Of a stretch of DNA of 64,000 nt, positions 1 to 64,000 are shown piece by piece. Below the pieces are notes generated by a model that saw only the letters and a list, made by a program, of their open reading frames with translations, had not been told where the DNA came from and did not search any database. How positions within the stretch are numbered: position 1 is the stretch's first letter; each line of letters begins with the position of its first letter. The stretch is from Lentilactobacillus curieae. GTDB taxonomy: Bacteria; Bacillota; Bacilli; Lactobacillales; Lactobacillaceae. The translations under genes and the position numbers were made by a program. Location: NCBI RefSeq assembly GCF_000785105.2, contig NZ_CP018906.1:1488001-1552000 (forward strand), read 5' to 3'.

Positions 1-1
1 T

Positions 2-154
2 GCAACACGTGAGGGGATTTTGCGGGAGACTTTTCCTGCAGTGTTCGTAGTTGAGCTTGATAAGGACTCGAGTTTAAACCGAGTATCTTACAGTTACACT
101 GACGTTTTGACTAAGAACATCAAGATTGAGTTTGGAGCTAATCAAACTGATTAG
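2..154 (+). CDS. veg: Veg family protein, C-terminal part
   Basis: The last 50 codons of a gene that begins before the window. The readable tail contains GILRETFPAVFVVELD and RVSYSYTDVLT, the typical C-terminus of the small Veg protein of Firmicutes, a short beta-rich protein linked in Bacillus subtilis to biofilm matrix control. It is followed directly by a terminator. In lactobacilli and bacilli veg lies just upstream of ispE and purR, as here, which supports the call. The start and N-terminal half cannot be seen. Confidence 0.85.
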   Translation, partial: ATREGILRETFPAVFVVELDKDSSLNRVSYSYTDVLTKNIKIEFGANQTD

Positions 155-160
155 TAATTT

Positions 161-185
161 GGGGGGCCGAGAGGCCTTTTTTTTT
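161..185 (+). terminator. Terminator after veg
   Basis: A short GC stem GGCC-gaga-GGCC, extendable by G-U pairs, is followed by nine T. It closes veg. Confidence 0.75.
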
Positions 186-214
186 GCTCAAAATTCCGGT
201 TTCAGTGTGACTGA

Positions 215-243
215 CTGACTTTTTGCCGATTATTTAGTATACT
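215..243 (+). promoter_or_regulatory. Possible ispE promoter
   Basis: CTGACT at 215-220 and TATACT at 238-243 are separated by 17 bases, upstream of ispE and downstream of the veg terminator. The -35 match is weak; the -10 is good. Confidence 0.4.
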
Positions 244-279
244 TTTTGTAATATATCGTTGGTCAGGGGATGTTGTTTA

Positions 280-1137
280 ATGAAAATGATCATAAAAGCA
301 CCCGCCAAACTTAATCTCGGATTGGACGCAACGTCAGTTCATTCAAACAAAGAGGTTGAATGGGAAATGGTGATGACTTCAATTTCACTCTGTGATTACG
401 TTACTTTAGAAACAAATTCGTCAGGTAAAATCGAAATTGATACGGATAGTGGCTTTCTACCAGATGACGGTCGGAACCTTGCACTTAAAGCAGCCAGGTT
501 ATTTTTTCAGGATAATCACATTAGCAGTGGACTTAAAATTTCCATCGAAAAGAACATTCCAGTTGCTGCTGGTTTAGGTGGTGGTTCAAGTGATGCTGCG
601 GCAGTTTTGCGAGGACTAAATACGATGTTTCGAACTGGCAAAACACTGTTTGAATTAGCAAAATTAGGCTTACAGATCGACTCAGATGTTCCATATTGTG
701 TTTACGGCAAGACAGCTAAAGTTTCAGGGTATGGCGAAGTGATTACTCCATTACCTAAACTACCGTCAATGTGGTTTGTACTTGCAAAGCCCAACGTAAG
801 TGTTTCGACGCCGAAAATAATTCGCTCGCTTCATAACGTGGAATTAGATCATCCAAACATCAATGGATTGGTTTCAGCAGTCGAATCACAAAATTACGAG
901 GAAATTGTGGGTAATTTGGCTAATACCCTTGAAACAGTGACTTCAAAAATGTATCCACAAATTCTTACGATTAAGCAGAGACTACAAAAGTATGGTGCAG
1001 ATGGATCGTTGATGACGGGCAGTGGGCCGACTGTTTACGGGATTTGTCGTAAGCAGAGCCGGGCAAATCGGGTGTTTAATAGTATCTCTGGGTTTTGTCA
1101 CGAAGTCTATATTGCTAGATCAATTGAAACAAATTAA
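280..1137 (+). CDS. ispE: 4-diphosphocytidyl-2-C-methyl-D-erythritol kinase
   Basis: Phosphorylates CDP-methylerythritol in the non-mevalonate isoprenoid pathway. The 285-residue protein is a GHMP kinase: N-terminal KAPAKLNLGLD, the ATP-binding glycine loop PVAAGLGGGSSDAA near residues 94-107, and a late MTGSGPTVYGI motif 3. I start it at ATG 280 because an AGGGGA site lies about ten bases upstream; an in-frame TTG at 259 would lack a site. It stands between veg and the zinc transporter genes with its own terminator. In lactobacilli that use the mevalonate route, an IspE-like gene may be a leftover or have another role; other MEP genes cannot be judged from this window. Confidence 0.9.
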   Translation: MKMIIKAPAKLNLGLDATSVHSNKEVEWEMVMTSISLCDYVTLETNSSGKIEIDTDSGFLPDDGRNLALKAARLFFQDNHISSGLKISIEKNIPVAAGLGGGSSDAAAVLRGLNTMFRTGKTLFELAKLGLQIDSDVPYCVYGKTAKVSGYGEVITPLPKLPSMWFVLAKPNVSVSTPKIIRSLHNVELDHPNINGLVSAVESQNYEEIVGNLANTLETVTSKMYPQILTIKQRLQKYGADGSLMTGSGPTVYGICRKQSRANRVFNSISGFCHEVYIARSIETN

Positions 1138-1142
1138 GGATG

Positions 1143-1191
1143 GGCAACAGTCGAAAATAACAATAGCTTTTTCGACTGAGCCTATTTTTTT
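1143..1191 (+). terminator. Terminator after ispE
   Basis: Long stem CAGTCGAAAA / TTTTCGACTG with outer GGC/GCC pairs, then a run of T. Confidence 0.85.
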
Positions 1192-1211
1192 GTGGAGTTT
1201 TCAATATTCCG

Positions 1212-1256
1212 TTGACAAACAAAATGAGGTCTGTAAACTAGAATGGTAATGATTAC
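1212..1256 (+). promoter_or_regulatory. Promoter with Zur box for zinc transporter genes
   Basis: A perfect -35 TTGACA lies at 1212-1217. Possible -10 elements are TAAACT (1234-1239, 16-base spacer) or TAGAAT (1239-1244, long spacer). Immediately after is GTAATGATTAC at 1246-1256, an exact match to the core of the Bacillus Zur box (GTAATnATTAC). Zur bound here in zinc-replete cells would block transcription of the ABC genes that follow. Confidence 0.75.
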
Positions 1257-1276
1257 TTTTTTCAAGGAGGAAGCAA

Positions 1277-1960
1277 TTGTCAGAACCAGTCGTAAAAGTG
1301 AATAAATTAAACGTGGCTTTTAACCGCCATCCTGTTTTGACTGATTTAAGTGTGGAATTAAATCGAGGAGAATTTCTTGCGATTGTTGGGCAAAACGGAG
1401 TCGGAAAAACCACCTTTGTCCGAACACTTCTTAAGCAACTTAAACCTGCAAGTGGCGAGATAATAATCGCCCCAGGTACGAAGATTGGTTACGTTCCTCA
1501 ATTTAGAAATATCGACGTTGAGTATCCATTATCAATTAAGGATTTTATTTCGTTGGGATTTACCGGATTTAAACTGCCCTTTTTAAAATCAAGCGAACGC
1601 AAAGTTCTTGATGAAGTGATTAAAATGGTTGATTTACAGGACATCGCTAAACGTTCAATGGGAAGGGCATCTGGTGGCGAAAAGCAGCGGGCATACCTTG
1701 CTGCTGCACTGATTAAGCACCCAAACTTGTTGATTTTAGATGAATCAACCGCAAGTCTTGACCCCAATGCTAAGCGCGAGTTGCTGGCTGTGGTTAAGAA
1801 ACTTAATGTTGAAAATCAACTGACTGTCATATTTATTACGCATGACGTTTCGCTGGTTTCACAATATCCTGATCACTACCTCTGGATGAAGCAAGGGGAG
1901 TATGAATCAGGGCTAATCGAAAATCTACCGAGTGAGGTGGTCAGTCAAGATCATGCTTAA
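1277..1960 (+). CDS. znuC: Zinc ABC transporter, ATP-binding protein
   Basis: The cytoplasmic ATPase subunit of a metal importer of the ZnuC/AdcC type. Visible parts are Walker A GQNGVGKTT (38-46), signature ASGGEKQR near 132, Walker B LLILDES near 151 and the switch histidine ITHD near 188. It is 227 residues, a little short for the family. The TTG start follows an AAGGAGG site by five bases. A Zur box upstream points to zinc rather than manganese. The stop overlaps the start of the permease gene by eight bases, so the two are translationally coupled. No solute-binding protein gene is next to it; znuA/adcA must be elsewhere. Confidence 0.85.
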   Translation: MSEPVVKVNKLNVAFNRHPVLTDLSVELNRGEFLAIVGQNGVGKTTFVRTLLKQLKPASGEIIIAPGTKIGYVPQFRNIDVEYPLSIKDFISLGFTGFKLPFLKSSERKVLDEVIKMVDLQDIAKRSMGRASGGEKQRAYLAAALIKHPNLLILDESTASLDPNAKRELLAVVKKLNVENQLTVIFITHDVSLVSQYPDHYLWMKQGEYESGLIENLPSEVVSQDHA

Positions 1961-2756
1961 TTTAGAATTTATGAGAAATGCGTACCTTGCCGGAACGCTG
2001 ATTGCAGTGGTAAGTTCCGTTATTGGTACTTTTGTGGTTGCCAGAAACATGTCGTTTATGACGCATACACTTTCAGAGATTGGTTTTGCCGGTGCATCCT
2101 TTGGAATTTTCATTGGTTGGCCACCGTTGAATGGAATGCTGTTATTTACAGCGATTAGCTCGATCTTAGTTGGTCAGTTAAGTGGCCAAATTGAATCGCG
2201 AAGAGAATCCGTAATTTCAGCAATTTCTGGTCTGTTTATTGGGCTGGGAATTTTGTTCTTATCAATTTCGCAAAAAAATGCAAGTTATGCCACTAACATC
2301 TTATTTGGTAGCGTAATCGGAATCAGCAAGGATGATGTCCATTTGATGGCAATTTTATCCTTGTTAGTATTACTAGTCGTCGTTGTGATCTACCGAAACT
2401 TGAAGGCTGATTCTTTTGATTCGATTGGTGCCAAAATTAATGGCGTTAATTCTAACTTAATATCAATTATCTTTTTATTGCTGTTAGCGATGAGTGTCAG
2501 TGTTGCTGCTCAGATTGTGGGCTCACTTTTAATCTTTATCTTGCTAACATTACCTGCATCTAGTGCAAAATATTTCTGTCACACGGTATTTTCAATGATT
2601 GTGTTGGGAACTGTTTTTGCACTGGCAGGGGTTTGGATTGGCCTTTATTTAGGCTACATTACTAATTGGCCGGTCACTTTCTTCATTGCCTGCATTGAGG
2701 CAGCAATTTATGGCTGTGCTTTACTTTATAACTCAATTCAAAACCGTAGCGAGTAA
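1953..2756 (+). CDS. znuB: Zinc ABC transporter, membrane permease
   Basis: ABC-3 family permease of 267 residues with about eight or nine hydrophobic segments and the family pattern FVVARNMSFMTHTLSEIGFAG near the N-terminus. It forms the membrane channel for the preceding ATPase. ATG 1953 is chosen because GAGGTGG lies about 12 bases upstream inside the ATPase gene; a GTG at 1932 is an alternative. The terminator stem begins inside the last codons of this gene, leaving no 3' untranslated space. Confidence 0.85.
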   Translation: MLNLEFMRNAYLAGTLIAVVSSVIGTFVVARNMSFMTHTLSEIGFAGASFGIFIGWPPLNGMLLFTAISSILVGQLSGQIESRRESVISAISGLFIGLGILFLSISQKNASYATNILFGSVIGISKDDVHLMAILSLLVLLVVVVIYRNLKADSFDSIGAKINGVNSNLISIIFLLLLAMSVSVAAQIVGSLLIFILLTLPASSAKYFCHTVFSMIVLGTVFALAGVWIGLYLGYITNWPVTFFIACIEAAIYGCALLYNSIQNRSE

Positions 2757-2771
2757 GCTACGGCTTTTTAT
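2744..2771 (+). terminator. Terminator overlapping znuB stop codon
   Basis: CCGTAGC-gagtaa-GCTACGG followed by a T-rich tract; the stop codon TAA sits in the loop. Confidence 0.85.
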
Positions 2772-2805
2772 TTCGAAAACTTTAAAAATAATCTGGAAAA
2801 AAGTT

Positions 2806-2837
2806 AAACAGTTCAGCAAAAGCCGAACATTTATGAT
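2806..2837 (+). promoter_or_regulatory. PurBox pair and -10 of purR
   Basis: AAAGCCGAACATT (2818-2830) matches the Firmicute PurBox AWWWCCGAACWWT except for one base. On its left lies an inverted copy (GTTCAGC at 2811-2817), so the two form a near-palindrome. TATGAT at 2832-2837 is a plausible -10. PurR would bind here and control its own gene. Confidence 0.7.
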
Positions 2838-2877
2838 AAAATTTAATAGATATTACATATAAATTGAGGTGGGATTT

Positions 2878-3696
2878 TTGAAAGTACGCAGAAGTGATCG
2901 GCTGATCGATATGACCCGCTATTTACTTGAACGTCCGCACACGCTTGTGCCGTTGACGTTCTTTTCTAAGAAATATGAGTCAGCAAAATCGTCAATTAGT
3001 GAAGATTTAACAATTTTAAAGAGAACTTTCCAAGAACGGGGAACTGGTTTATTGGAAACCGTTCCCGGAGCAGCAGGGGGCACTCGCTTTCTGCCATATA
3101 TTTTGAAAGAAGAGGCAACTGACTTTGTCGGGGACTTAATTGGTCAAATGACTGACGAAAGTCGTTACTTGCCAGGCGGATACGTCTATATGTCTGACTT
3201 GTTAGGCGATCCTAATACCTTGCGGCAAATCGGCAGAATTTTTGCCACTCAATATTTAAACCAAAACGTTGATGCTGTTATGACAATTGCCACCAAAGGG
3301 GTGCCAATTGCTCAGGGAGTTGCCAACTTATTAAACGTGCCGTTCGTTATCGTGCGTCACGATACTGAAATCACTGAAGGGTCTACAGTTAACGTAAACT
3401 ATGTTTCTGGATCAAGTGAACGAATCGAAAAGATGTCACTATCAAAACGGAGCCTTAAGAAGGGTGCGAATGTTTTGATTGTTGATGATTATATGCGTGG
3501 CGGAGGAACCATCTCTGGGATGATTTCTATGGTTGAAGAATTTGAAGCTAACTTAATCGGAATTGGGGTAGTTGCTGAAAGTTCGATGCCGGAAACACGT
3601 AGAATTGGTGAGTACACCTCATTGATGACAGTAGATGCAGAAGACAACACGGTCACTGCCAAAACGGGGAACTATTTAGATAAGTTTTTTAACTAA
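2878..3696 (+). CDS. purR: Purine operon repressor PurR
   Basis: A transcription factor that senses PRPP and controls purine genes through PurBoxes. The 272-residue protein has an N-terminal winged helix (about 1-75, RRSDRLIDMTRYLLERPH) and a phosphoribosyltransferase-fold domain with the PRPP loop VLIVDDYMRGGGT near 199-211. It aligns along its whole length with B. subtilis PurR, including SAKSSISEDLTI. TTG 2878 is chosen because GAGGTGGG ends about five bases upstream and the result begins MKVRRS as in homologues. PurBoxes upstream suggest autoregulation. Neighbouring glmU and prs (the PRPP maker) follow on the same strand. Confidence 0.95.
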   Translation: MKVRRSDRLIDMTRYLLERPHTLVPLTFFSKKYESAKSSISEDLTILKRTFQERGTGLLETVPGAAGGTRFLPYILKEEATDFVGDLIGQMTDESRYLPGGYVYMSDLLGDPNTLRQIGRIFATQYLNQNVDAVMTIATKGVPIAQGVANLLNVPFVIVRHDTEITEGSTVNVNYVSGSSERIEKMSLSKRSLKKGANVLIVDDYMRGGGTISGMISMVEEFEANLIGIGVVAESSMPETRRIGEYTSLMTVDAEDNTVTAKTGNYLDKFFN

Positions 3697-3717
3697 TCAT
3701 TAAGAGGAGAAATGAGA

Positions 3718-5094
3718 ATGGCAACAAAAAATACGGTTATCCTTGCTGCGGGTAAGGGGACTCGCATGAAATCTAAGCTTTACAAAGTTTTGCACAGAGT
3801 ATGTGGTCGGACGATGGTTGATCACGTATTAACTCAAGTTGAACAGGTAAAAATGGATAACATTGTAACGGTTGTTGGCCACGGGGCTGATGCCGTTGAA
3901 AAAGAACTCGGTAGTCGAACTAAATACGCCGTTCAAGAAGAACAGCTGGGAACTGGTCACGCAGTGATGCAAGCTGAGGACATTTTGGGAAACCTTGATG
4001 GAATTACTATGGTTGTTAGTGGGGACACCCCATTATTTACAGCCCAAACTTTTGATAATTTATTTGAATACCATAAAAGTAAAAAGGCTGCCGTTACGAT
4101 TTTGACTTCTCACACTGACGAGCCAACTGGATATGGCCGAATTGTTAGGAATAGCCTAGGAATCGTTGAGCGAATTGTTGAGCAAAAGGACGCTTCTAAG
4201 GAAGAACAAGCAATTACTGAAATCAATACCGGGGTTTATGCATTTGATAACCAGGCATTGTTTAGTGCTCTTCACAGCATCAATAATGAAAACGCCCAGG
4301 GAGAATACTATTTGACTGATGTCATTGAAATTTTGAAAAAACAGGGCAAAACCATCGCTGCTTTCCAAATGGATGACTTTTATGAATCAATGGGTGTAAA
4401 TGACCGAGTTGCCTTGTCAAAAGCAACTAAAATTATGCAACGCAGAATTAATGAAGCGCACATGAAAGACGGAGTAACAATTGTTGATCCTGACAATACT
4501 TATATCGATGTTGATATCAAAATCGGTGCCGACACTGTAATTGAACCAGGGGTTCAGTTGAAGAATCATTCAGTAATCGGTGAAAATTGTTACTTAGGTG
4601 CTCACTCTGAAATTCGAAATTCAACACTTCACGATAACGTGACGGTTACATCTTCGTTAATTGAAGATTCAGAAATGTTTGATGGCTCAGACATCGGTCC
4701 TAATAGTCATTTACGACCAGAATCATCGATTGGTAAAGGCGTTCACCTTGGAAACTTTGTCGAGGTTAAGAAATCAACGATTGAAGACAACACCAAGGTT
4801 GGTCACTTAACTTACGTTGGTAACGCCAAACTGGGTAAGAATATTAACGTTGGTTGTGGGGTAGTCTTTGTCAATTATGATGGGGCTAAGAAACATGAAA
4901 CTGTTGTCGGGGACGACTCATTTATTGGTAGCAACTCTAACCTAATTGCCCCACTAAATGTAGCTGATCATTCATTTATTGCCGCAGGTTCAACCATCAA
5001 CAAGGATGTTGAACGTTATGATATGGCAATTGCCCGTGAACGACAGACAAATAAACCTGGGTATTTTAAAAAATTACCTTATCAAAAAGATTAG
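3718..5094 (+). CDS. glmU: Bifunctional GlcNAc-1-P uridyltransferase / GlcN-1-P acetyltransferase
   Basis: Makes UDP-GlcNAc for peptidoglycan and teichoic acids. The N-terminal pyrophosphorylase domain has [18 protein letters not shown] (about 9-26); from about residue 250 the left-handed beta-helix acetyltransferase shows hexapeptide repeats such as [13 protein letters not shown] and [13 protein letters not shown]. Length 458 residues is normal. Two in-frame ATGs lie six bases apart; 3718 is eight bases from GAGGAG and is preferred to 3712, which is two bases away. The 15-base gap after purR suggests cotranscription. Confidence 0.95.
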
Positions 5095-5158
5095 CAATGA
5101 TATTTTAGGGGAATTCATTGTATAATTAAGTTAGCAAAAACCTAAATGGAGGATCCTA

Positions 5159-6139
5159 ATGGCTCAGCAATACTTTGACGAAAATTTAAAAATCTTTGCC
5201 CTTAATTCTAATAAACCACTTGCAGAAAAAATCGCTGCAACGGTAGGCGTTCCGCTCGGAAAGACTTCGGTGGATCGTTTTAGTGATGGTGAAATCAGAA
5301 TTAACATCGAGGAAAGTATCCGTGGGGATAATATTTACATTATCCAATCTACTTCGGCACCGGTAAACGATAACTTAATGGAACTATTGATTATGATTGA
5401 TGCATTGAGAAGAGCCAGTGCAAAAACCATCAATGTTGTGATTCCTTACTACGGTTACGCTCGTCAAGATAGAAAGGCACGTTCTCGTGAACCAATTACG
5501 GCTAAATTAGTGGCCAACATGTTGCAAAAGGACGGCGTAGATCGGTTAATCACTTTAGATTTACATGCTGCTCAAATTCAAGGATTCTTTGATATCCCAG
5601 TTGATCATTTGATGGGAGCCCCATTATTGGCTGACTACTTCTTGGATCATGATTTTGAGGAGGATACTGTAATTGTTTCCCCAGATCATGGTGGAGTTTC
5701 TCGTGCGAGAGCTTTAGCAGAATTCTTGGAAAAGCCAATTGCAATCATCGATAAACGCCGGCCAGAGGCCAACGTGGCTGAAATTATGAACATCATTGGT
5801 AATGTTAAAGGAAAACGTTGCTTGATGATTGATGACATGATTGATACTGCGGGAACAATTACTTTAGGGGCGCAAGCGTTAATGGATGCTGGTGCTAAGG
5901 AAGTATATGCATGTTGTACTCATCCAGTGCTATCAGGTCCTGCAATTGATAGAATTGCTAAGTCACCAATTAAGAAGTTAGTGATTACTGATACCATTAA
6001 GCTTCCTGAAGAAAAGCAAATTGATAAAATTGTTAAGGTTTCTGTTGGTCCATTAATTGGTGATGCCATTAAGAGAATTAACGAAAACAAGCCGGTCAGT
6101 CCATTGTTTAAGAATCGTTTCCATGGAACTGAATCTTAA
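5159..6139 (+). CDS. prs: Ribose-phosphate pyrophosphokinase (PRPP synthase)
   Basis: Class I PRPP synthetase: ribose-5-phosphate + ATP to PRPP + AMP, the precursor for purines, pyrimidines, NAD, His and Trp. The 326-residue protein shows the flexible loop [33 protein letters not shown] and the PRPP-binding [13 protein letters not shown]. Start ATG follows TGGAGG by seven bases. A TATAAT at 5121-5126 in the 64-base gap after glmU may be an extra promoter. The stop TAA shares one base with the next start. Its product is the ligand of PurR, encoded two genes upstream. Confidence 0.97.
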
Positions 6140-6495
6140 TGAGCATGTTTAAAAAAATTGTGTTAACCAGTTGTACTGTGGTTATCATTGTAGATGTCAT
6201 TGGAATTTTGATTTACGGTACATTGGCAGTTGGAAACGTTAATTTTATGATTGGCTTATTGCTAATGATTGGAGCGGCGTTTTTTATCATCAAAGATGGT
6301 CATCTTTTTACTGGTTGGCGCTTTAGCACTAAGAAAAGAACAGATTTAGAGCAAGAGAATCTACCAAAACAACCAGGAGTTAGAGAGGTCGGTTCTGTTA
6401 AGAATCAACCAATTAAGTTTGGTCCCTCAGCTAGATTTTGTTTGCTAGTTGGTGGATTGTTGATTGTTTTAGGTGTGGGTTTGACTTTAATTTAG
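6139..6495 (+). CDS. Small membrane protein, DUF3899-like
   Basis: A 118-residue protein with two N-terminal hydrophobic segments (about 4-28 and 33-51), a polar middle (55-95) and a C-terminal hydrophobic segment (about 97-117). The layout resembles DUF3899 proteins of lactobacilli, but this is from memory of the pattern only. It overlaps the prs stop by one base and has no strong ribosome site, so it is probably translated by coupling. ATG 6145 is an alternative start. No function is known to me. Confidence 0.6.
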   Translation: MSMFKKIVLTSCTVVIIVDVIGILIYGTLAVGNVNFMIGLLLMIGAAFFIIKDGHLFTGWRFSTKKRTDLEQENLPKQPGVREVGSVKNQPIKFGPSARFCLLVGGLLIVLGVGLTLI

Positions 6496-6501
6496 AATAG
6501 C

Positions 6502-6538
6502 AAAAAGGCTACGGTGCTCAATGCACCGTAGCCTTTTT
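6502..6538. terminator. Bidirectional terminator between convergent operons
   Basis: AAAAAGGCTACGGTGC / GCACCGTAGCCTTTTT is a perfect 16-bp inverted repeat with a five-base loop, with A and T runs on both sides, between the prs operon (+) and the HAD gene (-). Confidence 0.95.
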
Positions 6539-6553
6539 GGTTTAATCAATTGA

Positions 6554-7369
6554 TTAATCAACTTCGTTTACGTACTTATTGATTGCGTAGGCAACTCCGT
6601 TTTCAGAATTGGTTTTGGTAACAAATGAAGCAGCTTCCTTCACTTCGTCTATTCCGTTACCCATTGCAACTCCTAGACCAGCGTATTTAATCATGGTGAG
6701 ATCATTACCCTCATCTCCAAGAGCCATTACATTTTCAGCGGTTAGATTAAGCCGTTCAGCAAGGTCCTTAAGTGCGTTGCCCTTGCTTGCGTTTTTATTC
6801 ATCATTTCGATGAAGTATGGTTCACTTTGGACAACGTAAAGTTCTTCCTTTAGTTCGTCAGGGATGTTTTGCTTTACCCGTTCAATTACTTCTGGATAAT
6901 CCACAAACATTGCTTTAGAAATCACAGTATCGGCAGTGATTTGCTCTGGAGTCTTGAACACGATTGGGAGCATAACCAGATAGCTTTCACCAATTGTGTA
7001 AGGACTAAGCTCTTGGTTAGTAGCGATGATTTGATCTGTAGTTTCCACTTGGTAGTGGGCGCCTAACATCCGACTGTACATTTCGGTCTTTAGGAACCCT
7101 TCGTATGATAGTGTGTGGTGACTAATAACGTTACCATCTAGGTCTTGAGCCATTGCACCGTTAAAGGTAATGGCGTATTCATCGTTTCCAGAAATTGATA
7201 ATTTGTCCAAGTATGGTTTAACACCACTTAGTGGGCGACCGGTACAAAGAACTACCTTAACGCCACGTTTCCGAGCGTTAGAAATGGCCTCAATCGTTTC
7301 ATTGGCAAGTACATGGTCCTCGTTTAGTAGGGTACCATCAATGTCGATGGCGATTAGTTTAATGTTCAT
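6554..7369 (-). CDS. Cof-type HAD-IIB sugar phosphatase
   Basis: A cytoplasmic phosphatase of the YidA/Cof family, probably acting on sugar phosphates or similar small metabolites. The 271-residue protein begins with the catalytic motif IDIDGTLL (Asp 9 nucleophile, Asp 11), has a T-G-R motif II (VLCTGRPL), a IIB cap domain, and the acidic motif ALGDEGNDLTMI near 218. Start ATG is preceded by AGGAGT. It is the last gene of a lipL-HD-HAD minus-strand set, 16 bases after the HD gene. The exact substrate cannot be inferred. Confidence 0.88.
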   Translation of the reverse strand: MNIKLIAIDIDGTLLNEDHVLANETIEAISNARKRGVKVVLCTGRPLSGVKPYLDKLSISGNDEYAITFNGAMAQDLDGNVISHHTLSYEGFLKTEMYSRMLGAHYQVETTDQIIATNQELSPYTIGESYLVMLPIVFKTPEQITADTVISKAMFVDYPEVIERVKQNIPDELKEELYVVQSEPYFIEMMNKNASKGNALKDLAERLNLTAENVMALGDEGNDLTMIKYAGLGVAMGNGIDEVKEAASFVTKTNSENGVAYAINKYVNEVD

Positions 7370-7385
7370 AAAGTTACTCCTGTGT

Positions 7386-8717
7386 CTAAATTAATTTATC
7401 GTTGCGAATATGTTTGGCAAATTCATCATACTCAGATTGGAACAGATCTACGTTGTTGCCATTGGTTAAGACGTCCTTTGGGAAGAAGAAGCGATTATCT
7501 CCCTCGGAACGGTCAGAGATGGCGTTAACAATTGGGCTTACATCAGCAAGTTGGACGAGTGATTCGTCTGCTTGGATCAATTGAATCTGCTTCTTCTCTG
7601 GGGTGTAGGCATCATATGGCAAATCAAAACTATCATCCGTAGCCGTGTAATACTTAGGGTTGTAACCAGCCTGTTCGATCAACTCTTGTAGTTTAGGCAA
7701 CAGACTTTTGGTTTCCTCAGTAAACCTAACTGATTTTAGCGGCTTTCTGTCGATAAATCTGCTTGCTAAGTCTGCAAGAATATCATCAGGATAACGTTTC
7801 CAATGGATAAAGTAAGTGTTTAATACTCCATCGTCTAGTTGGAGATAGTCATCAAGATTGAATTGCCGAGAGAAGAATGGTAATAACAGGTAGGGAGTTT
7901 GGGCATTTTCAACGACTGTGCCATTAAAAATTTCTTTAGCTCGTGAAAGTAGTCGATTTAGGACGACTTCCATAGATCTTGATCCAGGATGAAAATAAAC
8001 TTGTTGGTACATTTGAAACCTGCTGACGATGTAGTCTTCAACTGCGTGCATGCCACTCATTTCAAAACAGATTCCGTCGTGGTATGGTCGCATTACCTCT
8101 AAAATTCGCTGTAAATCAAAGGTACCATACTTTACCCCAGTATTGTAAGCGTCACGAAGTAAGTAATCCATCCTATCAGCGTCAAGTTGGCTAGAAATAA
8201 TTTCCACAACTTGGCGATTAGGGTAGGTCTTGTTGATAACACTAGCAACCATATCTGGAAATTCTGGGCTCACTTTTTTAAGCACCGCATTAATTTCGGT
8301 TTGGTCGGAAGTGATAATTGCCCGGGTAATTGCTTCATGATCGGTGTGAAAAATGTGCTCAAAGGTGTGTGAGTATGGGCCATGGCCAATATCATGAAGG
8401 AGGGCAGCACAAAGGGTGACTAGCTCCTCTGAGTTGTCCCAAAGTCCATCACCATGAAGCTTGCTGGGGTAATTTTTGGCAAATGATTCAGTAATTCGTC
8501 GGGCAATTTCGTAAACTCCTAATGAGTGGGAGAATCTGGAGTGCTCTGCACCGTGAAATACTAAGGGCGTCGTCCCAAGTTGGTGAATTCTCCTTAGTCG
8601 TTGAAATTCGCTGGTGTTAATTAAGTCTAGGATTACTTGGTACTTAACGTATACGTAATTGTGAACCGGGTCTCGAAATACTTTTTCTCTTGCTAACTTT
8701 TGATTTGCGTATGTCAA
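7386..8717 (-). CDS. HD-domain phosphohydrolase, YwfO family
   Basis: A 443-residue HD-superfamily protein related to dNTP triphosphohydrolases and B. subtilis YwfO. Metal ligands expected of the family are visible: GAEHSRFSHSLG (His 59, His 64) and LLHDIGHGPYSH (His 108, Asp 109, His 112). Members studied in Firmicutes hydrolyse dNTPs or are allosteric; the substrate here is inferred only. The TTG start follows GGAGGAC by five bases and overlaps the lipL stop. In B. subtilis ywfO and lipL (ywfL) are also near neighbours, so this is an old linkage. Confidence 0.85.
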   Translation of the reverse strand: MTYANQKLAREKVFRDPVHNYVYVKYQVILDLINTSEFQRLRRIHQLGTTPLVFHGAEHSRFSHSLGVYEIARRITESFAKNYPSKLHGDGLWDNSEELVTLCAALLHDIGHGPYSHTFEHIFHTDHEAITRAIITSDQTEINAVLKKVSPEFPDMVASVINKTYPNRQVVEIISSQLDADRMDYLLRDAYNTGVKYGTFDLQRILEVMRPYHDGICFEMSGMHAVEDYIVSRFQMYQQVYFHPGSRSMEVVLNRLLSRAKEIFNGTVVENAQTPYLLLPFFSRQFNLDDYLQLDDGVLNTYFIHWKRYPDDILADLASRFIDRKPLKSVRFTEETKSLLPKLQELIEQAGYNPKYYTATDDSFDLPYDAYTPEKKQIQLIQADESLVQLADVSPIVNAISDRSEGDNRFFFPKDVLTNGNNVDLFQSEYDEFAKHIRNDKLI

Positions 8718-9544
8718 TGTTGTCCTCCTATTTTGGGTAATTGTTCATTTCGCAGAATCATCTTACGCAACTGACGAGCTTTTTGCTGCTTGAATTGCTC
8801 AGATGATAAAATCGCTGCGGAGTTTTGATTGAGTGAATAGTCATGTTGAATGATAGCCGAAATCTTTTCTTTCATAACGTCCAAGGTGTTAAACTGTGAG
8901 TCTAGGTCTACTAAACTGGTCATGGATGATTTATTAACCTTAGGAAAGTTCCACTTAGTTTGGGAATAAGCATCTGCAACTTCGTAAAAGTTGGCAACAG
9001 TTTCACTCCGAGAGTCTTGATTGCCAAAAACGCTCATATAAAGCATTAAGACGATGGCATCTTTTTCCCGACGTTGGGCAATCCCCGCAATTTTTTGACC
9101 ATTAATGCTGAGGTCATATTTACCCGGACAGTATGAATCAGTGATTTCATACGTTCCCAGTTGCCACTGGGGTAAAGATTGTCTCATTAATTCGGCAATC
9201 ACCTCATATGCATCATCAACGCTAAGCGGATGGCTGCGATTGGGCAAGAATAGTGAAACGTTTAGAACACCCGGATCAGATATCACAGCCAATCCACCAG
9301 AGTTTCTTAAAAAGTATTGGTATCTTTGATTAACTAATTGTTCTAATCCCGACTCAAGTTTGGGCAAGTGGCGGTCATTGATCCCTAATATTAAGGTCGG
9401 TTCCGTCGTTGTCCAAAAATGTAGGAAGGGTTGTTGAAGCTCATTGGTAAGTTCTAGAATGGCGTTGGTGTCAGCAAACGCCTCCAATTGGGCAGCCGGA
9501 GAATAGTTTGCTTCAAAAATAGTGATTGAATTGTTATTCAACAT
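8714..9544 (-). CDS. lipL: Octanoyl-[GcvH]:protein N-octanoyltransferase
   Basis: An amidotransferase that moves octanoyl or lipoyl groups from GcvH to E2 subunits during lipoate metabolism. The 276-residue protein has a BPL/LplA/LipB fold: RNSGGLAVISDPGVLNVSL (80-98) and YCPGKYDLSINGQKIAGIAQRR (138-159). Cys 139 in the CPGKYDLS motif is the thiol nucleophile of LipL/LipM enzymes, which separates it from lipoate ligases. I choose ATG 9544, seven bases after AAGGGGA; an upstream in-frame ATG at 9574 has no site. It heads the minus-strand operon. An LplA-type ligase remains an alternative name. Confidence 0.8.
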   Translation of the reverse strand: MLNNNSITIFEANYSPAAQLEAFADTNAILELTNELQQPFLHFWTTTEPTLILGINDRHLPKLESGLEQLVNQRYQYFLRNSGGLAVISDPGVLNVSLFLPNRSHPLSVDDAYEVIAELMRQSLPQWQLGTYEITDSYCPGKYDLSINGQKIAGIAQRREKDAIVLMLYMSVFGNQDSRSETVANFYEVADAYSQTKWNFPKVNKSSMTSLVDLDSQFNTLDVMKEKISAIIQHDYSLNQNSAAILSSEQFKQQKARQLRKMILRNEQLPKIGGQH

Positions 9545-9679
9545 GATGATTCCCCTTACATTTGAATAGTTCAATTATACCAGACATTATTGAGTTGCTA
9601 AGACCTAGATTAAATGAGTGAAAAAACCTATTTTGAGGGATATAATTAATAGTTGAAATGTATGAAGAGAAGGTGCGAA

Positions 9680-10114
9680 ATGGATAATCCTACAAACAAT
9701 TTACCAGTTCAGATTCATTTAAGAACCGACATTCTGCAGGATGGTAAGAAGGCGAATTATGTCTTCGACATGGAAGGACAGCTTGTCGAAATTGGCGATG
9801 CAATTTATATTCGCTATGACGAAGAAACAGATGGTGACCCCATTCCTGTTACAATCAAAATTATGAATAGCGGGGATGTTAAGATCACTCGTGCGGGTGA
9901 AAACCGCTCCCAACTGATGTTTAGTGAGGGCAAGAGAATCTCCGCTGTCTACAAGACCCCTTATGGACCATTGGACATTCAAACGGTCACTCCGGGATTG
10001 GAGATTGATTTACTTGAAAATCCGTTGAGAGGAAACGTTGATATTTCATATCTACTTTATGCAGGACAAGAATTACTTGGTAAATATAATATTTCATTGC
10101 AATTTACGGTGTAA
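9680..10114 (+). CDS. DUF1934 protein (YwiB-like)
   Basis: A 144-residue soluble protein with the pattern of DUF1934 proteins: an all-beta, calycin-like barrel containing IHLRTDILQDGKKANYVFDM, YIRYDEETDG and TPYGPLDIQT. Its function is not established. ATG 9680 is used because AGAAGGTG stands five bases upstream; in-frame TTG and ATG codons at 9653-9662 have none. B. subtilis ywiB also lies near the rpoE region, supporting the family call. TATAAT at 9641-9646 is a possible -10. Confidence 0.8.
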   Translation: MDNPTNNLPVQIHLRTDILQDGKKANYVFDMEGQLVEIGDAIYIRYDEETDGDPIPVTIKIMNSGDVKITRAGENRSQLMFSEGKRISAVYKTPYGPLDIQTVTPGLEIDLLENPLRGNVDISYLLYAGQELLGKYNISLQFTV

Positions 10115-10158
10115 TCGAGTATAGTAACTTTTAGACTGTTGAAAGGACGTGTACCAGT

Positions 10159-10815
10159 TTGGAATTAAAAGTCTTTGAAGGCCAAAACAAAAATGAACTA
10201 TCGATGATCGAAGTTGCTCACGCTATTTTAGCTGAGCGTGGAGACGTTATGCCGTTCGCTGATTTGGCTAATGCCGTTCAAGAATACCTTGGTGATAGTA
10301 ATAAGGAAATTCGCGATCGATTATCTCAGTTCTATACTGACTTAAATATCGACGGTAGTTTCATTTCACTTGGTGACAATCTTTGGGGCTTAAGAACCTG
10401 GTATCCTTACGAATCGATTGATGAGGCCACTGTTCATACTGACCTCGACGATGAAGATCGACCAAAGAAGAAGAAACGTCGGAAGGTTAATGCATTCTTA
10501 GCAGATGCCTCTGATGATGATGATGTTATCGATTACGACGACGACGATCCTGAAGATCAGGACGACGCGTTTGACGACGATGACGACACCGATGATGACG
10601 ATGAAACAACACCAGCAGCTAGTGTCGGTAAATATGACAATGATTTATCAGATATTGACGATGACAGTGACGATGATGATGACACAGATCTTCCGGATGG
10701 AATTGAAGGAGAGTTATCAGACCTTTCAGACGATGATGATTTGCTAAACACAGATGATGACGATGATGACTCATCAGATGGTGACGATTCTAGTTACGAA
10801 GACAATCAAAAATAA
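10159..10815 (+). CDS. rpoE: DNA-directed RNA polymerase delta subunit
   Basis: A Gram-positive RNA polymerase subunit that speeds recycling and affects promoter selectivity. The N-terminal HARE-HTH domain (about 1-90) contains [21 protein letters not shown] and [10 protein letters not shown] basic stretch KKKKRR near 100 is followed by an extremely acidic tail, mostly Asp, for about 110 residues; this tail mimics nucleic acid in known delta proteins. At 218 residues it is longer than the 173 of B. subtilis because of the tail. The TTG start follows GAAAGGA at the upper limit of spacing. pyrG follows, as in many Firmicutes. Confidence 0.93.
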
Positions 10816-10821
10816 ATTACC

Positions 10822-10857
10822 TTGACGTGGGTCCTTAATTTATGTATTATATTTTTT
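10822..10857 (+). promoter_or_regulatory. pyrG promoter
   Basis: TTGACG (10822-10827), 17-base spacer, TATTAT (10845-10850), then seven bases to a GGGCTCC start at 10858. The initially transcribed GGG is the feature needed for CTP-dependent reiterative transcription. Confidence 0.85.
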
Positions 10858-10976
10858 GGGCTCCTTGAGTTTTCAAGGGCATCTGAACGATGATTAATTT
10901 GTTCCCTATTCAACTTAATGAATAGGGAATTTTTCTTTTTACCCCCTGCACAATCAAAGAGGAGAGGAATTTTTAA
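10858..10976 (+). promoter_or_regulatory. pyrG leader with CTP-sensing attenuator
   Basis: The leader starts GGGCTCC. A terminator follows at 10902-10940: TTCCCTATTCA / TGAATAGGGAA, an 11-bp stem with a six-base loop, then T-rich DNA. In B. subtilis and Lactococcus, low CTP makes polymerase stall before C4 and add extra G residues; the poly-G 5' end pairs with the C/U-rich left arm and prevents termination. The left arm UUCCCU fits. A small CCTTGA/TCAAGG hairpin (10863-10878) precedes it. Confidence 0.85.
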
Positions 10977-12593
<1,617 letters not shown>

Positions 12594-12600
12594 TCTTTAA

Positions 12601-12644
12601 AAACAGCCCCGATTTTAGCTACTTAAAATCGAGGCTGTTTTTTT
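12601..12644 (+). terminator. Terminator after pyrG
   Basis: A 17-bp stem (one mismatch) from AAACAGCC to GGCTGTTT, with T7. Confidence 0.9.
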
Positions 12645-12799
12645 ACATATCTATATTAATTACGGTTTTGGTTTAAATTACGTGATTGTGTGAACAACAA
12701 TTTGTATAATTCAGTCGTAGGTGTTGTATTTTGCCATTTTTTTTTATAAGATATTTCTTGGCATGTATTTGCCTGAAATAAGAAATGAGGAAGTTTACG

Positions 12800-14071
12800 A
12801 TGAGTAAATTAATTATCAATGGGGGAAAGAAGCTAACCGGTGAAATTACGATTGGCGGTGCAAAAAATAGCACCGTTGCGTTAATTCCAGCTGCCATTTT
12901 AGCAGACACACCTGTTAGTTTTGATTCGGTACCAGACATCTTGGATGTCCACAATTTGATGGTCATTCTTGAGTCTATGAACGTATCGTCTGACTTCCAC
13001 GATGATGTGCTAAACATCGACCCAACAAATATCGTGGAGGCTCCCTTACCAAGTAAAGCAATTAAAAGCCTGCGTGCATCGTATTACTTTATGGGTGCGC
13101 TGCTGGGTAAATTCCACCGAGCTACCGTAAGCTTTCCCGGTGGAGATAATATTGGTCCACGACCAATTGATCAGCATATTAAAGCATTTGAAGCTCTCGG
13201 TGCTAATGTCACCGATGAGAATGGTACTGTAACAATTACAACAGACGAATCAGGACTTCACGGAGCCCAAATCTTTCTGGACGTGGTTTCAGTTGGGGCG
13301 ACAATCAATGCAATTCTCGCTGCCGTAAAGGCTAAGGGAACTACCGTCATTGGTAACGCTGCTAAGGAACCTGAAATAATTGATATTGCTACTTTCCTAA
13401 ATAACATGGGTGCTAATATTCGTGGTGCAGGAACAGATGTAATCCGAATTGAGGGAGTTGATTCCCTAGTTGCCAAGAATACTCACACGATTATTCCTGA
13501 TAGAATTGAGGCCGGTACATACCTTTCTCTAGCGGCAGCCGCAGGTGATGGGATTACGATTACCAACGTTATTCCTGAGCATTTAGAGGCCTTTGTAGCT
13601 AAACTAGAGGAGTTGGGTGTGAACTTAAAGGTTAACGAAGACAGTATCTTTGTTGGCCCTTCAGATACTTTGAGACCAATTCAGGTTAAAACAATGCCAT
13701 ATCCTGGATTCGCGACTGACTTGCAGCAACCACTGACCCCATTGCTTTTTAAGGCAAAGGGGAGAAGTGTCATTATTGATACGATTTATCCTAAGCGAGT
13801 TAAGCATATTTCAGAGCTGGTTAAATTGGGCGGTAACATTAAGTCTGAGGATATCGAAGAGGGCATTATTGTCGTTGATACCTCCAATGACTTACACGGA
13901 ACCACAGTTTCCGCTGGAGAGATTCGTGCGGGAGCCTCATTATTGATTACGGGATTAATGGCGGATGGTGAGACCGAAATCGACGAAGCTGACAACATTC
14001 TTCGTGGATACGGTAGCATCGTTGATAAGCTTACTGCTGTCGGTGCTGATTTAAAATTAGTTAGCGACTAA
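12800..14071 (+). CDS. murA: UDP-GlcNAc 1-carboxyvinyltransferase, Asp-type MurA
   Basis: The first committed step of peptidoglycan synthesis: transfers enolpyruvate from PEP to UDP-GlcNAc. The 423-residue EPSP-synthase-fold protein has [16 protein letters not shown] (Lys 22, Asn 23) and [14 protein letters not shown]. In the active loop [13 protein letters not shown] the usual catalytic Cys (Cys 115 of E. coli) is Asp 116, a change known to leave MurA active but insensitive to fosfomycin. ATG 12800 is eight bases from TGAGGA; ATG 12785 overlaps that site. Lactobacilli usually have two MurA paralogues; this resembles MurA2/MurZ-type copies next to rpmE2. Confidence 0.95.
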
Positions 14072-14091
14072 TTATTTCTGTAATTTTCATA

Positions 14092-14120
14092 TTGAACCAA
14101 GTTTTAAATTATGTTAAACT
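14092..14120 (+). promoter_or_regulatory. rpmE2 promoter
   Basis: TTGAAC (14092-14097), 17-base spacer, TAAACT (14115-14120) with a TG at the extended -10 position. It gives an untranslated leader of about 60 bases. Confidence 0.6.
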
Positions 14121-14186
14121 AACAAAGTTGACTAATCGATAATCTCTGGGTCATCACATTGGTTCAGGGCAAAGGAGCGATATATT

Positions 14187-14438
14187 ATGAAACAAGGAAT
14201 TCATCCAGATTACCACAAAGTTGTATTTCAAGATTCAAGTACTGGCTACAAGTTTATGTCAAGTTCTACTAAGGGCTCAGACGAAACTATTGAATGGGAA
14301 GATGGCAACACTTATCCATTGATTCGTGTTGAAATTTCATCTGATTCACATCCTTTCTACACTGGTAAGCAAAAGTTTACTCAAGCAGATGGTGCTGTGG
14401 ACCGATTCAACAAAAAGTACGGTCTTTCAAACAACTAA
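14187..14438 (+). CDS. rpmE2: 50S ribosomal protein L31 type B
   Basis: An 83-residue L31 with the type B pattern [16 protein letters not shown] and [14 protein letters not shown]. It lacks the CxxC zinc ribbon of type A L31 and is therefore zinc-independent. In Bacillus the paralogue is Zur-controlled; I see no Zur box here. Its start follows AAAGGAG. It is flanked by murA and two terminators, so it is a single-gene unit. Confidence 0.95.
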
Positions 14439-14446
14439 CAAAGATG

Positions 14447-14469
14447 CGAGGCTTTTGCCTCGTTTTTTT
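14447..14469 (+). terminator. Terminator after rpmE2
   Basis: CGAGGC-tttt-GCCTCG followed by T7. Confidence 0.85.
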
Positions 14470-14475
14470 GTTGCC

Positions 14476-14529
14476 AAAAAAACCAGCTTAACTTGGATTC
14501 AAACTTGAATCGGGCTAAGCTGGTTTTTA
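14476..14529. terminator. Bidirectional terminator, rpmE2 / MFS gene
   Basis: Long imperfect palindrome AAAACCAGCTTA ... TAAGCTGGTTTT with A and T runs on both flanks, between convergent genes. Mainly serves the minus-strand exporter. Confidence 0.85.
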
Positions 14530-14531
14530 GT

Positions 14532-15734
14532 TTATGCGCTACGTCTCATAGCTTTTGTGTTGGTGTAAACCATTGCTAGGTTAATGACAACCAGCAATGC
14601 GGTTGAAATGAACACACCAGAATAGTCAAACGATGATGAGACCACTGAACCAATCATTGGGCCAGCAACGTTTCCCATTGCTTGAAATGATTGATTCCAA
14701 CTAAATATTCGGCCAGTAACGTGTGGCGGAGTGTTCTTAGTTAATATGGTTTGAACGGCAGGAAGCATTGAAGCGTTCGAAACGCCAATCATGAATCGAA
14801 GGCCGATTAATTGCCAGACGTTTGTTACAAATGCCATTGGAATGTATACAATGATTGCCAAGGCAAAACCAAACATCAATATTTTATCTGAGCCGATTCT
14901 ATCCCCGACTCGGCCAAGCGCGGGAGCAGCAAACAGGGTAGCGATTCCTGGAATGGCAGCTACAACTCCACTGAAGAAGGTTGTCTGCGGACTGTTATGC
15001 ATGATTTCCCGGACATATAATGCTAAAATTGGTGCTATAGAATTGTTAGCAGCCTGGATGATCATTGTCGTGATAAACATTCCAAAAACTAGCTGAGAGT
15101 TGTTAAGTGATTTGATTACGCCTCTGGTGGTCATCATAGCTTCCTTTTGAACTGGTTCAAAGTTTTCGTGAACCAAGAAGGTGGTTACCAAGAAGACGAC
15201 AACGAACAGCAACCCAGTAATCATAAACGTAAGCCGGTAACTGAAAATTGATGCTAGGGTTCCACCAAGTAGTGGCCCAAGTAAAGTTCCCGAAACGTTT
15301 CCAGTAACCAGTGTTCCGAGTGCTTGACCGGACTGATTCTTAGGTACTTGAGTGGCAATCAGAGCGTTAGCGTTGCTAATGTATCCTGAGAACACTCCTT
15401 GAATAAGTCTGTAAGCAACTAGTTGCCAAACGTTGGTTGCAGTTCCCATTAAGAAGAATACCAATGCTAACCCAGCCGACGCCCGAACCAACATTAGTTT
15501 ACGTCCAGTTTTGTCTGCTAGTTTTCCCCATAAGGGTGACACGATAGCGGTCATGAAGTAACTTGCAGCAAATGCTAAGCCACTATAAAGACTAAGTTGT
15601 CCCTTTGTGAAGTGGCCCATCGTGTCTACGTATAGGGATAAGAATGGCATGACTTCTGAAAAGCCAATCCCGGCCATAAACGTTCCAAACCACAGAACGA
15701 TTAAGTTTTGTTTCCATGAAAATTTTTTTGCCAA
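14532..15734 (-). CDS. MFS multidrug efflux transporter, DHA1 type
   Basis: A 400-residue drug:proton antiporter-like protein with 12 predicted membrane segments in two halves. Motif A is visible as GKLADKTGRKLML in the loop between segments 2 and 3, and a second copy as GRVGDRIGSDKIL in the C-terminal half. The resemblance is to PmrA/MdtG-type exporters. I start it at TTG 15734, where GAAGGGA stands nine bases upstream, rather than the TTG at 15782, which would overlap srtA. It is divergent from srtA with only 38 bases between starts. Substrates are unknown. Confidence 0.85.
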   Translation of the reverse strand: MAKKFSWKQNLIVLWFGTFMAGIGFSEVMPFLSLYVDTMGHFTKGQLSLYSGLAFAASYFMTAIVSPLWGKLADKTGRKLMLVRASAGLALVFFLMGTATNVWQLVAYRLIQGVFSGYISNANALIATQVPKNQSGQALGTLVTGNVSGTLLGPLLGGTLASIFSYRLTFMITGLLFVVVFLVTTFLVHENFEPVQKEAMMTTRGVIKSLNNSQLVFGMFITTMIIQAANNSIAPILALYVREIMHNSPQTTFFSGVVAAIPGIATLFAAPALGRVGDRIGSDKILMFGFALAIIVYIPMAFVTNVWQLIGLRFMIGVSNASMLPAVQTILTKNTPPHVTGRIFSWNQSFQAMGNVAGPMIGSVVSSSFDYSGVFISTALLVVINLAMVYTNTKAMRRSA

Positions 15735-15772
15735 AAAGGTCTTCCCTTCAATAAAAATTCGGAGTTTTAAAA

Positions 15773-16549
15773 ATGAAATCAAATAAAGCTTTAAAAATTA
15801 TTATTACGTTGGGGCTGGTAATCCTCATGGTCATTTCTTTATTGCTGATATTTAATCGGCAAGTTAAAAACCAGTTGATTCGCACTTATCAGCCAACAGT
15901 TTCCCGTAGTTCTGTAATTAAAAATGAAAGATTACTTGATAAAAATAAACACACATCTAGTAAGTCTAACGCAGGTACCACAAAACAAGCAAGCACAAAA
16001 AAGTCCCCCAAAATGCCAAAGGGTGTTAGCTTTAATTTCAGCAAGGTTAAGTCTTTAGATGTCCAAACTGCAGTTGGGGCAAGAATGAATGCTAGCCAGG
16101 TACGGAATGTCGGCCAGATCATGATTCCTCAATCAGGCCTCCATCTACCAATTGGATTAGGAGTTTCAAACACTACCCTAGCTTTAGCCGCCGGAACGAT
16201 GCGACCAAATCAAAAAATGGGGGAGGGGAATTATCCCCTTGCAGGTCACCACATGGTAAATCATGACATTTTGTTTGGGCCACTATATTACCGGACAAAA
16301 GTCGGCCAAAGTATCTACTTAACTGATATGAAGTATATATATCGGTACGTCGCTTATCAAAAGAAGTTTATTTCGGCATACCACGTCTCGGTGATTAACC
16401 AAACAAAAAAGCCAATTCTTACACTCATCACTTGTGATAAGATCGGTAAGAATCGGCTAATGGTCAGGGGCAAGTATCAAGCAAAGGTCTTGCTCAAGGA
16501 TGCCCCAACTAGATTAAAACGGGCGTTCGAACATCCACAGTACAATTAA
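15773..16549 (+). CDS. srtA: Class A sortase
   Basis: A membrane-anchored transpeptidase that attaches LPxTG surface proteins to peptidoglycan. It has an N-terminal signal anchor (about 8-27), a Ser/Lys-rich linker (30-85) and the sortase barrel. Catalytic residues are His 159 in LAGHHM, Cys 221 in TLITCDK and Arg 228 in KNRLMV. Length 258 residues is slightly long because of the linker. GGAG lies eight bases before the ATG. Its 3' end overlaps the convergent phosphatase gene by four bases. Confidence 0.93.
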   Translation: MKSNKALKIIITLGLVILMVISLLLIFNRQVKNQLIRTYQPTVSRSSVIKNERLLDKNKHTSSKSNAGTTKQASTKKSPKMPKGVSFNFSKVKSLDVQTAVGARMNASQVRNVGQIMIPQSGLHLPIGLGVSNTTLALAAGTMRPNQKMGEGNYPLAGHHMVNHDILFGPLYYRTKVGQSIYLTDMKYIYRYVAYQKKFISAYHVSVINQTKKPILTLITCDKIGKNRLMVRGKYQAKVLLKDAPTRLKRAFEHPQYN

Positions 16550-17010
16550 TGTCTTTGCTTAATGTAGTTCATCCATTCGGGAAGAGCTTCAGAAAGTTGC
16601 TTATATGTTCTATCGAAGCGGTGATCATACCAAGGATCAGGGATATCTTCTCCTTTTTGGTCAGATAGGATATCTAAACAAAGGTGGATTTTTGATTGGT
16701 CCTCTTCGGGGGCCATTTTTTTTAGTGATTGGATATTTTGGCTATCCATCCCAATGATTAAGTCCGCCCATTTAAAATCATCTTGATTAACTGGGCGGCT
16801 AACTTGCCCAGCCATTGACATTCCGTACTTTGCTAATTCTGCGACTGCACCAGGGTGGGGTGGATTTCCCTGTTCATAACTACTAGTACCAGCAGATTCC
16901 ACGTTGATTTCGCCAGTCATTGATTGATCTTCTACCATCTGTTTGAACATGGTTTCAGCCATCTGTGAGCGACAGATGTTTCCTAAACATACGAATAAAA
17001 TATTAGTCAT
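16546..17010 (-). CDS. Low-molecular-weight protein tyrosine phosphatase
   Basis: A 154-residue cytoplasmic phosphatase with the P-loop VCLGNICRS (Cys 8, Arg 14) close to the N-terminus and the general acid motif DIPDPWYD near 120. In Gram-positives such enzymes reverse tyrosine phosphorylation of exopolysaccharide or stress proteins; no kinase gene is near. ATG 17010 follows GAGGTG by seven bases, while the longer in-frame start at 17061 has none. It converges on srtA with a four-base overlap and no room for a terminator. Confidence 0.93.
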   Translation of the reverse strand: MTNILFVCLGNICRSQMAETMFKQMVEDQSMTGEINVESAGTSSYEQGNPPHPGAVAELAKYGMSMAGQVSRPVNQDDFKWADLIIGMDSQNIQSLKKMAPEEDQSKIHLCLDILSDQKGEDIPDPWYDHRFDRTYKQLSEALPEWMNYIKQRH

Positions 17011-17159
17011 TATTACACCTCGAGTTTTCAGTAAAGTATATGTTACCAATCTCGTTGTCAAATCGCAAATTTCTTGAATGTTTTCAGAGTTTATTCACAC
17101 AATGTTTTTTATAAAGTGTACAATTAAAATAGATTATTAAATGGGGTAAGGGATAAACA

Positions 17160-17927
17160 ATGAAGGGTAATTATCTATTTATAAATTCAAATCCGCTAGC
17201 TAATATGGTCCTTTCTTACGGGATCACTGGCGCTGACTTTTTGAACGGAATTGATGATATTCCAGATAATGTCCTGTTGCTGGATAACAACGTTGAGTCA
17301 GCCAATGGTTTTAATTCACACTCAAAATTTAACCTGATAAATGGGTCTGGTGATGTTCGTAGGTACATATTGCGTGAGCCTAACAGAGTAAAGAAATTTG
17401 TTGATTTTGAGTCTGAAGATAGCCTAAATAGCTTAAACCCTTTTGAGATTGCTGAGTTGCTGTACCTTGCACACATGCATACTCCCATGGGCAGGCCGTA
17501 CTCATCAAAGTTAGTGAACCGGTACATTTATCTAAGTAAAGGTGATGGGTTGATGAGAACCTATTATCGAAAGTTTTCTGAGTTTAACCACATCCTAGAG
17601 ATTGCTATTAAACGCAAGCTGCGGGAAATTCATAACTCCCGTAGAGTTTTTTTACGTCCATTAGCCATAAAGGATTTGGAAAAATCAATGTTAATTGATT
17701 TAGTGAGCAAGGGCGGGGATGGACTATTCATCGACTTTGAGGGACTTGTTGAGAAACACAAGACTTATCCAATCCCATTGAGGATTCTCAATAATCCTGA
17801 TGGGTCGTCAGTTGTCCTAAAGACCTCACAAGTTAAGGAAAATACTAGGCAAGTGGGAACGTTAACTTATAATTTGAAGACTTCTGAATGGCATCTTCAG
17901 TGGATTGATGATGAAGACTTATTATAG
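17160..17927 (+). CDS. Uncharacterised protein upstream of murF
   Basis: A 255-residue soluble protein I cannot assign. There are no membrane segments or recognisable catalytic motif. It begins MKGNYLFINSNPLANMVLSYG, has a short region NPFEIAELLYLAHMHTPMGRPYS (written here in part) and ends with an acidic QWIDDEDLL. It looks like a lactobacillus-specific protein of the cytoplasm. A GGGGTAAGGG site stands before the ATG. murF follows after 43 bases with no terminator between them, so the two are probably cotranscribed and a wall-related role is possible but unproven. Confidence 0.75.
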   Translation: MKGNYLFINSNPLANMVLSYGITGADFLNGIDDIPDNVLLLDNNVESANGFNSHSKFNLINGSGDVRRYILREPNRVKKFVDFESEDSLNSLNPFEIAELLYLAHMHTPMGRPYSSKLVNRYIYLSKGDGLMRTYYRKFSEFNHILEIAIKRKLREIHNSRRVFLRPLAIKDLEKSMLIDLVSKGGDGLFIDFEGLVEKHKTYPIPLRILNNPDGSSVVLKTSQVKENTRQVGTLTYNLKTSEWHLQWIDDEDLL

Positions 17928-17970
17928 GGTGTGGTATTATCTTTAAAGACAACAAATTAGGAGATAACTT

Positions 17971-19353
17971 ATGAAGATGACAATTGCGGAGATTGCACAG
18001 GCAATCAATGCTGATACCTCATTACTTTCTGAGGATAATTTAAATAAGGAAATTACGAGCGTTGACTTTGATAGTCGCAACATTCAACAGGACGGTCTTT
18101 TCATTCCGCTTAAAGGAGAAAAGGACGGCCATAATTACATTGAAAGCGCTGCTGCTAACGGAGCTGGGGCTACTTTATTTGCTAAAGATCATCAAGATCA
18201 GTTACCAGTCGCCATTCCAGCACTACTTGTTGACGATCCTTTGAAATCTTTTCAAGAGCTTAGCAAGTACTACCTACAAAAAATTAATCCGCGAGTAATT
18301 GCGGTAACTGGTAGTAATGGTAAGACCACTACCAAAGATATGGCTGCATCAATAATGAGCGCTGGCTTTAACGTGGTCAAAACTCACGATAATTTCAATA
18401 ATGAAATTGGGGTTCCATATACTTTATTACAAATGGAATCTAACACTGAATTTTTGGTCGTGGAATTAGGTATGGATAGACCGATGCAACTTGATTTTTT
18501 GAGTAAGTTGGTTGAACCAGACGTTGCCATTATCACGATGATTGGTGAAGCACATATTGAGTTCTTTAAAACTCGGGATAAGATTGCTGATGCAAAGATG
18601 GAAATTACCCATGGGCTTAAAGAAGACGGTATCTTCATTTACGATGGTGATGAACCATTACTTCAAGAGCGAGCAAGGGACCTTAGTTTTACCAAGATGA
18701 CCTTTGGTCGTAATGAAAATAATGATGCATACTCTACTTCAGTTGATGTAGAAAAGTACGAAACCAAGTTCAAGACTAACTTGTGGCCCGATCAAGAGAT
18801 GACAATTCCACTGATTGGTGATTACAATGTTAACAATGCTTTGGCAGCAATTTTGGTTGGTAAGATCTTTAGAATCCACGAACAACTGATTTGTAAACAA
18901 CTTGCAAACGTCGAACTTACCAAAAATCGGACCGAGTGGCTAAAGGGAAAACTAGGTGAATCAATTCTTAGTGACGTCTATAACTCCAACCCTACTGCTG
19001 CTTTAGAAGTTTTACGGACGTTTAATGGGACTCAAGTTGATGGACGGAGAATTATTGTCCTAGGAGACATGCTTGAACTTGGTGAGCAGTCACTTAAGAT
19101 GCATGCTTCCTTAGCTAGAGAAATTTCTGTAGACAAAGACGACCAAGTATACTTAATTGGTAGTGACATTAACGCTTTGGCTGATACTTTGGAACCTGAA
19201 TATGACAGCACGCGCTTACACGTTTACCCAAAGGAAAAGTTGGCTGAGTTAGCCAATGACCTGGCTGTAGATATGCAACCAAATGACACAGTGTTATTAA
19301 AAGCTAGTCACGGAATTCATTTAGAACAAGTGGTTGCTAAATTGATCGATTAA
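17971..19353 (+). CDS. murF: UDP-MurNAc-tripeptide-D-Ala-D-Ala ligase
   Basis: Adds D-Ala-D-Ala to UDP-MurNAc-tripeptide, the last cytoplasmic step before lipid I. The 460-residue Mur ligase has the N-terminal UDP-binding domain (SVDFDSRNIQQDGLFIPLKG), the ATP loop VTGSNGKTTTKD near 113-123, the central KTHDNFNNEIGVP and the C-terminal RTEWLKGK ... YNSNPTA ... LGDMLELG. A GGAGATA site precedes the ATG. Together with alr downstream it supplies and uses the D-alanine part of the stem peptide. Confidence 0.95.
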   Translation: MKMTIAEIAQAINADTSLLSEDNLNKEITSVDFDSRNIQQDGLFIPLKGEKDGHNYIESAAANGAGATLFAKDHQDQLPVAIPALLVDDPLKSFQELSKYYLQKINPRVIAVTGSNGKTTTKDMAASIMSAGFNVVKTHDNFNNEIGVPYTLLQMESNTEFLVVELGMDRPMQLDFLSKLVEPDVAIITMIGEAHIEFFKTRDKIADAKMEITHGLKEDGIFIYDGDEPLLQERARDLSFTKMTFGRNENNDAYSTSVDVEKYETKFKTNLWPDQEMTIPLIGDYNVNNALAAILVGKIFRIHEQLICKQLANVELTKNRTEWLKGKLGESILSDVYNSNPTAALEVLRTFNGTQVDGRRIIVLGDMLELGEQSLKMHASLAREISVDKDDQVYLIGSDINALADTLEPEYDSTRLHVYPKEKLAELANDLAVDMQPNDTVLLKASHGIHLEQVVAKLID

Positions 19354-19359
19354 AAAGGG

Positions 19360-19392
19360 GAGAATGGCTGAACAACGGTCATTCTCTTTATT
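19360..19392 (+). terminator. Weak terminator after murF
   Basis: GAGAATG ... CATTCTC with extra inner pairs, followed by the modest tract TTTATTT. Confidence 0.6.
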
Positions 19393-19457
19393 TGGTTGCG
19401 TACAGCTAATGAATGTAGTACACTTGTACAGTTATTTTATTTGAGAATTTCGGTCAA

Positions 19458-19506
19458 ACCATGAACGGTACCTGGAAAACGGATTTTTTCCTAGTTTATG
19501 GTGGTA
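19458..19506 (+). promoter_or_regulatory. Structured 5' leader of cshA
   Basis: ACCATGAAC (19458-19466) pairs with GTTTATGGT (19494-19502); inside it GGAAAA pairs with TTTTCC. GGTACC occurs once inside and once just after the stem. The helix ends about 35 bases before the cshA start. RNA helicase genes often have cold-responsive leaders; that role here is inference. Confidence 0.5.
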
Positions 19507-19540
19507 CCCTGATGTTTCATAATTTTAGGAGGAAACATAT

Positions 19541-21091
19541 TTGAAGTTTAGTGAATTAGGATTGTCAGATAGCTTATTGTCTGCTATCTCAAGTAGTGGT
19601 TTTGAAGAAGCCACTCCAATCCAAGCCGAAACCATTCCGATGGTTCTACAAGGTAAGGATGTTATTGGTCAAGCCCAAACAGGAACTGGAAAGACAGCGG
19701 CCTTTGGACTACCAATCTTACAAAATGTTGATTTAAACAGTAAAGATATCCAGGCATTGGTGATTTCACCAACCCGGGAACTAGCAATTCAAACCCAAGA
19801 GGAATTATATCGTCTTGGAAAAGATGAAAAGGCTAAGGTTCAGGCTGTTTATGGTGGTGCCGATATTCGTCGCCAAATTAACAACTTAAAGAATCATCCA
19901 CAAATCGTCGTTGGTACTCCAGGACGGATTTTGGATCACATTAGCCGTCATACACTCAAGCTAGAGAATTTGAAGTTCCTAGTTCTTGACGAAGCCGACG
20001 AAATGTTGAACATGGGATTCCTTGAAGATATTGAATCAATCATCAAGCAAACTCCTGCTGAAAGACAAACCCTTTTGTTCTCAGCAACAATGCCACCAGC
20101 AATCAAGCGGGTTGGGGTTCAGTTTATGAAGGATCCTCATCACGTTAAAATCAAGGCTAAGGAATTGACCACTGATTTAATTGATCAATACTACGTTCGG
20201 GTTAAAGAATACGAGAAGTTTGATACAATGACTCGCTTCTTTGACGTTCAAGATCCAGAAGTAACAATCGTGTTCGGTCGGACTAAGCGCCGGGTAGACG
20301 AAGTTTCTAAAGGACTTGAAGCTCGTGGCTACAAGGCCGCTGGTCTTCATGGTGATTTAACTCAATCACGCAGAACTCAAATCATGAACGAATTTAAAAA
20401 GGGTAAGATTGATATTTTAGTTGCGACTGACGTTGCTGCTCGAGGAATTGATATTTCTGGAGTTACTCATGTCTATAACTACGATATTCCATCTGATCCA
20501 GATAGTTATGTTCATAGAGTTGGTAGAACTGGCCGTGCCGGCCAACACGGAGTTTCAGTAACCTTTGCAACTCCAAACGAAATGGACTACCTTCGTGAAA
20601 TTGAAAAGCTTACTAAGGTGAGAATGTTGCCTTTGAAGCCACCAACAGAAGAAGAAGCATTTGTTGGTCAAATGAATGCTGCTGAATCAGAAATTGGTGA
20701 TCTGATTCAAAAGACCAACACTGACAAGTATGCTGACATGGCTAACAAGTTGCTTGACGAGTACGAAGCTACTGACCTTGTTGCAGCACTGTTGAACGAG
20801 ACAACTCGTGACAATGTTAAGGTTAAGATCACACCAGAACGTCCACTATCACGTGGTGGTCGTTCACGTCGCGGAGGCGGTGGACATGGTCGTGGCGGTC
20901 ACGGTGGTTCTAGAAATAGAAATGATTCCCGTGGTGGTCATCGTGGTAATGGCGGCAGTCGTGGCGGTTGGAGCAAGCGCTCATCAGACCGTAACAAGAA
21001 AAACGGCGGCAGTCGACGTGATGGCGGTAAACGCGAAGGCGGAAACCGTAGTTCTGACAAAAAGAAGAACTTTACCATTAAAAACAGTTAA
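19541..21091 (+). CDS. cshA: DEAD-box RNA helicase CshA
   Basis: An ATP-dependent RNA helicase of ribosome assembly and the RNA degradosome. The 516-residue protein has the Q motif GFEEATPIQ, Walker A AQTGTGKT (about 46-53), VLDEADEML, FSATMP, ARGID and HRVGRTGRAG. From about residue 435 the tail is a basic Arg/Gly-rich region (RGG and GGHGRGGHGG repeats), typical of RNA-binding tails. The TTG start is eight bases after TAGGAGGA. It is monocistronic, with a structured leader and a strong terminator. Confidence 0.95.
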   Translation: MKFSELGLSDSLLSAISSSGFEEATPIQAETIPMVLQGKDVIGQAQTGTGKTAAFGLPILQNVDLNSKDIQALVISPTRELAIQTQEELYRLGKDEKAKVQAVYGGADIRRQINNLKNHPQIVVGTPGRILDHISRHTLKLENLKFLVLDEADEMLNMGFLEDIESIIKQTPAERQTLLFSATMPPAIKRVGVQFMKDPHHVKIKAKELTTDLIDQYYVRVKEYEKFDTMTRFFDVQDPEVTIVFGRTKRRVDEVSKGLEARGYKAAGLHGDLTQSRRTQIMNEFKKGKIDILVATDVAARGIDISGVTHVYNYDIPSDPDSYVHRVGRTGRAGQHGVSVTFATPNEMDYLREIEKLTKVRMLPLKPPTEEEAFVGQMNAAESEIGDLIQKTNTDKYADMANKLLDEYEATDLVAALLNETTRDNVKVKITPERPLSRGGRSRRGGGGHGRGGHGGSRNRNDSRGGHRGNGGSRGGWSKRSSDRNKKNGGSRRDGGKREGGNRSSDKKKNFTIKNS

Positions 21092-21093
21092 TT

Positions 21094-21131
21094 AAAAAAG
21101 TTTCAGTTCATTTAGAACTGAAACTTTTTTT
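21094..21131 (+). terminator. Terminator after cshA
   Basis: AAAAAAGTTTCAGTTC / GAACTGAAACTTTTTT, perfect stem with a five-base loop. Confidence 0.92.
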
Positions 21132-21200
21132 ATGCCCAAAATGCGATTCAACCAACGGTGAATTATTTTCACCATCACGGATGACTACTGCCACATACCG

Positions 21201-21227
21201 TTGCGGTTATCTGTGGTATCATATAAT
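21201..21227 (+). promoter_or_regulatory. Possible acpS-alr promoter
   Basis: TTGCGG (21201-21206) and TATAAT (21222-21227), spacer only 15 bases. An inverted repeat CCACA ... TGTGG (21191-21215) encloses the -35. Confidence 0.4.
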
Positions 21228-21255
21228 GTGACTTTTAATTGAAGAGGATAAAAAT

Positions 21256-21615
21256 ATGATTGCAGGAATTGGAATTGACATTACAGAAATTAGCAGGGTT
21301 AAAAAAGCGCTTGATAAAAACCCAAATTTTTTACAGCGCACATTGACGCCCGAAGAAATTGAGGCATTACCGCAATTGTCTGAAAAGCGAAAGCTAGAGT
21401 TTCTAGCTGGACGTTTTTCAGCTAAGGAGGCTTACTCAAAAGCTATGGGGTCTGGCTTGGGGTCAACGGTTTCTTTTCAAGACCTCACAATCTTAAATAA
21501 TGAGTTAGGAAAACCAATCTTGAAACAGCATCCGTTTGATGGAGCGGCTCACCTTTCAATTTCTCATACAGATACCTTAGTAATGACGGAAGTAATTTTG
21601 GAAAAAAGGGGATAA
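21256..21615 (+). CDS. acpS: Holo-[acyl-carrier-protein] synthase
   Basis: Transfers 4'-phosphopantetheine from CoA to ACP in fatty acid synthesis. The 119-residue protein has GIGIDITEI (Asp 8) and the second magnesium site GRFSAKEAYSKA (Glu 58), both diagnostic of AcpS trimers. GAAGAGGA lies before the ATG. The acpS-alr-mazEF order matches B. subtilis. alr starts six bases after its stop. Confidence 0.97.
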   Translation: MIAGIGIDITEISRVKKALDKNPNFLQRTLTPEEIEALPQLSEKRKLEFLAGRFSAKEAYSKAMGSGLGSTVSFQDLTILNNELGKPILKQHPFDGAAHLSISHTDTLVMTEVILEKRG

Positions 21616-21621
21616 TTCGAA

Positions 21622-22746
21622 ATGGTAGTTTCAATGATGAGAAACAGCCAGGTAATTATTAATCAGCAGGCGATTTTTGATAATGTAGCCAATTCTCGCC
21701 AACAGTTAGATTCAAAATCAGATTTATTTGTAGTTGTTAAAGCTAATGGATATGGTCACGGGGCAGTCCAAGTGGCTAATGTTGCTAAAAAAGCTGGGGC
21801 AACGGGTTTTTGCGTGGCATTAATTGATGAAGCGATGGAATTGCGTGAAGCAGGAATTCTCGAACCAATTTTGGTACTAGGAATTTCAGATCCACAGTGG
21901 GCTCCAGTTGCGGCTGAGAACAATATCTCATTAACGATTTCTTCGCCTGAGTGGGTAAAACAGGCGCAATCAATTTTAAGTGTTGCAAGGTGTGACTCGA
22001 AGTTGAAAATTCACGTAGCATTGGATACCGGAATGGGGAGAATTGGATTCCAAACTCCAGAAGAATTGCAATCAGCCTTGAAGGTTATCAATGAATCAGC
22101 TGGCCAAATCGAGTTTGAAGGAATCTTCACTCATTTCGCTACTGCTGATGAACCTGATGATGCTTATTTTAAACAGCAATATGATAAGTTTAATGCATTT
22201 ATGGATGTAGTTGAAAGCCGGCCAAAATACGTTCACGTTGCCAATTCAGCAACTAGCCTTTGGCATAAAATTTGTGGAGGTAACATGATTCGATTAGGGA
22301 TTGCTGCCTATGGATTAAACCCTTCACAACGCGCCATAACTGAATTACCATATAACTTGGAGCCAGCTTTAAGTTTGGAGTCAAGCTTAATTCACGTTAA
22401 AGAGGTCAAAGCTGGTACTCATATTGGGTATGGGGCAACTTACGAGGCCAAACAAGACGAGTGGATTGGTACGGTTCCAATTGGGTATGCTGATGGGATT
22501 GCTCGGAAACTTCAAGGCTTTTCTGTCCTTGTTAACGGCCATCGGTGTGAAATTGTTGGTCGGGTATGCATGGATCAAATTATGATTCGCCTTGATCGTC
22601 AATATAATTATGGGACTAAGGTGGTTATCATTGGTAAATCAGGCGATGAGCAGAATACCGCTGAAGATTTGGCTGAGTACATTGGCACAATTAATTACGA
22701 AGTAATTTGTGGGCTTCAACCGCGTTTAAAGCGAGTGTACGTATAA
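21622..22746 (+). CDS. alr: Alanine racemase
   Basis: A PLP enzyme interconverting L- and D-alanine for peptidoglycan and lipoteichoic acid. The 374-residue fold-type III protein has the PLP lysine in VVKANGYGHG (Lys 40), HVALDTGMGRIGF, the HVANSA segment and the catalytic tyrosine region HIGYGATYEA. RRVCMD-type motif is present as VGRVCMDQIMI. The ATG is ten bases after AAAGGGGA. A second ATG pair at residues 5-6 is a possible alternative start. Confidence 0.96.
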   Translation: MVVSMMRNSQVIINQQAIFDNVANSRQQLDSKSDLFVVVKANGYGHGAVQVANVAKKAGATGFCVALIDEAMELREAGILEPILVLGISDPQWAPVAAENNISLTISSPEWVKQAQSILSVARCDSKLKIHVALDTGMGRIGFQTPEELQSALKVINESAGQIEFEGIFTHFATADEPDDAYFKQQYDKFNAFMDVVESRPKYVHVANSATSLWHKICGGNMIRLGIAAYGLNPSQRAITELPYNLEPALSLESSLIHVKEVKAGTHIGYGATYEAKQDEWIGTVPIGYADGIARKLQGFSVLVNGHRCEIVGRVCMDQIMIRLDRQYNYGTKVVIIGKSGDEQNTAEDLAEYIGTINYEVICGLQPRLKRVYV

Positions 22747-22815
22747 TTTGTAATGCACGACTAAATAATTCATGGTATATTAGTAGTCAAAGACGAAAAA
22801 ATAGGGGACATTGCT

Positions 22816-23109
22816 ATGGAAAAAGCCGTCAAAAGCAGTATTCATTTTTCACTAACGGTAAACGATCAAATCGCACACAGGTTAAGTGATTTCTGTCGTC
22901 ATGTGGGAGTTTCACAAACCACGGCAGTAAACATTGCCATAAACTATTTTTTTGATGATCCGAAACTGATTCATTCTTTAATGGATGGGTATCGTGAGAT
23001 GGGTAGCTTGAATCGTGAGATCACTCATGATTTCTTAGCTAGCGAGGACGATGCGGAACTCCACCTTGCTCAGTATCGGAAAAATACGATCTACAACTAT
23101 TTTGAATAA
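22816..23109 (+). CDS. mazE: MazE-like antitoxin (NdoAI type)
   Basis: A 97-residue protein with an N-terminal ribbon-helix-helix pattern (SSIHFSLTVNDQIAHRLSDF, then SQTTAVNIAINYF) and an acidic C-terminal tail that would block the toxin active site. GGGGAC precedes the ATG. TATATT at 22775-22780 with a TG one base upstream is a likely extended -10, so the pair can be transcribed apart from alr. The mazF gene follows 29 bases later. The position after alr is the same as for ndoAI-ndoA in B. subtilis. Confidence 0.85.
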   Translation: MEKAVKSSIHFSLTVNDQIAHRLSDFCRHVGVSQTTAVNIAINYFFDDPKLIHSLMDGYREMGSLNREITHDFLASEDDAELHLAQYRKNTIYNYFE

Positions 23110-23138
23110 ATAGTTATAGTCGTTTGGGGGGTTAAATA

Positions 23139-23495
23139 ATGGCTGACGTTTTGTTTAAACGTGGAGACATTTTTTACGCTGATCTCTCGCCAGTAATTGG
23201 TTCTGAGCAGGGGGGAATGAGACCAGTGTTAATTGTTCAAAATGATATTGGTAATCACTATAGTCCGACGGTAATTGTTTCGGCGATTACTGCGAGAATT
23301 TCGAAGCCAAAGATGCCAACTCACGTTGGAATTAAGGCGGGGGACGGGATTGAGCGCGACTCAGTGATTTTACTGGAACAGATTAGAACCATTGATAAGC
23401 AACGCTTGAAGGACAAAGTGACGCATTTAAATCCTGCAATTATGACTAAGGTTGATAAAGCAATCAAAATTAGTTTAGGAATTGCAGATAAGTAG
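23139..23495 (+). CDS. mazF: MazF/PemK endoribonuclease toxin
   Basis: A 118-residue sequence-specific mRNA interferase of the NdoA type. It carries the family motifs [28 protein letters not shown] (quoted in part: [10 protein letters not shown] and GSEQGG), VIVSAITAR and [10 protein letters not shown]. It is close in length and sequence pattern to B. subtilis NdoA (116 residues), which cleaves at UACAU. GGGGGG lies before the ATG. It ends in a region leading to a bidirectional terminator. Confidence 0.93.
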
Positions 23496-23572
23496 TCCTT
23501 TAAGTTAGCTGTACATAAAAATGGGGTCACGGAGTGATTTAACTCTGTGAAATGCTACGTTTAAATTACATT

Positions 23573-23614
23573 AAAAAATAGGAGTTGAGGATAAAATCCT
23601 CAGCTCCTATTTTA
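23573..23614. terminator. Bidirectional terminator, mazF / CBS gene
   Basis: AAAATAGGAG.TGAGGAT / ATCCTCA.CTCCTATTTT stem with A and T runs on each side, between convergent genes. Confidence 0.9.
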
Positions 23615-23621
23615 GGTTTAA

Positions 23622-24269
23622 TTAAATTCCGTCTTCTTCTTGTAAGTTTTCGACTTCCGGTACGCGGAATTCTTTTCTTTCCAAAGCAGCGATAATTCTG
23701 TTTAGTCGATCTTGATCAACGTCTGCTGGTAAGGTAAACATGATTCTGTGGACAAGTTCGCCTTCTTGGGCATCCAAGGAGATTACACTTGCAATTGCGG
23801 TGTACTTGGTAATGATTTTAGCAATTTCTTCCAAGTCCCCACGCTCACCACTGGCAACAACAGTTAGTACGTAACTACCAACGTTAACGTTCCATGATTG
23901 AGAAAGCATATCAAGTAATCGTGTATGGGTCACAATTCCGTAAAAGTTATTTCTTTCATCAAGGACTGCAATAAATGGTAAGTCTTTAATTGAGAAAAAT
24001 ACTTGGAAGAACGCTGAGTTCACGTTGATGAACTTAGTTGCGTTTTTCAATAGAGTGGTTACAGGTAGTGTCATGTCGCCGCCACGAGATTTGTGACGGT
24101 AAATGTGCATTTTGTAAATGTTACCTCTGAAAATTGTTCCAGTTTCGTCAAGAATTGGCACACAACGATATCCAGAATCTTCCAAAATTGTGAGAGCTTC
24201 CTCAAGGGTGGCACTTTCCTTAACAGTGACGAGACGTTCTTTTGGCTTAACTAGGCTTTTTAATAGCAT
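23622..24269 (-). CDS. CBS-domain protein with ACT-like C-terminus
   Basis: A 215-residue soluble protein with two CBS motifs (about 1-60, SATLEEALTILEDSGYRCVPILDETG, quoted from its core EALTILEDSGYRCVPIL; and 75-130, LPFIAVLDERNNFYGIVT) and a C-terminal ACT-like region (about 137-205, VNVGSYVLTVVASGERGDL). This layout recalls the AcuB/CbpA proteins of Listeria and lactobacilli, some of which bind cyclic di-AMP; the ligand is inferred, not seen. ATG 24269 is six bases after GGAGGA; an ATG at 24275 abuts it. Confidence 0.8.
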   Translation of the reverse strand: MLLKSLVKPKERLVTVKESATLEEALTILEDSGYRCVPILDETGTIFRGNIYKMHIYRHKSRGGDMTLPVTTLLKNATKFINVNSAFFQVFFSIKDLPFIAVLDERNNFYGIVTHTRLLDMLSQSWNVNVGSYVLTVVASGERGDLEEIAKIITKYTAIASVISLDAQEGELVHRIMFTLPADVDQDRLNRIIAALERKEFRVPEVENLQEEDGI

Positions 24270-24363
24270 GAACATTCCTCCAGATTATGAATATTATGTG
24301 TTTATCATACCATACCCGCCAAATTAAGTTCGGCACAAAGGGGAAAATTAAAATTGAAGACAC

Positions 24364-24389
24364 AAAAAAAGTCGCCGAGGCGACCTTTT
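24364..24389 (-). terminator. Terminator after ldh
   Basis: On the minus strand GTCGCC-tc-GGCGAC followed by T7. Confidence 0.88.
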
Positions 24390-24405
24390 GAGTTTAAACC
24401 AAGAA

Positions 24406-25365
<960 letters not shown>

Positions 25366-25391
25366 CTATAAAATTTTCTGAATCCAAGGAC

Positions 25392-25400
25392 ATTATACCA
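25392..25400 (-). promoter_or_regulatory. ldh promoter, extended -10
   Basis: On the minus strand TGGTATAAT, a full extended -10, about 25 bases before the ldh ribosome site. The -35 is weak (TTGTGA with a long spacer). Confidence 0.6.
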
Positions 25401-25497
25401 TAGGAATGTTGCTAAATTCACAATCAATTGATGGTTAGTGTTGGTTATTTTAAAAAAGGTGACGAAGCTGCTGTTAAAATTGGCGATTAGAAAATTA

Positions 25498-25506
25498 TGG
25501 TATAAT
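25498..25506 (+). promoter_or_regulatory. pth promoter, extended -10
   Basis: TGGTATAAT, full extended -10, pointing to pth. TTGGCG upstream gives a 15-base spacer only. Confidence 0.6.
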
Positions 25507-25524
25507 TTACTGGATATTTAAAGA

Positions 25525-25560
25525 GGCAAGCTGAACATTAATTTGTTCAGCCTTTTGTGT
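25525..25560 (+). promoter_or_regulatory. Attenuator-like hairpin in pth leader
   Basis: GCTGAACA (25530-25537) pairs with TGTTCAGC (25544-25551), extended by GGC/GCC, followed by CTTTTGTGTTGT. It lies between the promoter and the ribosome site, so it may act as a partial terminator in the leader of the pth-mfd operon. Confidence 0.55.
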
Positions 25561-25585
25561 TGTCAGAAAGAAAGAGGAACAAAAA

Positions 25586-26143
25586 ATGAAACTCATCGTC
25601 GGACTAGGAAATATTGGTCCCCAATACACCGGGACGCGTCACAATACTGGATTTATGGTCGTGGAAGAATTTGCAAAGCGACACGACATTCAAATTACAA
25701 CTAGAAAAATGGATTCAAAGTACGGAACGGGCTTTATCGGAACTGAAAAAATCATGGTAGTTGAGCCAACTACCTTTATGAATGAGTCCGGTCGGGCAGT
25801 TGCCCAACTACAAAATTACTTTGACGTTGATGTGGATGATATTATTGTCGTTCATGATGACATGGATTTACCTGTTGGTAAAATCCGGATTCGCAATACC
25901 GGGTCTGCTGGTGGTCATAACGGAATCAAGAGCATTATAAACTCAATTGGAACTCGTGATTTTGCCAGAATTAAGGTTGGAATTGCTCATCCACAAAAGA
26001 AAAAGGTTGTCGACTATGTGCTTGGAAAGTTTTCTAAGGAGCAGTTGCCAGACTTTTTAAATGCACAAGACAGAGCCGCCAGTGCAATTGAAGATTGGAT
26101 TGCTGGTAGTACAATTCCAGAATTGGAAAACAAATTTAATTAG
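25586..26143 (+). CDS. pth: Peptidyl-tRNA hydrolase
   Basis: Recycles peptidyl-tRNA released from stalled ribosomes. The 185-residue protein has GLGNIGPQYTGTRHNTGF with Asn 9 and catalytic His 19, PTTFMNESGRAV, and VVHDDMDLPVGKIRIR. AAGAGGAAC precedes the ATG. mfd follows after 23 bases, the classic pth-mfd order of Firmicutes. Confidence 0.97.
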   Translation: MKLIVGLGNIGPQYTGTRHNTGFMVVEEFAKRHDIQITTRKMDSKYGTGFIGTEKIMVVEPTTFMNESGRAVAQLQNYFDVDVDDIIVVHDDMDLPVGKIRIRNTGSAGGHNGIKSIINSIGTRDFARIKVGIAHPQKKKVVDYVLGKFSKEQLPDFLNAQDRAASAIEDWIAGSTIPELENKFN

Positions 26144-26166
26144 GTAGTTGAGAGAGGAAGATATAG

Positions 26167-29100
26167 ATGAAACTAGATCATCTATTTGATCAGGTTACCG
26201 AATTTAATAATGTAATCACCAATGCAAAGCCAGGTTCTAGGCAGCTAGTTACGGGGTTGAATGGTTCATCTAAAACGGTCTTTATTAATGGAATCTATAA
26301 AAATTTAACGCGGCCAATGGTAATCGTGACTGATACGCTGGCTCATGCTGATCAATTGACTGCCGATTTGGCTAACTTAATCGCTGAGGACCAGCTATTT
26401 GAGTTTCCAGTGGAAGAAATAGGTGCTAGTGAATTAGCAACTAGTTCTCCTGAATATAAATCACTCAGGGTGTTAGCCTTAAATAAGCTAGCTTCTGGTG
26501 AACCGGCCGTGATTGTTACCTCAACGTCAGGGATTAGGCGGATTTTACCGACAAGAGAACAGTTTGCGAGTGCCCACTTGAAGATTTCTTTAGGCGATGA
26601 ATTCAACTTAGCTGACTTAAAGATACAACTACACCAAATGGGATATTCGATGCAGAAGATGGTTGCTGCCCCGGGGGAGTTTTCAATCCGAGGTTCGATC
26701 GTCGATATCTATCCTCTTAGTGATGACAACCCTGTTCGAATTGACTTCTTTGATACTGAGGTTGATTCAATGAGAAGCTTCAACGTTGCTGACCAAAGAA
26801 GTATTGAAAATGTTGAAAGTAGTGAAATTCTTCCTGCTAGCGACTTACTAATGACTTCGGAACAGCGTCAGAATTTGGTTGAAAAACTTCAGCAAAGCTT
26901 GGCAACTGTCAGTGATGATTTGGATGATGAAGCTGCCAAAACCTTGTCTGACAGTTTAGGAGTTAAAATTACTGACTTGCAAAATGGTTTGAATGATCCT
27001 TATTGGTTATTATTTTCCAGGATGATGTACGCTGAGCGGACGTCAATTTTGGACTATCTAGGCGAAAACGGAATCGTGCTGTACGATGAGTATTCCAAAT
27101 TAACCGAAACCAATAAACAGTTACTTAGTGACGAAGAGGATTGGTTATCAGATAAGGCAGCTAACCATGAAATTCTGCCTGGATTTGAATACACCAATGA
27201 CTTTAAAGCGGTCTTTAAAGCTGACAAACATGCCAGCGTTTTGTTTTCCTTATTCAAAAAAGGGTTGACTAACTTAAAGTTTACCCAACTCAGTCAGTTG
27301 AACACCCGACCGATGCAACAATTCTTCTCCTCAATGCCAATGCTTAAGGGTGAAGTTGACCGCTGGACGAAGGGAAATACTACTGTCGTCATGATGGTTC
27401 AGGATCAAAACCGACTAGAAAAAGTAGCTAATACATTAGCCGATTTTGGAATCACTGTAACGGTGACGAGCCCAACTAAAATCATTGAAGGCCAAGCACA
27501 ACTGATTGCTAATGGTCTGGATAATGGTTTTGAGTTGCCACAAAATAAACTGGCAGTTATTACTGAACGTGAATTATTCCAGAAAGTTACCAAAAAACGG
27601 CGGAAGATGACCACGTTTAATAATGCCGAGCGAATTAAGAGCTATACAGATTTAAAGCCGGGTGATTTTGTTGTCCACGTTAACCACGGGATTGGTCGCT
27701 ACGAAGGTATGAAGACCATGGAAGTTGATGGAAAACACCAGGATTATTTAACCATTACCTATAAAGACAATGCGCAATTATTCATTCCGGTTTCGCAACT
27801 AAACTTAATTCAGAAATATGTTTCTTCTGAAGATAAACACCCACGTATCAATAAGCTTGGTGGTAGTGAGTGGGCAAAGACAAAGCAAAAAGTTGCCAGC
27901 AAGATTGAAGACATTGCTGATGACTTGATTGAATTGTATGCCAAACGAAGTGTTCAAAAGGGATATGCATATCCAAAAGATGATTCACTGCAGCATGACT
28001 TTGAAGATGAATTTCCATACAATGAGACTCCTGATCAGTTAAGAAGTGCCCAGGAAATTAAGCGTGATATGGAGGCTTCCCGTCCAATGGATCGATTATT
28101 GGTTGGGGATGTTGGTTATGGTAAGACCGAAGTTGCACTACGGGCGGCTTTTAAAGCAATCGAAGTTGGTAAGCAGGTAGCATTCTTGGTGCCAACAACA
28201 ATTTTAGCTCAGCAACATTTTGAAACCATGACGGACCGATTCTCTGAGTATCCAATCACCATTAAGGTGTTATCAAGATTCCAGACAAAGGCTGAAATGA
28301 AGGAAACTATTGCTGGATTGAAGGATGGTTCAGTCGATGTAGTAGTTGGAACTCACAGGATTTTATCTAAAGACGTCGGGTTTAAGGACTTGGGACTGCT
28401 GATCATTGACGAAGAGCAACGTTTTGGGGTTAAGCACAAAGAGCGTATCAAGGAATTAAGAAGCAACGTTGACGTGTTAACCTTGACGGCGACACCAATT
28501 CCAAGAACATTGAATATGTCGATGATGGGAATTCGTGATTTATCTGTAATTGAGACGCCACCAGCAAACCGGTACCCAATTCAAACCTATGTAATGGAAC
28601 AAAACGCTGGGGCAATTAGGGATGCAATCGACCGGGAGATGGCCAGGGGAGGCCAGGTATTTTACCTTCACAACCGGGTTGATGATATTGAGAAGACGGT
28701 GGCGGATCTAGAAGAACTTGCCCCCGATGCCAGAATTGGTTACATTCACGGCAAAATGACTGAGAACCAATTAGAAAATGTTTTGTACGAATTTATTAAC
28801 GGTGAATATGATGTTTTGGTCACAACGACAATTATTGAAACCGGAGTTGATATTCCAAACGTGAATACGTTGTTTGTGGAGAACGCTGATCGAATGGGAC
28901 TTTCGCAACTTTACCAACTTCGTGGCCGAATTGGCCGAAGTAGTCGGGTTGCTTATGCTTACTTTATGTACCAACCCAATAAGTCTTTGACCGAGGTTGG
29001 CGAAAAAAGGTTGGAGGCCATTCGTGATTTCACAGAGTTGGGTTCAGGATTTAAGATAGCAATGCGGGACCTATCAATTCGTGGAGCTGGGAATCTCCTT

Positions 29101-29697
29101 GGAAAACAGCAACATGGATTTGTGGATTCAGTGGGGTATGACTTATATACTCAGATGCTATCCGATGCAGTTGCTAAGAAACGTGGTAAGGAAGTTACCC
29201 AAACGACTGATTCAGTTATTGAAATGGATATTGAAGCCTATCTACCAACGGAATACATTGATGATGGGCAGCAAAAAATTGAATTATATAAGCGGATTCG
29301 TCAAGCAGAAAACAAGGCGCAAATCGATGAAATTACAGATGATTTGATCGACCGTTTTGGCGATTATCCAGAACCAGTTGCCAACTTGCTTAAAGTGTCT
29401 GAAATTAAGTTAAATGCTGACTTTGATTTAATTGAAAAGGTGCAAAGGAAGTCTCATAATTTGACTCTGACCTTTTCTAAATTAGCTGACACAGAATTTG
29501 AAAGTAAAGACTTGTTAAAAGCGATTGCTGAAACGAAATTCCGTGCTACTATCAATTCAGCGGAGAAAAAGTATCAAATTAAATTAGTGATTCAAAATAA
29601 CATGACCGACTGGCTCGATCAATTGATCAAGTTATTGGTAGAGCTAGCAAAAATCCGCCAAGAAAAATCAGCAGATGGGGAAAAGCAGAATGAATGA
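26167..29697 (+). CDS. mfd: Transcription-repair coupling factor
   Basis: An 1176-residue DNA translocase that removes stalled RNA polymerase and recruits UvrA. Parts in order: UvrB-like N-terminal domain, RNA polymerase interaction (CarD-like) domain around 490-560 (PGDFVVHVNHGIGRYEG), RecG-like helicase with Walker A VGDVGYGKTE near 645, LIIDEEQRFG near 745, TLTATPIPRT, RGRIGRSSR, and the TRCF C-terminal domain. Length is normal. GAGAGGAAG precedes the ATG. The stop overlaps the flippase start by eight bases. Confidence 0.97.
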   Translation: MKLDHLFDQVTEFNNVITNAKPGSRQLVTGLNGSSKTVFINGIYKNLTRPMVIVTDTLAHADQLTADLANLIAEDQLFEFPVEEIGASELATSSPEYKSLRVLALNKLASGEPAVIVTSTSGIRRILPTREQFASAHLKISLGDEFNLADLKIQLHQMGYSMQKMVAAPGEFSIRGSIVDIYPLSDDNPVRIDFFDTEVDSMRSFNVADQRSIENVESSEILPASDLLMTSEQRQNLVEKLQQSLATVSDDLDDEAAKTLSDSLGVKITDLQNGLNDPYWLLFSRMMYAERTSILDYLGENGIVLYDEYSKLTETNKQLLSDEEDWLSDKAANHEILPGFEYTNDFKAVFKADKHASVLFSLFKKGLTNLKFTQLSQLNTRPMQQFFSSMPMLKGEVDRWTKGNTTVVMMVQDQNRLEKVANTLADFGITVTVTSPTKIIEGQAQLIANGLDNGFELPQNKLAVITERELFQKVTKKRRKMTTFNNAERIKSYTDLKPGDFVVHVNHGIGRYEGMKTMEVDGKHQDYLTITYKDNAQLFIPVSQLNLIQKYVSSEDKHPRINKLGGSEWAKTKQKVASKIEDIADDLIELYAKRSVQKGYAYPKDDSLQHDFEDEFPYNETPDQLRSAQEIKRDMEASRPMDRLLVGDVGYGKTEVALRAAFKAIEVGKQVAFLVPTTILAQQHFETMTDRFSEYPITIKVLSRFQTKAEMKETIAGLKDGSVDVVVGTHRILSKDVGFKDLGLLIIDEEQRFGVKHKERIKELRSNVDVLTLTATPIPRTLNMSMMGIRDLSVIETPPANRYPIQTYVMEQNAGAIRDAIDREMARGGQVFYLHNRVDDIEKTVADLEELAPDARIGYIHGKMTENQLENVLYEFINGEYDVLVTTTIIETGVDIPNVNTLFVENADRMGLSQLYQLRGRIGRSSRVAYAYFMYQPNKSLTEVGEKRLEAIRDFTELGSGFKIAMRDLSIRGAGNLLGKQQHGFVDSVGYDLYTQMLSDAVAKKRGKEVTQTTDSVIEMDIEAYLPTEYIDDGQQKIELYKRIRQAENKAQIDEITDDLIDRFGDYPEPVANLLKVSEIKLNADFDLIEKVQRKSHNLTLTFSKLADTEFESKDLLKAIAETKFRATINSAEKKYQIKLVIQNNMTDWLDQLIKLLVELAKIRQEKSADGEKQNE

Positions 29698-31267
29698 AAA
29701 TTCTAAACGAAATGCCTTAGTAAAGGGGACAGCGCTGCTAACGATTGCATCGCTAGTTGCTAAGATTTTGAGTGCTGTTTATAGAATTCCATTTCAAAAT
29801 ATGGTGGGTAACGTTGGCTTTTATGTATACCAACAAGTCTATCCAATATACGGAATCGCAATGACATTTGCTCTGTCAGGGTTACCAGTCTTTATTTCTA
29901 AGTTGGTGGTCGACTCAAAGTCAGAGGCGGACAAATTAAATGTCGTTCATCACATTCAGCAATCATTGATGATTTCATGCGTGATAATTTTTATAGGGCT
30001 CCAGATTGGTGCTCAGCAAATTGCTTTTTGGATGAATGACGGTCGGTTATCCCCAGTAATTGCTTCAGTTTCGTGGATGTTTTTAATTGTCCCGTTTTTG
30101 GCAAGCTGGCGTGGCTATTTCCAGGGTCATTACATGATGAAACCAACTGCGTATTCGCAGGTGTTGGAGCAATTTATTCGCGTGTCAGTAATCCTTGTGG
30201 TTGCGTATTTGTCAGTAAAGATGGGGATGGAACCCCACCGGATGGGACAATTTGCAATGCTATCAGCTCCAATTGCGACTTTGATGTCAGCAATGGTGTT
30301 ATTCGGATTCAGGCGTCATGCTAAAGTGGGCAAATTACCTAAGCTGCAACCGATTCCTGGTTTGTCTAAACGATTGTTGCTTGAGGGAATTACCATTTGT
30401 TTGGTGGCCTCAGTGATGTTGCTACTCCAATTGGTTGATTCTTTTTCGGTCGTTGCTAATCTGTTGCACATCGGGGCTAATGAAATTGATGCGCAAAACA
30501 CAAAGGGAATCTACGATCGAGCACAAACTTTGGTTCAGCTGGGACTAGTGATTACGACAGCCTCAACAACGGCAATGCTGCCACAATTGGTTTCAACAAT
30601 TCGGGAGAAACAAATTAACCGTTATAAACGTTTGGCTCGTGCCTGCATTTCCACAAACTTTGGAATTGCTTGTGCTATGAGTGCGGGGATGTTCAGTTTG
30701 ATGGCGGCCATCAATCCATTATTGTTTGCAACTCCTGAATTAAGTTTAACAATTGCGGTGTACTGTCTTAGTGTCCTGGTAGCTTCGATGATTTTAGTTA
30801 TCAATACAATTTTCCAAAGTCGTGATGTGTACATCCCAACCATTTGGGCCATTGGAGCCGCTGTGCTAAGTAAAATAATCCTGAATCATTTATTGATTAG
30901 GTCACAGGGAATTATGGGAGCAAGTGAAGCTACGATTCTTAGCCTGTTGGTTGCTGTTGTGGTGATGACTGTTCTTGGTAAACAATACCTTGTGGGACTA
31001 GTCAATTGGTCCCAATTATCAAAATTGGTAGGAATCAGCCTAATTATGTGGATAGTTGTCCTAGTTACTAGAAATTTGACGCAATCCGTATTGATTGGAA
31101 AAATTCCCTTTAGAGCTGATGTAGCTATCCAAACATTAGTCGGAGTCGTTGTCGGTGTCATAGTATTTATCGGTTTGGCACTGGCTTTCAATGCCCTTGA
31201 TGAGCAAGAGTGGTCACTAATTCCGATGGGTGAAAAAATTAATAAAATTCGAGGAGAACAAAAATGA
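29690..31267 (+). CDS. MOP-family polysaccharide flippase (SpoVB/YabM-like)
   Basis: A 525-residue integral membrane protein with about 14 hydrophobic segments and the N-terminal pattern [24 protein letters not shown] typical of the MurJ/SpoVB/Wzx exporter superfamily (quoted from its core [17 protein letters not shown]). The position between mfd and rqcP matches B. subtilis yabM (murJ-like). It may flip lipid-linked sugars or lipid II; which one cannot be told. The ATG at 29690 lies inside the end of mfd, after GGGGAAAAG. It shares four bases with the next gene. Confidence 0.88.
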
Positions 31268-31542
31268 GAATCGATAAATTTTTAAAGGTTTCGAGAATTA
31301 TTAAACGGCGGTCTGTTGCAAAGGAAATTGCTGATCAAGGCAGAATTAGTGTCAACGGCCGAGTAATCAAATCATCGAGTGAAGTTCATCCAAATGATGA
31401 AATCGTAATCAAATTTGGGAATAAGACGTTAACAGTTAGGGTTAAAGAACTATTGGATACTACCAAGAAGGACGATGCCCAACGGATGTACGAGATTATT
31501 AATGAAGAATACGAACGAGACTTTCGCTCCGAAAATGAATAA
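31264..31542 (+). CDS. rqcP: S4-domain ribosome quality control protein RqcP
   Basis: A 92-residue RNA-binding protein with an S4 domain from the N-terminus ([20 protein letters not shown], then [13 protein letters not shown]). In B. subtilis RqcP (YabO) helps RqcH add poly-alanine tails on stalled 50S subunits. GAGGAG lies before the ATG. Its place in the mfd-yabM-yabO-divIC cluster supports the name over other small S4 proteins such as YlxQ or RsuA-like ones. Confidence 0.88.
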
Positions 31543-31639
31543 ATGTCCTGAAAATCACGATTAGAATGTGGACAAACCTTAATTCTTTGTTGTAGTATGG
31601 TTTAAAAGGGTTTGAGTCATTTTGATCGGGGGATTTAAC

Positions 31640-32035
31640 ATGACGAATTCAAAAGGGAAAATCAGGAAGCTTGAAAACGAGTTTACCAAGAAGCGCGAAA
31701 TTGAAATTATGAAGAATAAAATTTCAGTTAAACTCAGTGCTAAAAGAAAACGGCGGGCCATGTTTATCGTGGGGTTATTCATGTTGTGTGTCTGTGTTTT
31801 TGGGGTGCAAATTATCCGGGCTAAGTCTAACTTGGCACAAATTAACGACCAGATAGTTAAACAAAAAGCTGATTTAAAGACTGAAAAAGCGACTAATAAA
31901 AAATTGAGCGTTAAGGTAAAGCAGTTGAATAACCGCTCTTACGTAGAGAAACTCATCCGTGAGCGTTATTACTACACTAAGCCCGGTGAAACAGTTTATA
32001 GTTTTCCTGATAAGGCAATTGATGATTTAGATTAA
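31640..32035 (+). CDS. divIC: Cell-division protein DivIC (FtsB family)
   Basis: A 131-residue bitopic septum protein: a basic cytoplasmic N-terminus (1-38), one membrane segment (about 40-58, MFIVGLFMLCVCVFGVQII), then a periplasmic coiled coil (65-105) and the conserved end VEKLIRERYYYTKPGETVYSFP. It works with FtsL/DivIB in divisome activation. ATG 31640 is chosen because CGGGGG lies eight bases upstream; an ATT-type longer frame has no site. A terminator follows. Confidence 0.9.
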   Translation: MTNSKGKIRKLENEFTKKREIEIMKNKISVKLSAKRKRRAMFIVGLFMLCVCVFGVQIIRAKSNLAQINDQIVKQKADLKTEKATNKKLSVKVKQLNNRSYVEKLIRERYYYTKPGETVYSFPDKAIDDLD

Positions 32036-32055
32036 TAAACTTTATAGTTTAAAAT

Positions 32056-32103
32056 AGTGAACTTCTGGGCTTAATTAATTGTCCGGGAGTTCACTTTGTT
32101 TTT
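32056..32103 (+). terminator. Terminator after divIC
   Basis: AGTGAACT ... AGTTCACT outer stem with a GGG/CCC inner pair region, then TTTGTTTTT. Confidence 0.75.
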
Positions 32104-32203
32104 GGTGAGAAAAAAAGATTAATTCTCACTGAGATTATTAAACGATTTCCAATTAAGTATGATATAATTTACCTACAACTACATAGGAGGAACAATTTTT
32201 TAA

Positions 32204-32698
32204 ATGGCAATTGAAGTTGGGGAAAAAGTCAGTGGCAAGGTTTCTGGAATTACTAATTTCGGTGCTTTTGTTGACTTAGGTGATCATAAAACAGGATTGG
32301 TTCACATTAGTGAAGTTTCAGATGGATTTGTTAAAGATATTCATGACATCCTTAAAGTTGGTGACGAAGTAACTGTTAAAGTATTGAAGGTCGATGGCGA
32401 TAACAAAATCAGCCTTTCAATTCGAAAAGCAAACGAAAATCATGAAGCCAATCATGAACACAGTCACAACAGTCATGAGCGCAGTAACTCAGGTTATCAT
32501 CACGATAATCGCAATGAGCATCATAATAATTCAGGTCGACGTTCCTTCGATCATAAATCAAATAATGATAGGGGTCACAAATCAGAAAGTTTTGATGATT
32601 TGATGTCAGGCTTTTTGAAACAAAGTGAGGATCGCCTATCAACGCTTAAAAAGAACACAGAAGGTAAACGCGGAGGCCGTGGCGGTCGTCGCAGTTAA
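32204..32698 (+). CDS. yabR: S1 RNA-binding protein YabR with His/Asn-rich tail
   Basis: A 164-residue protein. Residues 1-72 form an S1 OB-fold (GEKVSGKVSGITNFGAFVDLG, in part; GLVHISEVSDGFV). The middle (about 76-130) is an unusual stretch rich in His, Asn and Ser, and the end is basic with GKRGGRGGRRS. Family members such as GSP13/YabR associate with ribosomes. AGGAGG lies well before the ATG. It sits between divIC and tilS as in B. subtilis, but with its own terminators, so it is a separate unit. Confidence 0.88.
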   Translation: MAIEVGEKVSGKVSGITNFGAFVDLGDHKTGLVHISEVSDGFVKDIHDILKVGDEVTVKVLKVDGDNKISLSIRKANENHEANHEHSHNSHERSNSGYHHDNRNEHHNNSGRRSFDHKSNNDRGHKSESFDDLMSGFLKQSEDRLSTLKKNTEGKRGGRGGRRS

Positions 32699-32707
32699 TA
32701 GATAATT

Positions 32708-32737
32708 CAGGTACTTTAATTAGTATCTGTTTTTTTA
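32708..32737 (+). terminator. Terminator after yabR
   Basis: CAGGTACT / AGTATCTG stem (one G-U pair) followed by T7. The tilS ribosome site begins just after it. Confidence 0.75.
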
Positions 32738-32752
32738 TTGGTGGGGGTAAAT

Positions 32753-34117
32753 TTGGAACTTTCAAAGCAATTTATTCAAAATATTAGTGAACACGGTTGG
32801 TTTTCTACACCCAAAGTGGCGGTGCTTGCGGTTTCTACTGGGGTTGATTCAATGACTCTGTTGGACCTATTTTTGAAGGCAAAGATTCCAGGACTAAAAT
32901 TGGTGGTTGCATATGTTGATCACAAGTTACGGCCAGAATCAGCTAAGGAGTCTGAATTTATTCACCAATTCTGCCAAGAACATGATCTCGAATTAAGGAC
33001 TAAGATTTGGAAAAATCAATTTCATCCGCAGTCAGGGATAGAAGAGGCAGCCCGAAACTTCAGGTATGAATTTTTTGCTGAAGTGATGAAGGATGTTTCA
33101 GCAGATTATTTGGTAACTGCTCATCACGCAAATGATTTGGCTGAAACGGTAATCATGAAGATTATTCGCGGTGGTTGGCTAGAGTCAGCAATTGGCATTC
33201 CTGCTGAACGGCTTTTTGCTGGTGGTAAACTTATCAGACCATTGTTAGGTATGACCAAGGCAGATATTCGTGACTATGCTACCCAAATCGGTCTTAAATG
33301 GTTCGAAGATCAGTCTAACTATACGGATGAAAATTTGCGAAATCGAATCCGTCATGAAATTATCCCGAAATTGCAAGAGGAAAATTCTGCTGCTGTTGAG
33401 CATATTGCCAGCTTTTCTCACCAGCTGACGGAATTATTGGCAGTTAGTGATGAATTCGTTGAGCAACAATTGGCGGGGATGAGTGTTCACTCAGACGAAG
33501 AACACATTTTAGACATCGATAATCATGACCGATTGAGCTATCCTTTGTTAAAACTCATATTAAAGCGTTGGTTAAGCGATGGGATTCCTGCAGTCGGAAT
33601 TAGTAATGATAGTGTGGACCAAATTATAGCGTTGATCAATAATCAAGAACGTCCACAAGGTGAAGTAGTTCTGGCGGATAACGTGATTGTTAAAAAGCGA
33701 TATTCGAAATTGATTTTGCAATCCTTGCCTGAAAATCCCAAATTCCACTCTCAAAAAAGTAGTGGTTTTATGGTAACATTAGACCGGTGGTACCAAATAA
33801 ATGAAAGCCAGCGTTTCGGTGTGTTTAAAGAACTCCCAAACCAAGTAACGGGTAAAGTTTCTGAGATTCGGTTGAGAAAATCAGATCTCCCACTTTATTG
33901 TAGGAATACTGAATCTGGAGATAGGTTTGAATTGGAGAATGGGGGCCATCAAAAGGTGTCTAGACTGTTGATCAATCAAAAACTTCCAGTTGAGAGTCGG
34001 GCGATGGTTCAAGTTGTAACCACGTCAACAAACAGAATTTTAGCAATTCTGGGTCTTCGAGTGGTTAAAACTAATCGAGACGGTGGCAGTAACATTTACT
34101 ATTTAATTGAGAATTGA
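32753..34117 (+). CDS. tilS: tRNA(Ile)-lysidine synthase
   Basis: Modifies C34 of the CAU-anticodon tRNA-Ile to lysidine so it reads AUA. The 454-residue protein has the PP-loop LAVSTGVDSMTLLD (Ser-Thr-Gly-Val-Asp-Ser at 28-33, where most families have SGGxDS), VDHKLRPES, and the TAHHANDLAET segment, followed by the TilS C-terminal domains. TTG 32753 is chosen because GGTGGGGG lies about six bases upstream. It forms an operon with hpt and ftsH. Confidence 0.94.
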   Translation: MELSKQFIQNISEHGWFSTPKVAVLAVSTGVDSMTLLDLFLKAKIPGLKLVVAYVDHKLRPESAKESEFIHQFCQEHDLELRTKIWKNQFHPQSGIEEAARNFRYEFFAEVMKDVSADYLVTAHHANDLAETVIMKIIRGGWLESAIGIPAERLFAGGKLIRPLLGMTKADIRDYATQIGLKWFEDQSNYTDENLRNRIRHEIIPKLQEENSAAVEHIASFSHQLTELLAVSDEFVEQQLAGMSVHSDEEHILDIDNHDRLSYPLLKLILKRWLSDGIPAVGISNDSVDQIIALINNQERPQGEVVLADNVIVKKRYSKLILQSLPENPKFHSQKSSGFMVTLDRWYQINESQRFGVFKELPNQVTGKVSEIRLRKSDLPLYCRNTESGDRFELENGGHQKVSRLLINQKLPVESRAMVQVVTTSTNRILAILGLRVVKTNRDGGSNIYYLIEN

Positions 34118-34132
34118 GAGGAAACCAAGTTA

Positions 34133-34675
34133 ATGGATAATGACATCTTAAAGGTGCTGTACAGTAAGTCCGAAATTCAAGAAGCGTGTGAACGGTTAGG
34201 AAAAGAAATCAAAGATTTCTATGGAGATAAAGTTCCAGTAGTTATCGGTGTTTTGAAAGGGTCAATCTTTTTTATGACTGATGTAATTCGTGATGCTGAT
34301 ATGTATATGGAGCTAGACTTCATGGATGTTTCTAGCTATCACGGAACCACAGAGTCATCAGGTAATGTGGAGTTAGTTACAGATATTTCAACGGATATTG
34401 CTGGCCGGGACGTTTTAATAATGGAAGATATCGTTGATACAGGTAGAACTTTGCAATTTTTAATTGACACGCTTAATGACCGTGGGGCAAAGTCAATCAA
34501 AGTTTGTACATTACTAGATAAGCCAGCTGGTAGAGTGGTTGAAGCTAAGTCAGATTTTACCGGATTTGAAGTCCCAAATGAATTCGTGGTTGGTTATGGT
34601 CTTGATTATGACGAAAAGTACCGAAACCTACCGTACATCGGAGTTTTAAAGCCAGAAATTTATACGAATAATTAA
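34133..34675 (+). CDS. hpt: Hypoxanthine phosphoribosyltransferase
   Basis: Salvages hypoxanthine and guanine with PRPP. The 180-residue type I PRTase has VVIGVLKGSIFF, the DFMDVSSYHG loop and the PRPP motif VLIMEDIVDTGRTL near 95-108. GAGAGGA lies before the ATG. It is 15 bases after tilS and upstream of ftsH, the conserved tilS-hpt-ftsH order. Confidence 0.97.
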   Translation: MDNDILKVLYSKSEIQEACERLGKEIKDFYGDKVPVVIGVLKGSIFFMTDVIRDADMYMELDFMDVSSYHGTTESSGNVELVTDISTDIAGRDVLIMEDIVDTGRTLQFLIDTLNDRGAKSIKVCTLLDKPAGRVVEAKSDFTGFEVPNEFVVGYGLDYDEKYRNLPYIGVLKPEIYTNN

Positions 34676-34744
34676 TAGTCAAATATAGTCAAATGTGGTA
34701 GTATTTGGACTATCAAAACAAATTAGTACTTTAGGAGGACGTTG

Positions 34745-36847
34745 ATGAACTCAAATAAAAATGGACTCTTTAGGAGCAGTCTATTTTATATCGTGATGTT
34801 CTTGCTTGTGATGGGGGTAATTTACTTCTTTAGCGGAAGCAATACCAACACGCAATCACAGGAAATCCGATCAAGCCAATTCGTTCAAAATTTAAAGGAC
34901 GATAAGATTAAGAACTTTTCGATTCAGCCAAGTGGCGGAGTTTATAAAGTCACTGGTGAGTATCGCCAAGCTCAAAAGGTAAAGGAGCAAACTGGACTTT
35001 TAATTGGGGGTTCAACCCAAACAAAGGACGTTTCTAAGTTCAGTACAACTGTACTTGAAAACAATACTTCAGTTGCTGAAATTACCAAGGCTGCTCAAGA
35101 TAACAAAGTTAAGATGAATGCCAAACCCGAAGAATCAAGTGGTTTCTGGGTAAACTTACTAGTTTACGTATTACCACTGGTAATCTTTATCTGGTTCTTC
35201 TACATGATGATGGGTAAGGCTGGCGGACAAGGCGGCGGTAATGGCCGAGTAATGAACTTTGGTAAATCTAAAGCTAAGCCTGCTGATAGTAAACAAAACA
35301 AGGTCCGCTTCTCCGATGTTGCGGGTGAAGAGGAAGAAAAACAAGAACTTGTTGAAGTTGTTGAATTTCTGAAAGATCCAAGGAAGTTTACTTCGTTGGG
35401 AGCAAAAATTCCACATGGCGTGTTACTAGAGGGACCTCCTGGTACTGGTAAAACTTTACTTGCTAAAGCTGTTGCCGGTGAAGCAGGCGTACCTTTCTAC
35501 TCAATTTCCGGATCAGATTTCGTGGAAATGTTTGTCGGGGTTGGTGCTAGCCGTGTTCGTGATTTGTTTGAACAGGCTAAAAAGGCTGCTCCTGCAATCA
35601 TCTTCATTGATGAAATTGATGCAGTTGGTCGTAAACGTGGTGCCGGAATGGGTGGTGGCCACGATGAACGTGAACAAACCCTTAACCAATTGTTAGTTGA
35701 AATGGATGGTTTTGAAGGTAATGAAGGTGTTATTGTCATTGCTGCTACTAACCGTTCTGACGTTCTTGATCCAGCTTTGACTCGTCCAGGCCGTTTTGAC
35801 CGGAAGATTCTGGTTGGCCGTCCAGACGTTAATGGTCGTGAAGCAATCTTGAAGGTTCATTCTAAGAATAAGCCACTTTCTAGCAATGTTGACCTTCATG
35901 AAATTGCTAAGCAAACCCCAGGTTTCGTGGGTGCTGACTTAGCCAACTTGCTTAACGAAGCTGCACTTCTTGCCGCACGTCGTAATAAGGCTGATATTGA
36001 TGCATCCGATGTTGATGAAGCTGAAGACCGTGTTATTGCTGGTCCTGCTAAACGTAATCGAGTTATTTCTAAGCATGAACGTGAAACGGTTGCCTACCAT
36101 GAAGCTGGTCACACCATTGTTGGGTTAGTTCTTAACGATGCGCGAGTAGTTCATAAAGTTACAATCGTTCCTCGTGGTCGCGCCGGCGGATATGCAATCA
36201 TGTTGCCAAAGGAAGACCAACAGTTGATGTCTAAGAAAGATGCCCAAGAGCAAATTGCTGGTTTGATGGGTGGACGAGCTGCTGAAGAAATTATCTTCAA
36301 CTCTGAATCTTCAGGAGCTTCAAACGACTTTGAGCAAGCGACAAATATTGCACGAGCAATGGTTACTCAGTACGGTATGAGTGACAAACTTGGTCGAGTT
36401 CAACTTGAAAATCCATCTGAAGAAGCTTACGGACCAAGATATTCTCAAGAAACTGCTGCCTCAATTGATGATGAGGTCAGAAGATTTACTGATGAAGGTC
36501 ATGCAGAAGCAACTCGGATTATCGAGGAGCATCGTGATCAACACAGAATTATTGCTGAAGCGTTGCTTAAGTACGAAACTCTTGATGAAAAACAAATCTT
36601 ATCACTTTATAACACTGGTAAGATGCCTGAGGATCCTTCAACTAGCGACTTCCCAAGTGAACGTGCTTCGACATTTGAAGAAGCAAAACGCGAACTTGAA
36701 CGTAAGGAAGCTGAGCGTCAAGCAAGCATTGAAAAGGGTAAGGATAATAGTGATGAAACAGATACTTCATCAACTGATCCTCAACCAGACGATGTAAAAC
36801 CAGACAACGATTCTCAAAACAATCATCAAAATAATGATGACGAATAA
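34745..36847 (+). CDS. ftsH: ATP-dependent zinc metalloprotease FtsH
   Basis: A membrane-bound AAA+ protease that degrades misfolded or regulatory proteins. The 700-residue protein has two membrane segments (about 10-28 and 131-155), Walker A GPPGTGKT (about 229-236), [13 protein letters not shown], the second-region homology RPGRFDR and the zinc site HEAGH near 452. The C-terminal 60 residues are rich in Asp, Asn and Gln. ATG 34745 is six bases from GGAGG; the TTG at 34742 is closer than usual. Confidence 0.97.
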
Positions 36848-36880
36848 GCCAAATAGCTAATTTGTTTACCGAATAATTAA

Positions 36881-36926
36881 GTGGGATTGCAACAAAACGC
36901 TGGTTTTGTTGTAGTCCCGCTTTTAT
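36881..36926 (+). terminator. Terminator after ftsH
   Basis: Stem from GTGGGATTGCAACAAAAC to its complement with a four-base loop, then TTTTATTT. Confidence 0.85.
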
Positions 36927-36943
36927 TTCTAAAGGAGATTAAA

Positions 36944-37840
36944 ATGAAAGACTATCTAGTAAAAGCAATAACTAATGACGGCATGTTCCGCGCATATGCT
37001 GTGAATGCTCAGCAAATGGTTGCTGATGCCCAAAGTAAGCACGATACATGGAGTGCATCATCTGCTGCGCTTGGACGAACAATGATTGGTTCAACAATGC
37101 TAGCTTCATCTGTTGATAAAAATGGGGCAGCAATCACCGTCAAAGTTAATGGTGGTGGCCCGGTTGGCCAAATTGTTGTTGACGCCGATTCTAAAGGTAA
37201 CGTTAAGGGGTATGTTGGCGATTCTCACGTTCATTTACCATTGAATCAATTCCATAAGATTGATGTAGCAAAGGCTGTTGGTAATGGTGGAATTTTAGAG
37301 GTTACCAAAGTATTAGGTAATGGTGATCCATACACAAGTAGTGTTCCCTTAGCATCTGGTGAAATTGGAGATGATTTCACTTTCTATCTAGCTCAATCTG
37401 AGCAGATTCCATCTGCTGTGGGAGTTTCAGTTTTTGTTAATGATGATAATTCAATTGGGGCGGCTGGTGGTTACTTGGTTCAGGTTCTTCCAGGTGCCAG
37501 TGATGAAGCGATTGATAAGTTGACCCAAAGGATTAAAGAAATGCCGATGTTATCAGAATTGTTACTCAAAAATCAATTACCAGAGGAAATTTTGAATCTG
37601 TTATTTGGTGAGGGCAATTTGAAATTTTTGACGACAGAACCAGTCAGATTTTACTGTAATTGTTCAAAAGAAAAATTTTGGAATGATTTAGTTGGGATCC
37701 CAGTCTCACAACTCCAGGAAATTCTTACTGAAGATGGCAAAATTGATGTAACTTGTAATTTCTGTCAGTCTAAGTACCACTATGATGCTGATGAATTAAA
37801 ACAAATTATTTCCGAAGCAAGTGCAAACAGCAATAAGTAG
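36944..37840 (+). CDS. hslO: 33 kDa redox-regulated chaperone Hsp33
   Basis: A holdase chaperone activated by oxidation. The 298-residue protein keeps the four zinc cysteines near the C-terminus: Cys 238-x-Cys 240 and Cys 271-x-x-Cys 274 (YCNCSKEKF and CNFCQSKY), so redox switching should be intact. ATG 36944 follows AAAGGAGA; a longer frame would begin inside the ftsH terminator. It is followed by dusB as in many lactobacilli. Confidence 0.96.
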   Translation: MKDYLVKAITNDGMFRAYAVNAQQMVADAQSKHDTWSASSAALGRTMIGSTMLASSVDKNGAAITVKVNGGGPVGQIVVDADSKGNVKGYVGDSHVHLPLNQFHKIDVAKAVGNGGILEVTKVLGNGDPYTSSVPLASGEIGDDFTFYLAQSEQIPSAVGVSVFVNDDNSIGAAGGYLVQVLPGASDEAIDKLTQRIKEMPMLSELLLKNQLPEEILNLLFGEGNLKFLTTEPVRFYCNCSKEKFWNDLVGIPVSQLQEILTEDGKIDVTCNFCQSKYHYDADELKQIISEASANSNK

Positions 37841-37917
37841 CTATTAAAATATTAAATTGTGTGATACTATTACTCACGGTATTTTTAGATTTAAATTAAG
37901 CGTTTGAGGTGAAAATA

Positions 37918-38925
37918 ATGGAATGGAAAATTGGTGACATCACAATTCCAAATCAAGTAGTAGTCGCTCCGATGGCTGGGGTTACAAACTCTGCATTCAG
38001 AATTATTTGTAAGGAATTTGGTGCAGGATTAGTTGTTTGTGAAATGATTTCTGACAGAGGAATCATGTACAAAAATAAGAAGACCCTCGATATGATGTTC
38101 GTTGATCCTAAAGAACATCCTATGAGTATTCAAATTTTTGGTGGCACAAAGGAAACCCTTGTCGAAGCAGCTAAGTTTGTCGATCAAAATACAGCAGCTG
38201 ATATTATTGATATCAACATGGGTTGCCCGGTTAACAAGGTCGTTAAGACTGATGCTGGTGCTCGTTGGCTACTTGATCCTAACAAAGTTTATGAAATGGT
38301 TTCATACGTTACTGATGCTGTTAAGAAACCCGTTACTGTAAAAATGAGAACTGGTTGGGATGAAGACCATATTTTAGCTGTTGAAAATGCCCTTGCTGCT
38401 GAAAAGGCTGGCGCATCCGCACTTGCAATGCATGGTAGAACTAGAAAGCAGATGTATATGGGTCATGCAGACTGGGAAATTCTTAAACAGGTTGCCAATG
38501 AATTAACTATTCCATTTATGGGTAATGGTGATGTTAAGACACCTCAAGATGCCAAAAAGATGATTGATTATGTAGGCGCTGATGCTGTAATGATGGGTCG
38601 GGCCGTTGAGGGTAACCCTTGGGTTCTTAGACAAACCGAACATTACTTGGCAACTGGTGAGCTACTTCCAGAACCATCTGCTGAACAAAAAATTCAAACT
38701 GCTAAGGAACATTTACATCGTCTAGTTGAATTAAAGGGCGATTATGTTGGCTCACATGAATTTAGAGGACAATCTGGATACTACTTAAAGGGTGTATCTC
38801 ATTCTGCAAGAACCAAAGTAGCGTTGAACAACGCTGATGGTGAAGAAGCAATGAACGCCATTTTTGATGAATTCTTGGAAAAAAACGCAAAGAGACAAGC
38901 ACAACAACACGAAATCGCCCAATAA
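37918..38925 (+). CDS. dusB: tRNA-dihydrouridine synthase B
   Basis: An FMN enzyme that reduces uridines in the tRNA D-loop. The 335-residue TIM-barrel protein has VVAPMAGVTNSAFR, the catalytic Cys in INMGCPVNKV near 103, and MRTGWD, plus the FMN-phosphate loop MGRAVEGNPWV. ATG 37918 lies seven bases after TGAGGTG. lysS follows 55 bases later. Confidence 0.95.
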   Translation: MEWKIGDITIPNQVVVAPMAGVTNSAFRIICKEFGAGLVVCEMISDRGIMYKNKKTLDMMFVDPKEHPMSIQIFGGTKETLVEAAKFVDQNTAADIIDINMGCPVNKVVKTDAGARWLLDPNKVYEMVSYVTDAVKKPVTVKMRTGWDEDHILAVENALAAEKAGASALAMHGRTRKQMYMGHADWEILKQVANELTIPFMGNGDVKTPQDAKKMIDYVGADAVMMGRAVEGNPWVLRQTEHYLATGELLPEPSAEQKIQTAKEHLHRLVELKGDYVGSHEFRGQSGYYLKGVSHSARTKVALNNADGEEAMNAIFDEFLEKNAKRQAQQHEIAQ

Positions 38926-38959
38926 AACGGGTCAATTTGTGATAGAATTGTACTGTTAA

Positions 38960-40486
<1,527 letters not shown>

Positions 40487-40491
40487 CTTTT

Positions 40492-40517
40492 AAAACCGCC
40501 AATTTGGCGGTTTTTTT
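40492..40517 (+). terminator. Terminator after lysS
   Basis: ACCGCC-aatt-TGGCGGT with T7. Confidence 0.92.
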
Positions 40518-40559
40518 GTGCCCTTTATTAGTTAGATCACTTAATGCGAGATTTTCGTG

Positions 40560-40588
40560 TTGACACTATCCGCAAAAGACGGTATATT
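40560..40588 (+). promoter_or_regulatory. rRNA promoter P1
   Basis: TTGACA (40560-40565), 17-base spacer, TATATT (40583-40588), just downstream of an A/T-rich stretch. Confidence 0.9.
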
Positions 40589-40647
40589 ATTACTTGCGGC
40601 TTTTGAGACACAGCGCTTTGAACCGCAAAAGATATTTCAAAAAGTCG

Positions 40648-40676
40648 TTGACACATAAGCGGCCACATGATATATT
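40648..40676 (+). promoter_or_regulatory. rRNA promoter P2
   Basis: TTGACA (40648-40653), 17-base spacer, TATATT (40671-40676). The same boxes as P1, 88 bases downstream; tandem promoters are usual for rrn operons. Confidence 0.9.
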
Positions 40677-40742
40677 GTAATAGTTGTCAAAAGCGATGAC
40701 GTCAGTCATTCAGACAACATTAGATTCAGATGTAGACCTTTG

Positions 40743-40779
40743 AAAACTGAACAAAATTTTCGACAAACAAATGTGTAGG
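40743..40779 (+). other. 5' arm of 16S processing stalk
   Basis: The leader from AAAACTGAACAAAA to TGTGTAGG is complementary, with a few interruptions, to CCTACACA ... TTTTGTTTAGTTTT at 42467-42498 after the 16S gene. The two arms would form the RNase III-type stalk that releases pre-16S. Confidence 0.75.
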
Positions 40780-40871
40780 GTCCTTTGATCGTTAGATCAA
40801 AGACAAACATTTGCGAAGTCAATTCGCGATAAAGAACAAATATAATCATGAGCTTACAAGCTTATCATTTT

Positions 40872-45591
<4,720 letters not shown>

Positions 45592-45613
45592 AATAAATGG
45601 TAAGTATCGGCAG

Positions 45614-45646
45614 CAGAAAATTAATATTAGCTAGTTTTGAGAGAAC
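45614..45646 (+). other. 3' arm of 23S processing stalk
   Basis: CAGAAAATTAATATTA.CTAGTTTT is the complement of the spacer segment at 42520-42552 except for a few positions near the end, closing a stalk round 23S. Confidence 0.75.
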
Positions 45647-45667
45647 AAAGTTCTCTAAAGTAAATAG

Positions 45668-45784
45668 TGTGGTGGCGATAGCCTGAAGGATACACCTGTT
45701 CCCATGCCGAACACAGAAGTTAAGCTTCAGCACGCCGATAGTAGTTGGGGGATCGCCCCCTGCAAGGGTAGGACGTTGCCACGC
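45668..45784 (+). rRNA. rrf: 5S ribosomal RNA
   Basis: About 117 bases, starting TGTGGTGGCGATAGC and ending ACGTTGCCACGC, which pair as helix I. Contains CCGAACACAGAAGTTAAG. Seven bases before tRNA-Asn. Confidence 0.95.
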
Positions 45785-45790
45785 GATTAT

Positions 45791-45863
45791 TCCGGCATAG
45801 CTCAGTTGGTAGAGCACCTGACTGTTAATCAGGTTGTCGACGGTTCGAGCCCGCCTGCCGGAG
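45791..45863 (+). tRNA. tRNA-Asn(GTT)
   Basis: Cloverleaf with acceptor TCCGGCA/TGCCGGA, D arm GCTC/GAGC, anticodon arm CCTGA-CTGTTAA-TCAGG with anticodon GTT. The T stem GACGG/CCGCC has an A-C mismatch at its second pair. CCA is not encoded. It is cotranscribed with 5S. Confidence 0.95.
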
Positions 45864-45870
45864 CTAATGA

Positions 45871-45898
45871 GTGCTAACGAGAGTTAGCACTTTTGTGT
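45871..45898 (+). terminator. Terminator between tRNA-Asn and tRNA-Thr
   Basis: GTGCTAAC-gaga-GTTAGCAC followed by TTTT. A likely end for most rrn transcripts. Confidence 0.75.
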
Positions 45899-45924
45899 AT
45901 ACTGTTACATTACTTTGACTGCAT

Positions 45925-45997
45925 GCCGGCTTAGCTCAGTTGGTAGAGCATCGGTATCGTAAACCGAGGGTCACAGGTTCAAGTCCTGCAGCCGGCA
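45925..45997 (+). tRNA. tRNA-Thr(CGT)
   Basis: Acceptor GCCGGCT/AGCCGGC, anticodon arm TCGGT-ATCGTAA-ACCGA with anticodon CGT, T arm ACAGG/CCTGC. CCA is not encoded. It lies between two terminators; TATACT at 45898 might serve as a -10. Confidence 0.95.
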
Positions 45998-46011
45998 TAA
46001 ATGTAGAGAAG

Positions 46012-46050
46012 AGATTCACATCCTAATTAAATGGGTGTGAATCTTTTTTT
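46012..46050 (+). terminator. Terminator after tRNA-Thr
   Basis: AGATTCACA / TGTGAATCT with T7; large loop. Confidence 0.85.
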
Positions 46051-46059
46051 GTGGGGATA

Positions 46060-46073
46060 TGAAAGCGATATCA
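46060..46073 (+). promoter_or_regulatory. CcpA cre site upstream of PTS genes
   Basis: TGAAAGCGATATCA matches the catabolite-responsive element TGWAANCGNTNWCA at every defined position. It lies about 165 bases before the EIIB start, which suggests carbon catabolite control. Confidence 0.7.
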
Positions 46074-46096
46074 CAGACTGAACTAGATGTTCACAA

Positions 46097-46190
46097 ATTG
46101 GTATATCTCCATCGTCTATATTGGTATACACCTATAAACACCCAATTAAAGGCGATTAAGAGGATATTATGCCTTGCGGTATACCAAAAT
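46097..46190 (+). promoter_or_regulatory. Three TTGGTATA operator-like repeats
   Basis: TTGGTATA occurs at 46098-46105 and 46121-46128 (direct repeats, 23 bases apart) and inverted at 46180-46187 (TATACCAA, inside the palindrome GGTATACC). The core resembles GntR/HutC-type sites, in particular the dre sites of NagR/YvoA as I remember them (ATTGGTATAGA...). TGGTATA could also be read as extended -10 elements, so some copies may be promoter. Confidence 0.55.
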
Positions 46191-46237
46191 ATATGATAAC
46201 CTATATAGGTAACAGGGGAAGAAAAGGAGATATAATC

Positions 46238-46561
46238 ATGAAAAATGTAATGCTATTATGTGAAAACGGAATTTCAAGTAACTTTCTAGAAAGATCTGCA
46301 AAGCGATTTATGGAAATTACTAATGCAGACTTCAATTTGGCTTCAGCGGATGTTAATAATGCTGATAAATTGTTAGATAAAGGAATTGATCTTGTCTTGA
46401 TTGCACCACAAGTTACATATCGGGACAAAGAACTCGAATTAATTGGGGATAGAGCACCAGTAGAAGTAATTCCAGATGATGTATATGGATGGGCAAATGG
46501 AGAACACTTAGTTAAGTTTATCAATAGAGTGTTGGAATCAATGAAGCCACAAGCAGTTTAA
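46238..46561 (+). CDS. PTS EIIB component, lactose/cellobiose family
   Basis: A 107-residue cytoplasmic phosphotransferase subunit. The N-terminal strand and P-loop VMLLCENGISSNFL place the phosphorylated cysteine at Cys 8, as in cellobiose/chitobiose EIIB. VLIAPQVTYRDKEL is the matching later segment. AAAGGAGA lies seven bases before ATG 46238; a longer frame from 46169 crosses the regulatory region. EIIA follows one base after its stop, but there is no EIIC, hydrolase or regulator beside it. Promoter-region sites suggest control by CcpA and a NagR-like repressor. Confidence 0.9.
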   Translation: MKNVMLLCENGISSNFLERSAKRFMEITNADFNLASADVNNADKLLDKGIDLVLIAPQVTYRDKELELIGDRAPVEVIPDDVYGWANGEHLVKFINRVLESMKPQAV

Positions 46562-46562
46562 T

Positions 46563-46877
46563 ATGACTGAACAACAGTTGGCACAACGTGCGATGAGGAT
46601 ACTTACTCTAGCTGGAAATGCTAAGAGTAAACTATCAAACACATTAGATTTATTATCTAACGAAAATGTGAATGAGAGATCGATAAACAAATTATTGAAT
46701 GAGGCTCATGAGTTGCTTGTAAGGGCTCATAAAGTCCAGAATGAAGTAATCAAAGAGGTTGAGAGCATTGATTATTCAATACTATTGACACATGCTCAAG
46801 ACACGTTGATGAACGTTGAAACAATCGAGTTTATGACAAATAAAATGCTTAGTTTACAAAAAAGGAGCGAATCATGA
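46563..46877 (+). CDS. PTS EIIA component, lactose/cellobiose family
   Basis: A 104-residue all-helical EIIA of the Lac family. The phosphorylated histidine is His 77 in LLTHAQDTLMN, matching the HAQDHLM site of lactose/cellobiose EIIA. The AHELLVRAHKVQ helix is also typical. It receives phosphate from HPr and gives it to EIIB. It is almost fused to the EIIB gene (one base between). The terminator stem covers its stop codon. Confidence 0.9.
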   Translation: MTEQQLAQRAMRILTLAGNAKSKLSNTLDLLSNENVNERSINKLLNEAHELLVRAHKVQNEVIKEVESIDYSILLTHAQDTLMNVETIEFMTNKMLSLQKRSES

Positions 46878-46907
46878 GGAATGCCTCATATTTGCTCCTT
46901 TTTATTA
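46858..46907 (+). terminator. Terminator overlapping EIIA stop
   Basis: AAAAAGGAGC / GCTCCTTTTT outer stem and ATGAGG / CCTCAT inner stem. The EIIA stop is within the 5' arm. Confidence 0.9.
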
Positions 46908-46969
46908 TAGTTGCATAGGTGAATATTAAAGATACATTGGAAAAGCATTAAGTGGCACACACAATTCTA

Positions 46970-46998
46970 TTGAATTTGAATCCTAACAGGAATATAAT
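46970..46998 (+). promoter_or_regulatory. dtpT promoter
   Basis: TTGAAT (46970-46975), 17-base spacer, TATAAT (46993-46998). It gives a leader of about 90 bases. Confidence 0.75.
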
Positions 46999-47047
46999 TA
47001 CTTATTGACTTACTTCTTAAATATTAAGAGTAATAAATGAATTACAT

Positions 47048-47080
47048 ATCTAACCCAAGCAATTGGGTTAGATTTATTTT
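47048..47080 (+). promoter_or_regulatory. Terminator-like attenuator in dtpT leader
   Basis: ATCTAACCCAA-gca-TTGGGTTAGAT-type stem (11 pairs) followed by TTATTTTTT, directly upstream of the GGAGGG ribosome site and downstream of a good promoter. It looks like a regulated leader terminator; I see no T-box consensus. Confidence 0.65.
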
Positions 47081-47094
47081 TTGGAGGGTATTAC

Positions 47095-48585
47095 ATGCAA
47101 CAACAAGGTCAAACGGACCAAGAACGTCAAGCTGATGCTTCGTTCTTTGGCCAACCTAGAGGTTTGTCCACATTGTTCTTTACAGAAATGTGGGAACGTT
47201 TCTCGTATTACGGAATGCGTGCTATTTTACTTTACTACATCTACTTCAGCGTAAGTAAAGGTGGTTTAGGGTTTCCTCAATCAACAGCTGCTTCGATCAT
47301 GGCAATTTATGGATCATTAGTATACCTATCATCAGTGATTGGTGGATTTGTCAGTGACCGAATTTGGGGAAGTCGAAAGACCGTATTTTACGGTGGTGTC
47401 TTGATCATGCTTGGTCACATCGCCCTATCATTACCAATGGGTGCGGTTGCGTTATTCGCATCAATTGCATTGATTGTTATCGGTACTGGTTTACTTAAAC
47501 CAAATATTTCCGAAATGGTTGGTGGTTTGTATACGGAATCTGATTTACGTCGTGATTCTGGGTTCACCATTTTCGTCTTCGGAATTAACTTAGGATCATT
47601 CGTTGCTCCTATCTTGGTTGGTAAATTAGGAATGGACGTTAACTTCCACCTTGGCTTTTCTCTTGCCGCTATCGGAATGTTCTTTGGATTGTTACAGTAC
47701 TACTTAGGTGGTAAAAAACACCTTCCTAGTTCAAGTTTGTATCCAAGCGATCCATTAGAACCAGACGATGCTAAGAAATTGTCAGTTAGAGTTGGTATTG
47801 GTGTAGTTATCTTTGGTTTGGTACTATTGCTACTTGCCTTTATGGGTGCGCTTAACATTGATAACTTTATTTCATTGCTTAGTGTGATTGCCATTGCCAC
47901 ACCTGTCGTATACTTTATTATGATGATTTCAAGCAAGAAAGTTACTAGTACTGAACGTTCGAGAGTTATTGCTTATATTCCTTTATTTATTGCCGCTGCT
48001 GTTTTCTGGGCAATTGAGGAACAAGGATCAGTTGTGCTAGCATTATTCGCACAGGACCAAACTAATAATAATTTGGGATTCTTTAATATCCCTGCTGCTT
48101 GGTACCAATCACTTAATCCATTCTTCATCATGCTATACACACCATTGTTTGCATGGTTATGGACTAAATTAGGCAAGAAACAACCAAGTTCTCCAGGTAA
48201 GTTCTCAATCGGAATGGTGATTGCTGGGCTTTCATACCTATTTATGGTAATTCCGGTTATGCTATTCGGAACTTCAGCAAAAGTTAGTCCATTATGGCTA
48301 ATCGGAAGCTGGGCAATCGTTGAAATTGCTGAATTATTGATCTCACCAATTGGTCTTTCAGTAACTACTAAACTTGCTCCTAAGTCATTCGAATCACAAA
48401 TGATGAGTATGTGGTTCTTAGCCGATTCTGCTGGTCAAGCCGTTAACTCACAAATCGTTAAATTTTACACTCCAGGTAACGAAGCAAATTACTTTACCAT
48501 TGTTGGTTTAGTTGCAATCGTTGCTGGTATTGTGCTCTTTATGCTGATCAAACCAATCAAGCGATTGATGGAAGGCGTAAATTAG
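47095..48585 (+). CDS. dtpT: Proton-dependent di/tripeptide transporter (POT family)
   Basis: A 496-residue importer of di- and tripeptides. N-terminal [21 protein letters not shown] carries the POT motif ExxERFxYY; about 14 membrane segments follow; the PTR2 signature is in [20 protein letters not shown]. The ATG is preceded by GGAGGG. Peptide uptake is central for amino-acid-auxotrophic lactobacilli, which fits a regulated leader. Confidence 0.95.
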
Positions 48586-48597
48586 CCGTCTAAAAAC

Positions 48598-48629
48598 TGT
48601 GTTATCCTGTTAGGGATAACACTTTTTAT
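48598..48629 (+). terminator. Terminator after dtpT
   Basis: GTGTTATCC-tgttag-GGATAACAC followed by T5. Confidence 0.88.
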
Positions 48630-48642
48630 TTGGAGAGAAAAA

Positions 48643-49464
48643 ATGGTAAAAATTGCTGCTACAAGTGATAATCATTTTGATTTAAATTCTGTAGATTCAG
48701 AGCAAGTCATCGATGCTCAAGTAAAGCATCTGCAAAAATTAGGAATAGATATCTACCTAATTGCGGGTGACTTATTTAATGATTTTCAGCTTTCAGTTAA
48801 ATACGTAAAAAAGCTCCAAGCTGCGATGCCACGGATTAAAGTTTTGTTTATTGCCGGAAATCACGACATGATCAAAAATGTTTCGTATTATGACTTAGAA
48901 CAAGGAAAGTGGCAGGGGTACCTGAATAACCGTTATTATGACGTACCTAACAGTGATGTGAGGGTGGTGGGAATCAACGGCTGGTATGATTACTCATTTG
49001 CAGTCAATGAACCTAAAACTGATGAACAATTCCTTGCTTGGAAGAACACTTATTGGATAGATAGGCTTATTAGCCAACCAGTGAGCGATAAAGAACGTGA
49101 AGCAATCGTGTTAACCCAACTTACCAGCCTGCTTAAAAATGCCCAGGAGGCGTCAAAAAACGTCGTATTGATGACACACTTCGTTCCGAACGTAAAATTC
49201 ATTCATTATTCAGATGATTTTCGCTTTTGGAACATGGCAAATGCGATGCTTGGCAGTACGCGATTTGGTGAAATTATTGATGAATTTAAGGTGCCTGCAG
49301 TTGTGTTTGGCCACATTCATGACCGAATTGATCCTGTAAAATACAACGCTACGACATATTATAATGCCGCTGTGGGATACAATCGTAAGCGGCATAAGGA
49401 GTGGCAGTCAAATGATTTTATAACTGAATGGTGTGCCCAACTAAAAATATTTGAACTTTTTTAG
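48643..49464 (+). CDS. Calcineurin-like metallophosphoesterase
   Basis: A 273-residue protein with the binuclear metal motifs of the family: TSDNHFD (near 7), AGDLFND (about 41-47), AGNHDM (about 71-76), MTHFVP near 183 and FGHIHDR near 223. It resembles TIGR03729-type phosphoesterases of lactobacilli, whose substrate is not known to me. GGAGAG lies before the ATG, which follows the dtpT terminator by a few bases, so expression may depend on read-through. Confidence 0.85.
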   Translation: MVKIAATSDNHFDLNSVDSEQVIDAQVKHLQKLGIDIYLIAGDLFNDFQLSVKYVKKLQAAMPRIKVLFIAGNHDMIKNVSYYDLEQGKWQGYLNNRYYDVPNSDVRVVGINGWYDYSFAVNEPKTDEQFLAWKNTYWIDRLISQPVSDKEREAIVLTQLTSLLKNAQEASKNVVLMTHFVPNVKFIHYSDDFRFWNMANAMLGSTRFGEIIDEFKVPAVVFGHIHDRIDPVKYNATTYYNAAVGYNRKRHKEWQSNDFITEWCAQLKIFELF

Positions 49465-49473
49465 TTTGAAGGG

Positions 49474-49502
49474 TTGACGAAAACCTCAGAATTCGATATG
49501 AT
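49474..49502 (+). promoter_or_regulatory. Promoter of first tRNA-Tyr/Gln unit
   Basis: TTGACG (49474-49479), 17-base spacer, TATGAT (49497-49502). Confidence 0.85.
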
Positions 49503-49536
49503 TATATTCGTTGCTTTGGTAGTATAAAAGCATTTC

Positions 49537-49619
49537 GGAGGGGTAGCGAAGTCTGGCTAAACGCGGCGGACTGTAAATCCGCTCCTTCGGGTTCGGTGGT
49601 TCGAATCCACTCCCCTCCA
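49537..49619 (+). tRNA. tRNA-Tyr(GTA), copy 1
   Basis: 83 bases with the long variable arm of tRNA-Tyr, acceptor GGAGGGG/CCCCTCC, anticodon arm GCGGA-CTGTAAA-TCCGC. Identical to copy 2. CCA is not encoded. Confidence 0.96.
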
Positions 49620-49626
49620 TTTTTAT

Positions 49627-49698
49627 TGGGCTATAGCCAAGTGGTAAGGCAACGGGTTTTGATCCCGTGATGCGCTGGTTCGAACCCAGCTAGCCCAA
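49627..49698 (+). tRNA. tRNA-Gln(TTG), copy 1
   Basis: 72 bases, acceptor TGGGCTA/TAGCCCA, anticodon loop TTTTGAT with anticodon TTG. Identical to copy 2. Confidence 0.96.
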
Positions 49699-49710
49699 TT
49701 GTTACGCCTT

Positions 49711-49757
49711 TCGTCGTTATATTAAGTGATTTCGCTTAGTACAGCGACTTTTTTTGA
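49711..49757 (+). terminator. Terminator after first tRNA unit
   Basis: GTCG ... CGAC outer pairs with an AAG/CTT inner hairpin, followed by T7. Imperfect stem. Confidence 0.6.
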
Positions 49758-49827
49758 CTCTAGATTCTGATTTGTTTGGAATTGAGGGTAGTTTTTTCCA
49801 AAAATAGTGATCTGCGAAAGTACCAAT

Positions 49828-49856
49828 TTGCCAGTGACATTTGGATACAATATAAT
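49828..49856 (+). promoter_or_regulatory. Upstream promoter of second tRNA unit
   Basis: TTGCCA (49828-49833), 17-base spacer, TATAAT (49851-49856). It has no equivalent before the first unit. Confidence 0.65.
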
Positions 49857-49891
49857 TATTAATAAAGTCACTTAACATTGTAAATTCGGGG

Positions 49892-49920
49892 TTGACGACA
49901 ACCTTAGAATTTTGTATTAT
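49892..49920 (+). promoter_or_regulatory. Proximal promoter of second tRNA unit
   Basis: TTGACG (49892-49897), 17-base spacer, TATTAT (49915-49920); homologous to the promoter of the first unit. Confidence 0.85.
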
Positions 49921-49954
49921 TATATTCGTTGGTTTGGTACTACAAACCAGTTTC

Positions 49955-50037
49955 GGAGGGGTAGCGAAGTCTGGCTAAACGCGGCGGACTGTAAATCCGC
50001 TCCTTCGGGTTCGGTGGTTCGAATCCACTCCCCTCCA
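49955..50037 (+). tRNA. tRNA-Tyr(GTA), copy 2
   Basis: Same 83 bases as copy 1, located 418 bases downstream of it. Confidence 0.96.
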
Positions 50038-50047
50038 TTTTCATTAT

Positions 50048-50119
50048 TGGGCTATAGCCAAGTGGTAAGGCAACGGGTTTTGATCCCGTGATGCGCTGGT
50101 TCGAACCCAGCTAGCCCAA
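50048..50119 (+). tRNA. tRNA-Gln(TTG), copy 2
   Basis: Same 72 bases as copy 1; the gap from tRNA-Tyr is ten bases here and seven in copy 1. Confidence 0.96.
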
Positions 50120-50125
50120 CTACTA

Positions 50126-50158
50126 ACGTCGGTTCTCGGTGAGAGCCGACGTTTTTTT
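50126..50158 (+). terminator. Terminator after second tRNA unit
   Basis: ACGTCGG..CTC-ggt-GAG..CCGACGT with T7. Confidence 0.92.
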
Positions 50159-50206
50159 GTTTTGGTTGCAAATTATCCAATTATCGGATAAAGTCAAATT
50201 ATAAGA

Positions 50207-50222
50207 ATTGGCATAGACAAAT
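50207..50222 (+). promoter_or_regulatory. dre-like operator before proC-nagA-nagR
   Basis: ATTGGCATAGACAAAT closely resembles the NagR/YvoA dre operators (ATTGGTATAGA-type). It lies between a possible -10 (TATAAG, 50200-50205) and the ribosome site, where a bound repressor would block transcription. The operon ends with a NagR-type gene, so autoregulation is likely. Confidence 0.6.
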
Positions 50223-50242
50223 TTTGCAGGAGGAATTACATT

Positions 50243-51040
50243 ATGAAAATTGGTTTTATTGGTGTGGGTGCAATGGCTCGGGCAATTATTGAGGGACTAC
50301 TAAAAGCAAAGTTTATTGAAGCAAACGATATTTTGGTACATAGTCAACACAAAGAAAGTTATGTTCCTTACGCACAGGAGCATGGACTTACTAGCTGTGA
50401 CACTAATTCTGAGTTGACCCAGAAGAGTGACGTTGTAGTGATTGGGGTTGTTCCAGGAGTTGTTAAACCCGTTTTGAATGAAATTGCGGGCACTTTAAAT
50501 CCGACCCAGCCAGTCATCTCAATGGCATCAGGAATCACCTTGGATCGACTAGAAGAGTTGACGGACTATAACCAACCAATTTTGAGAATTCTTCCTAACG
50601 TTAACTCTGCATTCAATGCTGGAATGACTGCTGTTGCAGCTAACGAAAATTTAACTGGTGATAATCTAGATTACACAATGAAGTTTGTGGCAGCTTTAGG
50701 TGAGGTTTCAGAGATGCCAGAATCACAATTTGCTAACTTCAGTGCGATTTCTGGAAGTGCGGTAGCGTACATTGATTTCTTCATCGATGCTCTTAGCCGG
50801 GCAGGGGTAAAATATGGCTTTACTAAAGAAGTTGCGACCAAGATTGCCACCCAGACGACTTTAGGATCAGCCCAATCTTTAATTGAATCTGGAGAAACTC
50901 CCGCTGAGATCATCGACAAAGTTTGCTCACCAGGTGGTGATACCATTGCCGGCCTTTTAGCAATGGAACAAGCAGGATTGCTGAACGCCGTAGTCAAAGG
51001 GATTGATGCCACAATTGAGAAGTCAACGGGAAATAACTAA
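50243..51040 (+). CDS. proC: Pyrroline-5-carboxylate reductase
   Basis: Last step of proline synthesis: P5C + NAD(P)H to proline. The 265-residue protein has the Rossmann motif GFIGVGAMARAI (4-15), VVIGVVPGVV and the C-terminal dimer signature QTTLGSAQSLIESGETPAEIIDKVCSPGGDT (recognised from SGETPAEIIDKVCSPGG). GGAGGA lies before the ATG. Its stop shares a base with the nagA start, an unusual partner for a proline gene. A dre-like operator lies upstream. Confidence 0.95.
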   Translation: MKIGFIGVGAMARAIIEGLLKAKFIEANDILVHSQHKESYVPYAQEHGLTSCDTNSELTQKSDVVVIGVVPGVVKPVLNEIAGTLNPTQPVISMASGITLDRLEELTDYNQPILRILPNVNSAFNAGMTAVAANENLTGDNLDYTMKFVAALGEVSEMPESQFANFSAISGSAVAYIDFFIDALSRAGVKYGFTKEVATKIATQTTLGSAQSLIESGETPAEIIDKVCSPGGDTIAGLLAMEQAGLLNAVVKGIDATIEKSTGNN

Positions 51041-52176
51041 TGGCGCGAGTTTTAACCAACATCAGGCTAATTGACGGTCAAACAGAAATTAAAAATGCTT
51101 TTCTACGGTTTGAAAAACGGATAATCGATTCAGGAATGATGGCAGATTTTGAGCCGCAACCAGATGATCAGCAGATTGATTGTGTTGGCAAAATCGTTGT
51201 GCCAGGGTTTATAGATATGCATTGCCACGGTGGCTATGGCATTGATACGATGACGGGAAATCCCGAGGATTTAGTTCAGCTAGTCAAAAAGCTCGCCCAG
51301 GAAGGCGTTACAGGCGTTTTACTAACCACAATGACTCAGAGTGTTCCTAACATCCAAAGTGCCCTTAAATCGATTGTGAAGGCTACTGAAACAAGTGAGG
51401 GAATCCTGGGCATTCATTTAGAGGGGCCATTTGTTGCGAAGGCCTATCACGGAGCACAACCTGCATCAGAAATTATCAATTTCAATCCAAATTTGTTTGA
51501 TAACTGGCAACAAATTGCAAAAGGCAGAATTAAGGCCGTGACGTATGCACCTGAACTTCCTAATTCAGACATGCTTGAAACCCAGTGTCATGAGAATGGT
51601 ATTTTGGCATCGATTGGTCATTCACAAGCGACCTTCACCGAAGCCGACAAAGCTCATGCTGACCGAGTTACTCATTTGTACAATGCACAAACTCCACTAC
51701 ACCATCGAGACGTTGGGGTAGTGGGAGAAGCATTCTTAAACCCAAAACTAAATGTTGAGTTAATCGTGGATGGAATCCACGTCTCACCGGAAGCTGTTAA
51801 AATTGCCTACCAACAAATTGGATCTGACCGATTGGAATTAGTTACTGATTCGATGGAGGCACGCGGAATGCCCGATGGGGTTTATGAGCTAGGTGGCCAA
51901 CAAGTTAACGTTGCAAACGGAGCAGCAAAGCTAATCAATGGTCATTTAGCTGGCTCGGTACTTAAATTTAAGGACGCTTTTAAAAATATGATCCAATTTA
52001 CAGGATGTAGCTTACTTGATGCGGTCAAGATGAGCTCCGTTAACCAAGCGAGAGAATTGGGGCTAGCTGATCAAGGAATCTTAGTTACTGGATCAGTGGC
52101 AAATGTAAATGTATTTGACAATGACCTAGACCTTTGGCAAACTTATTACCAGGGAGAACCATTAAATAGACGTTAA
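51040..52176 (+). CDS. nagA: N-acetylglucosamine-6-phosphate deacetylase
   Basis: Removes acetate from GlcNAc-6-P, giving GlcN-6-P for glycolysis or wall synthesis. The 378-residue amidohydrolase has GFIDMHCHGGYGIDT (His 61, His 63), GIHLEGPF, GHSQAT, VTHLYNAQTPLHHR, DGIHVSPE and VTDSMEARG. Its ATG overlaps the proC stop, indicating coupling. nagR follows after 13 bases. No nagB is in the window; GlcN-6-P deaminase must be elsewhere. Confidence 0.96.
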   Translation: MARVLTNIRLIDGQTEIKNAFLRFEKRIIDSGMMADFEPQPDDQQIDCVGKIVVPGFIDMHCHGGYGIDTMTGNPEDLVQLVKKLAQEGVTGVLLTTMTQSVPNIQSALKSIVKATETSEGILGIHLEGPFVAKAYHGAQPASEIINFNPNLFDNWQQIAKGRIKAVTYAPELPNSDMLETQCHENGILASIGHSQATFTEADKAHADRVTHLYNAQTPLHHRDVGVVGEAFLNPKLNVELIVDGIHVSPEAVKIAYQQIGSDRLELVTDSMEARGMPDGVYELGGQQVNVANGAAKLINGHLAGSVLKFKDAFKNMIQFTGCSLLDAVKMSSVNQARELGLADQGILVTGSVANVNVFDNDLDLWQTYYQGEPLNRR

Positions 52177-52189
52177 AGGAGTTGGTGGC

Positions 52190-52894
52190 ATGGGCTTACC
52201 AATTTATATTAAAATTCATAACGAGATTAAGAGAAATATCGAAGCAAGCAAGTGGAAAGTCGGTGACAGAATCCCTTCTGAGCGAGAACTTTCTGCTGAT
52301 TTTGGAGTAAGCCGAATGACGCTTCGTCAAGCCATTCAAACTTTAGTAGACGAAGGAATCCTTGAACGTCGAGTTGGTTCCGGTACCTTTGTCGCTAACC
52401 AAAAGGTTCAAGAGAAGATGGCAGGTGTGACTGGGTTTACTGACTTGATGCTTGCACAAGGTAAGCAGCCATCTTCTAAAACGATTTCTTACCACACAAT
52501 GGAACCTTCACTATCAGAAATGGAAAAGTTAAACATTAAGGAAACTGATCTAGTGCTACGGATGGAACGAATCCGGTATGGAGATAACGTTCCGATTTGT
52601 TTTGAGGTGGCAACGGTTCCGGAGAACATTATTGAGGGGCTTGATAAAGCGGAGGTAACCAGCTCACTTTACCGTTCACTAGAACAAAAAAAGGGATTAG
52701 TTTTGGGGAAAGCCAAGCAAACCGTTTCAGCGATGTTGGCCTCTGAAAGAATTTCAGAATTTTTGGATATCAAACGTGGTGATCCAATTTTACGTCTACG
52801 TCAAATTACTAATCTGCAAGACGGCCGACCATTTGAATACGTTCGGACTCAGTATGTGGGCGAACGATTCGAGTTCTATTTGGAAAAAGAATAG
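52190..52894 (+). CDS. nagR: GntR-family (HutC type) regulator, NagR/YvoA-like
   Basis: A 234-residue repressor with an N-terminal winged helix (about 5-72; GDRIPSERELSADFGVSRMT and RQAIQTLVDEGILERRVGSG) and a C-terminal UTRA ligand domain (about 85-232). NagR homologues bind GlcN-6-P or GlcNAc-6-P. AAGGAG precedes the ATG. Being last in the nagA operon, with a dre-like site upstream, supports the NagR call over other HutC proteins such as treR or bglR. Confidence 0.85.
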   Translation: MGLPIYIKIHNEIKRNIEASKWKVGDRIPSERELSADFGVSRMTLRQAIQTLVDEGILERRVGSGTFVANQKVQEKMAGVTGFTDLMLAQGKQPSSKTISYHTMEPSLSEMEKLNIKETDLVLRMERIRYGDNVPICFEVATVPENIIEGLDKAEVTSSLYRSLEQKKGLVLGKAKQTVSAMLASERISEFLDIKRGDPILRLRQITNLQDGRPFEYVRTQYVGERFEFYLEKE

Positions 52895-52927
52895 TAAAAA
52901 GCAGCTGAGACAAAACTAGGTTCACCG

Positions 52928-52974
52928 AAAAAAGCCGTTATAATTTAAATTTTTGAAATTATAACGGCTTTTTT
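52928..52974 (+). terminator. Terminator after nagR
   Basis: AAAAAAGCCGTTATAATTT / AAATTATAACGGCTTTTTT, a 19-bp perfect stem; symmetrical enough to work in both directions. Confidence 0.93.
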
Positions 52975-52999
52975 CTTTTATTCAGATAGTTGCTACACG

Positions 53000-53105
53000 C
53001 AGTAACCATCAGGACTGAGAGTCGTCAGTAATGACTCTCAGTTACTGTTGGTCTTGCGGGGGTGGTACAACGAAAGCGTCTTCGTATGCCTTCTGTACCA
53101 CTCCC
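53000..53105. repeat. Double palindromic intergenic element
   Basis: Two large palindromes side by side. The first (53000-53047) has outer arms CAGTAAC/GTTACTG and a perfect inner ACTGAGAGTC/GACTCTCAGT. The second (53058-53105) has GGGGGTGGTACA/TGTACCACTCCC with inner ACGAA/TTCGT. The second, read on the minus strand (GGGAGTGGTACAGAAG), recalls palindromic intergenic repeats common in lactobacilli. It lies directly after the tagA stop, without a clear T tract. Confidence 0.6.
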
Positions 53106-53107
53106 TT

Positions 53108-53842
53108 TTATTTATTATTAATTCTTTGCTTAGCCACATCAGCCAAGTACTTTGGCAAAATCGCTAATCGTTTAAAGCGACTTGGCTCTTTAATTGCTCG
53201 GTACAGCCATTCGAGCTTGAGATCCTGCCACTTCTTTGGAGCTCGTTTAACGTTACCAGTTAACACATCGAATGAGCCACCAATTCCCATGAATAAAGCC
53301 TCAGCCTTGTTGATGTTACGACTAATGAACTCTTCTTGTTTGGGAGAACCGGTTGCAACAAATACCATATCAGGATCTGCTTGACGAATTGCCTCTGCGA
53401 CCGCCTGTTCATCTGTGAAGTAGCCGTCCTGAGTTCCGCCAATTATCAGACCTGGATATTCGCGAGAGACAATCTTGCGTAAATCAGCAATAACGTTAGG
53501 CTTGGCACCGACAAAAAATGCCGTCTTTTGGTTGTCTGATCCCCACTTGAGCATTCTGGTAAATACATCGTATCCCGCTACTCTTTCTGATAATGGGGTA
53601 GCGAGTAGTTTTGCACCTAAAATAATGCCAATGCCATCGGGGATGGTGTAGTCCGCATTATTGATTAGGTGGGCGAATTTCTTGTGTTCATTTGCGTACA
53701 TCACAATCTCTGGATTAGCAGTGACAACAAAGGTTCGTAGATGGTTGTCAATCCGTTTAGTGAGTACACGGACAAAGTTGTCTAGGGTGGTATCATCAAA
53801 ATTAATTCCTAAAATTGAAACCTGATTCATTGGTTCAGTCAT
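53108..53842 (-). CDS. tagA: WecG/TagA-family N-acetylmannosaminyltransferase
   Basis: Transfers ManNAc to lipid-linked GlcNAc, the first committed step in wall teichoic acid linkage-unit synthesis. The 244-residue GT26 protein has VTANPEIVMYA, ADYTIPDGIGI (catalytic Asp region), LSERVAGYDV and FVATGSPKQEEFI. ATG 53842 is chosen because GAAAGGA lies seven bases upstream; an in-frame ATG at 53860 overlaps that site. It is alone on this strand and divergent from pncB. Confidence 0.92.
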   Translation of the reverse strand: MTEPMNQVSILGINFDDTTLDNFVRVLTKRIDNHLRTFVVTANPEIVMYANEHKKFAHLINNADYTIPDGIGIILGAKLLATPLSERVAGYDVFTRMLKWGSDNQKTAFFVGAKPNVIADLRKIVSREYPGLIIGGTQDGYFTDEQAVAEAIRQADPDMVFVATGSPKQEEFISRNINKAEALFMGIGGSFDVLTGNVKRAPKKWQDLKLEWLYRAIKEPSRFKRLAILPKYLADVAKQRINNK

Positions 53843-53880
53843 ATGTAATTCCTTTCGCATTAAAAATAATGCAGTTTAAT

Positions 53881-53910
53881 TTGTCGCTAAGCAAAAATAA
53901 ATGCTAGAAT
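53881..53910 (+). promoter_or_regulatory. pncB-nadE promoter
   Basis: TTGTCG (53881-53886), 18-base spacer, TAGAAT (53905-53910) with the extended -10 TGC before it. Confidence 0.7.
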
Positions 53911-53913
53911 TAA

Positions 53914-53936
53914 GGATAATTATATATCAATTATCC
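53914..53936 (+). promoter_or_regulatory. Inverted repeat between pncB promoter and start
   Basis: GGATAAT-(9)-ATTATCC, a perfect 7-bp inverted repeat at the expected transcription start, just before the AGGAGG site. A likely operator for a NAD-responsive regulator, or a small hairpin; the protein is unknown. Confidence 0.5.
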
Positions 53937-53948
53937 CAGGAGGATACG

Positions 53949-55430
53949 GTGATTACCATGTCAGATGAAACTAATTTAACTCTACATACAGATTTTTACG
54001 AAATCAACATGATGGCGACATACTTTGAAAAAAATATGGAAAATCGTCATGCTGTGTTTGAGGTGTTCTTCAGAAACTTACCTTTTGGAAATGGTTATGC
54101 AGTGTACGCTGGCCTAGAACACATAATTAAGTACATCAATGAACTGAACTTCACTGATGAAGATATTGATTACTTGCGTGAAGTTACGGATTATCCAGAA
54201 TCATTTTTGGAATATCTTCGTAACTTTAAGTTTAAAGGTGATATTCGCTCAGCACTTGAAGGGGATCTTGTCTTTAACAACGAACCAATTTTACAGGTTG
54301 AAGGAACCCTTGCTGAATGTCAGTTGGTTGAAACGGCAATTCTGAACATGATCAATTACCAGACGTTAATTGCAACTAAGGCTTCTCGGATTCGAGTTGC
54401 TGTTGGTGATGATCCGCTGATGGAATTTGGTAGTCGGCGTGCTCAAGAAGTATCCGCAGCCCTTTGGGGAACTAGAGCTGCCGTTATTGGTGGCTTTGAC
54501 TCAACGTCTAACGTCCTTGCAGGCAAGATGTTTGGAATTCCAATTAGCGGTACCCATGCCCATTCAATGGTTGAAGCATTTGGGAATGATTATGATGCCT
54601 TCAAGGCGTACGCTTCAACTCATCATGACTGTGTATTTTTAGTTGATACCTATGACACTTTGAGGAGTGGGGTGCCATCAGCAATCAAAGTCGCTGATGA
54701 AATGGGAGACAAAATCAACTTCCAAGGTGTCAGAATTGATTCTGGTGACATGGCCTACATGTCGAAACGCGTTCGTGAATTGTTGGATCAAGCTGGTTAT
54801 CCAGATGCTAAAATCTACGCATCAAATGACCTGGACGAAAACACGATTGCAAGTTTAAAAATGCAACACGCTAAAATTGATATTTGGGGTGTTGGAACCA
54901 AAGTAATTACTGCGTTTGATCAACCCGCACTTGGCGCCGTTTACAAGATGGTTAGCTGTGAAGACGAGAATGGTCAGATGATTGACACCATCAAGATTTC
55001 AAGTAACGCTGAAAAGGTTTCTACTCCAGGAAAGAAACAAGTATGGCGAATTACTGACAAGGAGGATGGTAAGTCTGAAGGTGATTACGTGACCCTTCAC
55101 GATGAAGATCCTCGTAAGGAAGATTCAATTTTCATGTTCCACCCACAATACACGTACATTAATAAGACAGTTTCAAACTTTGATGCTCGTCCACTTCTTC
55201 AAGATATCTTCGTTGGTGGAGAGCAAGTTTATAAACAACCAACATTGAAAGAGATTCAAGCTTATGCAAAGAGTGCTTTGGCTTCATTGTGGCCTGAGTA
55301 TAAGCGGGAGTTGAATCCTGAAGATTATCCGGTTGACTTATCTCAAAAGTGTTGGGATAACAAAAAGAAAATTATTGAAAAAGTTCACAGTTACGTTCAA
55401 AAAATCAAGTACGGTTCGGAGAAAAATTAA
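53949..55430 (+). CDS. pncB: Nicotinate phosphoribosyltransferase
   Basis: Converts nicotinate and PRPP to nicotinate mononucleotide in NAD salvage. The 493-residue protein has [13 protein letters not shown] near the N-terminus, EFGSRRAQE, the GTHAHSMV segment and [14 protein letters not shown] 53949 is five bases after AGGAGG and is preferred to ATG 53958. nadE starts on its last stop base. The pair makes the organism able to use external nicotinate. Confidence 0.95.
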
Positions 55431-56257
55431 TGAGAGACAAACAAGCAAAGATAATCGCTGACTTGCGGGTTAGTTCAGAGATTGACCCTGAACAAGAAAT
55501 TCGCCGCAGTGTTGATTTTTTAAAAGATTACTTACTAAAATACTCATTTTTAAAGGGCTTAGTTTTGGGCATTTCTGGTGGCCAAGACTCCACATTAGCG
55601 GGAAAACTATCACAGATGGCCATCTCAGAGCTTAGGGATGAAACTGGTGACATGAGCTACCAATTTACAGCTGTTCGGTTGCCATATGGCGTGCAGGCAG
55701 ATGAATCTGATGCCTTAGCTGCCATTGAGTTCATGCAAGCAGATAACGTGGCACGGGTGGACATTAAGCCAACTGTAGATGAAGCGGTAAAGTCAGTTGC
55801 TGCAAACAACATTGAAATTTCTGACTTTAACAAGGGAAATATTAAAGCTCGTCAACGAATGATCGCTCAGTACGCAATCGCATCAGCTAAGTCTGCAGCT
55901 GTAGTTGGTACTGATCATGCTGCAGAAGCGGTTACCGGTTTTTATACTAAGTTTGGTGACGGAGCAGCAGACATTACCCCGCTTTGGCGATTAGATAAGC
56001 GCCAAGGAAGAAGTCTACTTGAATATCTCGATGCCCCTAAGCATCTTTATGAAAAGACGCCCACGGCTGATCTTGAGGAAGATCGACCAGCACTTCCTGA
56101 TGAAGTTGCTTTAGGCGTTTCATATACAGACATCGATAACTATCTAGAGGGGCATGAAGTTTCAGACCATGCTGCAGAGATTATTGAAGGTTGGTATGAC
56201 AAAACAGCTCATAAGCGCCACACACCAATTAATGTTTACGATAATTTTTGGAAGTAA
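55430..56257 (+). CDS. nadE: NH3-dependent NAD synthetase
   Basis: Amidates nicotinate adenine dinucleotide to NAD. The 275-residue protein has the PP-loop [15 protein letters not shown] (49-55 SGGQDST), the FTAVRLPYG segment, [13 protein letters not shown] and [14 protein letters not shown]. It lacks a glutaminase domain and therefore uses ammonia. Its start overlaps the pncB stop by one base. Confidence 0.96.
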
Positions 56258-56261
56258 AATC

Positions 56262-56291
56262 GTGACAAAAGAAATGGCTTATGGGTATAAT
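56262..56291 (+). promoter_or_regulatory. Promoter of riboswitch-ATPase unit
   Basis: GTGACA (56262-56267), 18-base spacer, TATAAT (56286-56291). Confidence 0.65.
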
Positions 56292-56302
56292 CATTATTAA
56301 AA

Positions 56303-56427
56303 GAGGGAGTAACCAGCGACTAAGTCGTGACTATCTCGTCAACGTGAAATCAATGTGATTTCCGGGATATCTTAAATGGTGAGACTTATGCAATTCAGTT
56401 ACTGGATTCGTAAGTCTCTTTTTCTTT
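56303..56427 (+). promoter_or_regulatory. yybP-ykoY manganese riboswitch with terminator
   Basis: Features in order: GAGGGAGTAACC; a GCGAC/GTCGT hairpin; the conserved loop TCGTCAAC; a GAAATC/GATTTC hairpin; CCGGGATA, whose GATA pairs with the earlier TATC; then GGTGAGACTT. These match the yybP-ykoY (Mn2+) aptamer, e.g. its GGGGAGTAG, CGTCA, CCGG and AAGACC landmarks. GAGACTTATG (56381-56390) also pairs with CGTAAGTCTC (56409-56418), followed by TTTTTCTTT: a terminator competing with aptamer closure. Confidence 0.8.
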
Positions 56428-56441
56428 AGAGGAGGAAAGCA

Positions 56442-59105
56442 ATGGCGGAAGCAAGAAAGACAATTTATCAATTGTCGGAAGATGAAGTACTATCGAAGGT
56501 TAGTGCCACCAAGAACGGTTTAAATAACGAAGAGGTTAAGGCAAGACAAGAAGAATTTGGTTTTAACCGACTGCAAGCCCAAAAGCGAACAACCATTTTG
56601 CAAAAGTTCATTGAGCAATTTAAAGACTTAATGATTATCATTTTGATTGTCGCTGCGATTATTGCCGGGATTGCCGGCGAACATATTGATGCAATTATTA
56701 TTATTGCGGTGGTTATTTTAAACGCAATTTTTGGTGTTTTTCAGGAAGCTAAGGCAGAAAATGCAATTGATTCCTTGAAGCAAATGTCCGCACCGATGGC
56801 GACTGTTTTAAGAAATGGTCAGACTGAGTCGGTTAAAAGTGAGGACATTGTTCCTGGAGACATTGTGTTGCTTGAAGCAGGGGATGTTGTTCCTGCTGAT
56901 TTGAGATTACTGGAAGCAAATTCCTTAAAGATTGAAGAGGCAGCTTTGACTGGTGAATCAGTTCCCGTTGATAAATCGGTTGCCGCAATCAAGGATGCTG
57001 ATCTTCCACTTGGTGATCGTGACAACTTGGCCTTCATGAACAGTAACGTGACTACTGGTCGTGGGGTTGGGGTTGCGGTTTACACCGGGATGAATACAGA
57101 AGTTGGTAAAATTGCTCACATGCTGAATACCACTGAAGAGCAGACTACTCCATTGCAAGAAAACTTAAAGTCACTTGGTAAGATGTTGACTTGGTTGATT
57201 TTAGTAATCGCTGTGATTACGTTTGCCGTAGGGATGTTCAGAGGCTCAGAAAGCTTGCTAAACATGTTGCTAACAGCTATTTCATTGGCCGTTGCAGCCA
57301 TTCCTGAAGGTTTACCAGCAATTGTTACAGTTACATTGGCTTTAGGAACCCAACAGATGGCTCGGAATAATGCCTTAATTAGAAAATTACCAGCTGTTGA
57401 AACCTTAGGAAGTACCGACATTATTTGTTCAGATAAAACTGGGACTCTAACCCAAAATAAAATGACGGTTGAAAAGGTATTCTTAAATGAACAGTTAACT
57501 GATGCGGGTTCAACAGAAGTCAACCTCGATGATCGATTAGCCCAAATTATGATCTTAAACAACGATACTAAGTTCCAGTCGGGCGAACTTGTTGGTGACC
57601 CAACTGAAACGGCGTTGATTCAATATTATTTAGATAAGAAATTACCAGTTAACGACTTTTTGGCTGAACACGAGCGGGTTGCTGAAATTCCGTTTGATTC
57701 AGAAAGAAAGCTAATGTCCACTTTTAACAAGTATCCTGACGGTTCAATTCAGATGAACATGAAGGGTGCTCCTGACCAGCTATTGATGCGAGTTACTAAA
57801 ATCGTGGACAATGGTGAGGTTCGTGACATCACTGATGATGATTTAGCAAAAATCAGAGAAACTAATCATGACTTAGCAACATCAGCATTGCGGGTGCTAG
57901 GCTTTGCCTATAAACCAGTTGATCAGGTTCCAACCGAGCTCACTTCAGAAGCCCAAGAAAACGACATGATTTTTGTTGGTTTAATTGGAATGATCGATCC
58001 TGAACGACCAGAGGTATACCAAGCCGTTGCCGAAGCTAAGACAGCCGGAATCAAGTCAATCATGATTACCGGTGACCATCAAGATACCGCCCAAGCAATT
58101 TCGGGTCGTCTAGGAATTATCGATGATCCCAATGACACTAGCTCTGTTATGAGCGGTGCTGAGTTGGAAGAGATGTCTGATGCTGACTTTGAAAAACGAG
58201 TAGAAAACGTTTCTGTTTACGCTCGGGTGGCACCTGAGCACAAAGTTCGGATTGTTAAGGCATGGCAAAAGAAGGGGAAGGTTGTTGCGATGACCGGAGA
58301 CGGTGTTAACGATGCCCCAGCCCTGAAAACTGCCGATATTGGTGTTGGAATGGGAATCACTGGTACAGAGGTTTCAAAGGAAGCGTCTGATATGGTTCTG
58401 GCAGATGACAACTTCGCCACTATCGTTACGGCTGTTAAAGCTGGTAGAAAAGTGTTTGCTAACATTCAAAAGGCATTGCAATACCTCTTATCAGCTAACT
58501 TGGGTGAAGTTTTAACCTTGTTTGTTATGACGTTGATGGGATGGCAAATTTTAGCCCCTGTTCAAATCCTTTGGATTAACTTGGTTACTGATACTTTCCC
58601 AGCGATTGCCTTAGGAGTTGAGCCGGCTGAACCAGGAATTATGAAACGCAAGCCTCGGGGAAGAACATCAAACTTCTTGTCCGGTGGGATAATGACCAAT
58701 ATTTTATATCAAGGTTTATTTGAAGGAATCATCACGCTTGCGGTTTATGCATTCGCAATCGCTAACCCAGTGCACAGTTCAGAAGCATTGGCCCATGCTG
58801 ATGCGTTAACGATGGCGTACGCAACACTAGGTTTAATTCAGCTATTCCACGCATTTAACTCGAAGACGATTCATCAATCAATCTTCACTGTGGGGATGTT
58901 TAAAAACAAATTCTTCAATTGGGCAATGGTCGCATCAACAATTTTATTGATTGCTACTATCGCAGTTCCTGGATTTAACAAGATGTTCCACGTAACTCCA
59001 TTAGTTTCTTCTCAATGGATGGTCGTACTTTTCGGTGGAATTATGATTGTTATCATCACAGAAGTAGTAAAATGGGTACAGCGTCATGTGCTCCATGAAG
59101 AATAA
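56442..59105 (+). CDS. P-type cation ATPase (P2A), probable Mn2+/Ca2+ exporter
   Basis: An 887-residue membrane pump of the SERCA/PMR1 group. Visible: TGES near 169, the transmembrane 4 ion motif PEGLPA near 288, the phosphorylation site SDKTGTLT (Asp about 331), KGAPD, and GDGVNDAPALK near 619, with about ten membrane segments. Automatic names would say calcium ATPase. The manganese riboswitch in its leader argues for Mn2+ efflux or Mn/Ca exchange, as for YoaB-type pumps of lactic acid bacteria. GGAGG precedes the ATG. The next gene follows after 17 bases. Confidence 0.93.
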   Translation: MAEARKTIYQLSEDEVLSKVSATKNGLNNEEVKARQEEFGFNRLQAQKRTTILQKFIEQFKDLMIIILIVAAIIAGIAGEHIDAIIIIAVVILNAIFGVFQEAKAENAIDSLKQMSAPMATVLRNGQTESVKSEDIVPGDIVLLEAGDVVPADLRLLEANSLKIEEAALTGESVPVDKSVAAIKDADLPLGDRDNLAFMNSNVTTGRGVGVAVYTGMNTEVGKIAHMLNTTEEQTTPLQENLKSLGKMLTWLILVIAVITFAVGMFRGSESLLNMLLTAISLAVAAIPEGLPAIVTVTLALGTQQMARNNALIRKLPAVETLGSTDIICSDKTGTLTQNKMTVEKVFLNEQLTDAGSTEVNLDDRLAQIMILNNDTKFQSGELVGDPTETALIQYYLDKKLPVNDFLAEHERVAEIPFDSERKLMSTFNKYPDGSIQMNMKGAPDQLLMRVTKIVDNGEVRDITDDDLAKIRETNHDLATSALRVLGFAYKPVDQVPTELTSEAQENDMIFVGLIGMIDPERPEVYQAVAEAKTAGIKSIMITGDHQDTAQAISGRLGIIDDPNDTSSVMSGAELEEMSDADFEKRVENVSVYARVAPEHKVRIVKAWQKKGKVVAMTGDGVNDAPALKTADIGVGMGITGTEVSKEASDMVLADDNFATIVTAVKAGRKVFANIQKALQYLLSANLGEVLTLFVMTLMGWQILAPVQILWINLVTDTFPAIALGVEPAEPGIMKRKPRGRTSNFLSGGIMTNILYQGLFEGIITLAVYAFAIANPVHSSEALAHADALTMAYATLGLIQLFHAFNSKTIHQSIFTVGMFKNKFFNWAMVASTILLIATIAVPGFNKMFHVTPLVSSQWMVVLFGGIMIVIITEVVKWVQRHVLHEE

Positions 59106-59122
59106 TTAAGGTGGGAATTTAA

Positions 59123-59557
59123 GTGAAACAAAGAGACGTACAAACTTACGCAAAGGTTATTTCAGACGTTATCGACTTTACAGGTACTAATGGTGAGGAC
59201 CTTAACGCAGATTTTGAGACACTAAGAAAGGCAGTCGATAATGATTCTGTCAGTGAAATTAGTGTTGCTGAACTAACTAGAATCAAGGATCATTTCCAAT
59301 CAGGAACTGATAAGTACCAGGAGAATGTTAACAAGCTTCAAAATGCATCCGTTCCAGTTAGAATTTTAGGCCGCCATAAAACAATGGTTGCTGCATATCA
59401 CGATTATGCTGATGCTTGCCAAAGCATGACTGACAGCATTGACGCTGATAATCAACAAATTGATACTGACAAGTTCAACCAGTCAGAAAAAGACCAAGAA
59501 AACTTTATTGATAAGTTTTCTAAGGCTGCGAACCGGGTCATGGGTAGCATAATGTAG
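59123..59557 (+). CDS. Uncharacterised helical protein cotranscribed with the ATPase
   Basis: A 144-residue soluble protein that I do not recognise. It is polar, rich in Asp, Gln and Lys, with no membrane segment or signal peptide, and should be mostly alpha-helical. Segments such as AELTRIKDHFQSGTDKYQEN and KTMVAAYHDYADACQSMTDS look amphipathic. The GTG start follows AAGGTGGG by eight bases. It lies 17 bases after the ATPase and before the terminator, so it is in the manganese-responsive transcript; a role in metal homeostasis is possible only by context. Confidence 0.75.
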   Translation: MKQRDVQTYAKVISDVIDFTGTNGEDLNADFETLRKAVDNDSVSEISVAELTRIKDHFQSGTDKYQENVNKLQNASVPVRILGRHKTMVAAYHDYADACQSMTDSIDADNQQIDTDKFNQSEKDQENFIDKFSKAANRVMGSIM

Positions 59558-59577
59558 GCAAACGCCGGAAATCAAAT

Positions 59578-59626
59578 TCAGCTAGCTCTTTTCAAGTCAC
59601 AAACTTGAGGGCTGGCTGTTTTTTTG
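59578..59626 (+). terminator. Terminator after 59123 gene
   Basis: CAGC..GC ... TCAAGT-cacaa-ACTTGA ... GC.GCTG stem followed by T7. Confidence 0.82.
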
Positions 59627-59696
59627 TCTAAATCTTACCTGTCACACTTGGCCAGAATGATATAATAATTAGTGAGAAAATTTTGAGGTGAATGTA

Positions 59697-61874
59697 GTGA
59701 CTGAATTAAGTAAAAAGGTAGTTGCTGAACTATCGGGGATTTCTAAATCTCAAGTGGATGCAACATTGAAGATGCTAGATGAAGGCGATACAGTTCCCTT
59801 CATTGCTAGGTACCGAAAGGAAAGAACCCATAATCTGGACGAAGTTCAAATTAGGGATATTCAAGATACAGCTAAGAAAATTCAGAACCTTGATAAGCGA
59901 AAAGAAGATGTGGTTAAAAAAATTGCTGAACAAGATCAGTTGACCCCTGGGTTAAAAACTAAGGTTCTCAATGCGGAGACTCTCCAACAAGTCGATGACC
60001 TGTATTTGCCATACAAACAAAAGCGGCGGACTAAGGCCACAATCGCTAAGGAACAAGGGATGATGCCAGTTGCTGAAGCGGTATTAACGTTTGCGGGCGA
60101 CATCAAACAGAAAATTAAAGCAGCAGTTGATCCTGATAAAGATTTAGCAACTGAAGAAGACGTAGTTGCTGGTGTTCATGAAATTTTAGCAGAGCAGATC
60201 GGTGAGCATGCGGAATACAGGGCGTGGATTCGTAAACAAACTTTAAGTAAGGGCGTGTTAGTCTCTAAAGTTAAGCCCAAGGTTAAGGACAGTGAGGATG
60301 CTCAAACTTACCAACAGTACTTTGATTTTGAGGAAAACGTCAAAACTGTTCCAGAATTTAGAGTATTAGCAATCAACCGGGGCGAGAAAGAAAAAATTCT
60401 TAGTGTTAAAATTTCAGTCGACGAAGATGAAATTACTAATTACCTCCACTTTAAGTTGATTGGCAACCACAATGATTACAATGCCGAAGTAATTGCAGAT
60501 GCCGCGGCGGATGCGTATAAACGGTTCATTGGCCCAGCCATCGAACGAGAAATTCGTGCTGAGCTTACTGAAAAGGCTGATGCCCATGCTATCGATGTGT
60601 TCGGAAAGAATCTGTACAATTTGTTAATGCAGGCACCTTTAAAGGGCAGAATTGTTATGGGGTTTGATCCGGCCTATCGGACAGGGTGCAAGCTAGCTGT
60701 GATTGACCAAAATGGTAAGTATTTGGGTAAGACGGTAATTTATCCCCATAAACCGGCATCCGAGTCTAAGCGCAAAGCAGCTAAGGGTGAATTTATCGAC
60801 TTTATCAATCAATTCAATGTTGAGATGATCGCCATTGGTAATGGAACGGCAAGTCGAGAATCAGAACAATTTGTTGCAGATGCGATTAAAGAAATAAAGC
60901 ACCCAATTTTTTACGTAATTGTTAATGAAGCTGGAGCATCAGTCTATTCTGCAAGTGAAGTTGCCAGAAGAGAATTTCCGGACTTCAGTGTTGAACAGCG
61001 ATCAGCAGTTAGTATCGGTCGTAGAATTCAGGATCCGTTGGCGGAACTGGTTAAAATTGATCCCCAGGCAATTGGCGTGGGTCAGTACCAACACGATGTT
61101 TCCCAAAAGGAATTGTCGGAAAAACTTGATCAAATTGTTGAAACTGCCGTTAACCAAGTTGGGATTAATTTAAATACCGCTAGTCCTGACCTGTTAGTCC
61201 ATATTTCTGGATTATCTAAGACGATTGCTACGAACATTGTTACTTATCGTAATGAAAATGGACGATTTAATGATCGTAAGCAATTGACAAAGGTTCCTAG
61301 GCTTGGACCGAAAGCATTTGAACAGTCAGTTGGGTTCCTGCGCATCATTGGTGGTAAAAATGCCTTTGACAACACTGATATTCATCCGGAAAGCTATGCT
61401 GCAGCAAATAAATTATTAAAGATGTTTGACTTGGATGAGTCTGACTTAGGTTCCCAAGCGGCAAAAGAAAAATTGATGAACGTAAATACTTCAGAATTGG
61501 CAACTCAATTGGATATTGGTGAAGCGACTCTAAAAGATATCATTAAAGGAATCGTTGCCCCAGGACGTGATCTTCGTGATGACATGCCCACTCCGTTACT
61601 GAAGCAGGATGTGTTGAAGATTAGTGACCTTCGTCCAGGGATGAAACTTCAAGGGACAGTTAGGAACGTTGTTGATTTTGGGGCATTCGTCGATATTGGG
61701 GTTAAACAAGATGGTTTAGTTCATATTTCTAAGCTAAGCAATAAGTTTGTTAAGGACCCCAGTACAGTTGTTGCTGTGGGAGACATCGTGAATGTTTACG
61801 TTGAATCAATTGATGAAAAACGCTCACGAATTCAGTTGTCAATGATTGAACCAAGTGCGTCAGAAAAGGAATAG
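59697..61874 (+). CDS. tex: Tex family RNA-binding transcription accessory protein
   Basis: A 725-residue nucleic-acid-binding protein with the Tex N-terminal domain (FIARYRKERTHNLDEVQ), YqgF-like RNase H fold in the middle (GFDPAYRTGCKLAVID), helix-hairpin-helix region (LNTASPDLLVHISGL) and a C-terminal S1 domain (about 645-715; VVDFGAFVDIGVKQDGLVHIS, in part). GTG 59697 is six bases after GAGGTG; the in-frame GTG at 59688 is inside that site. sprT-like follows two bases later. Confidence 0.95.
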   Translation: MTELSKKVVAELSGISKSQVDATLKMLDEGDTVPFIARYRKERTHNLDEVQIRDIQDTAKKIQNLDKRKEDVVKKIAEQDQLTPGLKTKVLNAETLQQVDDLYLPYKQKRRTKATIAKEQGMMPVAEAVLTFAGDIKQKIKAAVDPDKDLATEEDVVAGVHEILAEQIGEHAEYRAWIRKQTLSKGVLVSKVKPKVKDSEDAQTYQQYFDFEENVKTVPEFRVLAINRGEKEKILSVKISVDEDEITNYLHFKLIGNHNDYNAEVIADAAADAYKRFIGPAIEREIRAELTEKADAHAIDVFGKNLYNLLMQAPLKGRIVMGFDPAYRTGCKLAVIDQNGKYLGKTVIYPHKPASESKRKAAKGEFIDFINQFNVEMIAIGNGTASRESEQFVADAIKEIKHPIFYVIVNEAGASVYSASEVARREFPDFSVEQRSAVSIGRRIQDPLAELVKIDPQAIGVGQYQHDVSQKELSEKLDQIVETAVNQVGINLNTASPDLLVHISGLSKTIATNIVTYRNENGRFNDRKQLTKVPRLGPKAFEQSVGFLRIIGGKNAFDNTDIHPESYAAANKLLKMFDLDESDLGSQAAKEKLMNVNTSELATQLDIGEATLKDIIKGIVAPGRDLRDDMPTPLLKQDVLKISDLRPGMKLQGTVRNVVDFGAFVDIGVKQDGLVHISKLSNKFVKDPSTVVAVGDIVNVYVESIDEKRSRIQLSMIEPSASEKE

Positions 61875-61876
61875 AA

Positions 61877-62323
61877 TTGATAGATTCAGAATTACAACGA
61901 TTAGTTGAACAGGTTTCATTGGAATCCTTTGGTAAGCCCTTTTTACACCAGGCGTCCTTTAATGGCAGGTTAAAGACTACGGGTGGTAGGTATCGTCTAA
62001 ATGATCACAATATCGAAATCAATAGAAAAATAGCTGAACAGTATGGGCAAACGGTTCTTGTAGGGATTATTAAGCATGAACTTTGCCATTATCACCTTCA
62101 TTTATCTGGTCATTCTGGGAAGCATAACACCCCTGAGTTTAAAAACCTGTTGAAGGCTGTTGGGGGATCAAGGTTTGCGCCACCGGTTGGTAGTCCTTAT
62201 AAATATGGCTACGTTTGTGAGAAGTGTGGTCTAAAATACCAACGAAAGCGAAAAATTGACTTAAAAAAGTATGTTTGTGGCCGTTGTCGTGGTAAATTGA
62301 AATTAGTAGAAGAAATAAGCTAA
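61877..62323 (+). CDS. SprT-like zinc metalloprotease-fold protein
   Basis: A 148-residue protein of the SprT family (YdcK of B. subtilis). The zinc site HELCHYH (His 67, Glu 68, His 71) is followed by the C-terminal zinc ribbon YVCEKCGLKY ... YVCGRCRGK with four Cys. Its natural substrate is unknown. The TTG start is coupled to the tex stop. In B. subtilis the same pair ydcI(tex)-ydcK exists, supporting the call. Confidence 0.92.
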   Translation: MIDSELQRLVEQVSLESFGKPFLHQASFNGRLKTTGGRYRLNDHNIEINRKIAEQYGQTVLVGIIKHELCHYHLHLSGHSGKHNTPEFKNLLKAVGGSRFAPPVGSPYKYGYVCEKCGLKYQRKRKIDLKKYVCGRCRGKLKLVEEIS

Positions 62324-62339
62324 GAAAAGGGGAATTGTG

Positions 62340-63218
62340 ATGGCAAAGATTATCGTTAGGGTGCCAGCATCATCCGCAAATTTAGGACCCGGAATGGATT
62401 CATTAGGATTGGCATTTAAGCTGTATTACACAGTGATTGTTGAAGAGAAAACTACTGAGTGGAAGGTTAATCATGCATTAGGTGATGACGTTCCTACGGA
62501 CGAAAACAATTTGATTGTCCAAAGTATCTTAAAAACAAACCCAGATATTCATCCACACCAGTTAACCGTTATTTCTGATGTTCCAATTGCCCATGGGTTG
62601 GGTTCAAGTACCACAGCTGTAGTGGCTGGTATCAAAATTGCAAATTCACTAGGTGACTTAAATCTTTCCACTGACGAACAAATCAGAATTGGTAGTGAGA
62701 TTGAGGGACATCCGGAGAATGTTGCTGCCGCAATTCTCGGCAATTTGATTGTATCAACATATGATGGCAAAGATGCTGTTGCTAGTGCAATTGATGCGGG
62801 TGAGCTATCTGCACTTATGTATATCCGCCCAGACGGAATTTCTGAAGTAGAGAGTCGAGCAAAATTACCAAAGACGCTGAATTATCAGGATGCAGTGCTT
62901 AGCAGTAGCCGAGCCAATATGTTTGTAACGCTAATGAGTCAGGGAAAAATCCACGATGCGTTGCCACTAGTTGAAGGTGATAAGATGCACGAACCATTTA
63001 GAAAAGCAATTGTTCCTGAACTAGATGTGATTCGTGAAAAGGCTCATTCAATGGATATTTACGGCACATATTTAAGTGGTGCTGGTCCTACAGTAGGAAC
63101 TTTGGGCAAGAAATCTGATCTAGTTCAGTTGCGCTTAGAATTGCAACAAATGGACCTAAATGGAAGCCTCAGAATACTCGATGTAGATACTGAAGGGGCA
63201 ACCGTTCGCGGAGAATAA
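62340..63218 (+). CDS. thrB: Homoserine kinase
   Basis: Phosphorylates homoserine on the way to threonine. The 292-residue GHMP kinase has VRVPASSANLGPGMDSLGLA at the N-terminus, the ATP loop PIAHGLGSSTTAVVAG near 83-98, EGHPENVAAAILG and motif 3 YLSGAGPTV. ATG 62340 is preceded by AAAGGGGA; a GTG just before is possible. No hom or thrC is adjacent, so the gene is separated from the usual threonine operon. Confidence 0.92.
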   Translation: MAKIIVRVPASSANLGPGMDSLGLAFKLYYTVIVEEKTTEWKVNHALGDDVPTDENNLIVQSILKTNPDIHPHQLTVISDVPIAHGLGSSTTAVVAGIKIANSLGDLNLSTDEQIRIGSEIEGHPENVAAAILGNLIVSTYDGKDAVASAIDAGELSALMYIRPDGISEVESRAKLPKTLNYQDAVLSSSRANMFVTLMSQGKIHDALPLVEGDKMHEPFRKAIVPELDVIREKAHSMDIYGTYLSGAGPTVGTLGKKSDLVQLRLELQQMDLNGSLRILDVDTEGATVRGE

Positions 63219-63226
63219 AAAAACCA

Positions 63227-63255
63227 TTGTCATGAATGCTGCCATCTGATATAAT
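63227..63255 (+). promoter_or_regulatory. tRNA-Leu promoter
   Basis: TTGTCA (63227-63232), 17-base spacer, TATAAT (63250-63255). Confidence 0.8.
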
Positions 63256-63275
63256 TATTCTTGTTGATTGATGAT

Positions 63276-63361
63276 GCGGCCATGGCGGAATTGGCAGACG
63301 CGCAAGATTAAGGATCTTGTCGGGAGTTCTCCCGGTGGAAGTTCGAATCTTCTTGGCCGCA
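63276..63361 (+). tRNA. tRNA-Leu(AAG)
   Basis: 86 bases with a long variable arm. Acceptor GCGGCCA/TGGCCGC, anticodon arm CAAGA-TTAAGGA-TCTTG with anticodon AAG, variable hairpin CGGGAG-ttc-TCCCG. CCA is not encoded. Confidence 0.95.
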
Positions 63362-63373
63362 TAAATATATAAT

Positions 63374-63420
63374 AAAAGTCCGAAACAGCTTGGGAATCCT
63401 TGCTGTTCCGGACTTTTTTT
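63374..63420 (+). terminator. Terminator after tRNA-Leu
   Basis: AAAGTCCG.AACAGC ... GCTGTT.CGGACTTTTTTT stem. Confidence 0.92.
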
Positions 63421-63421
63421 G

Positions 63422-63661
63422 TATTAGTTTGGATGTTATTAACAGCAGCAAAGCTTCTAGGATGCGATCCTATGGTAATCTATGCTGGAGATAGTGAATT
63501 TGAGCACCCTGCAAGAGTCTGCGTAAATATTTTACTAGGTTCACTTCATGGAACCATCCATAAAAGATACGACAAAGATGCGACTTTTGACATTACTTTT
63601 TGTTATACACTGACTTTTGCAATCGGCCGGTTATAAAAAACAGAAGAGGAAGTAATTTAAA
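63422..63661. other. Noncoding region before helveticin-like gene
   Basis: No convincing gene. It holds a perfect inverted repeat TAGGAT-gcg-ATCCTA (63458-63472) and GGTTC ... GGAACC (63540-63557). TTGACA at about 63589 lacks a well-spaced -10. An AGAGGAAG ribosome site stands at 63644-63651. Confidence 0.5.
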
Positions 63662-64000
63662 ATGGCAAAAGTTCCAGCAAAAAAAGCTTTTACTATTACA
63701 AATTTAGATTCAGATAACGCAGTTCAAAAGGTATATGTGGGAACAAAGAACTTATATGCCTTGCAACGGGTTGGATCTGATTCATATATCTCACGTGCAC
63801 CCATTGACCCATTCACAGGTACAGCTCAATCTGCAGTTGCCCAAGATACAATGATTATTAAAGGTACCGGTCATTCTCAAACATTAGACTGGTATCAATA
63901 TAATGGTGTTGATTACTTTTTGGTCGCTATTAAGACAAATGACAAAAAATGGGCAACGCAAATTGGTCGAGTACAGTATAAAGCAGGTACTACTATCACT
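63662..64000 (+). CDS. Helveticin J-like class III bacteriocin, N-terminal part
   Basis: The first 113 codons of a gene cut by the window end. VQKVYVGTKNLYALQRVGSD, KGTGHSQTLDWYQYNG and WATQIGRVQYKAG follow the helveticin J pattern (VQKGNVGSKYVYGLQ, GGHTQTWEF, WAKQIARV). Helveticin-like proteins are large heat-labile bacteriocins, but many homologues have no tested activity. There is no obvious signal peptide, also true of helveticin J. AGAGGAAG lies before the ATG. No immunity or export gene is visible. Confidence 0.75.
   Translation, partial: MAKVPAKKAFTITNLDSDNAVQKVYVGTKNLYALQRVGSDSYISRAPIDPFTGTAQSAVAQDTMIIKGTGHSQTLDWYQYNGVDYFLVAIKTNDKKWATQIGRVQYKAGTTIT

Follow-up and report, generated by a model that had tools for sequence, protein, structure and literature searches.

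The stretch of Lentilactobacillus curieae DNA analysed here (64,000 nucleotides, hereafter the window) carries a two-gene PTS EIIB-EIIA operon which, judged from its sequence and those of its relatives, is probably a transporter-independent pair within the NagR regulon of Lentilactobacillus that is drifting from phosphocarrier to non-catalytic regulator. Kin of the pair persist in three groups of lactic acid bacteria in which a matching transporter is usually not found, which suggests that these proteins now regulate rather than transport. This explanation is built on the genes themselves, the lack of a recognisable Lac-family EIIC, the conservation of the locus, the similarity of its operators to those of nag genes, the selection acting on EIIB and the presence of Enzyme I (PF05524) in all 35 genomes searched.

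A preliminary description of this DNA had reported a two-gene unit with intact Cys8 and His77 and without an EIIC, hydrolase or regulator beside it, and the coordinates, Pfam matches and residues bear this out (Table 1): no EIIC, hydrolase or regulator was found adjoining the pair, the nagR gene lying further off. Both proteins match their Pfam families (EIIB, PTS_IIB, PF02302, 26.4 bits vs. a cut-off of 23.6; EIIA, PTS_IIA, PF02255, 69.3 bits vs. 27), and both are divergent, since they fall below the stricter NCBIfam Lac-family cut-offs (39.2 of 110 bits for EIIB with TIGR00853, 46.8 of 136.95 bits for EIIA). The predicted model of window EIIB (pLDDT 81.8) matches 1iib in Foldseek with an E-value of 3.1e-6, and also 2wy2, and the EIIB profile matches 2l2q, 1h9c and 2wy2. 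EIIA, the only PF02255 EIIA in the genome (2.096 Mb, single contig), is of the Lac type and not of the IIANtr type, and so falls outside PTSNtr; EIIANtr belongs to a family other than Lac. The His77 of window EIIA corresponds in the alignment to the first His of HAQDH, and HAQDHLM has become HAQDTLM, with Thr in place of the usual second His. Upstream of window EIIB are 5S rRNA, tRNA-Asn and tRNA-Thr, and downstream of EIIA, at 47095, is a POT-family transporter gene (PTR2 match; here labelled dtpT), whose leader carries a terminator-like hairpin (47048-47073) directly upstream of the gene.

Table 1 Features of the EIIB-EIIA and nag loci in the window.
Feature	Position in window	Strand	Basis or remark
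Cre-like sequence, ATGAAAGCGATATCA	46059..46073	+	pattern match
Distal operator D1, ATTGGTATA	46097..46105	+	sequence and matrix score
Distal operator D2	46120..46128	+	23 bp from D1; sequence and matrix
Proximal operator overlapping -35, TTGCGGTATACCAA	46174..46187	+	sequence
Promoter TTGCGG-17-TAACCT	46174..46202	+	inferred from comparison across three genera
Lac-family PTS EIIB	46238..46561	+	107 aa; Cys8 and P-loop intact
Lac-family PTS EIIA	46563..46877	+	104 aa; His77
Dre-like operator of proC-nagA-nagR operon, ATTGGCATAGACAAAT	50207..50222 (matrix match at 50204)	+	
nagR, GntR/HutC regulator (GntR + UTRA)	52190..52894	+	proposed regulator of the EIIB-EIIA operon

Each of the 24 Lentilactobacillus genomes, L. 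curieae included, has one copy of EIIB as one open frame, and EIIA follows it directly in 22. Of 397 genomes of the family, 66 were matched by a profile of the 24 EIIBs (E<=1e-12); 59 of these belong to three genera (24 Lentilactobacillus, 23 Levilactobacillus and 12 Secundilactobacillus) and the other 7, with weaker matches, lie elsewhere; at least one Secundilactobacillus genome (G042) gave no match at this threshold. We took 40 of the 42 matches from outside Lentilactobacillus, omitting two that each carry a stop (G151, G325), and set aside as other EIIBs those of G364, G057, G206, G101 and G356. A scan with one peptide pattern, which sets the limit for any claim of absence from other genera, gave 61 loci, all of them in these genera or in relatives falling among or beside them in a dtpT tree. 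The next gene is dtpT in 60 of the 61 (the remaining locus ends first), and the usual order, where the locus is long enough, is EIIB(-EIIA)-dtpT-metallophosphoesterase-proC-nagA-nagR. By BLAST, at least one of the window's 23S end, 5S, tRNA-Asn and tRNA-Thr precedes EIIB in the same orientation at 48 of the 61 loci. Among the 13 without such a match, four (L185, L189, L194, L195) have none within 8 kb and truly lack a nearby rRNA or tRNA, because that much upstream sequence is present, and the others have 261-1509 bases of upstream sequence. Our literature search found no paper on the EIIB-EIIA pair.

The locus varies in a graded manner among species. With the window included there are 62 loci, 30 of which have EIIA (counting L217 and the hilgardii EIIA, which looks truncated), all with Cys8, and 32 of which do not; position 8 is Cys in 44 and Ser in 18. 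The loci without EIIA are 12 from Secundilactobacillus with an intact Cys loop, which counts against the proposed reading, 18 from Levilactobacillus with Ser8, and parabuchneri and UBA5807, where Cys8 sits in a degenerate loop. Distal operators are kept in 17 of the 18 Ser8 Levilactobacillus loci. Median omega is 0.076 in the Ser8 group (33 unsaturated pairs), 0.035 in Cys8 Levilactobacillus (27 pairs), 0.13 in Secundilactobacillus (39 pairs) and 0.21 in Lentilactobacillus (107 pairs), and these low values show that EIIB is maintained by purifying selection, also where Cys8 is missing. On a dtpT tree of the 61 loci, which cannot separate gain from loss and does not contain raoultii (L182, no dtpT in its locus), the minimum numbers of changes are 6 for EIIA, 4 for Cys8 and 6 for loop integrity. 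Among the independent pairs that lie on supported branches, 3.5 of 4 show the loop following EIIA and none the reverse, a number too small for significance. Residues invariant in a 38-row family alignment include P79, Y83, W85, N87, L91 and K93. If the absences are losses, the series may be read as loss of EIIC, then EIIA, then the catalytic Cys, an order that we infer, while the putative NagR-type promoter and an IP(D/N)xxYxWxN motif appear to stay fixed.

With a matrix built without the sites of L. curieae itself, D1 (score 18.5) ranks first and D2 (16.9) second of 127,970 window positions. The three core copies that had been described upstream of EIIB, one of them inverted, are indeed there: TTGGTATA occurs at 46098 and 46121 on the plus strand and at 46180 on the minus strand, the last within GGTATACC. 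We rejected this 8-mer alone as evidence, since it is not enriched genome-wide (95 copies vs. 123 for the reversed control) and is not a rare word (5 in the window vs. 2.3 expected); some intergenic copies are extended to TTGGTATAAT or a like sequence and could belong to promoters of the extended -10 kind. The paired arrangement ATTGGTAY-N14..17-ATTGGTAY is upstream of EIIB in 18 of 24 Lentilactobacillus genomes and in two other places across all 24, the reversed control occurring once, so that it is almost confined to this promoter. When spacing is left free (N5..34), TTGGTATA pairs precede EIIB in 13 genomes and occur in 3 other places (control 4), and inverted arrays of TTGGTATA and TATACCAA occur in one place in the 24 genomes, other than the EIIB promoter. 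At least one distal site is present in 57 of the 62 loci and at least two in 38; in all 38 the last two are 22-24 bp apart, and the -35 pattern TTG[TC]GGT[AC]TA is found in 55 of the 62. The sites for the matrix were gathered by a fixed ATTGGTA[TC] pattern, so that the invariance of this core is partly by construction. In the Lentilactobacillus distal sites the right half of a full dre is weakly represented (+4 C in 12 of 42), and most EIIB sites are not a symmetric dre with both half-sites; a B. subtilis-like dre string served for comparison. In G011, nagR is kept and the EIIB sites are absent, which speaks against NagR as their reader, as does the weak right half. The EIIB promoter does not appear in the list of a generic sigma-70 scan. 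Helical phasing of the distal sites relative to the -10 element (permutation p 0.067 with five spacing classes assigned by hand; p 0.003 if 12 lineages are taken as independent) is only suggestive, and we rejected it as proof of looping. As to the perfect cre reported upstream, the match is real, but it is not conserved: the pattern has 4 matches in the window vs. 1.57 expected, and in the 23 relatives from the same genus a search of up to 320 bp before EIIB found no cre (the L006 stretch being partly N). CcpA control through this element was rejected on that ground, and the cre-like sequence is probably incidental or species-specific.

The regulator proposed to read these operators, NagR, is encoded in all 24 Lentilactobacillus genomes (80-93% identical) with an invariant recognition helix, SRMTLRQA; NagR proteins, 75-93% identical to that of the window, are more conserved than EIIB or nagA. 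A matrix from the EIIB sites of other genomes places the nag operon site third of the 127,970 window positions, after D1 and D2. When each genome is left out in turn, the best-scoring position of a nag locus is a site in the proC, nagA or nagR promoter in 16 of 23 cases, and such a site is among the best two in 19; the remaining four genomes have no nagA at this place. A matrix of 39 EIIB sites from Levilactobacillus and Secundilactobacillus ranks the proC/nagA promoter first in 18 of the 23 Lentilactobacillus loci, namely 17 of 18 with nagA and 1 of 5 without; 300 column-shuffled matrices, a control that leaves the relatedness of the 23 loci in place, gave on average 1.2 and at most 8 such loci, and the reversed matrix gave 0. 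By these matrix comparisons a dre-like operator is common to EIIB and the nag genes. Five congeners (L058, L059, L060, L061, L071) have a nagR that is 85-88% identical, although the stretch of about 4.8 kb searched at this gene showed no nagA between it and proC; in L059-L061 the dre-resembling TGATCTAGACCTC precedes nagR itself. Upstream of proC in the window, a tRNA-Tyr/tRNA-Gln cassette is tandemly duplicated (49537-49699 and 49955-50120).

The preliminary description had suggested a genome-wide operator search, and of the 95 TTGGTATA sites that it returned the best (score 22.0), seen in one genome only, is 35 bp upstream of the glmS start codon. This gene is recognised by the match of its first 155 aa to NCBIfam glmS (184 bits). 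The 90 sites outside the window divide, under our ORF rule, into 64 inside genes and 26 between them. Besides the one at glmS (L336), high-scoring ATTGGTATA sites precede genes for an ammonium transporter, triosephosphate isomerase and a LacD-family aldolase (L292, L333, L321), and another is upstream of an FGGY-family kinase gene (L280). Three NagR sites are described in pneumococcal PglmS, of which sites 1 and 3 were shown by mutation to be active (PMC5110562). Taken from the reverse strand, these two are AAATTGGTATAGTTCAAATT and AAATTGGTATAGTCTAATTC, and with the EIIB matrix they score as the best window sites do (0 and 1 of 127,970 positions as high); dre2 of PglmS and the PnagA site score poorly, and PnagB moderately, at 14.5 in one orientation. 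Native Bacillus dre sites are likewise described as not perfectly palindromic (PMC4333415). Recovery of the nag operon site by EIIB matrices, the universal presence of nagR, and the matching glmS and pneumococcal PglmS sites together argue that the operators are of the NagR type, as had been proposed.

In the preliminary description, EIIB and EIIA were taken to work in chitobiose or GlcNAc uptake with an EIIC whose gene lies elsewhere, a model that we now regard as quite unlikely. Our EIIC searches covered the families TIGR00410 and PF02378. The L. curieae genome has no TIGR00410 match and so no recognisable Lac-family EIIC to complete a Lac-family PTS transporter; it has one PF02378 EIIC, of the sucrose/trehalose type, and this lone 399-aa domain without B or A parts (L002:1435-2634; G000:C1 about 423.5 kb) could be counted in favour of a hidden transporter. 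EIIC frames of about 400-440 aa occur in several congeners too. The same model could draw on 7 of the 24 Lentilactobacillus genomes, where a weak TIGR00410 match marks an unlinked Lac-like EIIC of about 410 aa (L027-L033; a PF02378 protein in the one scanned) and neither EIIA nor EIIB was seen beside it; it adjoins a gene resembling a hydrolase, which proved to be DUF915 in the single case scanned. However, none of these seven has a strong NagR-type site at the EIIC start, and parabuchneri (G013) has the Lac-like EIIC but no EIIA. An EIIC encoded elsewhere fails as a general explanation because a TIGR00410 match is absent from 17 of the 24 genomes (and in none of the 24 exceeds the family cut-off) and a PF02378 match from 8, although all 24 keep EIIB and 22 keep EIIA; moreover, the phosphorylatable Cys is missing from the 18 Ser8 EIIBs.

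It is doubtful, though less so, that the operators are read by another regulator of similar specificity rather than by NagR. The half-site character of the EIIB sites would fit such a protein, as would the proC operator, which is GGAATAGTCC in 11 Lentilactobacillus genomes while their EIIB sites stay GGTATA and the NagR recognition helix is identical; the GntR members NagQ and NanR are described as reading TGGTATT/TGGTATAW direct repeats (PMC4494728). Against this stands the transfer of the matrix across genera to nag promoters. A rival HutC regulator with the same sites was also looked for, among UTRA proteins, but no TTGGTATA array lies close to the one further UTRA group found in every one of the 24 genomes; we rejected this group as the reader of the sites, its TGGTATACT probably being an extended -10. 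Finally, the absence of EIIC, EIIA and Cys8 in an overlapping series, together with the apparently truncated hilgardii EIIA, could mean that the pair is a functionless, decaying remnant of a Lac-type PTS that has been lost. We consider this very improbable given a single open EIIB frame in each of the 24 Lentilactobacillus genomes, low omega in every group including Ser8, and the retained promoter and operators.

We therefore return to a regulatory EIIB-EIIA pair. The operon would be a member of a NagR regulon responsive to GlcN-6-P/GlcNAc-6-P, with relatives in Secundilactobacillus and Levilactobacillus. NagR may bind asymmetric, glmS-type dre sites, two of them distal at a spacing of 22-24 bp and the third over the -35 element, and would repress the EIIB promoter or, with GlcN-6-P, modulate it, repression probably occurring via cooperative or looped binding. 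Window EIIA and EIIB are probably still phosphorylatable by the general PTS, and the Ser8 Levilactobacillus EIIB probably is not. With no EIIC to take the phosphate, the pair could serve as a regulatory link from PEP/sugar status to amino-sugar metabolism, and because EIIA and the catalytic Cys are gone elsewhere while the gene and its operators stay, the surviving function may be protein binding. GlmS or NagR as the direct target of EIIB is our working hypothesis, drawn by analogy. The wider proposal, that across the three genera EIIB is giving up its phosphocarrier role to become a regulator of amino-sugar homeostasis without catalytic function, with GlmS, NagR or another protein as partner, is tentative and in our estimate rather unlikely to hold in full.

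The EIIB-EIIA loci are an unusually clear comparative series, and since species range from EIIB-EIIA through EIIB alone to EIIB without Cys, the role of a phosphate-free EIIB can be asked directly. They would represent a transporter-less PTS pair tied to amino-sugar sensing in bacteria often without a PF02378 EIIC, and a NagR-regulated EIIB could account for the retention of nagR in genomes without an adjacent nagA. In fold and active-site residues the window pair resembles EIIB and EIIA of the cellobiose and N,N'-diacetylchitobiose PTS; unlike those, it has no Lac EIIC found in its genome, scores below the NCBIfam cut-offs and has HAQDTLM, and its relatives include EIIBs with Ser at position 8. 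With the NagR (YvoA) regulon, including streptococcal nagA, nagB and glmS, the locus has in common NagR and an ATTGGTATAG-like core, and pneumococcal PglmS, like the EIIB promoter, has three sites, one of which falls on the core promoter (PMC5110562). In contrast to known NagR regulons, the putative target here is a PTS EIIB-EIIA operon, none such having been found in our literature search. Lastly, EIIANtr is reported to inhibit GlmS in Salmonella in a phosphorylation-dependent manner, and is a PTS protein acting in amino-sugar homeostasis outside a sugar transporter, much as may be the case for EIIB (PMC5024086). Unlike in Salmonella, the GlmS interaction is here postulated; if true, the pair would be a Lac-family counterpart of EIIANtr-GlmS in lactobacilli, with living intermediates.
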